Assembly (NCBI GenBank): GCA_902509905.1
Contig: CABWZI010000005.1
Location: forward strand, 1-64,000
Reading direction: 5' to 3'
Source of the DNA: an uncultured Gammaproteobacteria bacterium
GTDB lineage: Bacteria; Pseudomonadota; Gammaproteobacteria; PS1; Pseudothioglobaceae
DNA length: 64,000 nucleotides
How positions within the stretch are numbered: the stretch's first letter is position 1; each line of letters opens with the position of its first letter. The position numbers and the translations under genes are program-made. Positions 1-64,000 of this stretch are shown piece by piece. Below the pieces are notes generated by a model. That model did no database searches and was not told where the DNA came from. It worked only from the letters and a program-made list of their open reading frames with translations.

Positions 1-437
1 TCTTTTTCAATTTCAATTTCTGCCATACGAGCAGCAATCTCAGCGTCTCTGGCTAACTTAGATTGATAAGCAGCAGTTGATTTTGCTGCAGCAGCACGCT
101 CTTCCTCAAGTTTTTGTTGAAAGGCTTCGAGTGCAGCTTGTCTAGCCATCTCAGCCTCAATCTCAGCCATCATTTCTTGAGCAGCTAATTCAGCTTCAAG
201 TTGCGCTTCAAAAGCGGCGAGTTCATTTTCAACTTTTTGTTCTGCAAGTGCAGCTTCCATTTCTGCTTTAAACGCATCAATTTCTGCTTTCGCTTGTTCT
301 TCAGCAAGCTGGGCTTCAAATGCAGCTAATTCTTCATCAAGGTTTTCATAATAGACCTGATCCCTGTCATCGCCACCTGCATAGACATTAAGTGTCAAAA
401 ACAGAAGCGCTAAAAATTTTATTGATTTATTAATCAC
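1..437 (-). CDS. Secreted coiled-coil protein, 3' end outside the window
   Basis: The frame is open from a GTG at 437 to the window edge, giving 145 codons with no stop. AGGGGA lies just upstream of the GTG, which supports that start. The first 20 residues form a signal peptide: charged INKSIK, a hydrophobic core, then VYA before GGDD. The rest is almost wholly Ala, Glu, Gln, Lys and Leu in heptad-like spacing with repeated blocks such as AAFEAQLEAE, predicting a long periplasmic helix or coiled coil. I do not recognise a family. Similar Ala/Glu-rich stretches occur in TolA, TonB-like and surface proteins, but no diagnostic domain is visible in this fragment. It is divergent from cmoB. Confidence 0.7.
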   Translation of the reverse strand, partial: MINKSIKFLALLFLTLNVYAGGDDRDQVYYENLDEELAAFEAQLAEEQAKAEIDAFKAEMEAALAEQKVENELAAFEAQLEAELAAQEMMAEIEAEMARQAALEAFQQKLEEERAAAAKSTAAYQSKLARDAEIAARMAEIEIEK

Positions 438-525
438 GTTAATCCCCTAAAAGAGTTAAAAGTAACATATATATGTATCTACACTTTATTTTATACTAGA
501 TATATTTTGCTGAAAGATCTAATTC

Positions 526-1491
526 ATGAAATTATTTGAAGATAAGTTTGAGTCATTTTTTAGTGATACAGAACTCCAAAAATTCAAGGAAGAGTGCCTA
601 CGAAAAAGCCTTATGGCGTTCAACATTAAGAATGGCAATGTCCCTAAATGGACTGATGCATTAAACAAGTTAAATGCTACCAAAAAGGGCGAATTAGGTC
701 TAAATGATCCATATATATCAATCAAAAATATTGACTCCTCTTCAGAAAATATTGAAACGAATTTGAAGCAATTATTACCCTGGCGAAAAGGTCCATTTAT
801 TCTCAATAATTTAAAATTAGAGAGCGAGTGGGTTGGAGACTTAAAATGGCAACGTATCAAAAACAAGATTAAACCGCTCAAAAATAAACGGGTTCTTGAT
901 GTAGGTGCTGGAAACGGATATTTCACAATTAGGATGGCCCTTGAAGGTGCAAGAAAGGCGCTTGGAGTTGAACCTTTTCTGTTATTCAATTATCAATTTG
1001 CAGCAATCGATACTTTGACTAAAAGCAACTCAAACTCAATGCTGATTCCATTAAGGCTCGAAGAATTACCAAATATGCCTATATTTGAAAGTGTGTTTTC
1101 TATGGGTGTACTCTATCATCAGAGAGATCATTTGGAGCACCTATCTAAGCTAAAAAAAATGATGGCGCCGAACTCAGAACTGATACTTGAAACATTGATA
1201 GTTGATGGTCAAAAAAACTACGCATTAGTTCCTGAAGGAAGGTACGCAAACATGAGGAATGTTCATTGTCTTCCGAGCACTGAGACACTCAAGTCTTGGC
1301 TTTCTGATGTGGGCTTTAGAAGTATAAAGCTCATAGATGTCTCTGTAACAACTCCTGAAGAACAAAGAAAAACCCCATGGATTGGAGATAACCCAGCATC
1401 ACTTGAGGATTTTCTTGATCCTTCTAATCCGTCACTAACAATTGAAGGTTATCCAGCGCCAAAGCGAGCAATACTTACATGCAGTAACTAA
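526..1491 (+). CDS. cmoB: CmoB, tRNA uridine-34 carboxymethyltransferase
   Basis: CmoB transfers a carboxymethyl group from carboxy-SAM to 5-hydroxyuridine-34 of tRNA, producing the wobble base cmo5U. The 321-residue product is close to the usual 323. The SAM-fold glycine loop VLDVGAGNGYFT lies near residues 124-135, followed by the acidic strand ending GVEPF and the family block SVFSMGVLYHQRDHLEHL. The C-terminal GYPAPKRAI is also typical. No cmoA is adjacent; in many gammaproteobacteria cmoA and cmoB are paired, so cmoA is presumably elsewhere. The identification rests on full-length resemblance. Confidence 0.93.
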   Translation: MKLFEDKFESFFSDTELQKFKEECLRKSLMAFNIKNGNVPKWTDALNKLNATKKGELGLNDPYISIKNIDSSSENIETNLKQLLPWRKGPFILNNLKLESEWVGDLKWQRIKNKIKPLKNKRVLDVGAGNGYFTIRMALEGARKALGVEPFLLFNYQFAAIDTLTKSNSNSMLIPLRLEELPNMPIFESVFSMGVLYHQRDHLEHLSKLKKMMAPNSELILETLIVDGQKNYALVPEGRYANMRNVHCLPSTETLKSWLSDVGFRSIKLIDVSVTTPEEQRKTPWIGDNPASLEDFLDPSNPSLTIEGYPAPKRAILTCSN

Positions 1492-1517
1492 TTAATCGAT
1501 GATTTACTCAATAAGCG

Positions 1518-1523
1518 TATAAT
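1518..1523 (+). promoter_or_regulatory. Possible -10 box for the znuA-bioC unit
   Basis: A perfect TATAAT sits 23 bases before the znuA ATG in the 55-base gap after cmoB. I could not find a convincing -35 box or a Zur-type palindrome beside it, so this is a weak promoter call. Confidence 0.35.
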
Positions 1524-1546
1524 TTACCTTCACTTTGAGGCATGCT

Positions 1547-2452
1547 ATGAAATTTCGACTTATACTCGGTTTAATCTTTGTTGTTTTATTTAAAAGTATT
1601 TATGCTCAATCAACACCTCAAGTTGTAGTTAGCATAAAGCCAATTCATAGTATCGTTGAATCTCTGATGGACGGCATTGCCTCTCCTGAACTTCTTCTTA
1701 AATCTAATAATTCAGCGCATACTTTTCATCTCAAGCCCTCTCAGATCAGAATGATTGAAGATGCCGACTTGGTAGTCTCGATTGGTGATCAATTTGAAAT
1801 TGGACTTCGCAAAGCACTTAAAAATTTAAACAGTAAGAATCGAGTTGAAATCATGAGTCTCAATAATCTTGACCTGCATCAATTCAGGGCTGATAAGATC
1901 TATGAGAAAGATCATAAGGAAAATGATCAGGAAACTTCAACTTACGATATGCACTTATGGCTAGATATTAGCAACATGAAAAAAATAGCCCATCATATCT
2001 ATTTATTGTTAGTTGATGTCGATCCAGTCAACACAAACAGATACAATCAAAATCTGCAATTATTAACTTCAAAGCTTGATGCATTGGAAACAGAAATCGA
2101 GGTACAAATGTATCCATTTTCATCAAAAATCTATGCAACCTTCTCAGATACCATTCAATATTTTGAAAAAAAATATCGATTAGGAAGGCCGGTGATAGTA
2201 ACTCCTTATCACGGTGCGAGACTGAGCATCAACAGAACTCTTGCATCAAAAAATACGATGAATGATTTTGAGGTTTCGTGCCTCATTTATGGCACAGAAG
2301 TTAGAAAAAGTCAGATTTCTGTCTTGTCTGAGGGACTCAATCTTAATGTCCATAGAATAGATATTCTTGGACAGGAATTTAGTGCGGGTCCTGAACAGTA
2401 TTTTAATTTAATGAAGAAAATTTCAAATCAGGTTGCCTCATGTCTCAAGTAA
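1547..2452 (+). CDS. znuA: ZnuA-like zinc/manganese ABC substrate-binding protein
   Basis: This is a periplasmic cluster A-I metal-binding protein that delivers Zn (or Mn) to an ABC importer. Starting at ATG 1547, six bases after GAGG, it has 301 residues and a signal peptide cleaved near SIYA-QS. Candidate metal ligands are His58 in SAHTFHLKPSQ, the His of the MHLWLD motif and the His of TPYHGARL, the usual three-His pattern. The His-rich loop of many ZnuA proteins is reduced to a short Asp/Glu/His stretch. No znuB or znuC is adjacent; its 3' end overlaps bioC by 13 bases. An upstream in-frame TTG at 1535 is less likely as start. Confidence 0.82.
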   Translation: MKFRLILGLIFVVLFKSIYAQSTPQVVVSIKPIHSIVESLMDGIASPELLLKSNNSAHTFHLKPSQIRMIEDADLVVSIGDQFEIGLRKALKNLNSKNRVEIMSLNNLDLHQFRADKIYEKDHKENDQETSTYDMHLWLDISNMKKIAHHIYLLLVDVDPVNTNRYNQNLQLLTSKLDALETEIEVQMYPFSSKIYATFSDTIQYFEKKYRLGRPVIVTPYHGARLSINRTLASKNTMNDFEVSCLIYGTEVRKSQISVLSEGLNLNVHRIDILGQEFSAGPEQYFNLMKKISNQVASCLK

Positions 2453-3225
2453 GGAGCAGTTTTAATAAAGCTTCAAGCATCTACAATGAGAATGCATTTC
2501 TTCAAAATGAGATTGCAAAAAGACTTGCTGAGAAACTAAAGGTCATCTCTATTCAGCCAGAAACCATCATAGATCTTGGATCAGGTACAGGCTTTCTTAG
2601 CGAAAAAACCGCTACGATATTTCCTGATGCACAGTTAGTTTGTGTCGATTTTGCACAGCGTTCCTTGAGTATGAATTCCCAAAAACTTAAAGTTTGTGCT
2701 GACTCATGCCAGCTCCCTTTAAAATCAAATAGTGTAGATTTTGTTATTTCAAACCTTATGATGCAATGGTGCAGTGATTTAAAAATACTTTTTGATGAGT
2801 GTCACAGAGTACTTAAACCTCAAGGTTTAATATTATTTACAACGTTTGGCCCTGAAACACTAAAAGAGTTGAAGAGGAGTTGGTCAGTGGTTGATAGCAG
2901 TCCTCATGTAAATGAATTTATTGATATGCATGATATTGGTGACCAGATGATTCAGTCAGGCTTTCAGAGCCCCATCATGGAGATGGAAAAGCTAACTCTG
3001 ACCTATGAAAAAGTTCTAGACTTGATGAGGGATCTTAAAGGGATAGGTGCTCAGAGTGTTGAAAATAGATCAAAGTCGCTGACTGGAAAAACTAAATTTA
3101 AGAAGATGTTAGAGATGTACGAAAGCTATCGTGAGAACGGAAAAATTCCTGCGACTTATGAGGTTATCTATGGGCATGCTTGGAAAAACGACGTTAAGTT
3201 TGAAGCCATTTCATTGGAGAATTAA
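2440..3225 (+). CDS. bioC: BioC, malonyl-ACP O-methyltransferase
   Basis: BioC methylates malonyl-ACP with SAM so that fatty acid synthesis can build the pimeloyl moiety of biotin. The 261-residue protein starts SQVRSSFNKASSIYNENA, the usual BioC N-terminus. It carries the SAM loop IIDLGSGTGFLS near residues 43-54, the SNLMMQWCSDL block and FTTFGPETLKEL, then the MRDLKGIGAQSV stretch characteristic of BioC rather than other methyltransferases. It is translationally coupled to znuA. No other biotin genes are in the window, so this is a dispersed bio gene. Confidence 0.88.
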   Translation: MSQVRSSFNKASSIYNENAFLQNEIAKRLAEKLKVISIQPETIIDLGSGTGFLSEKTATIFPDAQLVCVDFAQRSLSMNSQKLKVCADSCQLPLKSNSVDFVISNLMMQWCSDLKILFDECHRVLKPQGLILFTTFGPETLKELKRSWSVVDSSPHVNEFIDMHDIGDQMIQSGFQSPIMEMEKLTLTYEKVLDLMRDLKGIGAQSVENRSKSLTGKTKFKKMLEMYESYRENGKIPATYEVIYGHAWKNDVKFEAISLEN

Positions 3226-3234
3226 TTAATCCAG

Positions 3235-4074
3235 TTAAGCTATTTCAAGCAAATCTCCAATTCGCAGAACAGCATTGTCACCCAATAAAATTGCATTTTG
3301 ACCAAAAAATGCGCCGTTTTTTTCCTCACTAAACTTTAGCTTAGCAAGTGTTGCCAAGGGCTCTTTAGGGTTTTCAATTAAACCAGTATCTTGATCAATC
3401 GTCGTAATTTTGCATCGCTTGCAAGGCTTTCTCAATCCAAACAGATAACCACTCTTTTCGCATACCAAATTAGATGAGGTCATCATCTCAACATTGGGTA
3501 GTCCTTTAAGCACTATATTAGGTCTGAATCGATTCATAGAAACTTCGAATGAATCATTTTCTGAAAGGCCAGTATTTAGCTTACTGAGAGACTCCCATGA
3601 GGTGATTAGATATGGAAACTGATCAGAGAATGCACTTTCAGCATGAACACCATCTAAATATTTTTTAGGGACTGGTCGCTCGCCTTCTTGGTCAAACCTG
3701 ACAAGTCTTAGCGCACTTCCGCCATATGTTCCAAGAACATCAGTGAGCCATCGAGAGGCATCATCACCCTCATCGAACCCATCACAAAGATCGTCCCAAA
3801 CCATTGCTCTGACTTTATTGCTTCTTGATGAATTAAGTGGAATCTTGAGAACCTTTTGATTGTTTGAGGTAAGAATTAATGAAAGAGAATCTATACCTGT
3901 CTCAATTGTAGTCATTAGCTCTATTTCACGCTGAGATATAAAATTGTATTGATCATCAGTAACCATCCACTCACGGTCAAACTCAAGACCGCGCTTTGCA
4001 GTTTGGGCTTTAGTTAGAGCAATACCCTTAAGAGATTTGACTGGGTAAATATATAGATCAGTAATTTGAGCCAT
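3235..4074 (-). CDS. MOSC domain protein, YcbX/mARC-like
   Basis: Proteins of this type bind molybdenum cofactor through a MOSC domain, and YcbX homologues reduce N-hydroxylated compounds. The 279-residue protein opens with the MOSC N-terminal beta-barrel motif LYIYPVKSLKGI, followed by GLEFDREWMV. The C-terminal MOSC core contains NRFRPNIVLKG and KPCKRCKITTID, whose Cys is the expected cofactor ligand. There is no C-terminal ferredoxin domain, unlike E. coli YcbX (about 369 residues), so an external electron donor is needed. It ends ten bases from the convergent bioC gene. Confidence 0.82.
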   Translation of the reverse strand: MAQITDLYIYPVKSLKGIALTKAQTAKRGLEFDREWMVTDDQYNFISQREIELMTTIETGIDSLSLILTSNNQKVLKIPLNSSRSNKVRAMVWDDLCDGFDEGDDASRWLTDVLGTYGGSALRLVRFDQEGERPVPKKYLDGVHAESAFSDQFPYLITSWESLSKLNTGLSENDSFEVSMNRFRPNIVLKGLPNVEMMTSSNLVCEKSGYLFGLRKPCKRCKITTIDQDTGLIENPKEPLATLAKLKFSEEKNGAFFGQNAILLGDNAVLRIGDLLEIA

Positions 4075-4093
4075 AACTTCCCCTTGAGCCTGA

Positions 4094-4855
4094 TTATTGT
4101 TTTAGTTTGTATCCAGTTCGGAACATCCAAGCTATTATAGCAATACAAATAGCAAGAAATAGAAACACCATGAATAAACTAATACCGACACTCACATCCG
4201 AAACTTCAAAAAAGCTCCACCTAAAACCACTGACAAGATATAGAACGGGATTAAAGAGAGTCACCTTCTGCCACAGGTCTGGGAGCATGCTGATTGAATA
4301 AAAACTTCCGCCGAGGAAAACCAATGGAGTAATAATGAGTAGCGGGATGATTTGAAGTTTCTCAAAGTTATCAGCCCAGAGTCCAATGATAAAACCAAAC
4401 AAGCTAAAAGCGATGCAGGTTAAAACGAGAAAGCCCAGCATCCAGAATGGATGAGCAATATTCAAATCTACAAACAGGTTAGCTGTCGCTAGAATAATTG
4501 TTGCTAGAATCAGAGACTTCGTTGCAGCTGCGCCGACGTAACCTATTAAAGTCTCATAAAAAGACACAGGAGCAGACAAAAGCTCATAGATTGTGCCAGT
4601 AAACTTAGGGAAGAAAATGCCAAACGAGGCATTTGAAATGCTCTGCGTTAAGACTGACAACATGGTTAGACCTGGAACAATAAATAGGCCGTATGATACG
4701 CCTTCAATGTTCTCTATTCTGGATCCAATAGCTGAGCCAAATACCACAAAATAGAGAGCTGTCGATATAACAGGAGATGCGATACTCTGAAAAAGCGTTT
4801 TCCAAAAACGCATCATCTCATTGAAATAGATGACCTTAATTGCTGTTAAATTCAT
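4094..4855 (-). CDS. ABC-2 type transporter permease (YadH-like)
   Basis: This is the membrane half of an ABC exporter. The 253-residue protein has about six hydrophobic segments and matches the ABC-2 family with [20 protein letters not shown] at the N-terminus and the [27 protein letters not shown] signature (split here: [11 protein letters not shown], then FNPVLYLV) near the C-terminus. Its start overlaps the stop of the upstream ATPase gene by four bases, so the two are coupled and form one exporter. The substrate cannot be read from sequence; YadGH-type pairs are poorly characterised. Confidence 0.85.
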
Positions 4856-5778
4856 GACTCCTCCTTAACAAGGTCAACAAAAATATCCTCCAGTGAGCTT
4901 TGCTCCACCTTCAGATCTTTTAACAATAATCCAGAGTTTGTAATTTTATTAAGGATCTCAGAAACATCCGCCGTCGCATCCTTGACAACATAGGTGTAAG
5001 AAATCTGAGTTCCGGAATCATTCAGCTCGATATTGTATTCTTCTAATGAGCTTGGGATCTGTTTCACTGGCTCTTTTAAATCAATTACAAGTTGTTTCTT
5101 TCCAAGACTCTGCATCAGTTCATCTTTTTTCTCAACCAATAAAAGCTCACCATTACTAATGACGCCAACCCTATCAGCTATTTCTTCAGCCTCTTCAATG
5201 TAGTGAGTTGTTAGAATAATGGTCACTCCTTGATTTCGAAGTTTATTGACGATCTTCCACATGTCTTTTCTGAGCTCGACATCTACTCCAGCTGTTGGCT
5301 CATCCAAAAATAACACTTTGGGTTGGTGAGAAAGAGCCTTAGCAATTAAAACTCTTCTTTTCATCCCTCCAGACAAGGCTCTGATTTCTGAGTCTTTTTT
5401 ATCAAAGAGTGAAAGATCTTTAAGTAGTTGCTCTAGATAAGCATCATCTCTCTTTGCACCAAACAATCCTCTACTAAATCTCACAGTTCCCCAGACGGTA
5501 TCAAAAGCCCCCAAAGTCAACTCTTGAGGAACGAGACCAATCATAGATCTTGTTTTTCGAAAGTCCTTGATAATGTCAAATCCATCAACTGAAACGGACC
5601 CTGATGATGGGGAGATGATTCCACAGATAGTTGAAATTAAAGTGGTTTTTCCAGCACCATTAGGACCTAAGAGCGCAAGAATTTCGCCACGGTTAATCTC
5701 CAGATCTACGGTTTTAAGTGCCTCAAAACCAGATTTATAGGTCTTCGATAAGGCTTTAATTGAAATGATTGAATCCAT
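4852..5778 (-). CDS. ABC exporter ATP-binding protein (YadG-like)
   Basis: This protein powers the adjacent ABC-2 permease. The 308-residue sequence has Walker [11 protein letters not shown] near residues 38-47, signature LSGGMKRR, Walker [13 protein letters not shown] and the switch histidine in [13 protein letters not shown]. The C-terminal extension after about residue 220 is typical of the CcmA/DRA-type exporter group. It is the promoter-proximal gene of a two-gene unit. The 125-base gap before it separates it from the PfkB kinase gene and holds no other gene. Confidence 0.9.
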
Positions 5779-5903
5779 TATCTGATCTTATTTAATGAAA
5801 TTAAGAAGGTGTAGATTTTACTTACTATATTTTTCTGCAAATAACTATATAGAGTTTAATATTTTTCTTTCAAGTAGTCAGACTAAATATAGCTCTTCAT
5901 TCT

Positions 5904-6827
5904 CTAAAGCTCTTCTTGCCAGGGCGGGTTTGCACCTTTTCTGGTGACCGTAATACTCGCCACTTTGTTAGCAAATGAGAGTGCTGCTTCAAGCTGAGTT
6001 TCAGTTAAAATATTAAGACTATCAATGTCCAATAAGCCCTGCTCATCAAGATTGAGTAGAAAGCCGGCATTAAACGTATCGCCAGCAGCAATCGTATCGA
6101 CAACATTAACCTTTTGACTCTCAGCAAATACCTCACTGCCATTTTTATAGATTACTTTTGATCCCTCAGAGCCTAAAGTCAATATGACAAGCTTTACTCC
6201 ATTGTCAATCCATTCTTTAGTGACCTTATTTAAATCTTGCGCACCATATAGATAGCGATAGTCTTCATCTGAAATTTTAATAATATCAACCTTGTAGGTA
6301 AGCTCAATAAAGCGAGCTATATAGTTCTGTTTGTTTTCAATAAAGTCGGGGCGCACGTTTGAATCAAAATAAATCGGTAAGTATCCTGATACTTGTTCAA
6401 TAAGCCACTGCCAACTCGATCCACAAGGCTCTGCTTGAAGACTGATTCCTCCAACCAGTAATGCCTTTGCCTTCTTTACTCTATTGATAAATGGGTTTAA
6501 GCTCTTTTGATCTAATAGTCGTCCAGCTGAGTGCTCATCAACAAAGGTGTACTCTGCTATTCCATTAACAACGTCTGCATAGGCAAGCGTGGTTGGCCTA
6601 TTGGTCTTAATGACAAAGTCTTCCTTTACTTCAGAATGCCTTAATGTATTCTCTATAAGTTCCCCATAACTGTCATTGGATACGGCGCCAAAATAATAGC
6701 TATCAGCCCCCAACCGGCCAAGTGCAATTGATGAGTTGAAATTACTTCCTCCAACATGAGGAGTATATTCAGGCTCTCCTTTGAAAGAAACCATATCGAT
6801 TAAGGATTCGCCGGCGCAGATAATCAT
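5904..6827 (-). CDS. PfkB-family sugar kinase, fructokinase-like
   Basis: Members phosphorylate sugars or nucleosides with ATP. The 307-residue protein starts MIICAGESLIDM with the first PfkB signature GGSNFNSSIALGRLG near residues 27-41, and ends with the second signature DTIAAGDTFNAGFLLN, whose Asp in AAGD is the catalytic base. Overall order resembles bacterial fructokinases. It follows the amine-type operon on the same strand after a 95-base gap, so it may be a distal member or an independent gene. The substrate is not determined; 2-keto-3-deoxygluconate, ribose and fructose kinases share these motifs. Confidence 0.8.
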   Translation of the reverse strand: MIICAGESLIDMVSFKGEPEYTPHVGGSNFNSSIALGRLGADSYYFGAVSNDSYGELIENTLRHSEVKEDFVIKTNRPTTLAYADVVNGIAEYTFVDEHSAGRLLDQKSLNPFINRVKKAKALLVGGISLQAEPCGSSWQWLIEQVSGYLPIYFDSNVRPDFIENKQNYIARFIELTYKVDIIKISDEDYRYLYGAQDLNKVTKEWIDNGVKLVILTLGSEGSKVIYKNGSEVFAESQKVNVVDTIAAGDTFNAGFLLNLDEQGLLDIDSLNILTETQLEAALSFANKVASITVTRKGANPPWQEEL

Positions 6828-6922
6828 TTAGACTTTAAACTTTTTTACATATTAAATCGTAATTTTACAATACGCTCTCTTACGCATTTAGATATTGAAT
6901 GAGTAATTAGAAAGTTTAAAAA

Positions 6923-7270
6923 CTATAAAAGACGTGAACCATTATCGATAGGTAAATCATTAGTAGCTAGCACCACTGAATTATCGAGACGATAAAATCC
7001 CAGAACCAAGCACTCACTCATAATTGGGCCAACCTGTTTGGGCGCAAAATTTACGACGCCCATAACTTGCTTATCTTGCAGTTGTTCCTTGTTATATAGG
7101 TCTGTAATTTGTGAACTTGATTTTTTTATTCCAATTTCAGAGCCAAAGTCAACATGGAGAATGTAAGCAGGCTTTCTGGCCTCTGGAAAATCCTCAACCT
7201 TAATTATAGTTCCAATTCTTATATCAACTTTTTCAAAATCTTGCCATGTAATGGTCACATCATCTCCCAT
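6923..7270 (-). CDS. CsaA/YgjH-type tRNA-binding domain protein
   Basis: A stand-alone OB-fold domain of about 110 residues related to the C-terminal domain of methionyl-tRNA synthetase and to CsaA, a protein with tRNA-binding and proposed chaperone activity. Family marks are DFEKVDIRIGTI near residues 12-23, HVDFGSEIGIKKSSSQIT and VMGVVNFAPKQVGPIMSE, all in the expected order. The start ATG overlaps the stop of the upstream MetX-like gene by one base, so it is co-translated with the amine-type operon. Its role there is unknown; such small genes are often operon passengers. Confidence 0.85.
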   Translation of the reverse strand: MGDDVTITWQDFEKVDIRIGTIIKVEDFPEARKPAYILHVDFGSEIGIKKSSSQITDLYNKEQLQDKQVMGVVNFAPKQVGPIMSECLVLGFYRLDNSVVLATNDLPIDNGSRLL

Positions 7271-8283
7271 TATTGCTCTCCAAGTAGCTGATTTAATCCA
7301 TTTTCTAATGCTAAAGTAAAGCCTTTATCATTGCCTGGATTGGCAGCGCAATGACCAAATGGTGAATCAAAGGGTCTGAATTCAACATTTGCTATAAAGC
7401 TAGCTTCAATGGCATTATCTTCAGGAGGAAAATATAAATCTTGAGAACACGGCATCAGAATGGTTTTAGCTTTTATTGATTTAAGTGCCATCTCAAAATT
7501 GCCATTATAAATCGGACCAATACTAATGTCACTAGTCTGCCAAGTCCTTAGCTTAGAAATAAGGTTGTTGGCATCCCAATTTGTAGCGTGGTCTTCTTCC
7601 CAATCAACCAATAAATCCTCAAATGACTCAAAACCTAGTGTTTTATAGAGTGAGTCTCGATAGAACGTTTGGGAAAAAGCCCATCCCGCATAAACTCTTG
7701 CAAATGCTTTTAGTCCATCAACAGGAGGTGAGCTATAGTCTCCATTATTCCAGTGTTGGTCTGCGCAAAGTGCCGCCCTTACACCTTCAAGAAATACAAA
7801 GTTGTGTGGTGAAGTTTTTGCAGAGGCGCAGAATGGCAAAATAGAATCAACAAAATCAGGGTACTGGGCAGCCCACTGATAGGCTTGGCAGCCGGCCATT
7901 GACCATCCTGTCACCAGAGCAATTCTCTTGACTCCTAATGCCTCAGTCAGAAGTCGATACTGGCATGCAATATTATCCCAGAGTGAAACATGAGGGAACC
8001 TTGGGCCATCCTGAGGAGACTCAGTATTGCTTGGAGAGGAAGAAATTCCATTACCAAACATATTAATTGAAACAATGAAGTGCCTATCAGGATCTATGGC
8101 TCTTCCAGGACCGAAGAATCCTTCATTTCTTTGATGTGATCCAGTATAAAAGGTAGGCAAGACGACAACATTACTTTTATTGCCATCCAATTTGCCGTAG
8201 GTTTTATAGGCCAAGAACGCAGAACTTAATACCTCTCCAGAGAGAAGAGTTACATCGCCTAGTTCAAATTTATCATAGCCCAT
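7270..8283 (-). CDS. MetX-like alpha/beta-fold acyltransferase or hydrolase
   Basis: The 337-residue protein has the homoserine O-acetyltransferase (MetX) fold: an N-terminal block LAYKTYGKLDGNKSNVVVLP, nucleophile elbow GWSMAG with the catalytic Ser, catalytic Asp in CSQDLYFPP and His in FGHCAANPG. MetX enzymes normally carry GGSMGGMQ at the elbow; here it is GWSMAGCQ, so homoserine as substrate is doubtful and a hydrolase is possible. It follows the GmaS-like gene by 15 bases and overlaps the next gene by one, placing it in the amine operon. No methionine-biosynthesis neighbour is present. Confidence 0.75.
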   Translation of the reverse strand: MGYDKFELGDVTLLSGEVLSSAFLAYKTYGKLDGNKSNVVVLPTFYTGSHQRNEGFFGPGRAIDPDRHFIVSINMFGNGISSSPSNTESPQDGPRFPHVSLWDNIACQYRLLTEALGVKRIALVTGWSMAGCQAYQWAAQYPDFVDSILPFCASAKTSPHNFVFLEGVRAALCADQHWNNGDYSSPPVDGLKAFARVYAGWAFSQTFYRDSLYKTLGFESFEDLLVDWEEDHATNWDANNLISKLRTWQTSDISIGPIYNGNFEMALKSIKAKTILMPCSQDLYFPPEDNAIEASFIANVEFRPFDSPFGHCAANPGNDKGFTLALENGLNQLLGEQ

Positions 8284-8298
8284 TTCAGCAAATTTTTA

Positions 8299-9612
8299 TC
8301 AACAGTCTAGAGTATTATCTCTCTCCCATTGACTGAGATGTGATGAATAGTCATTCCATTGACTTTGCTTAAGCTTGATATAAGCATCAATTAATTCATC
8401 TCCAAGCCTTTCTCTCAAGACATCACTCCCCTCAAGTAGTCTTAAGGCATCTAGTAGATTTTTTGGAAGTTGCTTGTAACCCTCAATATCTTTACCAAGT
8501 TCATACATATTAATATCTAATGGATTACCAGGATCTCGGTTTGCAGCTATTCCATCTAGTCCGCATGCGAGAATAGCAGCCTGCATAAGGTAAGCATTTG
8601 CAGCGCCATCCATGAGTCTCAATTCAAATCTACCAGAGTCTGGGACTCGAATCATATGAGTGCGATTATTTCCTCCATAAGTAATTGAACTTGGAGACCA
8701 TGTTGCACCAGAGAGAGTTCTTGGAGCATTTATTCGTTTATAACTGTTCACGGTTGGATTAAAGATTGCTGTCAATCTATCTGCACTATGCATAATGCCG
8801 CCTAAGAACTGATATGCCAAAGAAGATAGTCCTAGTCCCCTGCTATCATCATCTCCATTAAAGAGATTTGTAGAGCCATCCAGGCTCCAGATAGAGAGGT
8901 GAGAGTGACAACCATTGCCCGTCAAGTGGCTGAATGGTTTTGGCATAAATGTAGCACGCATTCCATGAAGTTCTGCTATCGATTTCACCATAAATTTAAA
9001 AAATACTTGACGATCAGCAGTGGTCAACGCATCATCAAAATCCCAGTTCATCTCAAATTGACCATTAGCATCCTCGTGATCATTTTGATAGGGACCCCAA
9101 CCGAGCTCGATCATGCTGTCGCATATTTGTTTAATGACTGGATATTGACGCATCAACGCTTGCTGATCATAGCAAGGCTTACTCTGTTGATCTTTGTCAT
9201 CTGCGATGTCTGTTCCATCATCATTAATTAGATGGTATTCGCATTCAACACCGGTCTTCATTCTAAAGCCTTGCTTTTCAGCTTCAGCAAGCTGCCTCTT
9301 TAATGCAACTCTTGGTGATGCCTCAACTGGCTTTCCATCCATCCATAAGTCAGAGGCTAGCCAAGCAACTTCTGGCTTCCATGGCAATTGAATCAAACTG
9401 TCTGGATCAGGAATAGCAAACATATCTGGGTGTGCAGGAGTCATATCAAGCCATGCTGCAAAACCAGCAAAACCAGCGCCTTCTTCTTGCATACCATCAA
9501 TCGCTCTAGCAGGCACTAATTTGGAGCGCAAGCTTCCAAATAAATCCACAAAACTTATCAGAAAATATTCAATCCCTCTTTCTTTTGCTACTTTACTAAG
9601 TTTAGTTGCCAT
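8299..9612 (-). CDS. Glutamine synthetase family, GmaS/GlnT-like (type III annotation group)
   Basis: This ATP-dependent ligase couples glutamate gamma-carboxylate to ammonia or an amine. The 437-residue protein keeps the GS metal and substrate residues: Glu123 and Glu125 in GVECEYH, Glu187 in NGQFEMN, His236 in GNGCHSH, Arg322 and Glu330. The N-terminal FLISFVDLFG and FAGFAAWLDMTPAHPD stretches are typical of the group annotated type III glutamate-ammonia ligase, which includes gamma-glutamylmethylamide synthetase GmaS. Position directly downstream of the GlxD/MgsC gene (37 bases) favours GmaS-like methylamine ligation. Sequence alone cannot separate GmaS from GlnT. Confidence 0.82.
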   Translation of the reverse strand: MATKLSKVAKERGIEYFLISFVDLFGSLRSKLVPARAIDGMQEEGAGFAGFAAWLDMTPAHPDMFAIPDPDSLIQLPWKPEVAWLASDLWMDGKPVEASPRVALKRQLAEAEKQGFRMKTGVECEYHLINDDGTDIADDKDQQSKPCYDQQALMRQYPVIKQICDSMIELGWGPYQNDHEDANGQFEMNWDFDDALTTADRQVFFKFMVKSIAELHGMRATFMPKPFSHLTGNGCHSHLSIWSLDGSTNLFNGDDDSRGLGLSSLAYQFLGGIMHSADRLTAIFNPTVNSYKRINAPRTLSGATWSPSSITYGGNNRTHMIRVPDSGRFELRLMDGAANAYLMQAAILACGLDGIAANRDPGNPLDINMYELGKDIEGYKQLPKNLLDALRLLEGSDVLRERLGDELIDAYIKLKQSQWNDYSSHLSQWERDNTLDC

Positions 9613-9649
9613 AAATACTCCTATCTTTACTATCTCAAAAAATTAATGC

Positions 9650-10972
9650 CTATACTCCATTCTTTCCAGGAATCCATCCGGTCCCAGCCAATGGAACACC
9701 TGCCATTGCAGCCGCCTCCATTGTTAATGCTACCATATCTTCTGGCTCCAAATTATGGACGTGGCTTTTGCCACACGCTCTCGCCAAAGTTTGAAGTTCC
9801 AGAGTCAACACATTAAGATAGTTAGCCAGACGACGGCCTCCCAATTTAGGATCTAAGCGCTTTGCTAGCTCGGGATCCTGCGTTGTAATTCCAGCTGGAT
9901 CATTGCCTTGTTGGTAATCATCCCAAAAGCCTGCTGCAGATCCGATCGCTTTATAGTCTTCATCAAACTCAGGACTCTGGTCGCCCAAGGCTATTAGTGC
10001 TGCTGTTCCTATTGCAACTGCATCAGCTCCAAGCGCAAGTGCTTTTGCAACATCAGCACCACTCCTGATGCCACCAGAAACAATCAGCTGGACTTTGCGA
10101 TGCATATCCATTTCCTGCAATGCTTCTACTGCCATTCTAACTGCTGGCAATGTTGGAATCCCTACATGCTCAATAAAGACATCCTGAGTTGCAGCAGTAC
10201 CGCCCTGCATTCCGTCAACAACAACAACATCTGCCCCTGCTTTAACGGCAAGAGTAACATCATAAAATACGCGGGTTGCCCCAACTTTGACATAAATCGG
10301 TTTTTCCCAATTAGTAATTTCTCTGAGCTCTTGAATTTTGATTTCAAGATCATCAGGGCCAGTCCAGTCTGGATGGCGACAGGCTGATCTCTGATCAATA
10401 CCCTCAGGCAAATTTCTCATTTGTGCTACTCGAGGAGAAATTTTTTGACCCAAAAGCATGCCACCGCCCCCAGGCTTTGCACCCTGACCAAGAACTATTT
10501 CAATTGCATCTGCTCTTCTTAAGTCGTCAGGATTCATTCCATATCTTGAGGGCAGATATTGATAAACAAGAGTCTTTGAATGACCTCTTTCTTCAGGAGT
10601 CATTCCTCCATCGCCTGTTGTAGTACTTGTTCCAGCAATGGTTGCACCTCGCCCCAAGGACTCTTTAGCCTGAGCAGAGAGGGAACCAAAACTCATTCCA
10701 GCAATCGTTATAGGGGTCTTCAAATGGATAGGTTTCTTTGCAAATCGATTTCCAAGGACAACTTCAGTCGTGCATTTTTCTCTATAACCTTCTAAGGGGT
10801 AACGTGAAGTTGAAGCACCTAAAAAAACCAGGTCATCGAAGGTAGGTATCTCTCTCTTAGCGCCAAAACCTCGAATATCATAAATACCCGTTTTTGCAGC
10901 GCGTTGAATTTCAGCAATGACGTGCCTAGGAAAAGTTGCTGACTCAATTAATGTTGGATTGTCTTTACTCAT
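9650..10972 (-). CDS. GlxD/MgsC, glutamate synthase large-subunit FMN domain protein
   Basis: This stand-alone FMN domain resembles the central domain of glutamate synthase and the C subunit of N-methylglutamate synthase. Starting at ATG 10972, about nine bases after AAGGAG, it has 440 residues; an upstream in-frame start at 11056 would overlap the previous gene and is unlikely. FMN-barrel blocks include GMSFGSLSAQAKE (92-104), KPGGGGMLLGQKI (167-179), DGMQGGTAAT (253-262) and SGGIRSGADVAKALALGADAV (299-319, split here). The loop where glutamate synthase binds 3Fe-4S has no cysteines here; only Cys67, Cys198 and Cys400 exist. That suits a non-redox transfer. Confidence 0.87.
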   Translation of the reverse strand: MSKDNPTLIESATFPRHVIAEIQRAAKTGIYDIRGFGAKREIPTFDDLVFLGASTSRYPLEGYREKCTTEVVLGNRFAKKPIHLKTPITIAGMSFGSLSAQAKESLGRGATIAGTSTTTGDGGMTPEERGHSKTLVYQYLPSRYGMNPDDLRRADAIEIVLGQGAKPGGGGMLLGQKISPRVAQMRNLPEGIDQRSACRHPDWTGPDDLEIKIQELREITNWEKPIYVKVGATRVFYDVTLAVKAGADVVVVDGMQGGTAATQDVFIEHVGIPTLPAVRMAVEALQEMDMHRKVQLIVSGGIRSGADVAKALALGADAVAIGTAALIALGDQSPEFDEDYKAIGSAAGFWDDYQQGNDPAGITTQDPELAKRLDPKLGGRRLANYLNVLTLELQTLARACGKSHVHNLEPEDMVALTMEAAAMAGVPLAGTGWIPGKNGV

Positions 10973-10985
10973 AAATCTTTTCTCC

Positions 10986-11660
10986 TTAATAGTCGTCGAC
11001 TTGGTCGATATCGAAGTTATATAATTTACGTGCTGAACCATATCGACGGAACTCATCTACACTGTAATTCATTTGCGCCATTTCTAACAGAGTTGCTAAC
11101 TCTTCCTTGTGTTCTTTTTTCATTTCTTTTTCTTCGCAATCTGTTCCTAAGCTTTTGACCTTTCCTCGGACATAAATTTTTGTTTCGTAAATAGAGTCTC
11201 CCATTGCATCACCAGCGTCTCCGCATACAACAAGAGTCCCTGACTGAGCCATAAAGGCACTCATGTGGCCGATATTACCGCCCACTACTATATTGACACC
11301 CTTCATTGATATGCCGCATCGCGAACTGGCATCCCCCTCAATAACTAGCAAGCCGCCATGGGCAGTAGCGCCCGCATACTGAGAGGCATTACCAGTCACA
11401 CGGACTTGACCAGACATCATATTCTCTGCAAGTCCAGGCCCAGCATTTCCATTAATTTTTATAGATGCCTCTTGATTCATTCCTGCACAGTAATAACCGA
11501 CATGGCCATTGATCTCCACATTGATATCTTTTGTGAGTCCTACAGATAGTGCATGCTTACCAACAGTGTTATTAACTGTAAAATTATCGCCCGAAGAGCC
11601 AACTTGTAACTTCTCATTTAACTCTCTAATACTGCTCTGATTCAAATCTATTGTAGCCAT
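10986..11660 (-). CDS. GlxC/MgsB, glutamate synthase beta-helix domain protein
   Basis: A 224-residue stand-alone version of the glutamate synthase C-terminal GXGXG beta-helix domain, the B subunit of N-methylglutamate synthase-type complexes. Repeated Gly-centred turns run through VGKHALSVG, NGHVGYYCAGM, NGNAGPGLAENMMSG, TGNASQYAGATAHGG and GNIGHMSAFMAQSGTLVVCGDAGDAMGDS. It starts two bases after the GlxB/MgsA stop and ends 13 bases before the GlxD/MgsC ATG, so the three subunits are tightly coupled. It has no catalytic residues of its own and is expected to shape the ammonia or amine channel. Confidence 0.88.
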   Translation of the reverse strand: MATIDLNQSSIRELNEKLQVGSSGDNFTVNNTVGKHALSVGLTKDINVEINGHVGYYCAGMNQEASIKINGNAGPGLAENMMSGQVRVTGNASQYAGATAHGGLLVIEGDASSRCGISMKGVNIVVGGNIGHMSAFMAQSGTLVVCGDAGDAMGDSIYETKIYVRGKVKSLGTDCEEKEMKKEHKEELATLLEMAQMNYSVDEFRRYGSARKLYNFDIDQVDDY

Positions 11661-11662
11661 AT

Positions 11663-12556
11663 TTAACTCCTTTTCCAGCTATAAATCTGAGTCGGTTCAG
11701 GCTCCCAAATGCGAGCATTTTCAGCACCTGGAAGTGTTGCAATGGCGCGATACTCTGATGACATAGCTGCCCAGTCATCGGTCTCAGCCATAATTGCAGG
11801 CTTACATCCAATCGGATCTCGCATCACAGCAAATCCATCCTTAGTGCCGATGGCAAAAGTATAAAAACCATCCAAATCCTCTATTGCATGATTCAATGCC
11901 TGATCCAAGTCATCACCCTCACTCAAACGCCAACTCAAGTAACCTGCGGCTACCTCACTATCATTATCAGTTTTGAACTGGACGCCTGCACGTTTAAGGG
12001 TTTCACGAAGACGGTTATGATTTGAGAGAGAGCCATTATGCACTAGACACAAATCCTGACCAGTAGAAAATGGGTGAGAGTGCTCTGTAGTAATGGCGCT
12101 TTCAGTTGCCATACGTGTATGCCCTAGGGCGTGAGTACCTGTCATATTCTTGATATCAAATTGCTCTATAAAATCAGAAGGATTTCCCTTTCCCTTAAAG
12201 ATTTCAATATTACTACCAGCGCTGGTTACACTTAACGCATTCCAGTTGTCATGTAGCCATGCTTCTACTTCATTAAGTGACGCCCCAAGTGAAAGAACTG
12301 CATGATTCTGGTTGACATAGAACTTAATCACTGAAAAATTAGAACTGACAGCATTTTCAAAGTCTGCCCAATCAAAATCAGCATCTTGGGCAAGCACAGT
12401 AACTTTACAGCCCTTCTCATTGGGGTCTCTATAGACAGCCATACCAGCACTATCTGGGCCACGCTCTGTCATCTCACTCAGCATAGGAGCTACGAGAGCT
12501 CCCAATTGCGATTCAAGCTCTGGATTTTTAATAAAAAGTCCAACAATTCCACACAT
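11663..12556 (-). CDS. GlxB/MgsA, class II glutamine amidotransferase-like protein
   Basis: The 297-residue protein begins MCGIVGLF, so Cys2 becomes the N-terminal nucleophile of the Ntn-hydrolase fold. Other family blocks are TERGPDSAGMAVY near residue 31, GHTRMATES, HSHPFSTGQDLCLVHNGSLSNH and a DSE-type TDNDSEVAAGYL motif. In glutamate synthase this domain frees ammonia from glutamine; in N-methylglutamate synthase (MgsA) it is proposed to handle gamma-glutamylmethylamide. It is the first of the consecutive three-subunit set with GlxC and GlxD. A 102-base gap separates it from the upstream GS homologue. Confidence 0.88.
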   Translation of the reverse strand: MCGIVGLFIKNPELESQLGALVAPMLSEMTERGPDSAGMAVYRDPNEKGCKVTVLAQDADFDWADFENAVSSNFSVIKFYVNQNHAVLSLGASLNEVEAWLHDNWNALSVTSAGSNIEIFKGKGNPSDFIEQFDIKNMTGTHALGHTRMATESAITTEHSHPFSTGQDLCLVHNGSLSNHNRLRETLKRAGVQFKTDNDSEVAAGYLSWRLSEGDDLDQALNHAIEDLDGFYTFAIGTKDGFAVMRDPIGCKPAIMAETDDWAAMSSEYRAIATLPGAENARIWEPEPTQIYSWKRS

Positions 12557-12658
12557 ATTTACTCCAATTATAAAACCTATTTTTGAATCAAAAGCAACTC
12601 AAAAAAAAAGATAGTTTAAATTAAAAAGAACTCTTATTTTTGGCAATAGCTTTATTAT

Positions 12659-14077
12659 CTAGTAAAGCCTCAAAAATTCTTGAACTTCCCAGTCAGTAAC
12701 TGCCTGGTGGTATCTATCCCACTCATCTTTTTTATATGAGAAAAATTGGAGTAGCATTGAATCACCCAAGACTTCCTTTGCAAAATCATCTTTGTTCAGA
12801 GCCTCAATCGCCTCTAAAAGGTTTCGAGGGAGTGATTTAATATTTGATGCCTCCATTTCTTCAGGGCTCAAAGTATAAAGATTTAGATTTAAGGGTTGAC
12901 CAGGGTCAATTTTATTTTTAATTCCATCTAACGCTGCCGCAGTTGTTAGCGCAAGAGACAGGTATGGATTCATGCACATATCTGCTGCACGATTTTCAAT
13001 ACAGAAACGGTTCTGAGGAAGACGAATCATGCAAGAGCGATTGTTGTCTCCATAGGCCATTGTGGTCGGCGCCCATGTATAAACTCCTCCCTCAAATCCT
13101 CCCACGATTGGAACTAGTCCATTGTATGAGTTGACCGTTGAGCAGGCAACTGCTGTAATTGAAGTGCCGTGCTTAATCAAGCCTCCAACAGCATGGTAGG
13201 CTAAGTCAGAAAACTTACCATCTTTTCCTTCAAAGATATTTTTATTGTCTTTATTGCTCGTCATACTAAAGTTAATATGGGCGCCGGATCTCCAGTCACC
13301 AATGGTTGGCTTTGGCATAAAGGTAATAAACATCCCATATTTTTTAGCCACTTCTTTGAGCAAAACTCTCAAGAAAACTAATCGATCCGCCATCTGCAGA
13401 ATGTTGGTATAGGTAAAGTCTAATTCAAATTGTGAATACGCACCCTCACAGACAACATCCTTCATTTCCCAACCAAGGTCATTAACGATATCTATTAGTT
13501 CTTTGAGAAACTCCATAGAATCTATTGAGTACTCAACGTCATATCCAAAGGCTTGCCTTCTCGGACGAAGGCCTTCTCCAGGTAATGGATCGTCATCGAT
13601 AGCCTTAACGGGTTGACCATCCTCATAGCGCATTGCAATAAACTCTGGCTCAATCCCACAAAAAGCCTTATAGCCTGCATCATCTGCATTTTGAACAGCT
13701 CTTTTAAGGGTCTGACGAGGGCATAAATTATATGGTTCACCCTCCCACCACAAATCAGAAAAAACCCAAACACAAGTTTTATCCCAAGGACAAATAACTA
13801 AACTGTCTAGATCAGGGACAGGAATTTGATCTGAGTCATTTGGCCCTAGCTCTGGAACAAAGGAGACTGAGTGGACAGCAAATTGTGGTCCTTTTCCAGC
13901 ACATAGTGCCTCGAATTCGGCAAAAGGGATTGGCTTTGTTTTTGGAAGACCAAGCATATCAATCCAACAAGAAAGTATATATTTTATGCCTGCCTTTTCG
14001 AGCCTTGCTTTTTCTTCTACAACACGTTTTTTAGAGGGAAGTGCATCTTCCATCTTGGTATGGTAAATTCTATTCAT
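12659..14077 (-). CDS. Second glutamine synthetase homologue, divergent amine ligase candidate
   Basis: A 472-residue GS-fold protein with catalytic residues apparently intact: Glu143 and Glu145 in GIEPEF, Glu218 in YSQFELD, His267 in SGAHINF, Arg352 and Glu361. It differs clearly from the other GS gene of this operon: the second His of the H-x-H pair is Asn269, the N-terminus is longer and the phosphate-binding end reads QNRFCIENRAAD. A strong AGAAGGAG lies before the chosen ATG. Genes like this are annotated glutamine synthetase or gamma-glutamyl-amine ligase (compare PuuA, IpuC, aniline-pathway ligases). The amine substrate is unknown; a wholly biosynthetic GlnA role is unlikely from context. 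Confidence 0.82.
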   Translation of the reverse strand: MNRIYHTKMEDALPSKKRVVEEKARLEKAGIKYILSCWIDMLGLPKTKPIPFAEFEALCAGKGPQFAVHSVSFVPELGPNDSDQIPVPDLDSLVICPWDKTCVWVFSDLWWEGEPYNLCPRQTLKRAVQNADDAGYKAFCGIEPEFIAMRYEDGQPVKAIDDDPLPGEGLRPRRQAFGYDVEYSIDSMEFLKELIDIVNDLGWEMKDVVCEGAYSQFELDFTYTNILQMADRLVFLRVLLKEVAKKYGMFITFMPKPTIGDWRSGAHINFSMTSNKDNKNIFEGKDGKFSDLAYHAVGGLIKHGTSITAVACSTVNSYNGLVPIVGGFEGGVYTWAPTTMAYGDNNRSCMIRLPQNRFCIENRAADMCMNPYLSLALTTAAALDGIKNKIDPGQPLNLNLYTLSPEEMEASNIKSLPRNLLEAIEALNKDDFAKEVLGDSMLLQFFSYKKDEWDRYHQAVTDWEVQEFLRLY

Positions 14078-14106
14078 TTTATCTCCTTCTATTTTCTCTA
14101 ATAATA

Positions 14107-14655
14107 TTAAATTTTCTCTTGAGACTTCAATAAGAACTGATTTTTAAATGTTGAGAGTCCTTTCATAACCTCAACATCCTTAATATCTTCGTTATTAAAG
14201 CAATGCTCTTCGAGAAAATTACTCAATGTATCGTCACTCTCTGATGCAATCTCAACAAGCAAATCATATCGACCGGTAACCCACATAATAAATACAATCT
14301 CATTGCAGCCTTCTAACCTCTTAGCAACCAAACTTGGACTTGAACTTGAGGCAACTTTTATTCCGAGCATTGAATCAGTTGAGTAGTTTATTGCAGAGCG
14401 ATCAACTAGCGCTTTGATTTGCAAAACTCCAGCATCTTTCATACGGTTAACTCTATTTCTGACTGTGCCTTCTGAGATGTCTAGAGTATTTGCAATTTCC
14501 TTAAAAGGTAGCCTGCCATCTAACTCCAACAAGTCAATAATTTGCTGATTTAATTTATCCTTTAGCGTATCTCTGGTTGGTATACGAGCGTTTGTATCAG
14601 GATTCATCTCAGTGTTTTGACTGAGATTTATTAAACGACTGCTTGAGCTACTCAT
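14107..14655 (-). CDS. Lrp/AsnC family transcriptional regulator
   Basis: A feast/famine regulator of 182 residues: an N-terminal winged helix-turn-helix (LNQQIIDLLELDGRLPFKEIA, split: LNQQIIDLLELDGR, then ISEGTVRNRVNRMKDAGV at about 58-75) followed by the alpha/beta ligand-binding RAM domain with VTGRYDLLVEI. It lies inside the amine-type operon between the cupin and GS homologue 1 genes, so it is a likely local regulator sensing an amino acid or amine. Two starts are possible: ATG 14655 (6 bases after the cupin stop) or ATG 14607. An 8-bp hairpin at 14606-14627 overlaps the second one. Confidence 0.87.
   Translation of the reverse strand: MSSSSSRLINLSQNTEMNPDTNARIPTRDTLKDKLNQQIIDLLELDGRLPFKEIANTLDISEGTVRNRVNRMKDAGVLQIKALVDRSAINYSTDSMLGIKVASSSSPSLVAKRLEGCNEIVFIMWVTGRYDLLVEIASESDDTLSNFLEEHCFNNEDIKDVEVMKGLSTFKNQFLLKSQEKI
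14606..14627 (-). other. Inverted repeat at the second possible start of the Lrp gene
   Basis: ATCTCAGT and ACTGAGAT form an 8-bp perfect stem with a six-base loop. One arm includes two bases of the alternative ATG at 14607 and its upstream purines. It could be an operator half-site pair or an mRNA hairpin affecting initiation, or chance. Confidence 0.4.
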
Positions 14656-14661
14656 CGCTTT

Positions 14662-15069
14662 CTAGTTTTGTGGCATATCTTCTGGATCAATTCCAGGAAC
14701 AAATGTAATGCCTGCCTGTTGCTTCCAATCATGCGGGTAAGCTGCATAGAAAATAATACATTTCTCATCACACTCATAGGCAATTGAATTGTCTTTAGGG
14801 ATATACAAAACATCTCCCGGATTGCACTCATAGGCAACGCCATCACAGGTTAGTCTGAACGTCCCTTCCATACAATAAATAATCTCGTCACAGGTCAACT
14901 CCCATGGAACTGAAACTTCATTCAAAAAATTAAGTCCGCCACACATCGTATCGCTGACTGCACTAGTAACGAAAGGCTTGATATAACTTTTACCCGGCTC
15001 AAGTGTATGGAGGCGATGCTCAATTTCGCTAAATTTATAGAGCTTTGGTGTTTTATCTTTCATCATCAT
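14662..15069 (-). CDS. Cupin-fold protein, EutQ-like
   Basis: A 135-residue single-domain cupin. The first cupin block is CDEIIYCMEGTFRLTCDGVAY and the second GDVLYIPKDNSIAYECDEKC (each shown only in part), giving an EutQ or DUF861-like pattern. The canonical His ligands of metal cupins are replaced by acidic or other residues, as in EutQ, so a conventional iron dioxygenase is unlikely. It starts three bases after the glyoxalase stop and is followed six bases later by the Lrp gene. Function unknown; a small-molecule binding or isomerase role in the amine pathway is inference from position. Confidence 0.7.
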   Translation of the reverse strand: MMMKDKTPKLYKFSEIEHRLHTLEPGKSYIKPFVTSAVSDTMCGGLNFLNEVSVPWELTCDEIIYCMEGTFRLTCDGVAYECNPGDVLYIPKDNSIAYECDEKCIIFYAAYPHDWKQQAGITFVPGIDPEDMPQN

Positions 15070-15072
15070 TCC

Positions 15073-15498
15073 TTATTCAGTTAATTCAAGTTTTTCATTC
15101 AGTTCAACGACATAGCCATCGGGATCTTCAATAAAGGCTAGGATTCTTGTTCCCGCATTCATTGGCTTAGCTGGGCTAAGAATCTTTGCACCGCTCGCCT
15201 CAAGGTCTTCGACAGCTTTGTAAACATCGGGTGTTTCTATACAAATATGGCCCCAGCCATTCCCTTTGTCATAGTGCACTTCCTGATCCCAATTGTGGGT
15301 TAGCTCTAGGGCTGGAAATTCCCTTTCAGGGCCGTAACCTACAAAAGCATTTGTATATCGCCCCCCTGGATAATCAGTTTTTCTTAAAACCTGCATACCC
15401 AATATGTCACAATAAAATGCGATTGATTTATCTAGATCCAAGACCCTCATCATTGTATGCGCTAATCTGTAGTCACTATTGAAACTTTCATTTGCCAT
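15073..15498 (-). CDS. gloA: Glyoxalase I, lactoylglutathione lyase
   Basis: GloA isomerises the hemithioacetal of methylglyoxal and glutathione to S-lactoylglutathione. The 141-residue protein has the four metal ligands in the correct order and spacing: His14 (LAHTMMRV), Glu65 (ALELTHNW), His84 (GWGHICI) and Glu132 (YVVELNE). The spacing matches E. coli GloA. It follows the Rieske gene by 22 bases. Presence in this operon suggests that a methylglyoxal-like 2-oxoaldehyde, or another glutathione-linked aldehyde, is formed in the pathway; the paralogue may also act on a different hemithioacetal. Confidence 0.88.
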   Translation of the reverse strand: MANESFNSDYRLAHTMMRVLDLDKSIAFYCDILGMQVLRKTDYPGGRYTNAFVGYGPEREFPALELTHNWDQEVHYDKGNGWGHICIETPDVYKAVEDLEASGAKILSPAKPMNAGTRILAFIEDPDGYVVELNEKLELTE

Positions 15499-15520
15499 AA
15501 TTACTCCTCATAAATTAATA

Positions 15521-16621
15521 TTATTTTGTTACTGAATCAGCAATCATTTGCTGAAAAGCTCTGACACTGTCTTCCCAAAAAGGGGATAACAATCCTCCAT
15601 CCTTTGAAACTGGGGACAGTCTTCCAAGCTGCATCCTTTGACAGATTGCATGGTCTTCCTTGTGAACATCCCACCATAACTTCTTAATCTCTTCAATACT
15701 TTGATCTGAAACAGGATTGCCATCAGTTGTGTAAATTACCCTTTTCTGAAGGGTGTGGCCTGAATCGACTGGAACATTAAGGTAGACCCCAATCTGATCT
15801 GGGAAATATCTACCAATGATAAAATTAGGAAATAATGTCAAATATCTAGAGCTGACCGAAAGACTACCTTCAACCTTGTCCTCATCATCTAGGTCAATTG
15901 CACTTCCTACGCAAACGCCATCTACAATAGTGTAGTGGTCTTCGAGTGGCTGGTTTGTTGTCGTTCTATGGACAAATTGAACATGGTATGGCTCAATAAA
16001 GTTTTCCATTAGGAACTTCCAATTCGTGTCTATTTTTCCAAAATCAAGAGTCGCAATGGGCTCTACTATTTGGAAATCAATATCTCTAAAATTATTAATT
16101 AACGGTTTGGCATACTCTTCAAAATCTTGCGCCTCGCCACTCAAATTAATAAAAATCCAATCATTCCAGATTGCTGTTCTTACAGCCTGAAGTCCATGCT
16201 TAGACAAGTTAAAGCCTTCAGGTTGATGCTCTCTACCTCCAAAAAATGGAGTGGCACATAGATCACCATCCAAATTATAGGTCCATGAATGGTAGGGACA
16301 TGAAAGCATGGCCCCAACATTACACGACTCATCAATCAGTTTTAGGCATCGATGAGAGCAGGCATTGTGGAAGGCATTTATTTTCCCATCCATATTTTTA
16401 AGCAGAATAATCGGCTGTCCTGCAACGGTAATTGGGATGGCATCTCCAGGATCTTTAAATTCATGAACAAAACCAGCAAAAACCCAATTATTTGTAAAGA
16501 CAGTTTTACTCTCTGCATCAAAAAACTCTTCACTCGTATACGCCCAACTAGGAAGACCATGTTTTAGGTCGCTCTTCTTATTAAATGCAGACAAATTATT
16601 TTTGATAATTGATGTGTCCAT
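15521..16621 (-). CDS. Rieske oxygenase alpha subunit, quaternary/methylated-amine type candidate
   Basis: A 366-residue oxygenase using a Rieske 2Fe-2S cluster and a mononuclear iron to hydroxylate or demethylate. The Rieske ligands are Cys88-x-His90 and Cys108-x2-His111; the iron site is His213-x4-His218 in FIEPYHVQFVH. Three residues before His213, the bridging position is Glu210 rather than the usual Asp. A bridging Glu is reported for carnitine oxygenase CntA and occurs in related GbcA and choline monooxygenase-like enzymes. It is the first gene of the minus-strand operon. No reductase or ferredoxin gene is adjacent. Substrate unproven. Confidence 0.87.
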   Translation of the reverse strand: MDTSIIKNNLSAFNKKSDLKHGLPSWAYTSEEFFDAESKTVFTNNWVFAGFVHEFKDPGDAIPITVAGQPIILLKNMDGKINAFHNACSHRCLKLIDESCNVGAMLSCPYHSWTYNLDGDLCATPFFGGREHQPEGFNLSKHGLQAVRTAIWNDWIFINLSGEAQDFEEYAKPLINNFRDIDFQIVEPIATLDFGKIDTNWKFLMENFIEPYHVQFVHRTTTNQPLEDHYTIVDGVCVGSAIDLDDEDKVEGSLSVSSRYLTLFPNFIIGRYFPDQIGVYLNVPVDSGHTLQKRVIYTTDGNPVSDQSIEEIKKLWWDVHKEDHAICQRMQLGRLSPVSKDGGLLSPFWEDSVRAFQQMIADSVTK

Positions 16622-16660
16622 ACCTTAAATTTCAATATTTTAGTTTTGAGATTATAGACC

Positions 16661-16706
16661 TAATTATTACTTATTAAGTAAATAATTACCAATAAATTAC
16701 CAATAA
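16661..16706. promoter_or_regulatory. Divergent control region: near-palindrome plus 11-bp tandem repeat
   Basis: The 178-base spacer between the divergent Rieske genes is very AT-rich. TTACTTA at 16667-16673 and TAAGTAA at 16675-16681 form a perfect 7-bp inverted repeat around one T, and the flanks extend it imperfectly to 16661-16688. Directly next come two abutting copies of ATTACCAATAA at 16685-16695 and 16696-16706, one helical turn apart. A partial inverted copy, TTTGGTATTATT, lies at 16747-16758. This is a plausible operator for a dimeric or oligomeric regulator such as the operon's Lrp protein. No clear -35/-10 pair could be assigned. Confidence 0.5.
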
Positions 16707-16799
16707 ATGCAATTTATTAACAATAATTCATTAATATGTAATTATGTTTGGTATTATTTGTGCAGAAAAATTTAACTTTTATTTAAAAGGCTATCGCAT

Positions 16800-18158
16800 T
16801 TGGATAATGAAAAAAACAATATAGAGATTGAATTTAATGGCTTTTCTGGTTATGAATTAAAGCACTCTAAAGAGGTCGATGATGAAATTACACGCATTGG
16901 TCCAGGTACAAAAGCTGGAGAATATTTAAGAAGATATTGGCATCCAATTTATATCTCATCAGAACTTACAGACCTTCCTGTAGCAATCAAAATCTTGGGT
17001 GAGGAATTAGTTTTATTTCGTGACAAAAGTAAGCGACTTGGCCTAGTTCACAAACAGTGTCCACATCGCCAAGCCTCTCTTGAGTTTGGAATTTGTCAAA
17101 CTCATGGAATCAGTTGCTGCTATCACGGCTGGCACTTTGATGTTGATGGAACAATTTTAGATGTTCCAGGCCAGTCTGAACACACTCAAGAAATCATTAA
17201 AGAGAAGGTTCAGCTCGGCGCGTATCCGATGCATGAATTCAAGGGACTTATTTTTGCCTACTTGGGTCCAAAAGAAAAGAGGCCTGAGTTTCCAATGTAC
17301 GATAGTCTAAATTTTGATGACATGGAAATGGTTCCATACAAAGCCCCGTTTGATTGTAATTGGCTTCAAGTTCTCGATGCCATTGTCGACCCTATTCATA
17401 CTGCTTTTCTTCACTCTAATATGAGTCGACAACAGTTCTCTGAGGGATTTGGTGAAGTTGGACAGATTGAATTTTTTGAGAGAGATAGCTGGATTCTTGG
17501 ATGCAATACTAGAAGGGTTGGTGACAATGTTTGGTTCAGAATTAATGAAGTTATCCTCCCTAACTTTACTCAAGCAGGAGCGGCATTTGCTGCTGATGGA
17601 ACCAAACAACTGCTTTATGGTCGAAGTTCCTTTACAAGGTGGGTAGTCCCAATTGATGATGAGACAACGATTTGCTATGCCTGGGCAAATTTTGGTGAAC
17701 GTGGTGATCCTCATAAATACAATACGCCAGAAGGGCCTGAGCTCATTGAGCAGGGAGAGATATTTGATAGACCTTATGAGGAGCGTCAAAGATTCCCTGC
17801 AGATAGAGAAGCGTGCGAGGGGATGGGTCCAATTAACATCCATAAAAACGAAAACCTGGTTGCCAGTGACCAGGGAGTTGCAATGATGCGTCAAAGAATA
17901 AGAGAACAAATCAGAAGCCTTGCTGATGGCAAAGAACCCTACAAAGTGACTGATCTAAAAGAATCGCCAATACCAACTTATGGAGGTGATTCTGTTCTTA
18001 ACATTCCAAAAAATGATGATAATGAGGACAGTTTCTTCAGTAAACTTGCCAAGGAGTTCATTAAAATTCAGTTTGAGGTTGATAGCAAAACTGAGGAAGA
18101 GAGAATTAAAATTGTCTCTGATAAACTAATTGAAATTCAATCAAGAGAGAGCTCGTAG
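16800..18158 (+). CDS. Rieske oxygenase alpha subunit, phthalate dioxygenase/O- or N-demethylase class
   Basis: A 452-residue Rieske oxygenase of the phthalate 4,5-dioxygenase and vanillate demethylase class, distinct from the divergent neighbour. Rieske ligands are Cys87-x-His89 and Cys106-x2-His109. The iron site is His200-x4-His205 in VDPIHTAFLHS with the canonical bridging Asp197. The start is TTG at 16800, nine bases after AAAGG; there is no in-frame ATG before the conserved region. It is followed 11 bases later by a D-2-hydroxyacid dehydrogenase gene. Members of this class use a separate FMN/2Fe-2S reductase, which is absent here. Substrate unknown. Confidence 0.87.
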   Translation: MDNEKNNIEIEFNGFSGYELKHSKEVDDEITRIGPGTKAGEYLRRYWHPIYISSELTDLPVAIKILGEELVLFRDKSKRLGLVHKQCPHRQASLEFGICQTHGISCCYHGWHFDVDGTILDVPGQSEHTQEIIKEKVQLGAYPMHEFKGLIFAYLGPKEKRPEFPMYDSLNFDDMEMVPYKAPFDCNWLQVLDAIVDPIHTAFLHSNMSRQQFSEGFGEVGQIEFFERDSWILGCNTRRVGDNVWFRINEVILPNFTQAGAAFAADGTKQLLYGRSSFTRWVVPIDDETTICYAWANFGERGDPHKYNTPEGPELIEQGEIFDRPYEERQRFPADREACEGMGPINIHKNENLVASDQGVAMMRQRIREQIRSLADGKEPYKVTDLKESPIPTYGGDSVLNIPKNDDNEDSFFSKLAKEFIKIQFEVDSKTEEERIKIVSDKLIEIQSRESS

Positions 18159-18169
18159 GTCAATAAGCT

Positions 18170-19198
18170 ATGCAGGGTAATAAAAAAATTAGAGTCCACT
18201 TTAAGAGTAATCATGCTGATCCTGATTCATTCCCTCCAACCATAGAGGGTGAAAGTGTATTTGCAATAACCCAAGAAAGATATCAAGCTGCAATTGAGAG
18301 CTATCCAGATCTAAAAGATAAGATTGATCCCGTTTTTGATTGGGATCTTGACAACTTTTATGAATCTATGAAAACTGCAGAGGTTTTAGTATGCTGGGAT
18401 TTTCCGACTGAAAATCTATCTGAAATTGCCCCTAATTTAAAGTGGATACATATCATTGGTGCTGGTGTTGAGCATTTATGCCCGATGGATTGGGTTCCTG
18501 AAAATGTCTCTGTTGTAAACAATAGAGGAGTTCATTCGGCGAAGGCTGGAGAGTTTGGGCTGATGAGCGTCTTGATGCTGCACACTCATATTCCTGAAAT
18601 AGTCAGAAACCAACAGAGCAATCACTGGGAGTCTTTATACTCCTCTCCAATCATGGGAAAAACTCTGCTTGTTATTGGGGTTGGAAACATTGGTTATGCG
18701 GCAGCTCAAAAGTGCAAGCTACTTGGAATGAATGTGATTGGTGTGAGTCGTCACGGAAAGAATCTTGATGATGTTGACCGAATGGTCTCTCAAGATGAGC
18801 TCGATGAAGTACTTCCCCTCGCTGACTATATATTTATGTCAACACCAAACACACAGGAGACTTATAACCTTCTTGACAAAAGACGTCAATCATTAATGAA
18901 GCCTGGCGTAGGAATCATTAATGTTGGTAGAGCGGCAACAATGGACTATGATGCGCTTGTTGACAACTTGAACTCTGGCCACATGAAGGCGGCAATCATT
19001 GACGTTTTTGATCCTGAGCCATTACCATCAGATTCTAAGCTGTGGACTACGCCTAACCTTATGGTTATGCCTCACATCTCAGCTGATGACGGTGACACCT
19101 ATATCCCATTGACGCTCGATTTGGTGATGATGAATATGCGCAGATACATTGCGAATGAGGGCCTAAACAATCTAGTGAACCCTGAGCTAGGTTACTAG
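18170..19198 (+). CDS. D-isomer-specific 2-hydroxyacid dehydrogenase
   Basis: A 342-residue NAD(P)-dependent oxidoreductase that interconverts 2-oxoacids and D-2-hydroxyacids. The Rossmann loop GVGNIGYAAAQ occurs near residues 167-177, the catalytic Arg in NVGRAATMD, the acidic residue in DVFDPEPLP and the catalytic His in MPHISADDGD. It is closest in pattern to the glyoxylate/hydroxypyruvate reductase-type group, but the first 60 residues are divergent. It pairs with the Rieske gene 11 bases upstream and converges on a glycerate kinase gene with a 12-base overlap, so hydroxypyruvate or glyoxylate reduction is a reasonable inference, not a demonstrated one. Confidence 0.85.
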   Translation: MQGNKKIRVHFKSNHADPDSFPPTIEGESVFAITQERYQAAIESYPDLKDKIDPVFDWDLDNFYESMKTAEVLVCWDFPTENLSEIAPNLKWIHIIGAGVEHLCPMDWVPENVSVVNNRGVHSAKAGEFGLMSVLMLHTHIPEIVRNQQSNHWESLYSSPIMGKTLLVIGVGNIGYAAAQKCKLLGMNVIGVSRHGKNLDDVDRMVSQDELDEVLPLADYIFMSTPNTQETYNLLDKRRQSLMKPGVGIINVGRAATMDYDALVDNLNSGHMKAAIIDVFDPEPLPSDSKLWTTPNLMVMPHISADDGDTYIPLTLDLVMMNMRRYIANEGLNNLVNPELGY

Positions 19199-20323
19199 TT
19201 CTCTGAAATCCTCTGCGGCCTTTTGAGAAATACCTTTAAGGGAGCCATACGGGTCCTCGAAAGCCTTTTCAATTGAAAACTTTTCATTAACAATGCCGTA
19301 TGAATTAGTTACATTGAACTTTTGATTAAAAGTTTTTGGATCATCAACTGAGCCTGCAATGACAAAAACTCTGCGGTTCAATTGGTTTGCATAATTAATA
19401 ACGCCAATTGGAGCCTTGCCTCTTTCGCTTTGAGAATCAATCCGGCCCTCTCCAGTAATGACAAGATCTGCATCCAATAAATATTGATTAAAGTTGAGCG
19501 CCTCGAGCACAATATTAATTCCACTCTTGAGCTCTGAATTTATGAAAGCTGAAATGCCAAAACCTAGCCCACCAGCAGCACCAAAACCAGGCTGATCCTG
19601 CAACTGACTGCCTAACTGAATTGAGATGATTCTGTAATAGTGAGCCATAATTGACTCTAGCTCTTCAATCATTTTACTGCTCGCCCCCTTTTGCGCTGCA
19701 AAAACTTTAGAGGCACCTTTTTCTCCAAGAAGGGGGTTATCTACATCACAGGCTATCTCGATAGATGTGTTCTTTATACGCGTATCTATATGACTGAGAT
19801 TGATATCAGATAACAAACTTAGAGTTTCAAAATGACCATTCAATTCATTTCCTTCAGAGTCCAAAAACTGGACACCTATTGCCCTTAAAAATCCATATCC
19901 ACCATCATTCGTAGCGCTTCCTCCAAGACCAATAATGATTTTTTTTGCTCCTTTATCTAGCGCTGCGATGACTAGCTGTCCGACTCCAAAACTGGAGGCA
20001 GCCATTGGGTTTCTTTTGTTTTCAGACACTAAATGTAGGCCACATGCTTCTGCAACCTCGATCACAGCTGTTTTTGAGTTTCCAAGCATCCCCCACTTCG
20101 CTCTTGTTCTATCACCCATTGGCCCTTCGACCTCTGAAAACTCAAAACTCCCATGAGTAGCACTTACCATAGCATCAACGGTGCCTTCGCCTCCATCTGC
20201 GATTGGAATCTTAATGATTTCAGCCTCTGGAAAAACATTTTGAAAGCCTGACTCAATAGCACTGGCAACCTCAAACGCTGTGAGCGTTTCTTTAAAAGAA
20301 TCAGGAGCTATAACTATTTTCAT
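19187..20323 (-). CDS. Glycerate 2-kinase (GarK/GlxK family)
   Basis: Phosphorylates D-glycerate with ATP, normally to 2-phosphoglycerate, feeding lower glycolysis. The 378-residue protein begins MKIVIAPDSFKETLTAFEVA, the family signature, with KIPIADGGEGTVDAM near 40-54, GLGGSATNDGGYGFLRAIG, GFGAAGGLGFG and VITGEGRIDSQSERGKAPIGV (fragments). Its 3' end overlaps the 3' end of the convergent hydroxyacid dehydrogenase gene. The pair would take hydroxypyruvate to phosphoglycerate, linking glyoxylate or serine-type carbon to central metabolism. Confidence 0.92.
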   Translation of the reverse strand: MKIVIAPDSFKETLTAFEVASAIESGFQNVFPEAEIIKIPIADGGEGTVDAMVSATHGSFEFSEVEGPMGDRTRAKWGMLGNSKTAVIEVAEACGLHLVSENKRNPMAASSFGVGQLVIAALDKGAKKIIIGLGGSATNDGGYGFLRAIGVQFLDSEGNELNGHFETLSLLSDINLSHIDTRIKNTSIEIACDVDNPLLGEKGASKVFAAQKGASSKMIEELESIMAHYYRIISIQLGSQLQDQPGFGAAGGLGFGISAFINSELKSGINIVLEALNFNQYLLDADLVITGEGRIDSQSERGKAPIGVINYANQLNRRVFVIAGSVDDPKTFNQKFNVTNSYGIVNEKFSIEKAFEDPYGSLKGISQKAAEDFRELVT

Positions 20324-20346
20324 AATGGAGAAATAATTTAGTTAGC

Positions 20347-22290
20347 TCAAATTGATAGGAGCTCTTCACGGTTTTTAAAAAACTCTAAAGCCTCAGGGTT
20401 TGCAAGCGACTCCTTGTTTTTAATTTCAAGCCCATGCACTATATCACGAACCGAAATCTCTACGATTTTTCCGGACTTTGTTCTTGGAATATCACCCACT
20501 TCTAAAATCTTTGCTGGAACATGTCTTGGTGTGCACTCTGTGCGGATAACCAACTTAATCTCCTGAATGAGACTATCCGTCAGCTCTTGCCCCTCTCGCA
20601 TCTTCACAAAAAGTACAACACGAACATCATTTTTCCATTCCTGCCCAATCACAATACTCTCAAGTACCGCCTCAATTTTATCTACTTGACGGTAAATCTC
20701 AGCAGTACCGATGCGAACACCTCCAGGGTTTAGAACCGCATCCGAACGCCCATAAATCACAACGCCGCCATGCTTAGTAATTTCCGCAAAATCTCCGTGA
20801 GCCCATACACCTTCAAAATGCTCATAGTAGGCTGAATAATACTTCTGGCCTCCTTCATCTCTCCAAAAAAAGACCGGACGAGATGGAAATGATTGTGCGC
20901 AAATGAGTTCACCACGCTGTTGACGAACGGATTCGCCTTCATCATTCCAAACTTGCACATCCATGCCAAGCCCTGGCGCTTGTATTTCACCTCGATAGAC
21001 CGGGAGCGTCGGAACGCCCAAAACAAAGCATGAGACAATATCTGTGCCTCCAGAAATCGATGCGAGATGAAGATCATCTTTAATCTCAGAATACACAAAA
21101 TCATAACCTTCTGCAGAAAGCGGAGACCCCGTCGAGGCCATACCTCGCAGCGCTTCAAGATTGCGTCCAGACTTAGGAGAGAAGCCTACTTTTTGGAGTG
21201 CCTCAATATATTTTGCTGAAGTTCCAAATAATGTAAATTTTTCAGCCTCTGCAAAGTCCCAAAGTGCTTTTGCTCCTGGATAAAAAGGTGATCCATCATA
21301 AAGCATTACCGTAGCCTTACTCGCTAAAGCTGAAACCAACCAGTTCCACATCATCCATGAACAGGTCGTGAAATAAAATACGCGATCATCTTTACGAATA
21401 TCTGCATGAAGCTGTTGCTCTTTTAGATGCTGTAAAAGTGTACCTCCATGGCCATGAACTATGCACTTTGGCGCTCCAGTTGTCCCAGAGGAGTAGAGGA
21501 TGTAAAGAGGGTGATCAAAAGGGACTTGTTTAAACTCAACTTCCTTATCGGGAAGATTTGATGTTATCTCTAAAAGAGTTGAGCAGTTTTCTATATCTCC
21601 TGTGTATGTTTGAATATATTCAACCATAACGACCTTCTCTACCGAAGGCAAATCATCTAGAAATGACTTAACTCTCTCAATTGTGTCATGTGCCTTTCCA
21701 TTGTAATAATAGCCATCAACAACGAAGATCATCTTAGGCTCAATCTGTCCAAAACGATCCAAGACTCCTTGCCTACCAAAATCGGGGGAGCAGCTCGACC
21801 AAATCGCTCCAATTGAAGTTGTCGCGAGCATCCCAATGATTGCCGCCGGGTGATTAGGAAGAAAAGCTGCAACTCGATCACCTGGCCCAACACCACAGCT
21901 TCTCATGTGAGATTGAACTTTAGCAACCTGCAAATAAAGATCAGAAAAAGAAAGGCGTAATTCAATCTTATTCTCTCCACGAAAGACGATTGCGTCTTTC
22001 TCATCTCGACGCGATAACATAGTTTCAGCGAAATTTAATTTCGCTTCAGGAAACCACTGGGTATCAACCATCGATTCTCCCACTCGCTCAGGCCCAGAAA
22101 AGTCACCAACTGCGCCGCAATAATCTGCACACAATCGCCAAAAATTATCTGAGTGGTCAATAGAAAACTGATGCAAATCCCAATAGTTTGATAGCTTTAA
22201 GCCTCGCTCCTCGTTCACAGAACTTATAAATTTTGTGACATTCGCGTTTAGAATTTGCGACTCATTTGGCTTCCAGATTGGTGTACTCAA
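20347..22290 (-). CDS. Acetoacetyl-CoA synthetase
   Basis: Activates acetoacetate (possibly related short acids) to the CoA ester via an adenylate. The 647-residue protein has the family N-terminus PTIWKP-like TPIWKPNESQ, DHPLYILYSSGTTGAPKCIV (AMP-binding motif), WMMWNWLVSALASKATVMLYDGSP (split), YGRSDAVLNPGGVRIGTAEI and the catalytic Lys in RTKSGKIVE. Start is TTG 22290 preceded by GGAGG. It lies 23 bases after the glycerate kinase start on the same strand. It may recycle acetoacetate from polyhydroxybutyrate or amino acid breakdown; the local link to the amine cluster is not clear. Confidence 0.9.
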   Translation of the reverse strand: MSTPIWKPNESQILNANVTKFISSVNEERGLKLSNYWDLHQFSIDHSDNFWRLCADYCGAVGDFSGPERVGESMVDTQWFPEAKLNFAETMLSRRDEKDAIVFRGENKIELRLSFSDLYLQVAKVQSHMRSCGVGPGDRVAAFLPNHPAAIIGMLATTSIGAIWSSCSPDFGRQGVLDRFGQIEPKMIFVVDGYYYNGKAHDTIERVKSFLDDLPSVEKVVMVEYIQTYTGDIENCSTLLEITSNLPDKEVEFKQVPFDHPLYILYSSGTTGAPKCIVHGHGGTLLQHLKEQQLHADIRKDDRVFYFTTCSWMMWNWLVSALASKATVMLYDGSPFYPGAKALWDFAEAEKFTLFGTSAKYIEALQKVGFSPKSGRNLEALRGMASTGSPLSAEGYDFVYSEIKDDLHLASISGGTDIVSCFVLGVPTLPVYRGEIQAPGLGMDVQVWNDEGESVRQQRGELICAQSFPSRPVFFWRDEGGQKYYSAYYEHFEGVWAHGDFAEITKHGGVVIYGRSDAVLNPGGVRIGTAEIYRQVDKIEAVLESIVIGQEWKNDVRVVLFVKMREGQELTDSLIQEIKLVIRTECTPRHVPAKILEVGDIPRTKSGKIVEISVRDIVHGLEIKNKESLANPEALEFFKNREELLSI

Positions 22291-22322
22291 TCATTCCTCC
22301 TCAAACAATACCGACAGATGCT

Positions 22323-23189
22323 CTAATTATACTTTTTACCCCAGCGCTCTAGAGAAATGGTTGCAATGAAGATGATAAACATACCGACCCATTGACTCAT
22401 TCCAAGAGCATCCTGGAGAAGCATAACACCTAACAGTATGGTAAATACTGGCTCTAAATACATTACGTTTGATGTTCTAACAGGTCCAATGAGAGAGATT
22501 GATTTAAAGAAAAAATAGAATCCCCCACTCATACCCATTGCCGAAAGAATACTCCACATGAGCATCTCTGAGGATACTGAAGAAATTGGATCTGAAGTCA
22601 AAATAAAATAGACAGACACAAATATAAGTGCTGGCAAAACAGTAATGTATTTTACAAGTCCCCATCCCGATTCAACGCTTTCATGCCTCGATAGAATGTT
22701 GACTGTGACCTGAGCACACGAGGCCACAAGCCCCCAAAAAACACCCCATAAATTCCAATCACTTGAATCACCCTGAACCAGAACCCAAATTCCAAAGAGA
22801 GAAACCAGGAGCGCCGCAACAGATAAAAGATCGATGGATCGACTTTTGATTAACGAATTTACAAAAAAGGTAATGATAGGAAACGTATAAATCACCACTA
22901 CAGCAAGACTCAACGGTATCAACTTAATTGAGTACATGTAAGAAGAAATAAAGAGGGCCTGGAACAGACTTATTAAGATGAGTCTAGTATGAGCTGATCT
23001 ACTTTTAGCTTTCTTGGGAGACTTGTTTAGGATGCTTGCAAAAATAAAGGTGCTGACATAACGAACAGAGAGAAGAAGGAATACAGTTCCTCCGACTCCA
23101 TAAAAGTAAGGGACTACAGTAGCAGCAAGAGAGAAAAAGAATGCTGCTAATATTGCCGTGACAACGCTTGCCGATAGATTATTGGACAC
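22323..23189 (-). CDS. EamA/DMT family transporter, 10 membrane segments
   Basis: A drug/metabolite transporter superfamily permease. The 288-residue protein consists of two EamA halves with about ten hydrophobic helices: the first from about residue 6 to 130 with the SYMYSIKLIPLSLAVVVIYTFPI (partial) block, the second from about 145 to 280 with SNVMYLEPVFTILLGVMLL near the end. GTG 23189 is the start. Such proteins export amino acids, purines or other metabolites, but the substrate cannot be read from sequence. It is 32 bases before the acetoacetyl-CoA synthetase TTG and may be co-transcribed with it. Confidence 0.85.
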   Translation of the reverse strand: MSNNLSASVVTAILAAFFFSLAATVVPYFYGVGGTVFLLLSVRYVSTFIFASILNKSPKKAKSRSAHTRLILISLFQALFISSYMYSIKLIPLSLAVVVIYTFPIITFFVNSLIKSRSIDLLSVAALLVSLFGIWVLVQGDSSDWNLWGVFWGLVASCAQVTVNILSRHESVESGWGLVKYITVLPALIFVSVYFILTSDPISSVSSEMLMWSILSAMGMSGGFYFFFKSISLIGPVRTSNVMYLEPVFTILLGVMLLQDALGMSQWVGMFIIFIATISLERWGKKYN

Positions 23190-23267
23190 AGTCAGTTAAG
23201 AATCAAAAATGATAAGAGCCTGCATTTTAAGTCTCTTAAAGAGAGTCCGTCAAGGAATAAATTTAAT

Positions 23268-23978
23268 TTAGCCCTGAATCCTTCTTATTATTGATTCAGG
23301 ATCATTGGTAGTAATTGAAATTGACCCCCACTCGATTAATCGTAAAGCGACATCAGCATCATCTATCGTCCAGGAGTGATACTCTAAGCCTGCATCAATC
23401 ACTTTATCGACAAATAATTTTGAAGATTCATTGTCAGTTGAGATTCCATTCGCATTTATCTCTAAAGCCTCGTCGATCAACTCATCAAAATCTCGACCAT
23501 CCTCGCAAGTATAGAGAAAAAATGCTTTATAAACTGGCTCTAAATCCTTTACCGTTTTTATGACTTCAGAATTAAATGAAATAATTACTATTTGATCAGC
23601 ATTCATTTTGGATTTAGATAGCTGACTCAATAGCGGAGAGATAATTTCAGGGCCACACTTGATTTCAATGAAAATTTTCTGTCCTTTTGGAACAGTTTCT
23701 ACTACCTCAGATAATGTCGGAATTTTTAGATTGAGATTAGAGTCTCCTTTATAGCTCAGCTCTAATGCTTTTAAATCTTTAAGAGTGGAGTGATGGATGA
23801 TTGCCTTGGTCTTACAGACTCTTTCAGTATCCTCATCATGAATACAAACAATTTCACCATCTTTAGTTAGATGGAAGTCGCCTTCGATTCCATCTACACC
23901 AAGCTGCCAAGACGCCTCAAAGGCTGGCAGCGAGTTTTCAGGGAATGTAAATGAGACTCCGCGATGCGCAATAATCAT
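23268..23978 (-). CDS. Glycerophosphodiester phosphodiesterase
   Basis: Hydrolyses glycerophosphodiesters to glycerol-3-phosphate and an alcohol. The 236-residue TIM-barrel protein begins MIIAHRGVSFTFPENSLPAFE: the HRG catalytic His, ENS and then EGDFHLTKDGEIVCIHDEDTERV (partial) with metal-binding acidic residues and the second catalytic His. IFIEIKCG and the C-terminal WTIDDADVA complete the pattern. No signal peptide is present, so it is cytoplasmic like UgpQ. It may salvage headgroups from phospholipids. It stands alone between nuoN and the permease gene. Confidence 0.9.
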   Translation of the reverse strand: MIIAHRGVSFTFPENSLPAFEASWQLGVDGIEGDFHLTKDGEIVCIHDEDTERVCKTKAIIHHSTLKDLKALELSYKGDSNLNLKIPTLSEVVETVPKGQKIFIEIKCGPEIISPLLSQLSKSKMNADQIVIISFNSEVIKTVKDLEPVYKAFFLYTCEDGRDFDELIDEALEINANGISTDNESSKLFVDKVIDAGLEYHSWTIDDADVALRLIEWGSISITTNDPESIIRRIQG

Positions 23979-24018
23979 AAAGCCATTCTACAGAAAATGT
24001 AATAAAAACCTAGCTCAC

Positions 24019-25467
24019 TTAAAACAGTGAAACAGACAGATTCATCCAATAGCCAGGCATCAAACCGATTATTAAAATGAGTGCACCGTTGATAGATAAG
24101 ACGACTTTTAGATCTATTGGCGCTGAAACAACAATGTCTTTATCTGCATCATCAAAGTACATTGTTTTAATAATTTGCAAATAGTAGTAGGCACTGATGA
24201 CTGCAAAAATAACCGCGATGATAGCAAGAATGACGTAACCCTCGGAAACCACTTGCTGAAGAATAAATAGTTTTGAATAAAAACCAATAAATGGGGGCAC
24301 TCCAGCCATTGAGAGCATCACAGCAAGCATGATTAAAGCAAACCAAGGCGAATGTTTACTGAGACCTCTAAAGTCTGAAATTTGGTCTGCTTCAAAGCCG
24401 CTTCGATTTAATACAATGATCGATCCAAAGGCAGCCAAACTCATCAATATATAAGCGAATACATAAAAAATAGCTGACCCATAGCCCTCTAAAACGCCAG
24501 TGACAAATCCAAGAAGCACAAATCCAATGTGGGATATCGTTGAATACGCGAGCATTCTCTTTATATTCACTTGCGTCAGCGCAACTAACGAGCCAACTGC
24601 AATTGAGAGAACAGCTAGAATCATAAATAGGTCCGCCCAGTATTGCTGGAAATCACTCAAGCCATCAATCAAGAGACGAACTAATAGAGCTACAGCAGCT
24701 ATCTTTGGAACCGTTGATAAAAACATAGTGACCGAGGTTGGTGAACCTTGATAGACATCTGGAACCCACATATGAAAAGGCACCGCACCAAGCTTGAATG
24801 CCACTCCAATGACTAGGAAAACGAGACCAAAATTGAGAATAAGTGTCTCTTGAGGCTCTAGAGAAGCAAGACTTGCAAAGCTAGCTATCTGAGCAATATC
24901 AAGGTTACCGGTTATTCCATAAATCATTGACATGCCATAGAGCAATAGGCCAGATGCTATCGCACCAAGCACAAAATATTTAAGTGCGGCCTCTATCGCA
25001 AAAGCTCTATCTCTTGCAGTTGCTATAAGCGCATAAAGGGATAAGGACATAATCTCTAGCCCAAGGTATAAAGTCAGAAGGCTGTGCCCAGATACCATGA
25101 CAAGCATCCCTAAAATGGACATCAGCGCAAGAATAAAATACTCGTTTCTTAGAAGGCCATGTACACTCAGATAGTGCCTCGAATAAACCAGTGCAATAAT
25201 TGAAAAACCTGCTATAAAGACTTTAAAGGTAGACCCCAAGGTGTCTAGCACGAAGGTTCCTGAGAATATGGTTGCACTCTCTCCAATTAAGTTAAATGCC
25301 AACAAGCCAGTTATTAAAAGGGCTAGTTGCGAGAGATGGTAAGTAAACTTTTTGAGCTCTTTCTTTACATATAAATCAAACAAAAGAATACATGAGATTG
25401 CTGCCAACAAAAATAGTTCTGGCATCAAAAACATTAGCTCTGAAACATTGAAGTTAAAATTCATCAT
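24019..25467 (-). CDS. nuoN: NADH-quinone oxidoreductase subunit N
   Basis: One of the three antiporter-like proton-pumping membrane subunits of respiratory complex I. The 482-residue protein has about 14 hydrophobic helices and the family region LGLEIMSLSLYALIATARDR, with the key Glu in TM5, and the central Lys in AVPFHMWVPDVYQGSPTSV (TM7). It is the last gene of the nuo operon, its start overlapping the nuoM stop by four bases. Length is normal for bacterial NuoN. Confidence 0.95.
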   Translation of the reverse strand: MMNFNFNVSELMFLMPELFLLAAISCILLFDLYVKKELKKFTYHLSQLALLITGLLAFNLIGESATIFSGTFVLDTLGSTFKVFIAGFSIIALVYSRHYLSVHGLLRNEYFILALMSILGMLVMVSGHSLLTLYLGLEIMSLSLYALIATARDRAFAIEAALKYFVLGAIASGLLLYGMSMIYGITGNLDIAQIASFASLASLEPQETLILNFGLVFLVIGVAFKLGAVPFHMWVPDVYQGSPTSVTMFLSTVPKIAAVALLVRLLIDGLSDFQQYWADLFMILAVLSIAVGSLVALTQVNIKRMLAYSTISHIGFVLLGFVTGVLEGYGSAIFYVFAYILMSLAAFGSIIVLNRSGFEADQISDFRGLSKHSPWFALIMLAVMLSMAGVPPFIGFYSKLFILQQVVSEGYVILAIIAVIFAVISAYYYLQIIKTMYFDDADKDIVVSAPIDLKVVLSINGALILIIGLMPGYWMNLSVSLF

Positions 25468-27011
25468 AACATGCCCGGGATTTTAGTTGTAAGTGCCTGC
25501 TCCAGAAGATTCGCTATACTCACGTGCATCACTTCAATGACTGGCTGGGGATAGATTCCCATCCATAAAACTGCCACTGCAAGCACTGCAAGAATACCAA
25601 ACTCTCTAGCATTAATATCGTTCAGTTTACTAACCTCAGGATTGATGACTGGACCCCAAAAGACACGTTTGACCATCCACAAAGTGTAAGCCGCACCGAC
25701 TATCAAAGTCATAGCAGCTAAAAATGCATACCAAAAGTTTGCTTGAAGCGCGCCTAGAATAACCATAAATTCACCCACAAATCCGGATGTCCCTGGAAGC
25801 CCAGCATTTGCCATCGCAAATAGGACAGCAAACCCTGTAAATTTAGGCATTGAATTGACGACGCCTCCGTATGTCGAAATCTCTCTTGAATGCAGTCGAT
25901 CATAAAGCACGCCAACCACCAAGAACATTGCGGCAGATATAAAGCCATGAGAAACCATTTGAATCATTGCCCCCTCTAGACCAAGATAGGCACTCTCTAT
26001 ACTTGCACCAGCTATCGATATAAGTTCTCCACTTGAATCCATCTTCATAATTGAAAACAGAGCAAACACACCCAGAGTAACAAATCCCATATGTGAGATT
26101 GAAGAGTACGCGATTAATTTCTTCATGTCTTTTTGAACTAGCGCAACAAAGCCAATATAGACAATCGCAATCAATGAAAGCACGATGACTACAAAAGCAA
26201 AATATGATGATGCATCTGGCGTTATTGGAAGAGAGAATCTAAAGAATCCATAACCACCCATCTTCAGCATGATTGCAGCTAGGATTACTGAGCCGCCTGT
26301 AGGAGCTTGAACATGAGCATCCGGTAGCCAAGTATGAACTGGAAACATTGGAACTTTAACAGCAAAGGCAAGAAAGAATGCCCAGAAAATCCAGCCCTGC
26401 TGAACCAGTGTCAGTGGCAGAGCGTGCATATCAGAGATTGCGAATGAACCGCCAAGATTGTACATATAGATTAATGAAACCAGCATAAAAACTGAGCCCA
26501 GAAAGGTATACAAAAAGAATTTAATGGCTGCGTAAACTCTGTTTTGACCGCCCCAGACTCCAATAATTAACAGCATTGGAATTAATGACGCCTCCCAAAA
26601 AACGTAATACAGCATTGAGTCCATCGCCGAGAAAACGCCAATAATAATTCCTTCCATCATTAAAAATGCTGCCATATAGTCGGCTACTCTATTCTGAATA
26701 ACCTCCCAGCCTGCAATGATTACCAGTATGGTCGAGAAGGTCGTTAGGATGATCAATGGCATTGAGATTCCATCAACCCCAAGGTGATAAAAAATATTGA
26801 ACTGTGATATCCAACTCATTTTCTCAACAAACTGCATTGCTGAAGTTGAGGTATCAAAATCTAAAAAAAGATTGATAGATAGAATAAAAACCAATACTGA
26901 TATAACAGCGCTAGCCCACTTTGCCGTCGAACTTCTCTCGTTTCCAATCAAAAGGACTGCTCCACCTCCTAGAATAGGCAGCCAAATTAAAATACTAAGC
27001 AATGAATCCAT
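25464..27011 (-). CDS. nuoM: NADH-quinone oxidoreductase subunit M
   Basis: Membrane proton-pumping subunit of complex I. The 515-residue protein has about 14 helices, the TM5 glutamate in VFWEASLIPMLLIIGVWGGQNR and the TM7 motif VKVPMFPVHTWLPDAHVQAPTGGS, diagnostic for NuoM. AYSSISHMGFVTLG matches the antiporter-family helix. Nine bases separate the start from the nuoL stop and its end overlaps nuoN. No unusual feature seen. Confidence 0.95.
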   Translation of the reverse strand: MDSLLSILIWLPILGGGAVLLIGNERSSTAKWASAVISVLVFILSINLFLDFDTSTSAMQFVEKMSWISQFNIFYHLGVDGISMPLIILTTFSTILVIIAGWEVIQNRVADYMAAFLMMEGIIIGVFSAMDSMLYYVFWEASLIPMLLIIGVWGGQNRVYAAIKFFLYTFLGSVFMLVSLIYMYNLGGSFAISDMHALPLTLVQQGWIFWAFFLAFAVKVPMFPVHTWLPDAHVQAPTGGSVILAAIMLKMGGYGFFRFSLPITPDASSYFAFVVIVLSLIAIVYIGFVALVQKDMKKLIAYSSISHMGFVTLGVFALFSIMKMDSSGELISIAGASIESAYLGLEGAMIQMVSHGFISAAMFLVVGVLYDRLHSREISTYGGVVNSMPKFTGFAVLFAMANAGLPGTSGFVGEFMVILGALQANFWYAFLAAMTLIVGAAYTLWMVKRVFWGPVINPEVSKLNDINAREFGILAVLAVAVLWMGIYPQPVIEVMHVSIANLLEQALTTKIPGML

Positions 27012-27019
27012 ACCCCTAC

Positions 27020-28984
27020 CTAACTAAAAAATGAATAATCTGAAGCTATGAGAACCCACCCTAGAACAAGCATCAGACTGACAATCATGAAAAATGCATA
27101 GTGGTAAACATATCCCGTTTGAACTGGTCTAATTAAGACACCTAAGTAGCGCGCAAGTTTTGCACTTCCATTCACAATAACTTTATCAATAAGGGTCATG
27201 TCTGAAATCTTCCAGAGAAGATTGCCGAGCTTAACCGAGCCCTTAACAAAGACAATATCATTCAATCTGTCAAAACCATAGAGTGAGTTGAGCACATAAT
27301 TGGTTCTCTTAAACCTGGATTGAATCTGATCCGCCCAATCCGGTCGATATAGACAAAATACCCATGCTGAAACTGCGCCACCAACCATCATCCAGAATGG
27401 TGGAGTCACTACTGAATGAGTAAGGAGTGCAAAAGCAGAATAAAAATGATCCTTCAGCTCTGCAAGTGCGTGATGTGAAGGGTCAATAGTAATGGCGTTA
27501 TCAAGCCAGCCCCCGAAAAGCATCGGCTCAATTGTCAGGTATCCAATGACCACTGAAGGAAACGCCAGAAGGATCAGTGGGACTGTGATTGAAGAGCCTG
27601 TCTCATGGAGATGCTCTTCAGTATGACTATCCACCCTGGATTCGCCATGAAACACTAAAAAAAGAAGTCTCAAGCTATAAAAGGCAGTAATAAAGACACC
27701 GACTAAAACTGCTAAGTAGGCCCATCCCGCGAATGGCAAATCAGAATAATGAACGGCCTCAATAATCATGTCTTTCGAATAAAAGCCTGCAAATCCTGGA
27801 AAACCAATTAGCGCCAACGTTCCAAGCAGAGATGTGATGTATGTGATTGGCATTTTTTTTCTGAGTCCACCCATTTTTCTAATATCCTGCTCATGATGAA
27901 GAGCTACAATAACTGAACCTGCAGCTAAGAAAAGCAGAGCCTTGAAAAATGCATGAGTCATCAAATGAAATATAGCAACAGAGTATGCGCTCACACCCAG
28001 AGCAACAGTCATATAGCCAAGCTGAGAAAGGGTTGAATAGGCCACCACTCTTTTAATGTCGTTTTGGACAATTCCTAGTAAGCCCATAAATAAGGCGGTC
28101 ACTGCACCAATAATCATGACAACTGTCAGTGCTACATCACTTAACTCAAATAAGGGTGACATTCTCGAGACCATAAATATTCCAGCAGTGACCATGGTTG
28201 CAGCATGAATTAAAGCTGATATTGGAGTTGGACCTTCCATTGAGCCTGGAAGCCAGACATGCAGTGGAACTTGAGCTGACTTTCCCATTGCTCCAACAAA
28301 CAAGAGCAGACAAACAACGGTAATTGCAGAAAAACCACCAAATAATGTTTGTCCAATAATTTGATCTTTTTGGCTAAATGCCTCAGCATAATCCAGCGTA
28401 CCAAAAAACATAAGGACAAATGCGATACCTAAAAGGAAGCCGAAGTCTCCTACGCGGTTAACAAGGAAAGCTTTTAGATTGGCTTCGATAGCCGATTCTT
28501 TGTGATGCCAAAAACCAATCAAGAGATAGGACACTAATCCGACAGCTTCCCAGCCAAAAAACAATTGCATAAAGTTATTTGAGATGACCAGTGTGAACAT
28601 GGCGAATGTAAACAAAGAGATGTAGCTAAAAAACTTAGTGTAGCCCTTATCTTCATGCATGTAGCCTATCGTATAGATATGCACCATTAGTGAGACAAAA
28701 GAGACAACAACGAGCATGACTGAGGTCAGATTATCTACCAAAAACCCAACACTGATATTGAGTCCACCTATCTGCATCCAGGTATAGATATTTTGATTGA
28801 AGACATCCCCATTATTTAAAACATGGTGGTTGAAGACATAAAGCGACAGGACTGTGGATACAGCAACCCCTAAAATTGTGATGGAGTGGGATAGCTTCCT
28901 ACCCAATCTGTTGCCTGCAAGACCTACGAGGACTGAACCAATAAGGGGTGCTAGAACAATTGTTAAATAGATATTAAGCATCAC
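27020..28984 (-). CDS. nuoL: NADH-quinone oxidoreductase subunit L
   Basis: The distal antiporter-like subunit of complex I, with a long C-terminal lateral helix. At 654 residues it is somewhat longer than the E. coli 613. Diagnostic blocks are FGWEAVGLVSYLLIGFWHHK (TM5 Glu), KSAQVPLHVWLPGSMEGPTPISALIHAATMV (TM7-8, split), and YSTLSQLGYMTVALG. The first base overlaps the nuoK stop. Two adjacent ATGs could start translation. Confidence 0.95.
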   Translation of the reverse strand: MMLNIYLTIVLAPLIGSVLVGLAGNRLGRKLSHSITILGVAVSTVLSLYVFNHHVLNNGDVFNQNIYTWMQIGGLNISVGFLVDNLTSVMLVVVSFVSLMVHIYTIGYMHEDKGYTKFFSYISLFTFAMFTLVISNNFMQLFFGWEAVGLVSYLLIGFWHHKESAIEANLKAFLVNRVGDFGFLLGIAFVLMFFGTLDYAEAFSQKDQIIGQTLFGGFSAITVVCLLLFVGAMGKSAQVPLHVWLPGSMEGPTPISALIHAATMVTAGIFMVSRMSPLFELSDVALTVVMIIGAVTALFMGLLGIVQNDIKRVVAYSTLSQLGYMTVALGVSAYSVAIFHLMTHAFFKALLFLAAGSVIVALHHEQDIRKMGGLRKKMPITYITSLLGTLALIGFPGFAGFYSKDMIIEAVHYSDLPFAGWAYLAVLVGVFITAFYSLRLLFLVFHGESRVDSHTEEHLHETGSSITVPLILLAFPSVVIGYLTIEPMLFGGWLDNAITIDPSHHALAELKDHFYSAFALLTHSVVTPPFWMMVGGAVSAWVFCLYRPDWADQIQSRFKRTNYVLNSLYGFDRLNDIVFVKGSVKLGNLLWKISDMTLIDKVIVNGSAKLARYLGVLIRPVQTGYVYHYAFFMIVSLMLVLGWVLIASDYSFFS

Positions 28985-29289
28985 TATCCCTTCAAAGTGT
29001 TAGTTACATCAATATCAATTGAGCCCCGATTTCTATACATCAAAGTCAAAATCGCAAGACCAATGGCGACCTCTGCGGCGGCAACAGTCAAGATAAAGAA
29101 TACAAAGATTTGTCCAGCTAGATCAGAGCTGTAGAATGAGAAAGCAATAAAGTTGGTGTTAACGGCTGCCAAAATTAACTCGACACACATCAAAATCATT
29201 ATGATGTTGGTTCTGTTTATAAAAATACCGGCTAAACCAATACAAAAGACGATAGAGCTAAGAATCAAATAGTCTGATAAAGCGATCAT
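28984..29289 (-). CDS. nuoK: NADH-quinone oxidoreductase subunit K
   Basis: Small membrane subunit of complex I (101 residues, three helices) that contributes to the proton path near the quinone site. The conserved glutamates are in [17 protein letters not shown] and [17 protein letters not shown], as expected. It overlaps nuoJ by four bases at its start and nuoL by one base at its end, so it is fully coupled in the operon. Confidence 0.95.
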
Positions 29290-29900
29290 TTGTTCTCCTT
29301 AGTTGAATCTTTGTTAATTGAGGCAAATCTCATCCTGTCCTTGGCTTGAACATTGATTTGTTCAGAGATGTTCTGTTTTTTGCTATTGACTTGAGTTCTG
29401 TGAACTAAAGTAATTGCTGCGATAATGGCAATAAGCAACAGAACAGCTGCCAACTCAAATGGGTAAACATAGACTGTGTAGAGCTGCTGAGCGATTGCAG
29501 TAATATTACTGTATGAAGGTCCGTGCTGCTCTGGCAAGCCTACTGTCTCTAGGTCAAATGGACCCGCGTTAAGAACTAGAGCCATTTGCACAATAACAAC
29601 TAAAGACACAAAAATTCCTAAAGGCAGGTAGCGAGTAAATTGTGCTCTAAGTGTTGATGCCTCAGTATCAAGCATCTTGATTACAAACATAAACAGAACC
29701 ATCACAGCGCCGACATAAATTAGTATGAGTGTAATGGCTAAAAACTCGGCCTCAAGAAGCAGCCATAGGCTTGCAGCGCTAAAGAAAGTTAGAATAAGCC
29801 ATAGAGCTGCTTTTGCGGTATTTCTTGAAGTAATCATTACCAAGGAGCTGCCCACAAAAAAGAGCGAGAAAACATAAAATAAAATTGATGTAAATTCCAT
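29286..29900 (-). CDS. nuoJ: NADH-quinone oxidoreductase subunit J
   Basis: Membrane subunit of complex I with five helices (204 residues; E. coli 184). The TM3 region [20 protein letters not shown] contains the pi-bulge motif that links quinone chemistry to the proton path. The C-terminal 35 residues are polar and divergent, as is usual. Start lies eight bases after the nuoI stop. Confidence 0.94.
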
Positions 29901-29908
29901 AGCCTTCC

Positions 29909-30400
29909 TTACCTATACTTCGAATCTTCTTCTTTAGCTTTACTGATTGCACTCTCGTTTTTATCACCAATCTCTAGCAATGCCTTTTTATCAATAATGC
30001 TGCCTTCTCTTGATTCAAAAGCATAATCAAAAATGTGCGTCTCTACAATCGCATCAACCGGACAAGCTTCTTCACAAAAACCACAAAAGATGCACTTGAA
30101 TAAATCGATATCATATTGCGTTGTTCTGCGAGTTCCATCCTCCCTCATCTCGGAGTCAATGGTTATTGCATTTGCCGGACAGACTGCCTCACAAAGCTTA
30201 CAAGCTATGCAGCGCTCTTCACCATTTGGATAGCGACGAAGTGCATGAAGACCTCTAAATCGGGGTGAAATCGGGGTCCTCTCTTCAGGAAATTGAACGG
30301 TGATTTTTTTATTCACAAACTCTTTACTGGTCACCTTGAGTCCTGTTCGAAGCTCACCGAGACTAAAGTCATTAACTAATTTCTTTAATTTTTTCTTCAT
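29909..30400 (-). CDS. nuoI: NADH-quinone oxidoreductase subunit I
   Basis: Peripheral-arm ferredoxin-like subunit of complex I carrying two 4Fe-4S clusters (N6a, N6b). Both motifs are intact: [16 protein letters not shown] near residues 62-77 and [16 protein letters not shown] near 101-116. Length 163 residues, like alphaproteobacterial and mitochondrial TYKY rather than E. coli NuoI. Twelve bases separate it from nuoH. Confidence 0.95.
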
Positions 30401-30412
30401 ATCTCTATCTCC

Positions 30413-31486
30413 TTAAAACCAAGGCCCTATTCCTAGTTGTGTCATCAATGCAACAACAAATATCCAAACAATTGTGAGTGGCAAGAAAACTTTCCAGCAG
30501 AGTCTCATAATTTGGTCATACCTAAATCTAGGGAAGGAGGCACGAATCCAAAAATACAAAAATAAAAAGAAACTCATTTTGATTAATAGCCAAATCAAGT
30601 CAGGAACAAATCCAAATAACCCCTCTAGGAATGGGATCCCTTCAAATGGGGAGTGCCAACCACCAAAAAACATGAGGACTGCCAGCATTGCCATGAAAAT
30701 CATGTTGAAATATTCAGCCATAAAAAATAGTGCAAATGGCATACCTGAGTATTCAACATGTGTACCGCCAACGATCTCAGATTCACCCTCGACCACGTCA
30801 AAAGGCGCCCTGTTAGTTTCCACTAAAGCACCAATCCAGAAAACAATCATCATTGGGAAGAGTGGAATCCAGTACCAGTTCAAAATTCCGCCAGACTGAC
30901 TTTCAACAACCGTATTGAGGTTGACTGAACTTGCCACCATGACTACTGTAACAAGGACAAATCCTATAACTAATTCATAAGAAATTAATAGGGCTGTACT
31001 TCTGAGTGCTCCTAATAATGGGTACTTAGAGTTGGAGGCCCAGCCTGCCAAAACAATACCATACACACCAACTGATCCAATCGCCATCACATAGAGCAGG
31101 CTCACATCGATATTAGCGATGTAGAAGTCCTCACCGAGCGGAACTACTGCCCACACTGCAACAGCAGGAACAAAGGCCAGGATTGGGGCGAGCAAAAAGA
31201 GATAGATATTTGACTTTGATGGAAAAATGACTTCTTTAAATAGCATTTTAAAGACATCGGCAAAGGGCTGAAGAAGGCCAAATGGCCCAACCCTGTTTGG
31301 TCCAATTCTAAGCTGCATAAAGCCAATCACTTTTCTTTCAGCATAGGTCATGTAGGCCATCATAATAATCAGAGGAAAAATAAGAGCCAAGCCCTTAATG
31401 ACAATAATTAAGATGTCAGCTAGGCTTCCATTAAACCAAGGAATCAACTGGTGTGTAAGGTCTACAAATGATTGCCACATAATCAA
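30413..31486 (-). CDS. nuoH: NADH-quinone oxidoreductase subunit H
   Basis: Membrane subunit that forms much of the quinone-binding chamber of complex I. The 357-residue protein has about nine helices, with MAYMTYAERKVIGFMQLRIGPNRVGPFGLLQP (split) in the first third and ETNRAPFDVVEGESEIVGG containing the conserved acidic loop. PRFRYDQIMRLCWK is the family C-terminal motif. It is adjacent to nuoG and nuoI in the standard order. Confidence 0.96.
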   Translation of the reverse strand: MIMWQSFVDLTHQLIPWFNGSLADILIIVIKGLALIFPLIIMMAYMTYAERKVIGFMQLRIGPNRVGPFGLLQPFADVFKMLFKEVIFPSKSNIYLFLLAPILAFVPAVAVWAVVPLGEDFYIANIDVSLLYVMAIGSVGVYGIVLAGWASNSKYPLLGALRSTALLISYELVIGFVLVTVVMVASSVNLNTVVESQSGGILNWYWIPLFPMMIVFWIGALVETNRAPFDVVEGESEIVGGTHVEYSGMPFALFFMAEYFNMIFMAMLAVLMFFGGWHSPFEGIPFLEGLFGFVPDLIWLLIKMSFFLFLYFWIRASFPRFRYDQIMRLCWKVFLPLTIVWIFVVALMTQLGIGPWF

Positions 31487-31492
31487 TACCCC

Positions 31493-33733
31493 CTATGCCC
31501 TTCGAGCTTGATTAGTATGAATAAACACGCAGTCTACAGCGACACTCTCTTCAATTGAAACTGGGACACCTAAATAAAGATCATCATCGCTTAGTCCAAT
31601 CTTGTGGGCAGTCATTTTTGAGACATACGCTCTGTTAATCATGCCTACATTGGACTCTTGAAGAGCTTTAGCTCTTCGAGTCACGCTGTCAGATGCATAG
31701 GGTGCATACTGCCAATGAGTGGTTACCTGAGAATCATCAATACTCTGAATGTTAGCTTCATCAACACTTGATTTCACCTTGGAAGATTGAAGCGCCTCCT
31801 CTTTTACCTGAGTGGAATCTACATAATCTAAACCCTGTAAATCCAACAAATCAGCCATCACTTTGATAATCTTCCAGCCAGGCTTAGATTCACCTGGGCT
31901 TTTGACTGATGCGCTATAGGATTGGACAAGTCCATCAAAATTAATGTGGGTTCCAGAAGATTCATAGAAAGAGGCCATAGGAAGAATCACATCTGCACTT
32001 CTTAGCGTTGACTGATTCTCGAAACTGCTCAGCGCAACAACAAAAACATCTTCCTTACTAAAATGACCTTGAGCCGACTTTGAGTCAATAAAGTCATACT
32101 CAGAATCCACATCCATCAATAAGAATGCCTTGGTATTATCATTAAACATTGAAATGGCATTAAGCCCGTTACCAGAGGGAATAAAGTTGACCTTTTCGGC
32201 TGAATGAGAGTTGCCTGATATAGTTATGTTTGCAATTTTAAGGTTTGTTGCAGATGCAATTTTCTCAATCAGGTTTATAATCGCGAGGGAATTTGGATTG
32301 CTGTTAAGGTGCTCTCCCAAAACAATGACTCCGTTTGCTGATGCAATTAAGTCGTCGGCAATTATGTTGTGAATTTCACTTGGAGTGACATCAGATACAT
32401 CGTTAGGGGTATCTTGATTCGTCTTTAAATGGACTGCCTTTAGAACAGATTGAAGTGCTGATAATAATTTTTGCGGCGCTGTCAATGCATCACATTTTGT
32501 TTTGAAATTAAAATCAAAATTTTTACTGTTCATCGTATTGACAGATGCGCCATCCAAAGTAGCCTTTCTAATTCGATGATTGATCATGGGCTGCTCGAGT
32601 CGAGTATATGATCCAATAATCAAGGCGTGGTCAACAGATTCAATTTCTGACAAATTTATCGATGACTCTAGAGAGCTGCCTGTGCTTAATTGAGTTTGAT
32701 CTAACCTGAAATCAATATTTTCTGATCCAAACTTACGAGCTAATTTTTGCATCAAATAGAACTCTTCCAATGATGCATGTTTTGACGCCAAAACACCCAA
32801 CTGATCTGGATTTATTGCATTATTTTTGATTCCATCAACCGCAAACTGAAGGGCTTGCTGCCAATCAGTTTCTTGCCACTCACCGTCGACTTTAATTTTA
32901 GGTTTTAGCGCACGGCTTTCATGATTCAGGCCTTCGTATGAAAAGCGATCCCTGTCAGAAATCCATGTTTCGTTAATAGAGTCATTGTCTCTAGCAACAA
33001 CCCTCTTTACTTTGCCTCTGTAGCTCTGAGTATAGATGTTTGATCCAACTAAGTCATGACGAGCAACACTCTGGACTGCGTTCATTTGCCATGTTCGAGC
33101 TTCATATCTAAACGGTTTGGAGGTTAATGCTCCAACCGGACAAACATCGATCATATTTCCTGATAACTCTGACTGAATTCCTTCGGTTAGGAACGGTTCA
33201 ATTTTGACACCTTCGCCTCTTCCAGTTCCGCCCATCTCAACAATGCCAGCTACTTCAGCGCCAAATCTGACGCACCTTGTGCAGTGGATACAACGAGTCA
33301 TATCAGTCTGGATAAGAGCTCCAATGCCTTTATCAGGAACGATTCTCTTGCCTAAATTGAATTTCGAGACGTCTGAGCCATACTCCATGGCCACATCTTG
33401 AAGCTCACACTCACCGCCTTGATCACATATAGGGCAATCCAAAGGGTGATTGATAAGCAAAAACTCCATGACTGCTTTTTGTGCAAACTTAGCCTTGTCA
33501 TTTTTTGTATTAATTTTCATACCGTTTGCAGCAGGAGTTGAGCATGCTGGCTGGGCCTTTGGAACACCCTCAATGTCTACCAAACACATTCTGCAGTTTG
33601 CAGCAACGGATAACTTTTTATGATAGCAAAAGCGAGGCACATCTATCCCCTCTCTATCAGCAATACTGATGATTGAGTCGCCTTGGCTGGCCTTGACTAA
33701 ATGACCATCAATTTCAATTTCAATTTCAGACAC
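31493..33733 (-). CDS. nuoG: NADH-quinone oxidoreductase subunit G
   Basis: Largest peripheral-arm subunit, with a ferredoxin-type N-terminus and a molybdopterin-oxidoreductase-like fold. Cluster motifs are intact: PRFCYHKKLSVAANCRMCLV (2Fe-2S), HPLDCPICDQGGECELQD (4Fe-4S with His) and TRCIHCTRCVRFGAEVAG. The extra N7 cluster motif of E. coli and Thermus is absent, as in mitochondrial-type NuoG. The GTG at 33733 is preferred; it overlaps the nuoF stop and follows GAGGAA. A TTG at 33748 is an alternative. About 746 residues. Confidence 0.93.
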   Translation of the reverse strand: MSEIEIEIDGHLVKASQGDSIISIADREGIDVPRFCYHKKLSVAANCRMCLVDIEGVPKAQPACSTPAANGMKINTKNDKAKFAQKAVMEFLLINHPLDCPICDQGGECELQDVAMEYGSDVSKFNLGKRIVPDKGIGALIQTDMTRCIHCTRCVRFGAEVAGIVEMGGTGRGEGVKIEPFLTEGIQSELSGNMIDVCPVGALTSKPFRYEARTWQMNAVQSVARHDLVGSNIYTQSYRGKVKRVVARDNDSINETWISDRDRFSYEGLNHESRALKPKIKVDGEWQETDWQQALQFAVDGIKNNAINPDQLGVLASKHASLEEFYLMQKLARKFGSENIDFRLDQTQLSTGSSLESSINLSEIESVDHALIIGSYTRLEQPMINHRIRKATLDGASVNTMNSKNFDFNFKTKCDALTAPQKLLSALQSVLKAVHLKTNQDTPNDVSDVTPSEIHNIIADDLIASANGVIVLGEHLNSNPNSLAIINLIEKIASATNLKIANITISGNSHSAEKVNFIPSGNGLNAISMFNDNTKAFLLMDVDSEYDFIDSKSAQGHFSKEDVFVVALSSFENQSTLRSADVILPMASFYESSGTHINFDGLVQSYSASVKSPGESKPGWKIIKVMADLLDLQGLDYVDSTQVKEEALQSSKVKSSVDEANIQSIDDSQVTTHWQYAPYASDSVTRRAKALQESNVGMINRAYVSKMTAHKIGLSDDDLYLGVPVSIEESVAVDCVFIHTNQARRA

Positions 33734-35027
33734 TTGCTGCTTCCTCAATCAGGTTATGCTGTTCTTCCACCATGCTCTTTCCGTTCTGAATATAGTATTC
33801 GAACTCTTCCCTAAAGTGCTTGATGAAGCTCTCGACAGGGGTTGCAGCTGCATCTCCAAGAGCGCAGATTGTATTTCCCATTATTTTTTCACCAACTGAT
33901 AAGAGTAAATCTAAATCCTCTTCTTGTCCATTACCATCAATTATTCTTTGCAACATTCTATAGAGCCAGCCAGTTCCTTCTCTGCAAGGCGTGCATTGTC
34001 CGCAAGACTCATCATAATAAAAGTGGGCTAAACGGGTTAAAGTTTTGACCATACAGGTTGTATCATCCATCACAATGACGGATCCAGCACCTAGCATTGA
34101 TCCTGCAGTTGCAATGCTGTCGTAATCCATAGTCATGTTCATAGCGGTCTCAGCAGGCAATAGAGGCGTTGATGAACCACCCGGGATAACTGCTTTAAGT
34201 TTGCGCCCCTCTTTCAAACCCCCGGCAAGCTCTAATAACTTAGAGAAAGGCGTACCCATAGGGACTTCAAAATTAGAAGGGTTTTTGACATTTCCTGTTA
34301 CCGAAAAGCACTTTGTTCCGCCTGAATTCTCAACCCCTAGATCAGCAAACCACTGTCCGCCTCTTGAAAGGATTTCTGGAACTGAGGCAAAGGTCTCAGT
34401 ATTGTTAATTGTTGTTGGCTTACCAAATAAGCCGACATTGGCTGGGAAAGGCGGTTTAAATCTTGGCTGCCCTTTTTTGCCTTCGAGTGATTCAAGAAGA
34501 GCTGTTTCTTCACCACAGATGTAAGCTCCAGCCCCAAGATGGGTATAGAGGTCATAAGAAATTGCACTGTCTTGAATGTTTTTTCCAAGTAAGCCTGCTT
34601 TGTAGGCATCTTTTAAAGCCTCTTCAAAGCGATAATAGGGCTCCATAAATTCACCACGAATATAGTTGTATCCAACCGTTGCATTCATGACAAAGCCTGC
34701 AATAGCCATCCCCTCAATCACAGAGTGCGGGTTGTATCTCAGTATGTCACGATCATGACAGGTTCCGGGCTCACCTTCATCGGAGTTACAAACGACGTAC
34801 TTCTGACCCTCTTGATTTCGCGGCATAAAGCTCCACTTTAGCCCTGTCGGAAAACCAGCACCACCGCGACCTCTTAATCCAGAGGTTTTTAATTCTGATA
34901 TTATTTCATCAGGCGTTAACTCGCCGTTAAGGATTTTGCGCCAAACTTTGTATCCGCCATTTGCTTCATAGGTAGCAAAACTTGCCGGATTCTCTTTATC
35001 TAGGTTTTTAAAACAAACTTCATTCAT
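33726..35027 (-). CDS. nuoF: NADH-quinone oxidoreductase subunit F
   Basis: NADH-oxidising subunit with FMN and the N3 4Fe-4S cluster. The 433-residue protein shows GLRGRGGAGFPTGLKWSFMP (NADH/FMN site), GAGAYICGEETALLESLEG and the cluster motif ESCGQCTPCREGTGW, with the fourth Cys in NTICALGDAA. Its start overlaps the nuoE stop by four bases. Standard size and motifs. Confidence 0.96.
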   Translation of the reverse strand: MNEVCFKNLDKENPASFATYEANGGYKVWRKILNGELTPDEIISELKTSGLRGRGGAGFPTGLKWSFMPRNQEGQKYVVCNSDEGEPGTCHDRDILRYNPHSVIEGMAIAGFVMNATVGYNYIRGEFMEPYYRFEEALKDAYKAGLLGKNIQDSAISYDLYTHLGAGAYICGEETALLESLEGKKGQPRFKPPFPANVGLFGKPTTINNTETFASVPEILSRGGQWFADLGVENSGGTKCFSVTGNVKNPSNFEVPMGTPFSKLLELAGGLKEGRKLKAVIPGGSSTPLLPAETAMNMTMDYDSIATAGSMLGAGSVIVMDDTTCMVKTLTRLAHFYYDESCGQCTPCREGTGWLYRMLQRIIDGNGQEEDLDLLLSVGEKIMGNTICALGDAAATPVESFIKHFREEFEYYIQNGKSMVEEQHNLIEEAASV

Positions 35028-35497
35028 GTTAAATCTTCCAAAATGTTGTCTAATTTTTCTTTAGTTAAATGCTCGTAATACTGGTCGCCAATTTGACACA
35101 TTGGTCCACCTACACAAGCCCCTAAACATTCAACCTTCTTTACACTAACCAAGCCATCTTTGCTGACTTGGCCTGTTTTTACTTCTAACTTATCTTCTAA
35201 ATATGAAATTAACTCATCGGAGCCATTTAGCATGCAAGAGATATTGTGGCAGAAACGAACCACATGCTTACCAACTGGCTTATGATTGTAATTTTCATAA
35301 AATGTTGCTACCTCTTGAACACTAATTACGGGCATCTCTAAGTAATCAGCAACTTCATTAATGAGATCAGGATTTAAGCTTCCTCCATTCTCCTTTTGGA
35401 CAATAGTTAAAGCTTGCATGACAGCTGAACTTTTACGTCCTTCAGGGTATTTAGAAACCCAAAAATCAATCTCTTTTTTTGCTTCATTTGAAATCAT
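35024..35497 (-). CDS. nuoE: NADH-quinone oxidoreductase subunit E
   Basis: Thioredoxin-like 2Fe-2S (N1a) subunit of complex I. The cluster cysteines are in [16 protein letters not shown] and [15 protein letters not shown], in the expected C-x4-C ... C-x3-C arrangement. 157 residues; N-terminal helices include [21 protein letters not shown]. Start overlaps nuoD stop by four bases. Confidence 0.95.
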
Positions 35498-36747
35498 CTA
35501 TCAACCTCACCAAAAACAACATCTTGAGAACCAATTATGGTTACTACGTCAGATAACATATGCCCCTTTGACATTTCGTCCATTGCCGCAAGATGAGCAA
35601 AACCCGGCGCCCTTATCTTTACTCTGTAAGGTTTATTTGCTCCATCTGACACTAGATAAACTCCAAATTCACCCTTCGGCGCTTCAACCGCTGTATAGCT
35701 TTCACCCTCAGGCAAACAGTAGCCCTCAGTAAATAATTTAAAGTGATGAATAAGTGACTCCATATCATCCTTCATGTCTTCTCTGTTTGGCGGCGTTACT
35801 TTGTGATCATCAGACATCACCGGTCCGGGGTTTGCCTTCAGCCAAGCTACACATTGATTGATAATGTGGGTCGATTGACGCATCTCCTCCATACGAACTA
35901 AGTAACGATCATAGCAGTCACCAGTCACACCCACAGGAACCTCAAAATCGAGCTTGTCGTAGACAGAGTAGGGCTCGTTTTTACGAATATCCCACTCGAC
36001 TCCAGAGCCTCTGAGCATTGCTCCAGTAAATCCGAGCTGCATGGCTCTTTCTGGAGAAACGACTGCAATATTCACGAGTCTTTGCTTCCAAATTCGGTTG
36101 TCTGTGAGCAGGTCAGAGTACTGCTGAATGCTTTTAGGAAAATTCTTTGCGAAGTCTTCAATAAAATCTAGCAGTGAACCCTGCCTATTTGCATTAATCT
36201 CTTCGAGCTTTTCCTTGGATCTTAATTTAGATTCGAGGTACTGAGGCATCTTATCTGGCAGATCTCTGTAAACTCCCCCCGGCCTGTAATAAGTCGCATG
36301 CATTCTTGATCCACTGACCGCCTCATAGCAATCAATTAGGCTTTCACGCTCTCGGAAAGCATACAAAAATACGCTCATCGCACCGACATCTAAACCGTGC
36401 GTACCGACCCACATCAAATGATTCATGATTCTTGTGATCTCATCAAACATCACTCTGATGTATTCTGCCCGCTCAGGAACTTTAATCCCTAGCATTTTTT
36501 CAATGCCCATTACGTAGGCATGCTCATTACACATCATAGAGACATAATCAAGTCGATCCATATATCCAATTGATTGGTTGTATGGCTTTGATTCAGCTAA
36601 TTTTTCTGTTCCCCTATGCAGCAATCCAATATGAGGGTCGGCTCTCTCAACGACCTCTCCATCCAGCTCAAGAATGAGTCTGAGAACGCCGTGTGCAGCG
36701 GGGTGCTGTGGCCCAAAGTTCAGAGTGTAGTTTTTCATTTCAGACAT
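35494..36747 (-). CDS. nuoD: NADH-quinone oxidoreductase subunit D
   Basis: Hydrogenase-derived 49-kDa subunit forming the quinone site with NuoB. The 417-residue protein starts with [20 protein letters not shown] (quinone-site His region), then [15 protein letters not shown] and the C-terminal [22 protein letters not shown], and ends FGEVDR, all diagnostic. nuoC and nuoD are separate genes here, unlike the fused nuoCD of E. coli, three bases apart. Confidence 0.96.
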
Positions 36748-36749
36748 AT

Positions 36750-37364
36750 TTACTTCCTTATCACTCTGGGAACGTTGACGTTTGGCTCAATGCTAACTGG
36801 CTCATAGACCACTCTTCCTAATTCCTCATCATAGCGCATCTCTACTTCACCAATCATTGGGAAATCTTTTCTGAGTGGGTGGCCAACAAAGCCATAATCA
36901 GTCAATATCCTTCTCAGGTCATTATGGTTTTCAAACAGAATTCCAAATAAATCAAAAGCCTCTCTTTCAAACCAGTCAGCACAATTCCAAATCTTAGTGA
37001 CCGATTGAATCATTAAGTTCTCAGAAGATAGAAGTGCCTTTACTCTCAGTCTCTGGTTAGTTGAAACAGAAAGTAAATGGTAAACCACTCCAAAGCGCTG
37101 TTCTTTTTGATTGGTTGATTTTTGTGCCTGTCGAGCCCTTCCAAATCCAGATGAGCTGGCATTACCATTCCAGTCAGAATCACCATAAGTTAAATAATCG
37201 ATACCGCAAAGATCCATCAATATTTCGAATTGAAACTCGTCTTTTAATTTCTGGCAAACCTCTAGAACGTCTTCACTCTTGATATTTAGTGTGAGTTCAT
37301 TAAGAGATTCACTCACATTTTTTTTACCAAAGGCTTTGGATAATTTTTGCTTTAATTGTTTCAT
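36750..37364 (-). CDS. nuoC: NADH-quinone oxidoreductase subunit C
   Basis: Peripheral 30-kDa subunit of complex I. The 204-residue protein carries [39 protein letters not shown] (split) with the family signature and ends in a YEP-type tail. An internal Ser/Gly-rich loop near residue 70 ([15 protein letters not shown]) is variable between lineages. It is not fused to nuoD. Confidence 0.95.
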
Positions 37365-37367
37365 GAT

Positions 37368-37847
37368 TTAGGTTCGCGCAATTGTATTGGTTCTTCGAAT
37401 TTTGTCCTGCAATTGAAGAATTCCATAAAGGAGTGCTTCAGCTGTTGGGGGACAGCCTGGAACATAAACATCAACAGGAACAATTCGATCACAACCCCTG
37501 ACTACTGCATAGGAGTAGTGATAATATCCTCCTCCATTTGCACAAGATCCCATAGATAAGACATACTTTGGTTCTGGCATCTGGTCATAGACCTTTCTCA
37601 GTGCAGGAGCCATTTTGTTAGTCAAAGTTCCCGCAACAATCATCAAGTCTGACTGGCGAGGAGTTGGCCTGAATACAATTCCAAAACGATCAAGGTCATA
37701 TCTTGATGAACCAGCCTCCATCATCTCAACGGCGCAACAAGCAAGGCCAAAAGTCATCGGCCAGAGTGAGCCTGTTCTTGCCCAATTAATAACTTTGTCT
37801 AATGAGGTTGTGACAAAGCCTTCTTTCATTAAGCCTTCAATAGCCAT
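37368..37847 (-). CDS. nuoB: NADH-quinone oxidoreductase subunit B
   Basis: Carries the terminal 4Fe-4S cluster N2 beside the quinone site. The double cysteine [10 protein letters not shown] and the other ligands in [16 protein letters not shown] and [14 protein letters not shown] are in place. 159 residues, normal length. Twelve bases separate it from nuoA, three from nuoC. Confidence 0.96.
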
Positions 37848-37859
37848 TGTGACTCCTTG

Positions 37860-38216
37860 TTATTCCCACTCTAAAGCCCCTTTTTTCCACTCAAAAATAA
37901 ATCCAACCACAAGAAGCAGTAAAAATATAGACATTGAAATAAAACCAAACCATCCAAGCTCAGCCTGAACAACTGCCCAAGGAATAAAAAAGGCAACTTC
38001 AAGGTCAAAAAGGACAAACAAAATCGCAACGAGATAGTAGCGGATGTTGAAGTGCATACGAGAATCATCAAAAGCTGGAAATCCGCACTCAAATTGTGAG
38101 TTTTTTTCCTCACTCGGATCGCTCGGACCAAGCAGATAACCAACAACTGTAAGCCCTACTCCAAAGGCAATTCCTAGGAAAATAAAGACGATAATGGGTA
38201 AATAATTTTCGAGCAT
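37860..38216 (-). CDS. nuoA: NADH-quinone oxidoreductase subunit A
   Basis: Small membrane subunit (118 residues, three helices) and the first gene of the 14-gene nuo operon. Signature blocks are SQFECGFPAFDDSRMHFNIRYY (partial), with the loop Cys, and LFVLFDLEVAFFIPWAVV with conserved acidic residues. A GAGGA ribosome-binding site and an extended -10 promoter lie just upstream. Confidence 0.95.
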   Translation of the reverse strand: MLENYLPIIVFIFLGIAFGVGLTVVGYLLGPSDPSEEKNSQFECGFPAFDDSRMHFNIRYYLVAILFVLFDLEVAFFIPWAVVQAELGWFGFISMSIFLLLLVVGFIFEWKKGALEWE

Positions 38217-38243
38217 TGTTTATCCTCAACTAAACAGCGCAAT

Positions 38244-38252
38244 ATTATAACA
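38244..38252 (-). promoter_or_regulatory. Extended -10 promoter of the nuo operon
   Basis: On the minus strand the sequence reads TGTTATAAT, a perfect extended -10 element (TGnTATAAT), 27 bases before the nuoA ATG. No good -35 hexamer is visible at 16-18 bases, which is normal for extended -10 promoters. It would give a leader of about 20 bases. Confidence 0.6.
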
Positions 38253-38309
38253 AGATTATGAGAAAACAGCCAGTTAAAAAGCAGTTAATTTAAAGCAAAA
38301 GGTAGCGAA

Positions 38310-39728
38310 TTAAAGCTGAGTACCGCCTACGGTCAAGGTATCAACTTTGAGGCTTGGCTGCCCAACTCCAACAGGAACGCTTTGGCCATCTTTACCGCAA
38401 ACACCTATACCAGGGTCAAGCTTTAGATCATCACCTACCATTGAAATTTGATGGAGCACTTCATCCCCTGAACCAATAAGTGTTGCGCCCTTTATTGGGG
38501 TTGTGATTTTTCCATTTTTAACTAGATATGCCTCATTAGCTGAAAATACAAACTTTCCTGAGGTAATATCCACTTGACCACCGTCAAAGTTTTTAGCGTA
38601 AATACCATCGTCTACTGAAGAAATCATGTCCTCAAATTTGTCATCGCCATTAAGCATATAGGTGTTGGTCATTCTTGGCATTGGAATGTGTGCATAGGAT
38701 TCCCGCCTGCCATTTCCAGTACTCGGTTTATTCATAAGTCGGCCATTCATTTTGTCCATCATGTAGCCTTTGAGCAATCCGTTTTCGATTAGAGTTGTCT
38801 CTTGAGTAGGCGTACCTTCATCATCAATCGTTAGACTTCCTCGACGATTTTGAATTGTTCCATTGTCAACAATTGTGCACTTTTCACTCGCAACTTTTTC
38901 ACCAATTCTGCCACTGAAAACAGAGCTTCCTTTGCGATTAAAATCGCCCTCTAGTCCATGACCTATAGCTTCATGCAAAAGAACTCCAGGCCATCCAGAT
39001 CCAAGAATGACTGGCATCTTTCCAGCAGGAGCATCTTTAGAGTCAAGCGCCACTAAAGCCAGTCGAATTGCTTCTTTAGTGTAGGTTTCAGCGAGTGAGT
39101 TTTTTGCAAAATAACTATAATCATATCTACCTCCACCTCCAGTTGAAGCCTGCTCAATCCTTCCATTGTGTTCGACAACCACTGAGACGTTCACTCTAAC
39201 CATAGGCCTGCAATCAACTTGATAAACTCCGTCGGTAGATGCTATTAATACTTCTGTGTAAGCACCTGAAAGAGAGGCGTTTACCTGGACAACTTTTGGC
39301 TCTTTTCTTGCCATCGAATCAATTTGCCTCAGCATACCTACCTTTTGTTCAGAAGACAAACTATCAAGAGGGCTAATTGCAGCATACTTAGAAGGGTGGC
39401 TAGTACTCTCTAAAATCTTAGGCGGCTTATTGGATTTATAATTTGAAATACCTTTTGCAAAATCCACAGCCCCTTGAATAGCCTTTAGATTTAGATCATC
39501 AGAATATGAAAATCCTGTTTGATCTCCAGATACGCATCTTGCACCTACGCCATGAGTAATATTGTATGAGCCATCTTTAACGATTCCTTCGTCAAGAACC
39601 CACGACTCAGCGATAGAGTGTTGAAAAAATAAATCAGAATAATCTGAGCCATTTTCTGACATGGAGCTCAGCAAATTAAAAATTTCAGTTTCGTTAATTT
39701 TGTGATCATTGAGTAGCTGATTTATCAT
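38310..39728 (-). CDS. tldD: TldD, metalloprotease partner of TldE/PmbA
   Basis: TldD is the active subunit of the TldD/TldE protease, known for maturing microcins and degrading CcdA. The 472-residue protein has the zinc motif HEAIGHGLEGD with HExxxH near residues 253-258 and the flanking LGSGWPGVLLHEA. GSSVFSGRIGEKVAS and DDEGTPTQET are also typical. Its start overlaps the yhdP stop by four bases; tldD beside yhdP is a common gammaproteobacterial arrangement. pmbA is not in the window. Confidence 0.94.
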   Translation of the reverse strand: MINQLLNDHKINETEIFNLLSSMSENGSDYSDLFFQHSIAESWVLDEGIVKDGSYNITHGVGARCVSGDQTGFSYSDDLNLKAIQGAVDFAKGISNYKSNKPPKILESTSHPSKYAAISPLDSLSSEQKVGMLRQIDSMARKEPKVVQVNASLSGAYTEVLIASTDGVYQVDCRPMVRVNVSVVVEHNGRIEQASTGGGGRYDYSYFAKNSLAETYTKEAIRLALVALDSKDAPAGKMPVILGSGWPGVLLHEAIGHGLEGDFNRKGSSVFSGRIGEKVASEKCTIVDNGTIQNRRGSLTIDDEGTPTQETTLIENGLLKGYMMDKMNGRLMNKPSTGNGRRESYAHIPMPRMTNTYMLNGDDKFEDMISSVDDGIYAKNFDGGQVDITSGKFVFSANEAYLVKNGKITTPIKGATLIGSGDEVLHQISMVGDDLKLDPGIGVCGKDGQSVPVGVGQPSLKVDTLTVGGTQL

Positions 39729-42244
39729 AAAACTTTGACTCCATCTAATTGTTCAATAACTGGCTCAGACCAGGGACCAGATATAATAAAGGTAACCTCA
39801 ATAGCATTATCTAGAAGTCCACTCATTACCTGACCACCAAAAAGCATCTTATCGGCAGCCCAAACGCCAAGCCCAGCAAAACCTCCTCCAGCTAAATAAG
39901 TAGCCAATGGAATTGTATCGGCTATAGCAGGTTGAACGTTTGCTGCTAAATTATAATCTCTTTTTATTACATCAACACTACCAGTCAACTCAATATCACT
40001 CTCTTCGCTCTCAACTAAAAAATAGTCCACCTTTGCAACCCCTTGATTAAAGAGTAATTTAGCATTGATATAATCATAGACGTATCCCTGCTCTCTGAGC
40101 TCATCTCTAGAAAGCCTGAGTCTTTTGGCGATTGACTCTAAGTTAATAAATGATAGAAGTTTGAAAAGGTTGGGGTCTTGATTAGTAAAAACTCCTTCTG
40201 CAACGTCTGCCTGCATATATCCTGTTATTTTTTCTAGCGATATCTCCCATGGCTGGCAATCACAATAAAGCCTTAAGTCAACGCTAAAACCTCCTCCAAT
40301 AACTGGCTCATCAACTCCAAACTTATCTAAAAAGCTTGACAAGTTGTCATTTGCTGCTTTAGCCCTCAAAGCCGTTTTTCCATTGAGCCAACTGCCATTA
40401 AAAATTAGGTCTTCATCACTTAATCCAATATTTTCAAATACGAGATTTTTGATTTCCATAACATAGTCTCGGTTTATCAGGTCAACTTCAAAATTTGGAA
40501 TTTTTTGATCATTTATCCTTGAGTTAATTGTTGACAAATGAAAGCTTGGGAACACTGCAGGAGACAGCTTCCATTTTTCTATACTGTCAAGGCTAGTTAT
40601 ATTCAGGTCGTTAAGAGTAACCAAGTAATTACCCTCATCACTTGTCAAAAATTCAACTTTAGCATTTAAATTTTCGGAACTGATTATGCTATTCCATTGA
40701 TCATTCAAGTTTTTATTAATATAGACATCAGTTGCAGTTTCTAGATGACTTAGCTTTACTTTTAAACCTTGCTTTTGTTCACCAATCCAATCCTTAGGAT
40801 TAAGTGAAATTTGGAACAGTTCTTTGCCAATTAGACCCTTACCTTTTGTTCTAATTAGACCATCACTGTATGAAATCTGAGAGTTAAACTCATCTATCTC
40901 GAGTTTCCCATCTAGAACACTTAATGAGTTCTCTGAGGCAAACATATCAAAACTCAACTTGAGCTTTTGGTCATTATTGCTTTGAATAGGCACCTCCATA
41001 TTGACGCTACCCCAAAGCTTACCTTTTAATTCAAACTCTTCAAGATAAGCTTTAATTTTTTCAGAAACAGAAGATTTTTTGATGAAGTCTTCTATTATCA
41101 GGCTCTCTGAGTTAAATCTTGCATTCAGCGACAAAGTCGAATCTGGCTGAGAAAAGTCTCTTGTGGTTATGCTTAAATAACTTAAATCAATATCTTCAAC
41201 GCTCGCCTGATTTCCCACAATCTTAAGGTAATCATTTGAAAAATTAACTTTGGCATTGATATTTTCAATAGAAGGCCACTTTGGATTAGCACTGATTGTT
41301 GCGCCATTAAGGTTTGCAGAAAATTTAGTATTTGGTGACTCAATCTCTCCTGACATATTAAATCGTGTTGTCAGCATGATATCTGTAAGTGAGCCTTCAG
41401 TTAGAACTGTTTCTATCCATTGGACAGCCCTAGAATCTGCCAACGATTCAGGAATATTTTGACTTATCTTATTCACCTCAATTTGGTCTATATAGCTTTC
41501 AAAATCAAGAAAAACCTGGTCCTGTTGGTTAAAGATTTTGACCTGTGCTGAAAGATTAAAATCTTCGTTATTAATTGAAAAAGGTATAACAGCGACCCGC
41601 TCTTCTCTTGCTTTAGCAACATCGATGCTCGTATTAATTCGAACCGAACTGCCTAGTTTAGGAACTTGTGAACTGCTAAAGATTGACTCATCCCTCATTG
41701 AAAGACTGATTTTCTGCTCGCTCCTCTTCAGCTCCATTGGAGCAAGATCTAAAGATTGCTCTCCGATAAGCTTTGTTCTATTAATTGAAAGTGACTTAAG
41801 GGCAAGTAACCCTGAAATACCAATGTTAGATAAAACTCCATCAGTATTAATGATTCCAACATACTTATCAATAAATGAAGTGTCAATTACTAACTCATTG
41901 ATATCAATATGGCCCGGTATGTCAATGCCCTCATAGAGAGCCTTAAGATCTACATTCCACCTTAATACATCTATTTTTGCAATTGGTTTAAGTCCATCAG
42001 CACCAATTTGAAGATCTTTGACAGCCAATAATAGTTCATTTTCTTGAAACTCGAGTGATATTTTTTCAATGGCGATGTCTAGTCCACTGACCTCAGAGAG
42101 TCGACTTTCAATTTGGCCTTTGATAGTTTGAGGAAAGAGGATAAAAAAAGCAACAACGGCTAACAGGGCAAGGGCTATCAATGCAGTAACCCAAGTACTA
42201 ATCTTTAAAATATTGAGACTTCTTAGGAGGGTTTTTTTTAACAT
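39725..42244 (-). CDS. YhdP-type AsmA-like envelope protein
   Basis: Large inner-membrane-anchored periplasmic protein of the AsmA-like family, of which E. coli YhdP, TamB and YdbH help move phospholipids to the outer membrane. The 839-residue protein has one N-terminal membrane helix (about residues 16-38) followed by long beta-rich repetitive sequence and a C-terminal DUF3971/AsmA_2-like block with GSVDVIKRDYNLAANVQPAIADTIPLATYLAGGGFAGLGVW (fragments). E. coli YhdP is about 1266 residues, so this is a shortened version. It is coupled to tldD. Confidence 0.85.
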   Translation of the reverse strand: MLKKTLLRSLNILKISTWVTALIALALLAVVAFFILFPQTIKGQIESRLSEVSGLDIAIEKISLEFQENELLLAVKDLQIGADGLKPIAKIDVLRWNVDLKALYEGIDIPGHIDINELVIDTSFIDKYVGIINTDGVLSNIGISGLLALKSLSINRTKLIGEQSLDLAPMELKRSEQKISLSMRDESIFSSSQVPKLGSSVRINTSIDVAKAREERVAVIPFSINNEDFNLSAQVKIFNQQDQVFLDFESYIDQIEVNKISQNIPESLADSRAVQWIETVLTEGSLTDIMLTTRFNMSGEIESPNTKFSANLNGATISANPKWPSIENINAKVNFSNDYLKIVGNQASVEDIDLSYLSITTRDFSQPDSTLSLNARFNSESLIIEDFIKKSSVSEKIKAYLEEFELKGKLWGSVNMEVPIQSNNDQKLKLSFDMFASENSLSVLDGKLEIDEFNSQISYSDGLIRTKGKGLIGKELFQISLNPKDWIGEQKQGLKVKLSHLETATDVYINKNLNDQWNSIISSENLNAKVEFLTSDEGNYLVTLNDLNITSLDSIEKWKLSPAVFPSFHLSTINSRINDQKIPNFEVDLINRDYVMEIKNLVFENIGLSDEDLIFNGSWLNGKTALRAKAANDNLSSFLDKFGVDEPVIGGGFSVDLRLYCDCQPWEISLEKITGYMQADVAEGVFTNQDPNLFKLLSFINLESIAKRLRLSRDELREQGYVYDYINAKLLFNQGVAKVDYFLVESEESDIELTGSVDVIKRDYNLAANVQPAIADTIPLATYLAGGGFAGLGVWAADKMLFGGQVMSGLLDNAIEVTFIISGPWSEPVIEQLDGVKVL

Positions 42245-42270
42245 ATTTTTGTTGCAATCAACTGCAAGTT

Positions 42271-42290
42271 ATTATAACCAAATGTATAAT
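42271..42290. promoter_or_regulatory. Back-to-back -10 boxes between yhdP and cytochrome c5
   Basis: The 81-base divergent spacer has TATAAT on the minus strand (42271-42276) facing yhdP-tldD and TATAAT on the plus strand (42285-42290) facing the cytochrome gene. Matching -35 boxes are weak. The two start sites would be under 30 bases apart, so polymerases probably compete. Confidence 0.4.
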
Positions 42291-42325
42291 ATTGCGGAAT
42301 TTAATCTAATCTAAGGGAAGAGTCA

Positions 42326-42787
42326 ATGAGTCAAGGTACATCAGCTTCAACAAAATTAATGCTAATCGTTTGGGCGCTTGCCATGATTTTTATTGGCTAT
42401 ATGTCACTGACTTCTTCAAGCCATGATTCGGCAACTAGCGACATGATGGTTGACAATGCTGTTCTTGAAAGGATTAAACCCGTTGGAGAAGTTCGAATAG
42501 ACTCAAGTACAATGGTTGCATCAGCTGAGAGCACTGAAACAGATGAGCGCTCAGGAGAAGAAATTTATAATAGCAAATGCGCTGGATGCCATACTTCTGG
42601 AATCATGGGCGCGCCTAAGTATGCTTCTCTAGCAGACTGGTCATCAAGAATTGACCTTGGTCTGGATAAACTGACTGCCTCAGCAATAGCAGGTAAGGGC
42701 GGAATGCCAGCAAGAGGAACCTGTATGGACTGTTCTGATAATGAAATCAAGGTTACAGTTCAATATATGTTGGATAGCTTGGATTAG
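42326..42787 (+). CDS. Cytochrome c5-type monohaem protein
   Basis: A periplasmic electron carrier anchored by an N-terminal membrane helix (residues about 10-29). The haem motif is Cys85-x2-Cys88-His89 in CAGCHTSG, and the c5-type disulfide pair is in GTCMDCSDNE. The probable axial Met lies in GGMPARGTC. At 153 residues the linker between anchor and haem domain (about 30-75) is Ser/Glu-rich. Divergent from yhdP; convergent with the asparaginase gene. Confidence 0.9.
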   Translation: MSQGTSASTKLMLIVWALAMIFIGYMSLTSSSHDSATSDMMVDNAVLERIKPVGEVRIDSSTMVASAESTETDERSGEEIYNSKCAGCHTSGIMGAPKYASLADWSSRIDLGLDKLTASAIAGKGGMPARGTCMDCSDNEIKVTVQYMLDSLD

Positions 42788-42793
42788 AGCAGA

Positions 42794-43285
42794 TTAATGA
42801 CTTGTTGGCTGAAAAACGCCCAAGTCTCTATTTTTTTCGACATCACTCCACGGCAAAACCCTTCCATTCATTGCTATATAGACGCCAGGCTCTAAAAGCT
42901 GAAGAGAACCTAAGGCGCAACCAAAATTAAATAATGCGTCTGAATTATTCACTGCATACGGGACCATAGAGCCAAACAAAACAATTGTTTTATTAATTTC
43001 TCTCTCACCTAAAAGTTTAGCTGTGTCACACATGGTGTCTGTTCCGTGAGTGATTAATATCAATTCCTCAGTAGAATTTTCACATCTATCTAAAATTAAT
43101 TGGCGATCTGTGTCGACCATATCTAAACTATCTATAAGTAGGAGCTCTTCTTGAATGAGATCGACTTCGATTCTAGCTCTCTTGATCATTTCTGGAAAAT
43201 GGGTCTTATCAAATTCTAGCTCACCATTGGACTGGTTATAAAACTTATCTATAGTCCCACCTGTAATCATTAGTCTTACTTTCAT
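42794..43285 (-). CDS. Short asparaginase-domain protein
   Basis: Only the N-terminal catalytic domain of L-asparaginase is present (163 residues; full enzymes have about 330). The first Thr motif MITGGTIDK and the second ITHGTDTM with Thr and Asp are intact. Single-domain homologues exist in many gammaproteobacteria, so it need not be broken. It ends with the residues QPTSH, with no trace of the second domain in the six bases before the cytochrome stop. Substrate and activity are uncertain. Confidence 0.8.
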   Translation of the reverse strand: MKVRLMITGGTIDKFYNQSNGELEFDKTHFPEMIKRARIEVDLIQEELLLIDSLDMVDTDRQLILDRCENSTEELILITHGTDTMCDTAKLLGEREINKTIVLFGSMVPYAVNNSDALFNFGCALGSLQLLEPGVYIAMNGRVLPWSDVEKNRDLGVFQPTSH

Positions 43286-43311
43286 ATAAACATCCTAACT
43301 AACTTTAAATA

Positions 43312-43942
43312 CTAATTATAACTTCTCTGACCAAAAATATCAGTCCCAACTCTAACCAGGTTTGCACCATTTTTGATTGCAATCTCAAGGTCTGCGGACA
43401 TACCCATTGAGAGCGAGTCAAGATTTGGATACTTAGAGATTAATTGTTTCATTTCAGCAAAACTATTTTGTGAATTTTCAGGTCTTGGTATTGTCATAAA
43501 ACCCCTCAAAGAAAGGTTAGGAAGGCTCTCTATTTCAGAGACAATCTCTCCAACATTCTCAATATCAACTCCTGACTTAGTCTCCTCTCTATCCACGTTG
43601 ACCTGAATCAAAATATTTAAAGACCCTAAAGCAGGATTTCGTTGATCACTCAGACGCGTTGCAACTTTTATTCTGTCTATGCTATGCACCCAATCAAAGT
43701 TGTCTGCTATTGCACTCGTTTTATTAGATTGGATAGGCCCTATAAAATGCCAGATCAATCCACTTCCTTTAAAAAAATTAATTTTTTTAATAGATTCTTG
43801 AAGATAGTTCTCTCCAAAATGAACCTGTCCAGCATCTACAGCCTCTTGAATTTCTTTGGTTGACCTGGTTTTACTGACTGCAATTAGTTCAACCTTCTTT
43901 CTAGATTGAACTGAATCAATTCTCGTTTTGACCAGTTTTAAA

Positions 43943-43956
<14 letters not shown>
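43312..43956 (-). CDS. YggS/PLPBP family PLP homeostasis protein
   Basis: A pyridoxal phosphate-binding fold type III barrel protein that buffers PLP and affects amino acid metabolism. The PLP Lys is in IAVSKTRS, with HFGENYLQE and WHFIGPIQSNKT motifs and the C-terminal SMGMSADLEIAI and VRVGTDIFG. ATG 43956 gives 214 residues and overlaps the pyrK stop by 14 bases; an upstream in-frame ATG at 43995 would extend it into pyrK. Confidence 0.92.
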
Positions 43957-45728
<1,772 letters not shown>

Positions 45729-45789
45729 TTAATGACAGGCTTTACCTATTTTTTTAATCGTTAATAGTTATTTTTAAGGGGTGATTGCT

Positions 45790-46926
45790 TTATTCCAAGA
45801 ATATTGCCTGTAGATCATTAAGAAAGCTTAAGCCTTTGCGGGTGGGCTTTATTTTATTAGTATGCACATCCAATAACCCCAGACTTACGGCCTCTCTCAT
45901 TTGTTCACTAAGCAATTTAACAGGTTGGCCTGTTCTTGACTCATAAAGCTCAGGATTAAAACCGCCAACTAGCCTTAAACTATTCAGCATGAATTCAAAT
46001 GATAAGTTTTCCACGGGCTTGATACTTAGTGCTTGATTATTTTTATTAACTGACATCAAATAATCTTTCGGTGACTTCATTTTCAAAGTTCTGACTATTT
46101 CACTAGAAGTTATATTTGTAATCTTGCCATGAGCACCAGCACCAATTCCAATGTAATCACCAAACTCCCAATAATTCATATTATGCTTTGATGGCAAGGC
46201 GCTATATGCTGAGATTTCATATTGATGAAACCCTTTTTGATTCAAAAGGTCTGCACCCCTTTCACCAATCCTCCAAATATCTTCATCAGATGGCAGGATA
46301 GGGGGGAATTTCGAGAATAATGTGTTTGGCTCAAGGGTTAGCTGATAAAAGGAGATATGGCTAGGGTTTAGGGAAATTGCAGTCATAACATCATTCATGC
46401 ATTCATCAATACTTTGATCTTTTAGTCCATACATTAAATCAATATTAAAATTATCAAAGCCTACGTCTTGAGCCTTTAAAATTGCTTTTTGTGCCTCCTG
46501 GCCACTATGAATCCTTCCCAAAAAATCCAGCTTCTCATCATTAAAAGATTGAACTCCTATTGATAGTCGATTAATTCCAACATTCCTGTATTCAGAAAAC
46601 TTATCAACTTCAAATGTTCCCGGATTGGCCTCTAGTGTAATCTCTATATTTGTTGAAAACTCTAATCTATCCTTTAAACCTGCAAATAAGCGAGTAATAT
46701 CTTTAATGCTCATTAAGCTTGGCGTACCTCCGCCAATAAAAATAGAGTTAATTTTCCTCTGCTGCACATACTTCAAATCTCCATCTAAATCCTTCAAAAG
46801 AGCGCTAATATATCCATCTTGAATCTCGCTATCATGAGAATTGAAGTCACAGTAAGGACATTTTTTTACGCACCATGGGTAGTGAATGTAGAGTGAGAGT
46901 GGAGGTAACTTAAGTAAATTATTCAA
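45790..46926 (-). CDS. hemW: HemW, radical SAM haem chaperone
   Basis: A radical SAM protein related to HemN that binds haem and delivers it to acceptors. The 378-residue protein has the cluster motif YIHYPWCVKKCPYCDFNSH (C-x3-C-x2-C), FIGGGTPSLM, NRLSIGVQSFN and a C-terminal HTH-like domain with TRKGLSFLND. The signature Cys of coproporphyrinogen oxidase HemN is absent, supporting HemW. It overlaps rdgB by eight bases. Confidence 0.92.
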   Translation of the reverse strand: MNNLLKLPPLSLYIHYPWCVKKCPYCDFNSHDSEIQDGYISALLKDLDGDLKYVQQRKINSIFIGGGTPSLMSIKDITRLFAGLKDRLEFSTNIEITLEANPGTFEVDKFSEYRNVGINRLSIGVQSFNDEKLDFLGRIHSGQEAQKAILKAQDVGFDNFNIDLMYGLKDQSIDECMNDVMTAISLNPSHISFYQLTLEPNTLFSKFPPILPSDEDIWRIGERGADLLNQKGFHQYEISAYSALPSKHNMNYWEFGDYIGIGAGAHGKITNITSSEIVRTLKMKSPKDYLMSVNKNNQALSIKPVENLSFEFMLNSLRLVGGFNPELYESRTGQPVKLLSEQMREAVSLGLLDVHTNKIKPTRKGLSFLNDLQAIFLE

Positions 46927-47506
46927 TGAGTGATAACTCTGCTAATAAATCTCTAAGCGCGAGCCCTCGATGCGATATTCTATTTTTAGTTTCTGGATTA
47001 AGCTGAGCAGAGCTACAATCATAATCCTTTAAATAAAAAATTGGGTCATAACCAAATCCATTTTTTCCAATAGGGGTTTTTAAAATTTCACCATACCATC
47101 GCCTTTCTATAATGACCGGGTTAGAATCTTGGGCATCCCGAACGAAAACCATCGCACAACAAAAATTAGCCTTACGATTAGTGTGGCTCTCCATTGCTTT
47201 AAGAAGCTTGATTATATTTTCCTCATCAGATGCATTTTGTCCTGCATATCGTGCTGAGTAAATCCCTGGTTCGCCATCAAGCACCTCTACCTCTAGGCCT
47301 GAGTCATCGGCTAGTGCAGGAAGTTGACTCTGAGATGCGGCATTTCTTGCTTTAATTAAAGCATTTTCGATAAACGAACTGCCAGTTTCTGGCACCTCAA
47401 TTACCTTGAGCTCTTTTTGGGAGACCACGGTGTAATGACCGACTAACATTGCATTTAGTTCTCTTACCTTTCCAAGATTTCCGGTTGCAAGGATTATTTT
47501 TTTCAT
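46919..47506 (-). CDS. rdgB: RdgB, dITP/XTP pyrophosphatase
   Basis: Removes non-canonical purine nucleotides such as dITP and XTP. With ATG 47506 the protein has 195 residues, starting KKIILATGNLGKVRELNAM; an upstream TTG-type frame to 47548 would run into rpiA's leader and is not favoured. Motifs ALADDSGLEVEVLDGEPGIYSARYAG (fragments), FGYDPIF and SHRGLAL are intact. Divergent from rpiA with a 33-base spacer. Confidence 0.94.
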   Translation of the reverse strand: MKKIILATGNLGKVRELNAMLVGHYTVVSQKELKVIEVPETGSSFIENALIKARNAASQSQLPALADDSGLEVEVLDGEPGIYSARYAGQNASDEENIIKLLKAMESHTNRKANFCCAMVFVRDAQDSNPVIIERRWYGEILKTPIGKNGFGYDPIFYLKDYDCSSAQLNPETKNRISHRGLALRDLLAELSLIE

Positions 47507-47539
47507 CGTGTATAATTTTGCATTAAAGATGGAGGCAAC

Positions 47540-48205
47540 ATGACCCAAGATGAATTAAAAAGCGAGGTGGCTAAAGCAGCACTTAAATACGTTACTCCTG
47601 GGACTATTATAGGTGTTGGGACAGGTTCTACAGCAAATTTTTTTATCGATCATTTAGCCGGCATGAAAGACTCTATCAAGGGCGCAGTTGCAAGCTCTAT
47701 TGATACTGCAAATAGACTTAAAAGACATGGCATCCCAGTTATCAATCTTAATGATGTTGATGAAATTTCTGTTTATATTGATGGTGCTGATGAGTCAGAC
47801 CATAAACTCAATCTTATCAAGGGTGGAGGGGGAGCATTAACTCGAGAAAAAATTGTTGCTGCAGTCTCCCATCAATTCGTATGTATTGCAGATGAGTCTA
47901 AGCTTGTAGACTCATTAGGTAAGTTTCCTTTACCCGTTGAAGTAATTCCAATGTCCGCCAACTATGTAAAACGTCAAATTATTGACTCAATTGGGGGAAA
48001 TCCAATTTTAAGGGAGGAATTAACCACTGATAATGGAAACCTGATACTTGATATTCATGAGCTTGAAATTGATGATCCGCAAAATCTTGAGAATTGTCTT
48101 AACAATATTGTTGGAGTAGTCACAAATGGGCTATTCGCAAATCGTGGAGCAGATATTCTTCTTTTAGGTTCGCAAAATGGTGTTATTATTAAGCACGCTA
48201 AATAA
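47540..48205 (+). CDS. rpiA: Ribose-5-phosphate isomerase A
   Basis: Interconverts ribose-5-phosphate and ribulose-5-phosphate in the pentose phosphate pathway. The 221-residue protein has [15 protein letters not shown] near residues 26-40, [27 protein letters not shown] (fragments) with catalytic Asp and Glu, and [18 protein letters not shown] lies four bases before the ATG and TATAAT at 47511-47516 may be the promoter. Standard length. Confidence 0.95.
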
Positions 48206-48310
48206 TTTTTTAGCTTGTTGAAACATAGGTCGGTCACTAGCCCTATTCAAAAAAGGCCAATAAGAAAGATATTTCTGAATTGGTTTTATTAATCGAATAG
48301 GTTATGGAAA

Positions 48311-48727
48311 ATGAAAAAACTCATCAAGTTACTTGCTAAAGTTTTAATCGCATTTCTTGGAGTATGGTGCGTTTGTGCTTCACTTGCAGCGCTATATGGT
48401 GTTTCTCTCTATTTTCCTTTCTATATAACTGATGGTGTGGAGATTCCATATCATCGATTGCTAGCTTTAAGAGTGACTATCCTACTCACTTTTGCCTATT
48501 ACTCACTAAAGTATTTAATTTCTGAATCAAGGCAGTTATATCCTATTCAGTTTCTAGATACAATCTTAAAAATTTACTTTTGCTCTGCTTTAGTCATTGG
48601 AATAAGGTTAGAAGTTGCAGCCAGTGAATTTATGGTGTTGATTTTATTTTTGCTCATGGCAATTGTCACCCATGTTGTCTCAAGACCTAAATTAAGAAGG
48701 TTTTATTACTCCAAGTTCTCTGATTAA
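48311..48727 (+). CDS. Unknown four-helix membrane protein
   Basis: A 138-residue hydrophobic protein with helices near residues 7-30, 47-67, 83-100 and 103-124 and a basic C-terminus. PsiE-like proteins (phosphate-starvation inducible) share this size and topology, and the sequence RVTILLTFAYYSLKYLISE is loosely reminiscent, but I am not sure of the family. It lies between rpiA and the YeeE genes with 100-base spacers on both sides, so it appears to be its own unit. Confidence 0.65.
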   Translation: MKKLIKLLAKVLIAFLGVWCVCASLAALYGVSLYFPFYITDGVEIPYHRLLALRVTILLTFAYYSLKYLISESRQLYPIQFLDTILKIYFCSALVIGIRLEVAASEFMVLILFLLMAIVTHVVSRPKLRRFYYSKFSD

Positions 48728-48790
48728 CAACGCACCTACAAAACTCAGAATTCTGTTATTATTTATCTTCAATACACTTAATTATTAGGA

Positions 48791-49222
48791 ATGCATAACT
48801 TTACACCTGTCAGCGCACTCATTGGAGGAGTCATAATTGGGCTCTCGGTCGTATTGTATTTCTACTCAACTGGCAGGTTGGCAGGGGTAAGTGGTATATT
48901 TGAGAATACTGTTACCAAGTCCTCGAAAAGAGTCTCAAATCTCCTATTCTTAATTGGCTTGGTGGTTGGACCAGTGGCTATCTACTATCTAATTTTGCCA
49001 AATAAACCGATCGCATTTGAAATAACTAATTCATACCTGCTTATCATTTCTGGCGGCTTTTTGGTTGGTTTTGGAACTAGGCTTGGAGGTGGATGCACTT
49101 CTGGCCATGGGATATGCGGTATTGGCAGACTGTCCGTAAACTCAATGATTGCTACTGCAATCTTTGTCCTCACTGGAATGATCACGGTATTCATTCTTCA
49201 ACAACTGGGGATATACTTATGA
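48791..49222 (+). CDS. YeeE/YedE half-transporter, N-terminal-type subunit
   Basis: A DUF395/sulf_transp family membrane protein (143 residues, about four helices). YeeE-type proteins import thiosulfate; here the full-length protein is split into two half-size genes, as in PmpA/PmpB. This half carries the conserved Cys motif GGGCTSGHGICGIGRLS. Its stop overlaps the start of the second half (ATGA). RBS TTAGGA lies before the ATG. Partner of the next three genes in a likely sulfur-uptake and relay unit. Confidence 0.87.
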   Translation: MHNFTPVSALIGGVIIGLSVVLYFYSTGRLAGVSGIFENTVTKSSKRVSNLLFLIGLVVGPVAIYYLILPNKPIAFEITNSYLLIISGGFLVGFGTRLGGGCTSGHGICGIGRLSVNSMIATAIFVLTGMITVFILQQLGIYL

Positions 49223-49629
49223 ATGATAAATTTATCTCCCTGATCTCTGGCGTTATTTTTGGAATTGGATTAGTAATCTCTGGAATGACAAATCCTGAGA
49301 AAGTGATTGGCTTTCTAAGTATTACTCATAATTGGGATGCCTCGTTGATATTTGTTATGGGTGGAGGAGTACTAACTGCTGGACCTTTCTTTTTTCTATT
49401 AAAAAACAAAGAGACTTCAGCTCTAGGCAATCAAATTGACTTACCTAAAAAACAGAAACTTGATAGCAAGATAGTTATAGGAGCTTCACTTTTTGGAGTA
49501 GGCTGGGGGCTTGTTGGACTCTGTCCGGGGCCCGCCATTGCAGCGCTTGCAACTCTTGATCCAATTGCATTTGTTTTCTTGATTTCAATGGCTGCTGGAG
49601 TCATAGCCAAAAAAAATATAGTTAAATAA
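49219..49629 (+). CDS. YeeE/YedE half-transporter, C-terminal-type subunit
   Basis: Second half of the split YeeE-like transporter (136 residues, about four helices). Its start is the ATG inside the ATGA overlap at 49219; in-frame sequence upstream is non-family. Motifs GVIFGIGLVISGMTNPEKVIGFL and GVGWGLVGLCPGPAIAAL with its single conserved Cys match PmpB-like proteins. It should pair with the preceding subunit for import of a sulfur compound such as thiosulfate, though direction and substrate are unproven here. Confidence 0.87.
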   Translation: MNDKFISLISGVIFGIGLVISGMTNPEKVIGFLSITHNWDASLIFVMGGGVLTAGPFFFLLKNKETSALGNQIDLPKKQKLDSKIVIGASLFGVGWGLVGLCPGPAIAALATLDPIAFVFLISMAAGVIAKKNIVK

Positions 49630-49675
49630 ACTTTTTTCCTACTAAAATATTTCTTCTCGAATATAAGATAAGCAT

Positions 49676-49900
49676 ATGACGAATCAAACTTTAGATATGT
49701 GTGGTTATGCATGTCCAATGCCCATTTTAAAAACAAAGCAAGCACTTGCATCAATGTCTTCAAGAGAAGTCATCGAAGTCATTTGCACGGACCAGGGATC
49801 AAAAAAAGATTTTGTGGCTTTCTGTAATCAACTTGGTCACAAACTAATATCTCAAAGAGATGAAGGCAACAAAATCATCTTCCAAATAGAAAAAAACTAG
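49676..49900 (+). CDS. tusA: TusA sulfur-carrier protein
   Basis: TusA carries persulfide sulfur for tRNA thiolation, molybdenum cofactor or dissimilatory sulfur oxidation. The 74-residue protein has the CPxP motif with the active Cys13 (GYACPMPIL), and Cys9 before it. It lies 46 bases after the split YeeE genes and eight bases before a DsrE-like gene. In sulfur-oxidising bacteria tusA and dsrE2 are neighbours, usually with a rhodanese; none is visible here. Confidence 0.92.
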   Translation: MTNQTLDMCGYACPMPILKTKQALASMSSREVIEVICTDQGSKKDFVAFCNQLGHKLISQRDEGNKIIFQIEKN

Positions 49901-49908
49901 TCTAAATT

Positions 49909-50424
49909 ATGTCTGATCTAAATGAAATGACGTTAATTGCGTCAAAAGGGACTCTTGACTGGGCCTATCCCCCTTTTATTTTGGCTTCAACTGGAATTGC
50001 TATGAGCAAAGAAGTAACCGTATTTTGTACTTTCTATGGCCTAAACCTTTTGCTTAAAGACTTATCACACTTAAGAATTTCCCCACAGGGAAATCCTGAT
50101 ATGCCAATGAAAATGCCTTTTGGGCCAAAATGGTTTCAAGCGATTGATTTTGGACCTAAAATTCCTAACTTATTTTGGAATATTCCTGGATTAGAGTTTT
50201 TCGCTACACAGATGATGAAGAAAACCTTTAAAAATAATGGCATGGCCACTATTGAGGAGCTCCGAGAAATTTGCATTGATATGGGGGTAAAGTTTATTGC
50301 CTGCGAAATGACAATGGGAATGTTTGGTTTTTCTCGAGAGGATTTTATTGAAGGTATTGAGTTTGCTGGAGCTGCTACCTATCTGGATGTCGCTCACAAA
50401 TCTAACCAAGATTTATTTATTTAG
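49909..50424 (+). CDS. DsrE2-like sulfurtransferase
   Basis: A 171-residue DsrE/DsrF/DsrH-like fold protein of the DsrE2 type, thought to exchange sulfur with TusA. It has Cys40 in FCTFYGLNLL, Cys122, and Cys132 in FIACEMTMGMFG, the usual C-terminal active-site motif. The family's N-terminal membrane-associated segment appears as hydrophobic AYPPFILASTGIAM. It completes a YeeE-YeeE-TusA-DsrE2 series and ends one base before the convergent HAD gene. Confidence 0.88.
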   Translation: MSDLNEMTLIASKGTLDWAYPPFILASTGIAMSKEVTVFCTFYGLNLLLKDLSHLRISPQGNPDMPMKMPFGPKWFQAIDFGPKIPNLFWNIPGLEFFATQMMKKTFKNNGMATIEELREICIDMGVKFIACEMTMGMFGFSREDFIEGIEFAGAATYLDVAHKSNQDLFI

Positions 50425-50425
50425 T

Positions 50426-51082
50426 CTATCGCCAGTCAAGATTTGTCCACCCATTTTCATTAGCCGCTGCCGTGAGTATTGGGTCACCATTAATGGCTAC
50501 AGGGTTATCCACAAGCTCAAGAAGCGGAAGGTCATTGTGGGAGTCTGAATAAAAATAAGATCCAATCAAGTTTTCATTGTTCGTTTCAAGCCAAGGCATT
50601 AAATTATCAATTTTTCCAGACTGAAAACACGGAATACCTGAGACTTTACCAGTAAACCTTCCTGATACAAACTCTGGTTCAGTTGCTAGCAAATGCTCAA
50701 TACCATACATTTCAACAATCGGTTTAGTAACAAAGGTGTTGGATGCAGTGATGACAAGAACTGAATCCCCATTCTTTTTGTGATTGTCAATGCAATTTTG
50801 AGCTTTTTCAAGAATTATTGGCCTAATTTTTGTCTCCATAAAGTCTTTGCGAAGCTGATTGAGCTTATCAAAAGAATGCTCTGATAGAACTTTAAAACTA
50901 AACTCTGCCCAGGCATAAATATCGAGCTCACCAATTTCATACTGATGATAAAAATAATCATTCATCTTTTGGAACGATTCTCGATCAGTAATAATTCCTT
51001 CATCACACAAGAATTCCCCCCAAAGATAATCGCTATCGCCACCAATAAGAGTATTATCTAAATCAAAAATTGCTAAAGGCAT
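50426..51082 (-). CDS. HAD-IB family phosphatase
   Basis: A 218-residue haloacid dehalogenase-like phosphatase of subfamily IB (PSPase-like). The nucleophile motif is FDLDNTLIGGDS (Asp7, Asp9), the second motif is VLVITASNTF, and the third is YFYSDSHNDLPLLELVDNPVAINGDP (partial). Homologues are annotated phosphoserine phosphatase-like or histidinol phosphatase-like; substrate not determinable. It overlaps the LOG gene by ten bases. Confidence 0.88.
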   Translation of the reverse strand: MPLAIFDLDNTLIGGDSDYLWGEFLCDEGIITDRESFQKMNDYFYHQYEIGELDIYAWAEFSFKVLSEHSFDKLNQLRKDFMETKIRPIILEKAQNCIDNHKKNGDSVLVITASNTFVTKPIVEMYGIEHLLATEPEFVSGRFTGKVSGIPCFQSGKIDNLMPWLETNNENLIGSYFYSDSHNDLPLLELVDNPVAINGDPILTAAANENGWTNLDWR

Positions 51083-51675
51083 ACTTCTGTCTCCACGATG
51101 TTCATAATCTCTTCAACTGAATCAACAACTCTGATTAACTCAAAATGTTCCTGATTGACATAGGATTTATCGACTGTTTGCTGTATCCATGATAGAAGAG
51201 AGTTCCAAAATTTTGAGTCATACAAAACGATTGGCATTTTCTTCATTTTCCTAGTTTGCATTAAAGTTAAAACCTCCATCAACTCATCAGCAGTTCCATA
51301 ACCACCGGGAAAATAGATACAAGCACTTGAGTACTTAACGAGCATCACTTTTCTTGAAAAGAAATAGTTAAAGGTAATATTTTCATCCAAATAAGGATTG
51401 CTAGACTGTTCCTGTGGTAATAAGATATTAAGACCAATACTTTTGGATTTGCCCTCATAGGCTCCTTTATTAGCCGCACTCATAATACCCGGTCCGCCAC
51501 CTGTAAATACATTGTAACCTGCATTAGATAGGTCTTTACCCAATTCATACGCCTTGACATACAAAGGGTCTGAAGACTCAATTCTTGCAGAACCAAAAAC
51601 AGTGACATTATTTTCAAAGCTCTGAAGTTTTTCTTTTGCTGATAATAACTCAGCACCGACAGTAACTAGGCTCAT
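51073..51675 (-). CDS. LOG family protein (TIGR00730-like), nucleotide phosphoribohydrolase
   Basis: LOG-fold proteins cleave 5'-monophosphates of purine ribosides and many bacterial members are PpnN-like or YgdH-like. The 200-residue protein has [18 protein letters not shown] and the diagnostic [18 protein letters not shown] (PGGxGTxxE). Start overlaps the hemL stop (ATGA). Biological role in bacteria is unsettled; cytokinin-type activity is family knowledge only. Confidence 0.88.
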
Positions 51676-52955
51676 AGCGACGAAAAAACAGCAGAAGCTG
51701 CTTCGATTGTTCTGTTAATATCCTCTTCTGTATGAGCAATTGATAGAAATCCAGCCTCATAAGCAGAGGGTGCAAGATAGACCCCTTTATTTAGCATAGC
51801 ATTATAAAAGTTTTTAAAAAGCTCTATATCGCAACTAGATGCCTGCTTAAAATTAGTAACTTTATCTTCGGCACTAAAAAACAGACCAAACATTCCCCCT
51901 ACATAGTTACTTGTCATTGGAATGCCATGAGATTTTGCTTCAGAGACCACCCCATCAACAAGCTGAGACGCTCGTTCACCAAGGTTTTGATAAAAGGACT
52001 TGTCAGACTCTAGGGCACTGAGCATAGCTATTCCAGAAGCCATTGATAAAGGATTACCTGAAAGTGTTCCTGCCTGATAAACCGGTCCAAGAGGGGCAAT
52101 TTGATTCATAATTTCTCTTTTTCCACCAAATGCTGCCACCGGCAGTCCGCCACCAATTACTTTACCCAGAGCTGTAAGGTCAGGCTTCACTTGATAAACC
52201 TCTTGAGCACCCCCTAAGGCAACTCTGAAACCTGTCATTACTTCATCAAAAATAAGCACCGTGCCATACTTATCACAAATCTTTCTTAGGCCCTCTAGAA
52301 AACCATCTTTGGGCGGTATGCAATTCATATTGCCAGCTATTGGTTCAACAATAATACAGCCAATTTCTTCTCCCATTTTAGAAAACAATTCCTCAACAAG
52401 CTCCAAATTATTAAACTCGAGTGTCAAAGTATGCTTGGCGAGATCCTCTGGCACTCCGGGAGATGTAGGGACACCTAATGTAAGGGCTCCAGATCCAGCC
52501 TTAACCAGTAAAGAGTCAGAATGCCCATGATAACAGCCCTCAAATTTTAAAATTTTGTCACGATTCGTGAAACCTCTTGCCAATCTAATCGCACTCATGG
52601 TTGCCTCTGTACCTGAACTTACCATTCGAACAAGTTCAATGGAAGGCATTATTTGACAAACTTTTTTTGCCAATGATGTCTCTATTGCAGTTGGCGCACC
52701 AAATCCCAACCCCTTATCTAGAACAGACTTTACAGCATCAATTATGACAGGATTTGAGTGACCTAAGATCATTGGGCCCCATGAGCCGACATAATCAATA
52801 TAGGAGTTTCCATCTACATCAAAAAGATAAGCACCCTCTCCTCTATCAAAAAACACAGGGTCGCCACCAACGCCATTAAATGCTCTGACAGGGGAGTTGA
52901 CACCTCCAGGAATATACTCTTTTGCCTCTCTAAATAAAATTGAAGATTGTTTCAT
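51672..52955 (-). CDS. hemL: Glutamate-1-semialdehyde 2,1-aminomutase
   Basis: PLP enzyme making 5-aminolevulinate for tetrapyrrole synthesis by the C5 pathway. With ATG 52955 it has 427 residues, the normal length; the start sits inside the holB stop (TAATG) after CAGGAG. Motifs are [34 protein letters not shown] and the PLP Lys in [19 protein letters not shown]. An upstream in-frame start at 53015 would overlap holB by 61 bases and is unlikely. Confidence 0.95.
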
Positions 52956-53995
52956 TAATGCTCCTGAAAATTGGTTACAGCTGGATATTTTTTTAAATTT
53001 GTAATATGAGACCATACCACCAAGATATTATCCAATAATAATTTCATATTTACAGTGGTTTGTGACAGCGAAATTGCTTGATTGGTATCATCTAATAGTT
53101 TATATAAATGATTGAACGAGGCTTTTTCAACAACCTTATTCAACTCAAGATTTGCACCATCATGATTTAATATTTTAATTTTAATGCCTTCATTAATGAG
53201 GTGTTGCAGACATTTCAATACATCAAGTTCATTATCAGAAAAAATTTCTGCATCTGTAATTTTAGTTGGGCTCAATGCAATTTCTAACAGCAAGTTTTGC
53301 CAGCTCTGATATTTAAAATAATAATCCCCTTTTAAATCATCGATTGCCCTTTGAGGAACGCCGTATGCACTTTCTAATAATTGCATAGGATCAAAGTCTG
53401 ATCGAGTATCGTCATTAATTTGACTCGCAACCCACTTTGCAGTGCTCTCATCATAGGATGGGTTTATATGAATAGTTTGACATCTAGACAAAATAGTCAT
53501 CGGAAGTCTATCAGTATTATGAGCAAGTAAAATAATGAGCGTGTTTTGTCTAGGCTCTTCGAGTGTTTTGAGAAGGCTATTGGCTGCATTATTATTCATC
53601 TGATCAGCATAAAAAACTACTCCGATTTGAAGAGTTTCGGCTGTTTTTCCTAATGACTCGCAAAATGCTCTAATTTGATCAACTCTAATATCCTTTGACA
53701 TTGAGCCGGCATCATTTAGTTCTGTTCTGCAATAAATTAAATTTGGATAATGAGAACGACGAATTAAGACACTGTGGCCCAATTCAGATTTAGGATCATC
53801 ATTATCTAGTGCTTTACAAAGTTCACAATGATCGCAAGAGGAATTTGGGCAAAGGAGCTTTTTGATTAAAGCTTGAGTAAAATCAAACTTACCAATTTTA
53901 TCTACTCCAGTTATGAGCAGAGCATGAGGTAAATGATTTTGCTCAATCATCTTATCCAGCTTTTCACTCGCTTTTTTATGCCATGGAAAGGTCAT
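52955..53995 (-). CDS. holB: DNA polymerase III subunit delta-prime
   Basis: Clamp-loader subunit of the replicative polymerase. The 346-residue protein has an AAA+ core with [16 protein letters not shown] (degenerate P-loop), a Zn finger of four Cys in [34 protein letters not shown] and LSRCQTI with the arginine finger. It overlaps tmk by four bases and hemL by one. Unlike many gammaproteobacteria no pilZ gene follows. Confidence 0.93.
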
Positions 53996-54609
53996 AATGA
54001 GTCTAGTAATGCCCTAATTTTAGATTGAATATCATTTACTGATCCACTTGCATCTATCAACTTGATTCGCTCTGGGAAGGACTCTGATCTACTTATAAAA
54101 ACAGATCTTACTCGCTCGAAAAAAGCCCGTTCTTCTAATTCAATTCTGTCTTTTGCAGCTCTAGCCTCTATTCTTTGCATGCCAATCTCAACACTCACAT
54201 CTAATAAAAGAGTTAAGTCTGGTTTAAAGTCACCTAAAACCCAATCTGCTAGCTCAGAAATACGATTTAAATCGAGCATTCTACCGCCGCCTTGATAGGC
54301 AAAGGAAGCATCAGTAAAGCGATCACTAACAACCCAATACCCCTCATTCAAAGCAGGAATAATTTTATTTTGAATCAATTCATTTCTTGAGCTAAACATT
54401 AACATTAGCTCTGTGTCACTATGCATCTCTTGATTATCTACGTCGAGCAAAACAGAACGTATTTTCTCACCAACTTCTGTGCCACCAGGTTCACGAGTTC
54501 TAACAACTTCTATACCTTTTTCATGTAAATAGCTACAAATAAAGTCAATTTGGGTACTTTTACCTGCACCTTCAACACCATCAACAGTAATAAATTTCCC
54601 TTTTCTCAT
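53992..54609 (-). CDS. tmk: Thymidylate kinase
   Basis: Phosphorylates dTMP to dTDP. The 205-residue protein has the P-loop TVDGVEGAGKSTQ near residues 8-20, RTREPGGTEVGE and the DR motif VVSDRFTDASFAYQGGGR with the substrate-binding residues. A lid-type Arg region (QRIEARAAKDRIE) is present. It lies 16 bases after mltG, in the conserved pabC-mltG-tmk-holB order. Confidence 0.95.
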   Translation of the reverse strand: MRKGKFITVDGVEGAGKSTQIDFICSYLHEKGIEVVRTREPGGTEVGEKIRSVLLDVDNQEMHSDTELMLMFSSRNELIQNKIIPALNEGYWVVSDRFTDASFAYQGGGRMLDLNRISELADWVLGDFKPDLTLLLDVSVEIGMQRIEARAAKDRIELEERAFFERVRSVFISRSESFPERIKLIDASGSVNDIQSKIRALLDSL

Positions 54610-54625
54610 ACTCTATAATTTTAAA

Positions 54626-55609
54626 CTAGTTAGCCTTTAAGTACTTCTTGATATTCTCTTTATGCTCGTCATAAGTCTCTGCAAATGCATGACTACCATC
54701 TTTCTTTGAAACAAAGTATAGTGCACTTCCCTTAGCCGGATGAAGCGCTGCGAATAGAGAATGGTAACCAACAGAGGAGATAGCACCTGGAGGTAGCCCC
54801 TTATTTCGATAGGTGTTATAAGGATGATCAAACTTCAAGTCGCTTCGAGTTAGTGGAGGTTTGTATTGATCCCCAAGAGCATAGATAACGGTGGGATCAG
54901 TCTGTAGACGCATATTTGAATTTAATCTTCCAATAAAAACACCGGAAATCATTGGCTTTTCGTTATCAAGGGCAGTTTCGTTTTCTATCAATGAAGCTAA
55001 AATAATTGCTTGGTAAGGTGAATCAAGTGGGATAGATTTATCTCTGTTTTCCCACAACTCTGCCAATTTGAGTTTCATGGTTTCATGGGATTTTTTTAAA
55101 ACATTCTCAATGCTTTCGCCATAATTAAAAATATAGGTTTCAGGATAAAACCAACCATCGTAAGGCTTCTTTACACCAATTGATTTCATAATATTCTCCA
55201 GAGATCCATTGGAGTTTATTGATGGGTCTTTATCTAATTGTTTAAAGTAGTATTGAATCGTTTTTCCTTCAACCAAAGTAACTTTAGTTTTAAGGACTTC
55301 ACCATTTGAAATTTGATTAATGAAATTAAAAATACTGGTATCAGGCTTTAGTTCATAATATCCAGACTTTAATTTCTTATTTGCATTGAGCAGCCTACTC
55401 AAGGACGTAAAGAACCTCTTTGATTTAATTATTTTTTTTTCACTCAACTCCTGTGCCACCTCACCTATGGAAGAGCCAGATTTAACCTGAAAAATTTGAG
55501 GTTGATTAACTAAGATATCCTTTGATGTCAGTATCCATGCGATTAGCAATAATAAAAGAGCGGACGCTATGATTCTTGAAAAAAGTTTACGTCTAGTAGT
55601 TAAATACAT
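54626..55609 (-). CDS. mltG: MltG, endolytic murein transglycosylase
   Basis: Inner-membrane endolytic transglycosylase that ends nascent glycan strands. About 327 residues from ATG 55609 (in-frame TTG at 55615 possible). A single N-terminal helix (RIIASALLLLLIAWILTS) anchors it, followed by a LysM-like segment and the catalytic Glu in LASLIENETALDNEKP, with YALGDQYKPPLTRSDLKFDHPYNTY (fragments) and LPPGAISSVG motifs. It overlaps pabC. Confidence 0.93.
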   Translation of the reverse strand: MYLTTRRKLFSRIIASALLLLLIAWILTSKDILVNQPQIFQVKSGSSIGEVAQELSEKKIIKSKRFFTSLSRLLNANKKLKSGYYELKPDTSIFNFINQISNGEVLKTKVTLVEGKTIQYYFKQLDKDPSINSNGSLENIMKSIGVKKPYDGWFYPETYIFNYGESIENVLKKSHETMKLKLAELWENRDKSIPLDSPYQAIILASLIENETALDNEKPMISGVFIGRLNSNMRLQTDPTVIYALGDQYKPPLTRSDLKFDHPYNTYRNKGLPPGAISSVGYHSLFAALHPAKGSALYFVSKKDGSHAFAETYDEHKENIKKYLKAN

Positions 55610-56433
55610 GTCCAAGATTTGCTGTCTTGAGTCACCGATTCAAATGCTATTTTAATTCGCTCAGTCAGGGATCTTTTTTGGAACTGAAAATCCTCAATCA
55701 AATTAACTGACTGAATCCCAATAATGCTATTTGAAATGAAGACTTCATCAGCTTTTTTTACCTCATTTATTGAAATATTTCTTTGTTCAACATGCAATTC
55801 TATCGTTTCTGCAAGCTCTAGAATAAGAGATCGGCGACTTCCTATTACGCCGCATCTATCCAAACTTGGCGTGACTAGCCTTTGACCAAAAATGAAGTAA
55901 ATGTTTCCTTGGGTCACAGAAATGATATTTTGGTTTTCATCTAACATAATTGCCTCATCGGCTTTCAATGAAGACCGCGCCAAAATCTGTTCAATCCTAT
56001 TGCAATGTTTAATGCCTGCTAGATTTGGATTTGAATGGAAACCACTTTGAGCATACTCAAGAGAATATGAGTCTCTTGTATAAGTTTTTTTCAGTTCTGA
56101 AACAATGACAACTCTAACTGGCAAAATATCATCAGGATAGCTATACCCCCTTTCTGTATTGCCGCGTGATAAAACTAATTTAAGAACACAATTTTTTTTT
56201 GAAGTTAAGTTAAGTGCTTTTTTGATATCCTTTAACCATAAGGATTCTTCTATGTTTTTTATTTTGAGTTTTCTGCAACCAATTTCCAATCTCGACAGAT
56301 GTTTTTCCCAAAATAAGATGCGATTATCTTTAACAATACAGGTTTCAAACAGCCCATCACCATATTGAAAATTACGGTTAAAAATACTTATATCTGAATG
56401 CTCTTTACCATTGATGATTGCAATTGAATCCAT
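55600..56433 (-). CDS. pabC: Aminodeoxychorismate lyase / class IV PLP aminotransferase family
   Basis: Releases pyruvate from 4-amino-4-deoxychorismate to make p-aminobenzoate for folate. The 277-residue protein shows FQYGDGLFETCIV near residues 23-35, the PLP Lys in LAGIKHCNRIEQILARSSL and GNIYFIFGQRLVTPSLDRCGVIG (fragments). Position before mltG, tmk and holB supports PabC over a branched-chain aminotransferase or D-amino acid aminotransferase. Confidence 0.9.
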   Translation of the reverse strand: MDSIAIINGKEHSDISIFNRNFQYGDGLFETCIVKDNRILFWEKHLSRLEIGCRKLKIKNIEESLWLKDIKKALNLTSKKNCVLKLVLSRGNTERGYSYPDDILPVRVVIVSELKKTYTRDSYSLEYAQSGFHSNPNLAGIKHCNRIEQILARSSLKADEAIMLDENQNIISVTQGNIYFIFGQRLVTPSLDRCGVIGSRRSLILELAETIELHVEQRNISINEVKKADEVFISNSIIGIQSVNLIEDFQFQKRSLTERIKIAFESVTQDSKSWTCI

Positions 56434-56465
56434 ATCTTATGGGAGCATTATATTATTCAATAAGG

Positions 56466-56777
56466 TTAGGAATATGAACAACAATAATCAACAACTGAGT
56501 TTACTTTTAACTTAAAAATGCTTTGAGCGGGAACCTCAAAAGATTCTCCACCTTGAATAGCTTTCCATCTATCACTACCTGGAAGTAAAACACTCATCTC
56601 TCCTGCAAGGATCTCCATTAGCTCATGCTTTTCAGTAGAAAATTCGAATTCACCTGGCATCATAATTCCAAGAGTTTTTGTGCTACCATCATTCAACTTA
56701 ATAATTCTACTGGTAACTTTGCCATCAAAGTAAATGTTGGCAGCCTTAATAATCTCTACATTTTTATAGGTTGACAT
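56466..56777 (-). CDS. ppnP: Pyrimidine/purine nucleoside phosphorylase PpnP (DUF1255)
   Basis: A 103-residue single-domain cupin of the YaiE/PpnP family that phosphorolyses several nucleosides. Family marks are YFDGKVTSRII, KTLGIMMPGEFEFSTEKHELMEILAG (fragments) and GGESFEVPAQSIFKLKV near the C-terminus. It is ten bases after pepA and 32 bases before pabC, on the same strand, so probably part of the same transcript. Confidence 0.9.
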   Translation of the reverse strand: MSTYKNVEIIKAANIYFDGKVTSRIIKLNDGSTKTLGIMMPGEFEFSTEKHELMEILAGEMSVLLPGSDRWKAIQGGESFEVPAQSIFKLKVNSVVDYCCSYS

Positions 56778-56787
56778 AAGTAATTCC

Positions 56788-58215
56788 TTAAACTTGATCC
56801 ATGATATATTGAGTCAACAGAGGCACAGGTCTTCCAGTAGCTCCTTTTTTTGAACCTCCAAGCCATGCAGTCCCGGCAATATCAATATGTGCCCAAGAAT
56901 ATTTTTTAGTATAACGCGCTAGAAAGCATGCTGCTGTTACTGTTCCAGCCTCTCTACCGCCAATATTTGCCATGTCAGCAAAATTTGATTTAAGTAAGTC
57001 ATCATATTCCTCATCAAGAGGAAGCTGCCAAACAGTGTCTTGTGCAGATTCACCTGAAACTTTTAAGGCATCTACAAGGCTTTGATCATTTGACATTACT
57101 CCAGAATGGTGTTTCCCTAGAGCTATAATAACTGCCCCAGTTAATGTTGCAATATCAATGACAGTTTTTGGTTTATATTTTTCACAATAAGTTAGGGCAT
57201 CACACAATATAAGTCTGCCTTCGGCATCTGTATTAAGGATTTCAATGGTTTGCCCAGACATGCTTTTGACTACATCACCCGGCCTCGAAGCATTATGAGC
57301 AGGCATATTTTCTACTGCAGGAACCACTACTACTAAATTCACTTTAAGATTCATTTCAGCAATTGCTCTCATAGTGCCTAGAACCGAAGCTGCTCCGCAC
57401 ATATCGTATTTCATTTCATCCATTCCAGAACCAGGCTTCAAAGAAATACCGCCGCTATCAAAAGTTACTCCCTTTCCAACCAAGACAATTGGCGCCGCAT
57501 TTCCATTATTTGAATATTTCAAACTGATTAGCTTTGCAGGCTGAGAGGAGCCTCTGGAAACTGATAGCAAGGAATTCATTCCAAGAGATTCCATTTCAGA
57601 CTCTTCTAAAATCTCACATTCTAAATCATAAGTTTTTGCAAGTGATTGAGCAGCATCAGCAATGTAGGTTGGAGTGCAAATGTTTGGGGGTAAGTCGCCT
57701 AACTCTCTTGTCAGTGCCATTCCATTTGCAATGGCTACTCCTTTTTGAATTTCATTCGCGCCATTATTTTTTGAATAAAGATTAACCGCCTCAAGGACAA
57801 TATCGCTCGGCTCTTCTTTGACACCGACCTTGTTAACTTTGTAACTTTCATTTTTGAGCACTCTTGCAGTTGAAGCTTGAATCCAAGCTTCATTAGCGTC
57901 CTCAACCTCTATCAAAGGGATCACAACATTTTTAACTTTTGAGCTACTCATTGCCGATGAGAGTGACTTTAGTACCTTAATGAAATTCTTCTTAGTTAAG
58001 GGTGATTCTCCAAGACCAACAACAAGTACTCTTTTTGACTTATAACCTTCGACTTTTCCAAGCATCAAAGTGCTGGCTAATTTTGGCTCAAATCGGTGAA
58101 GATCCAAATACGTCTGAATAATTCTATTATCATTTGATTTGTCCTTTGAGGCAAAGGCAACTGAGCAGTCTCCGCTGTAATGATCAACAGCTTGATGAGT
58201 GACAAAAAACTCCAT
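56788..58215 (-). CDS. pepA: Leucyl aminopeptidase (M17)
   Basis: Di-metal cytosolic aminopeptidase; PepA also acts as a DNA-binding regulator in enterobacteria. From ATG 58215 (GGAAG five bases upstream) it has 475 residues. The active site is intact: VGKGVTFDSGGISLKPGSGMDEMKYDMCGAA (fragments) and the signature NTDAEGRLILCDAL, with GGREAGTVTAACFL near the C-terminus. A TTG at 58227 is an alternative start. A TATAAT on the minus strand at 58230-58235 would give a near-leaderless mRNA. Confidence 0.94.
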   Translation of the reverse strand: MEFFVTHQAVDHYSGDCSVAFASKDKSNDNRIIQTYLDLHRFEPKLASTLMLGKVEGYKSKRVLVVGLGESPLTKKNFIKVLKSLSSAMSSSKVKNVVIPLIEVEDANEAWIQASTARVLKNESYKVNKVGVKEEPSDIVLEAVNLYSKNNGANEIQKGVAIANGMALTRELGDLPPNICTPTYIADAAQSLAKTYDLECEILEESEMESLGMNSLLSVSRGSSQPAKLISLKYSNNGNAAPIVLVGKGVTFDSGGISLKPGSGMDEMKYDMCGAASVLGTMRAIAEMNLKVNLVVVVPAVENMPAHNASRPGDVVKSMSGQTIEILNTDAEGRLILCDALTYCEKYKPKTVIDIATLTGAVIIALGKHHSGVMSNDQSLVDALKVSGESAQDTVWQLPLDEEYDDLLKSNFADMANIGGREAGTVTAACFLARYTKKYSWAHIDIAGTAWLGGSKKGATGRPVPLLTQYIMDQV

Positions 58216-58293
58216 ATCTACTTCCAAAAATTATAATCTCGGTATTCTACCAAAAAACTGTAAAATTTACTCCTTTAATCATGAGTTTCTAAT

Positions 58294-59013
58294 ATGAAAA
58301 AGTTTCTCGCAATCACTTTAGTATTAATATCTAACTATGCATTGGCAGATGTAAGTATTGTTGTTAATAAATTAAAACCTTTCTTTCCTGAAATTCAAGC
58401 AGAGAACATTAGTCCTTCACAATTAGATGGTTACTACGAGGTCATTCTTACTGCTCCTTTCATTGATGTTATCTATATATCAACTGATGGCAAATACGTA
58501 ATTCAGGGAGCAGTAACTGACCTTGAGCTAATGACTAATATCTCTTCAAATCGAATTAGTGAGATAAAGGTTGATATTCTAGAAAGTATTAGTGATAACG
58601 ATAAGATTATTTTTCGAGCCAAAGAAGAGAAATACGTCATTAATGTCTTTACCGATGTTGATTGTCCTTATTGCGCTAAATTACATGCCAACATGAAACA
58701 AATGAATGGCCTTGGTATTACGGTAAAGTATCTAGCCTCTCCTCTAGAGCAGCTCCATCCAAACGCCCAAAGCGCTATGGAAAAAATTTGGTGCGCTAAA
58801 GATAAGGCTATTGCTATACATAATTATAAGTCCAAAAGACAGCTTCCTGATAGCCCAGAGTGCATAAACCCAGTTGCAGAACAACTCGCAATTTCAAAGC
58901 AGTTAGGTGTCAATGGAACTCCATCAATATTTTTTGAAAATGGGACAAATTTACCTGGTTACCTGCCTCCAAACGATCTACTAAATAGAATTTTGCAGTC
59001 AATTGCTCAATAA
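58294..59013 (+). CDS. dsbC: DsbC-family thiol-disulfide interchange protein
   Basis: Periplasmic disulfide isomerase. The 239-residue protein has a signal peptide cleaved near YALA-DV (after residue 18), an N-terminal dimerisation domain with YYEVILTAPFIDVIYISTDGKYVIQG (fragments), and the thioredoxin fold with Cys124-Pro-Tyr-Cys127 in DVDCPYCAKL. The cis-Pro motif is in GVNGTPSIFFENG. Divergent from pepA and overlapping rsmB by 11 bases. Confidence 0.92.
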   Translation: MKKFLAITLVLISNYALADVSIVVNKLKPFFPEIQAENISPSQLDGYYEVILTAPFIDVIYISTDGKYVIQGAVTDLELMTNISSNRISEIKVDILESISDNDKIIFRAKEEKYVINVFTDVDCPYCAKLHANMKQMNGLGITVKYLASPLEQLHPNAQSAMEKIWCAKDKAIAIHNYKSKRQLPDSPECINPVAEQLAISKQLGVNGTPSIFFENGTNLPGYLPPNDLLNRILQSIAQ

Positions 59014-60268
59014 AAATAGCGCCAGAGTTCTCGCACATAAAGCTATTTGTTTAGTAGCTTTAGAGAAACGATCTTTATCTGATTCACTTTTCCCAACTCA
59101 TGGCGATGACTTATCATTTGCCAAATCTTTGGCATTTGGCTCAATTAGGTTTTATCATCACCTAAATGACATCATAACCCCTCGACTTAAAAAGCCGCTA
59201 GAAAAGAAAAATCTTGATCTTCATTGTTTGCTAGTGCTCGGGGCATACCAAATAATTTACACTGACATCTCTAGACATGCTGCAATAAATGAAACAGTCG
59301 AAGTCGCAAAGATAATTGAAAAGCCATGGTCAACAGGCTTTATAAACGCAATTCTAAGGCGAGTTGATAGAGATCAAAAATCGATTTTTGAATCAAAGCA
59401 TTATTCTCACCCAACCTGGCTCGTAAAAAAAATCAAAAAAGACTACCCTGAAAATTTTGAGAATATTTTTTTAGAAAACAACAGAAAAGCCCCTATGTCT
59501 ATTAGGGTGAGCCCATCAATCAATAGGGATGAATTCCAAAAAGAACTTGGAGAGTTAGGTATTGTAAGTCAAGCATCTGATATTTCATCACAGGGATTAA
59601 TCATTGAGGATGCAGTTAGTGTTCAAAAATTACCCAATTTTCAAAATGGTTCATGCTATGTCCAGGATATCTCAGCTCAATTAGCTGCTTATCTGATTTC
59701 TCCAAAAAAAGGAGATTACATTCTTGATGCGTGTGCTGCTCCTGGAGGGAAAACAACGCATATTGCTGAACTATGTGAAGAGTCAGAAATTATTGCATTA
59801 GATAGTGACAAGGATAGACTTCAAAAGGTAGTTCAAAATATTAATCGACTTCAGTTAAAAAATGTCACTGTTGTTCAAGGAGATGCTACAAATAGGGATT
59901 GGTGGGATAAGAAGCTCTTTGATAAAATTTTAATTGACGCCCCTTGCTCAGGAACTGGTGTCATCAGAAGACATCCAGATATCAAGCTATTGAGAAAATT
60001 AAAAGATGTCAGTCAAGCCTCTAAAATTCAAGCGAGAATTTTAAAAAACTTATGGAGCCTTTTAAAGCCTGGCGGTCAGTTAGTTTATGCAACTTGCTCA
60101 ATCTTAAAAGATGAAAATGATCTTCAAATAAAAGCCTTTTTAGATAACTTTAAAGATGCCAAAAATATTGAAATTGAAATTCCTTGGGGTGAGGGACAAA
60201 TTGGAAAACAAAAGCTTCCAGAGCATAACTTTGATGGTTTTTATTACGCAAAACTTACAAAAAATTAG
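59003..60268 (+). CDS. rsmB: RsmB, 16S rRNA m5C967 methyltransferase
   Basis: Methylates C967 of 16S rRNA. TTG 59003, inside the end of dsbC, is the likely start (421 residues). The N-terminal NusB-like domain contains LLVLGAYQIIYTDISRHAAINETVEVAK (fragments). The methyltransferase domain has ILDACAAPGGKTTHIAEL, the catalytic Cys in DAPCSGTGVIRRHPDI and the second Cys in YATCSILKDEND. RsmB usually lies after fmt; here it follows dsbC. Confidence 0.93.
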   Translation: MLNKNSARVLAHKAICLVALEKRSLSDSLFPTHGDDLSFAKSLAFGSIRFYHHLNDIITPRLKKPLEKKNLDLHCLLVLGAYQIIYTDISRHAAINETVEVAKIIEKPWSTGFINAILRRVDRDQKSIFESKHYSHPTWLVKKIKKDYPENFENIFLENNRKAPMSIRVSPSINRDEFQKELGELGIVSQASDISSQGLIIEDAVSVQKLPNFQNGSCYVQDISAQLAAYLISPKKGDYILDACAAPGGKTTHIAELCEESEIIALDSDKDRLQKVVQNINRLQLKNVTVVQGDATNRDWWDKKLFDKILIDAPCSGTGVIRRHPDIKLLRKLKDVSQASKIQARILKNLWSLLKPGGQLVYATCSILKDENDLQIKAFLDNFKDAKNIEIEIPWGEGQIGKQKLPEHNFDGFYYAKLTKN

Positions 60269-60390
60269 TCTAATTATATTTTTAATAGTATTAATCAAAA
60301 GTATTAAATAGAGAAATTATTATTAAATTAGAATGTTGATTCATAGTGTTAAAATCAGATTATTTGTAGAATAAAACCTGACTACCTCTC
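60269..60390. other. Intergenic region, AT-rich
   Basis: A 122-base spacer with about 75 percent A+T. It contains two AGTATTAA repeats but I see no hairpin terminator, tRNA or clear -35/-10 pair, and no good ribosome-binding site before the molybdoenzyme ATG at 60391. Confidence 0.5.
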
Positions 60391-62640
60391 ATGTCAAATT
60401 ATGTAAGTACACATTGGGGAACATATAAATTTTCGCTAGATGAAAATAAAAAAATAAAGTTGGACCATTGGGAATTAGATTCCTCGCCAACTGATTTTGG
60501 ATTAGGTTTGGCAGATGCTGCTGTAGATGAGCTGAGAATAAAACAACCTTTCGTTAGAAAAGGTTGGATAGATAATAACTGTAAAGGTGATGGAAATAGA
60601 GGACGCGATGACTTTATACCCATAAGTTGGGATGAAGCTTTTGAAGTCGCATCTAAAGAATTACTAGAGACAAAAAAAACGTTTGGAAATTCTGCCATTT
60701 TTGCAGGTTCATACGGGTGGGCTAGTGCTGGTAGATTTCATCATGCTAAGAGTCAGGTCAACCGATTTTTTAATTTATTTGGTGGCTTTAGTTCTTCATT
60801 CCAAAGCTATTCCTATGCTGCAGCCCAAACTCTTTTACCTCACATAATTGGCTTAGATTTATACTCGACCTTAGATGAGCATACCTCTTGGGAGGCTTTA
60901 TCTAAAGAATGTGAATTAATTTTGATGTTTGGAGGTATGCCTTTAAAAAACTCCAAAGTCTCAGCTGGTGGAGTAGGTAAACATGTAACAAAGCAAGGGA
61001 TGACTAAATGCAGTGAAAATGGAGTTGAGTTCATAAATATTAGTCCAATTCAAGACGATGCTCCATCATTCTTGAATGCAAAGCAAGTCCCTATTAGACC
61101 AAATACAGATACTGCATTAATGTTAGCTCTTGCAAACATATTAATTAAAAATGGAACCTATGATAAAAGCTTTATAAAAAAATACACGGTTGGGTTTGAT
61201 AGTTTTGCAGACTATGTATTAGGTAAAAAAGATAATCCAGACTGTACTCCAGAATGGGCATCTCAAATTACTAATATTCCAGTTGATTCAATTAAAGAAT
61301 TAGCAGAAAAAATAATCTCAAAAAAAACCATGATCTCCATATCTTGGAGTCTTCAAAGAGCATCAAGAGGAGAGCAGCCTTTGTGGATGGGTATTACGCT
61401 AGCTGCCATGCTGGGACAAATAGGTACTGCTGGTGGTGGGTTTGGTTTTGGTTATTCTAGCGTCAATAGTACTGGTGATTCATATGACAAAATACCCTGG
61501 CAAAGCCTACCTCAAGGAGTTAATCCAATAAAGGATTTTATTCCGGTTGCTAGAGTCACTGATATGCTGGAAAAGCCTGGAGAGGAGTTCCTTTATGATG
61601 GTCAGAAGTTAACTTATCCAGATATTAAATTAATATATTGGGCTGGAGGAAATCCTTTTCATCATCATCAAGATCTAAACCGACTTGTAAAGGCATGGCA
61701 GAAACCGAACACAATTATTGTTAATGAAATCTGGTGGAACCCGCAGGCTCTTCATGCTGATATTATTTTTCCTGCTAATACAGCTCTAGAGAGAAATGAC
61801 CTTATGCTAAATCCTAGAGACCCAACAATTGTAGCCAATAAATCTGCAATGAATAGCTTTGAAAATTCCAAAACTGACTTTGAAATATTTTCTGGATTAG
61901 CAAAGAAACTTGGTTTTTTAGAATCATTTACTGAAAATAAAAGCGAAATGGATTGGATAAAATTTATCTGGGATGAAAGTTCAAAAGCCTATAAAAAAAC
62001 TTATAAAAATAGTGATTTAAGTTTGCCTAGTTTTGAAGAGTTCTGGCAAAAAGGATATTTTGAGGTCCCAACTCCAAAGATTGAAAAGATTATGTTTGAT
62101 AAATTTAGAAAAAATCCATCAAGATTTCCTCTACAAACACCTTCTGGAAAAATAGAAATCTCATCTGAAACAATTTCAAGCTTTCAATTGACCGATTGTC
62201 ATTCTCACCCATGTTGGTATGAACCATTTGAATGGCTTGGAAATGTGGATGAATACCCTTTGCATTTAATTTCAAATCAACCAAAATATAGGCTGCACAG
62301 CCAACTGGACAATGCTGAAATGAGTCAAAAGGATAAGATACATGGAAAAGAGCCGGTAATGATTAACTCCAAAGATGCCCTAGATAGAGATATCAAAAAT
62401 GGTGATATTGTTCTGTTATATAATGCTCGTGGAAGAGTTTTGGCGGGGGCAAGAATTTCTGACAATGTTATGCCAGGTGTGGTTGTTTTGTCGACTGGCG
62501 CTTGGTTTGACCCGGACTATGATTTAAACATTGAAAGACATGGGAATCCTAATGTGCTTACTAAAGATGTTGGAACCTCATCCTTAGGCCAAGGCCCAAC
62601 TTGTCATACAACTCTAGTAGAGTTGAAAAAAACAAATTAA
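60391..62640 (+). CDS. BisC/TorA/DorA-type molybdopterin oxidoreductase, cytoplasmic
   Basis: A 749-residue molybdenum enzyme of the DMSO reductase family, type III (sulfoxide or N-oxide reductase group). No twin-arginine or other signal is present, so it is cytoplasmic like E. coli BisC. Key residues align with R. sphaeroides DMSO reductase: Tyr108 and Trp110 in GSYGW, and the Mo-ligand Ser141 in SYSYAAAQ, 31 residues after Trp. No N-terminal Fe-S Cys motif exists, as expected for the type. Substrate could be biotin or methionine sulfoxide, or an N-oxide such as TMAO. No dedicated c-type cytochrome or chaperone gene is adjacent. Confidence 0.88.
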   Translation: MSNYVSTHWGTYKFSLDENKKIKLDHWELDSSPTDFGLGLADAAVDELRIKQPFVRKGWIDNNCKGDGNRGRDDFIPISWDEAFEVASKELLETKKTFGNSAIFAGSYGWASAGRFHHAKSQVNRFFNLFGGFSSSFQSYSYAAAQTLLPHIIGLDLYSTLDEHTSWEALSKECELILMFGGMPLKNSKVSAGGVGKHVTKQGMTKCSENGVEFINISPIQDDAPSFLNAKQVPIRPNTDTALMLALANILIKNGTYDKSFIKKYTVGFDSFADYVLGKKDNPDCTPEWASQITNIPVDSIKELAEKIISKKTMISISWSLQRASRGEQPLWMGITLAAMLGQIGTAGGGFGFGYSSVNSTGDSYDKIPWQSLPQGVNPIKDFIPVARVTDMLEKPGEEFLYDGQKLTYPDIKLIYWAGGNPFHHHQDLNRLVKAWQKPNTIIVNEIWWNPQALHADIIFPANTALERNDLMLNPRDPTIVANKSAMNSFENSKTDFEIFSGLAKKLGFLESFTENKSEMDWIKFIWDESSKAYKKTYKNSDLSLPSFEEFWQKGYFEVPTPKIEKIMFDKFRKNPSRFPLQTPSGKIEISSETISSFQLTDCHSHPCWYEPFEWLGNVDEYPLHLISNQPKYRLHSQLDNAEMSQKDKIHGKEPVMINSKDALDRDIKNGDIVLLYNARGRVLAGARISDNVMPGVVVLSTGAWFDPDYDLNIERHGNPNVLTKDVGTSSLGQGPTCHTTLVELKKTN

Positions 62641-62721
62641 TAAGTTATTTTGGAAGATAAAAAATTATAAAATCCTAAAGCAATACCTTAGTCAAAATTT
62701 TATTTAACTACAATAAAGGCA

Positions 62722-63498
62722 ATGGAAAATATTATAGAGTTTGAAAATGTATCTAAATCTTTTGGTGACTTACAAGTTTTAAAGAATCTTAATCTAGAAG
62801 TTAAAGATGGTGAAAAATTAGCGCTTATCGGGCCAAGTGGTTCAGGCAAAACTACAATCTTAAGAATTTTGATGACTTTAGAGACAATCGATGATGGTTT
62901 TGTGTCGGTGAATGATGAGTATTTATGGCATGAAAAGAGTGATGGAAAAATTATTCCTGCATCTGAAACACATTTACACAAAATGCGTAATCATATTGGA
63001 ATGGTCTTTCAACAATTCAATTTATTTCCACATTTAACTGCCATTGAAAACGTACAGCAACCTCAAACTTTAATTAAGAAAAAAACTGATGCCGAGGCTA
63101 AAGAAAAAGCTGAAGAGTTGTTTAGTTTAGTTGGACTAAGTGATAAAAAAGATCATTATCCGCATCAGCTATCGGGAGGCCAACAGCAGCGTGTAGCAAT
63201 TGCAAGAGCACTTGCAATGGATCCAAAGATTATGTTGTTTGACGAGGTAACATCAGCTTTAGATCCAGAACTTGTAGATGAAGTTTTAACAGTGCTTCGA
63301 AAACTTGCCTCTGACTCGGATACAACAATGCTCACTGTCACTCATGAAATGAATTTTGCTCAAGAATTTGCAGATAGAGTTTTATTTTTTGATGGTGGTC
63401 AGATTGTTGAGTCAGGCAAACCTGAGAGCCTTTTCTCGAATCCAAAAGAGAAAAGGACGAGGGAATTTCTTAAAAAGTTTATCAATAATATCAATTAA
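62722..63498 (+). CDS. Amino-acid/ectoine-type ABC transporter ATP-binding protein, EhuA-like
   Basis: ATPase of a polar amino acid (PAAT) importer. The 258-residue protein has Walker A LIGPSGSGKTTILRIL, signature LSGGQQQRVAIARAL, Walker B IMLFDEVTSALD and switch LTVTHEMNFAQE. The insertion after LETIDDGFVSVND (LWHEKSDGKIIPASETHLHKMR, fragment) is characteristic of EhuA of the ectoine/hydroxyectoine system. No permease or binding protein is near: upstream is the molybdoenzyme, downstream the convergent regulator. It is therefore an orphan ATPase in this window. Confidence 0.85.
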   Translation: MENIIEFENVSKSFGDLQVLKNLNLEVKDGEKLALIGPSGSGKTTILRILMTLETIDDGFVSVNDEYLWHEKSDGKIIPASETHLHKMRNHIGMVFQQFNLFPHLTAIENVQQPQTLIKKKTDAEAKEKAEELFSLVGLSDKKDHYPHQLSGGQQQRVAIARALAMDPKIMLFDEVTSALDPELVDEVLTVLRKLASDSDTTMLTVTHEMNFAQEFADRVLFFDGGQIVESGKPESLFSNPKEKRTREFLKKFINNIN

Positions 63499-63964
63499 TA
63501 GGAATAGATAAATTCTCCTTTACCTTATTCATAACTACCATTGAGTTAAAGCGCTTGATGTTTGGATCTTTTAAAAAATATTTCTTTGTAAATTCTTCAT
63601 AATCTCCCATTTCATTAAAGGTTGCAATCACAACATAGTCATAATCACCAGTAACATAGTAACACTGCATAACCTCTGGTGCACTCAACATTGATCTCTT
63701 GAACTCTTTATCATGTTCAGCACCTTCTATGTCACTTAGTATTTGAACAATTATTGTAATTTTTCTGTTGAGTTTATTACGATTAAGCACAGAGATATCT
63801 TTCTCAATAATGCCAGCTTTACGTAATGAATTTAATCTTCTTTGACAGGCCGAGGATGATAATCCTACTTCTCTAGCTAATTCTGCCGAAGTTACTCTGT
63901 TATTTACTTGAACTGCATTAAGTATTTTGAAATCAAAGCTATCTAATTTATTGATGTTGTTCAT
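63491..63964 (-). CDS. Lrp/AsnC family transcriptional regulator
   Basis: A 157-residue feast/famine regulator, distinct from the one at 14.1 kb. Winged HTH: VNNRVTSAELAREVGLSSSACQRRLNSLRKAG near residues 20-50 (fragments) and the RAM domain with VMQCYYVTGDYDYVVIATFNEM. It starts near 63964, so its promoter lies at the window end, and converges with the EhuA-like gene with an eight-base overlap. It could regulate amino acid or compatible-solute use, like DoeX in ectoine breakdown, but that is inference. Confidence 0.87.
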   Translation of the reverse strand: MNNINKLDSFDFKILNAVQVNNRVTSAELAREVGLSSSACQRRLNSLRKAGIIEKDISVLNRNKLNRKITIIVQILSDIEGAEHDKEFKRSMLSAPEVMQCYYVTGDYDYVVIATFNEMGDYEEFTKKYFLKDPNIKRFNSMVVMNKVKENLSIPIN

Positions 63965-64000
63965 AATGGCGAATTATCGCATAATTAAATTGAATAATTA

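Follow-up and report, generated by a model that had tools for sequence, protein, structure and literature searches.

The Rieske oxygenase Rk1, encoded in a 64,000-nucleotide stretch of DNA that we refer to as the window, most probably serves as the oxygenase in a marine operon of a kind already known, for which only a tentative ring-opening chemistry can be proposed. We propose that Rk1 acts as terminal oxygenase in a catabolic cassette that recurs among marine bacteria and that its substrate is most likely homarine (N-methylpicolinate), a reading to which we assign a probability of roughly one half. The gene neighbourhood of Rk1, which the sequence-only reading of this DNA had left unused, is stronger evidence than the active-site glutamate on which that reading was built. 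If the substrate is homarine, a recognisable five-gene signature would link an abundant phytoplankton compound with a bacterium of the SUP05 group and with many SAR11 genomes.

Rk1 and the genes that accompany it

The features around Rk1 in the window are listed below with their positions, strands and the matches on which their annotation is based.

7270..8283 (-): MetX-like alpha/beta hydrolase, 337 aa, core cassette member (NF005757, 432 bits vs cut-off 332)
8299..9612 (-): GSIII_1, type III glutamate-ammonia ligase / probable gamma-glutamylmethylamide synthetase (TIGR03105, 673 bits vs cut-off 469.6)
9650..11056 (-): mgsC-like FMN glutamate-synthase-domain subunit
10986..11660 (-): mgsB-like GXGXG subunit
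11663..12556 (-): mgsA-like class II amidotransferase subunit of N-methylglutamate synthase / GlxB
12659..14077 (-): GS2, glutamine-synthetase-like ligase, 472 aa (PF00120; best PDB match 9qur)
14107..14655 (-): Lrp/AsnC-family regulator (PF13404, PF01037)
14662..15069 (-): EutQ-type single-domain cupin, 135 aa (PF06249, 62 bits; 4axo match)
15073..15498 (-): Glo, glyoxalase I (GloA family), 141 aa (TIGR00068, 139 bits vs cut-off 120; 1f9z match)
15521..16621 (-): Rk1, Rieske oxygenase alpha subunit, 366 aa (PF00355, PF00848)
16800..18158 (+): Rk2, LigXa/phthalate-type Rieske oxygenase, accessory, divergent (PF00355, PF19301)
18170..19198 (+): D-2-hydroxyacid dehydrogenase, accessory, after Rk2 (PF02826)

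The true start of the mgsC-like gene probably lies downstream of the start of the listed open reading frame (ORF); its orthologues have 440 aa.

Judged by its sequence, Rk1 possesses a complete Rieske centre with the motif C88-x-H90...C108-x-x-H111 and a 2-His-1-Asp iron site: the catalytic stretch from N200 to H218 (NWKFLMENFIEPYHVQFVH) contains Glu210, His213 and His218, and Asp323 aligns in the column of the third iron ligand. The sequence-only reading had rightly placed Glu210 three residues before His213, and since this bridging glutamate is kept in all 78 Rk1-family ORFs, its presence is not due to chance. The ORFs come from 80 loci, the best 80 of 297 in a scan of genome contigs for Rk1 relatives; two loci (L077 and L122) were dropped by an overlap filter, with Rk1 being present in both. 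In an alignment of 27 sequences, Glu210, Pro211, Tyr212 and His213 were invariant. The aspartate that had been named for the divergent paralogue Rk2 was likewise found, with Asp197 and His200 located in NWLQVLDAIVDPIH.

A search of 95 genomes gave Rk1 orthologues with 71-89% identity in 23 besides that of the window, namely in 22 of the 28 genus-mates and in one genome from another genus of the same family. By its relatives, the window genome is placed with Candidatus Thioglobus / the SUP05 group, the nearest named contig being 89% identical in Rk1. Together with Glo, the cupin, GS2 and the hydrolase, Rk1 recurs in Thioglobus, Pelagibacteraceae (SAR11), SAR324, Ruegeria, Roseibium and Hyphomicrobiales. 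Among the 42 loci that extend 6 kb or more to either side of Rk1, the cupin was found in 42, Glo in 41, GS2 in 40 and the hydrolase in 38, while GSIII (19/42), Lrp (10/42) and mgsABC (9/42) were less constant partners. Rk2 and the D-2-hydroxyacid dehydrogenase (window 16800-19198), which are also less constant, form a second, divergently transcribed pair that accompanies the cassette in 26 of the 42 loci. No publication on the Rk1 cassette was among the matches listed in a full-text literature search.

Within the Ruegeria group, Rk1 is followed by Glo, the cupin and GS2 in all of the 18 Rk1-bearing genomes (54 searched). Although these loci are short, 12 of them include an Lrp gene, which in 11 cases lies upstream and on the opposite strand, as in Leisingera. 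The order in Ruegeria L122 and L127 is Rk1-Glo-cupin-GS2-hydrolase-Lrp. The hydrolase adjoins GS2 at these two loci as well as in L036, L078 and L128, the order is rearranged in SAR324 L087, and at L129 neither GS2 nor the hydrolase was seen. mgsABC and GSIII adjoin the cassette in Ruegeria L122 and Roseibium L128, the latter also carrying a sox cluster of the N-methylglutamate dehydrogenase (Mgd) clade. In the genome from the other genus (G042), the core cassette is present with mgsABC and GSIII missing from the interval between GS2 and the hydrolase; the contig stops shortly after Rk1 and does not cover the place of Rk2. In Leisingera, GS2 and the hydrolase are separated by an NMT1-type ABC transporter, which we counted in favour of homarine.

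The surroundings of the cassette vary at several SAR11 loci (L085, L102, L106, L107, L115 and L117), where members of the BKACE, 3-hydroxyacyl-CoA-type dehydrogenase, GBBH-like and OpuAC families accompany it in different combinations. The cassette contigs of Marinimicrobia L090 and Deltaproteobacteria L099 are short, and in the tree described below L090 is placed between rows from SAR11 and Alphaproteobacteria; mis-binning is therefore possible and both phyla were left uncounted.

Relatives of Rk1 and the bridging glutamate

In a maximum-likelihood tree with 39 rows, for which the tool issued a long-branch warning, the 17 Rk1-family rows grouped with L040 (support 96/94), and a sister clade of five enzymes was formed by Phaeobacter L148, Ruegeria L153, Pseudomonas L151 and Thioglobus L038/L039 (100/99). 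Rk1, the sister clade, YeaW, Stc2 and a GbcA-like protein split from BenA, HcaE and a beta-subunit-bearing Massilia enzyme with support of 100/98, these three being the only aromatic-type rows sampled. The kinship with betaine-type enzymes suspected in the sequence-only reading is consistent with this topology, which places Rk1 with YeaW, Stc2 and transporter-linked Rieske enzymes and apart from the few aromatic-type rows. The closest outgroup to the Rk1 clade, L040:8989-10182, is a Rieske oxygenase that is 35% identical to Rk1 and has the same ENFIEPYH motif.

The GbcA-like row, taken from G106, is split over two reading frames. Matches above the NCBIfam cut-off for GbcA references were found in 0/56 and 0/229 genomes, the control being silent too in the 229-genome search, and the tree is therefore without any certain GbcA. 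Rk1 itself was ruled out as GbcA, scoring 131 bits vs the NF058607 cut-off of 670.

A profile search of the PDB returned CntA first, and a search with the single sequence returned salicylate 5-hydroxylase first. With an AlphaFold2 model of Rk1 (mean pLDDT 80.4; residues 214-232 and 249-258 under 50), the 18 best Foldseek rows were all CntA, 3n0q or Stc2, while VIA-align gave a tie, with Z 33.9 for CntA and Z 33.5 for naphthalene dioxygenase. This tie and the salicylate 5-hydroxylase match are what speaks for Rk1 being an ordinary aromatic-ring dioxygenase that acts on a neutral or acidic aromatic compound. We consider this highly improbable, given the separation in the tree, albeit from three rows only and under a long-branch warning, and the glutamate of Rk1 vs the aspartate of eight inspected aromatic-type sequences.

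The contrast between glutamate and aspartate drawn in the sequence-only reading holds in these eight, which are salicylate 5-hydroxylase, 7yls (IadD; same sequence as 8h2t, titled IadD/E), 9o71, two terephthalate dioxygenases, BenA, HcaE and the Massilia enzyme. The glutamate attributed to CntA was confirmed, as E205 in its motif DNYMECYH shares an ungapped column with Glu210 in the PDB profile alignment, and YeaW, Stc2 and the sister-clade enzymes all have glutamate, as had been supposed for betaine-type relatives. The further claim, that glutamate points to a methylated ammonium substrate for Rk1, held in part: the tree, CntA as the best PDB profile match, the aromatic residue aligned with CntA Y203 and the aspartate of Rk2 agree with it, but glutamate by itself does not report the substrate. 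Glutamate alone is not proof because it occurs in 40 of 45 aligned relatives, most with unknown substrate and one of the 40 being a partly aligned fragment, and because a Thioglobus protein (L047:7442-8542) has aspartate although it is placed in the YeaW clade, on a long branch. Two of the glutamate-bearing rows are long, divergent proteins (L141 and L143), and 3n0q, named a putative aromatic-ring dioxygenase, has glutamate in an Stc2-like motif. A test of aromatics against quaternary amines may not separate the cases either, since the likely substrate homarine is an aromatic N-methylpyridinium; if homarine is the substrate, no single residue can sort Rieske enzymes into aromatic and quaternary-amine types when a substrate is both.

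Phe208 of Rk1 occupies the position of the CntA cation-pi residue Y203, with Phe in 69 and Tyr in 9 of the 78 Rk1-family ORFs. A passage of the CntA study (PMC7948474) ties the aromatic residue at this position to cation-pi binding in group Va. With the bridging glutamate, this aromatic residue and the grouping with CntA and Stc2 types, Rk1 appears to carry the marks of the quaternary-amine group V. It shares with CntA and YeaW (group Va) the glutamate, the aromatic residue two positions before it and the Rieske and 2-His-1-Asp sites, but identity is only about 22% in the structural alignment. No CntB-type reductase was found among the annotated window neighbours of Rk1, whose recurring partners are instead a glyoxalase, a cupin, a GS-like ligase and a hydrolase. 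The Stc2- and GbcA-type demethylases (group Vb) share the glutamate and the same side of the tree, whereas the position of Rk1 Phe208 is taken by Asn in both Stc2 and the GbcA-like protein.

The sister clade likewise has the glutamate and the aromatic residue at -2, but its members are 28-32% identical to Rk1 and differ in their neighbours, which are BCCT transporters, aldehyde dehydrogenase and PDR/VanB reductases on the L148, L153 and L151 plasmids or a TMAO demethylase/Mgd cluster (L038). Such neighbours bear on a serious rival to homarine, namely that Rk1 is CntA- or choline-monooxygenase-like and hydroxylates or demethylates an aliphatic betaine of the carnitine, gamma-butyrobetaine, choline or proline-betaine type. 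In line with this, Pseudomonas L151 and Ruegeria L153 adjoin BCCT transporters, L148 and L151 adjoin aldehyde dehydrogenase, L148 and L153 adjoin the reductases, CntA comes first in both the PDB profile search and the Foldseek comparison, and the SAR11 cassette often stands among the BKACE, 3-hydroxyacyl-CoA-type dehydrogenase, GBBH-like and OpuAC genes described above. However, no such transporter, aldehyde dehydrogenase or reductase family is among the majority partners at the best 80 of 297 loci, and the SAR11 flanks vary by lineage while the five genes stay constant. Furthermore, the glyoxalase I, the ligase and the MetX-like hydrolase would be superfluous for a simple demethylation. Taken together, we regard an aliphatic betaine as a possible but rather unlikely substrate.

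Homarine as the candidate substrate

Homarine is a common algal compound and, as an N-methylpyridinium betaine, both aromatic and a methylated quaternary amine. In 2026, Ferrer-Gonzalez reportedly named a homarine operon, homABCDER, that occurs in Rhodobacterales and SAR11 and has N-methylglutamate among its products. The five enzymes and the Lrp regulator of Ruegeria L122 and L127 would fit this name well. The apparent likeness to homABCDER extends from the succession of five enzymes and a regulator at these loci to the occurrence in Rhodobacterales and SAR11 and the position of some cassettes beside N-methylglutamate-pathway genes. The window cassette differs in that Lrp lies inside the run and mgsABC and GSIII lie between GS2 and the hydrolase. 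Homarine is taken up fast by R. pomeroyi according to a section of PMC12817926, and a role of Mgd in homarine catabolism has been reported according to a section of PMC13390433.

In favour of homarine we also counted the placement of Rk1 with quaternary-amine Rieske enzymes by the tree, the PDB profile and Foldseek, as well as the intact metal site of Glo. H14, E65, H84 and E132, presumably the four glyoxalase I metal ligands, are conserved in 75-76 of 76 Glo rows. Counted against homarine were the variable position of Lrp, the presence of mgsABC near only 9 of the 42 cassettes, the carnitine-type surroundings with OpuAC in SAR11, salicylate 5-hydroxylase as the best single-sequence PDB match, and the lack of a role for GS2 and the cupin in the scheme outlined below. 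The assembly to which the window belongs (G000, 89.6% complete) also counted against it, as an Mgd-type cluster was not found there, only one of the sarcosine-oxidase type.

The following scheme would connect the cassette to homarine. Rk1 would receive electrons from an NADH reductase, perhaps a GbcB-like one encoded on another contig, while Phe208 may hold the quaternary nitrogen. O2 activated at the Rk1 iron would then oxidise the homarine ring at C5-C6, and the resulting cis-diol could open and tautomerise to 2-(methylimino)-5,6-dioxohexanoate, a 2-oxoaldehyde that glyoxalase I would convert to a glutathione thioester. The alpha/beta hydrolase, joined by the 2-hydroxyacid dehydrogenase where present, might carry the product towards N-methylglutamate, from which N-methylglutamate dehydrogenase would yield glutamate. 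By our own arithmetic the atom balance works, with homarine being C7H7NO2 and both the diol and the 2-oxoaldehyde tautomer C7H9NO4.

The central part of this scheme, in which a CntA-like Rk1 dearomatises an N-methylpyridinium by C5-C6 dihydroxylation and the ring opens without an extradiol dioxygenase, the 2-oxoaldehyde being captured by a dedicated glutathione-dependent glyoxalase I, is put forward tentatively, as a route that we think may well be wrong. Ring opening via glyoxalase would be a chemically new route that is directly testable, and if true, it would mean that SAR11 and SUP05-group bacteria possess a novel kind of N-heteroaromatic catabolism. We rated both homarine as substrate and the glyoxalase-dependent opening slightly lower in view of the inconstant place of Lrp, the frequency of the bridging glutamate among relatives and a second candidate reductase on contig 7.

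GS2, for which homarine catabolism as sketched here has no use, could have its place in a different sequence of events. In isopropylamine and aniline-type pathways, glutamylation comes first and is followed by oxidation and hydrolytic release; by analogy, GS2 would gamma-glutamylate an amine, Rk1 would oxidise the glutamylated compound and the alpha/beta hydrolase would release the product. The presence of GS2 in 40 of the 42 loci, the glutamate-methylamine ligase (9qur) as its nearest solved relative and the hydrolase adjoining it at the five loci named above are compatible with this. However, Asp177, which is said to be strict and catalytic in GmaS in part of PMC7948447, is replaced by Val in GS2 and in 74 of 76 GS2 homologues, two being unreadable. 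GS2 thus lacks the amine-deprotonating residue and was ruled out as GmaS. Rk1, moreover, keeps the quaternary-amine hallmarks, which would be needless for a glutamyl amide, and we judge this order of reactions to be improbable.

Asp177 is kept in GSIII_1 and in 24 of 25 of its homologues (one unreadable), which bears on the idea that Rk1 frees methylamine, directly or after ring opening, and that the GmaS-like GSIII_1 and mgsABC make N-methylglutamate from it. The window genes mgsABC and GSIII_1 resemble the Aminobacter mgs-glnT-mgd cluster, with the same mgs gene order, and they adjoin the cassette in the same direction in Thioglobus, Ruegeria L122 and Roseibium L128. Against methylamine release stand the proximity of mgsABC in only 9 of the 42 loci and the cassette of G042, in which mgs is absent between GS2 and the hydrolase. 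In addition, a TMAO demethylase is encoded in the Thioglobus relative G006 and would account for mgs independently. We therefore regard methylamine release as quite improbable.

Reductase and N-methylglutamate dehydrogenase candidates in the genome

Four PF00175 places were found in the assembly of the window. One of them is a GbcB-like reductase on contig 1 (L048:8020-9126; 344 bits vs cut-off 500) directly upstream of soxBDAG, the whole spanning L048:8020-14320. On visual inspection, a further one on contig 7 begins with a ferredoxin-like N terminus. The soxBDAG cluster groups with sarcosine oxidases and was thereby ruled out as N-methylglutamate dehydrogenase, whereas that of Thioglobus L038/L039 groups with Mgd. 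A second sox-type cluster with about 40% identity is present in 20 of the 29 genomes of the genus, and two of these clusters were placed with Mgd. In the Ruegeria group, co-occurrence of the cassette and Mgd is uninformative, because all of the 54 genomes have an Mgd-like match.

The Thioglobus relative G006 encodes, at L038:1436-18389, the TMAO demethylase mentioned above (1102.8 bits vs cut-off 1100), choline/betaine-type ABC transporter genes and FolD, and the same cluster also holds a Rieske oxygenase of the Rk1 sister clade and the Mgd-clade sox cluster. On contig 6 of the window's assembly, a second Rieske oxygenase with a bridging glutamate was observed (L041:10035-11213, NWKNLVENFTESYH), with a related Rieske protein in L045. 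Directly beside this second oxygenase lies a PF16867 DMSP-lyase-family protein (L041:9438-10028, 50.6 bits).
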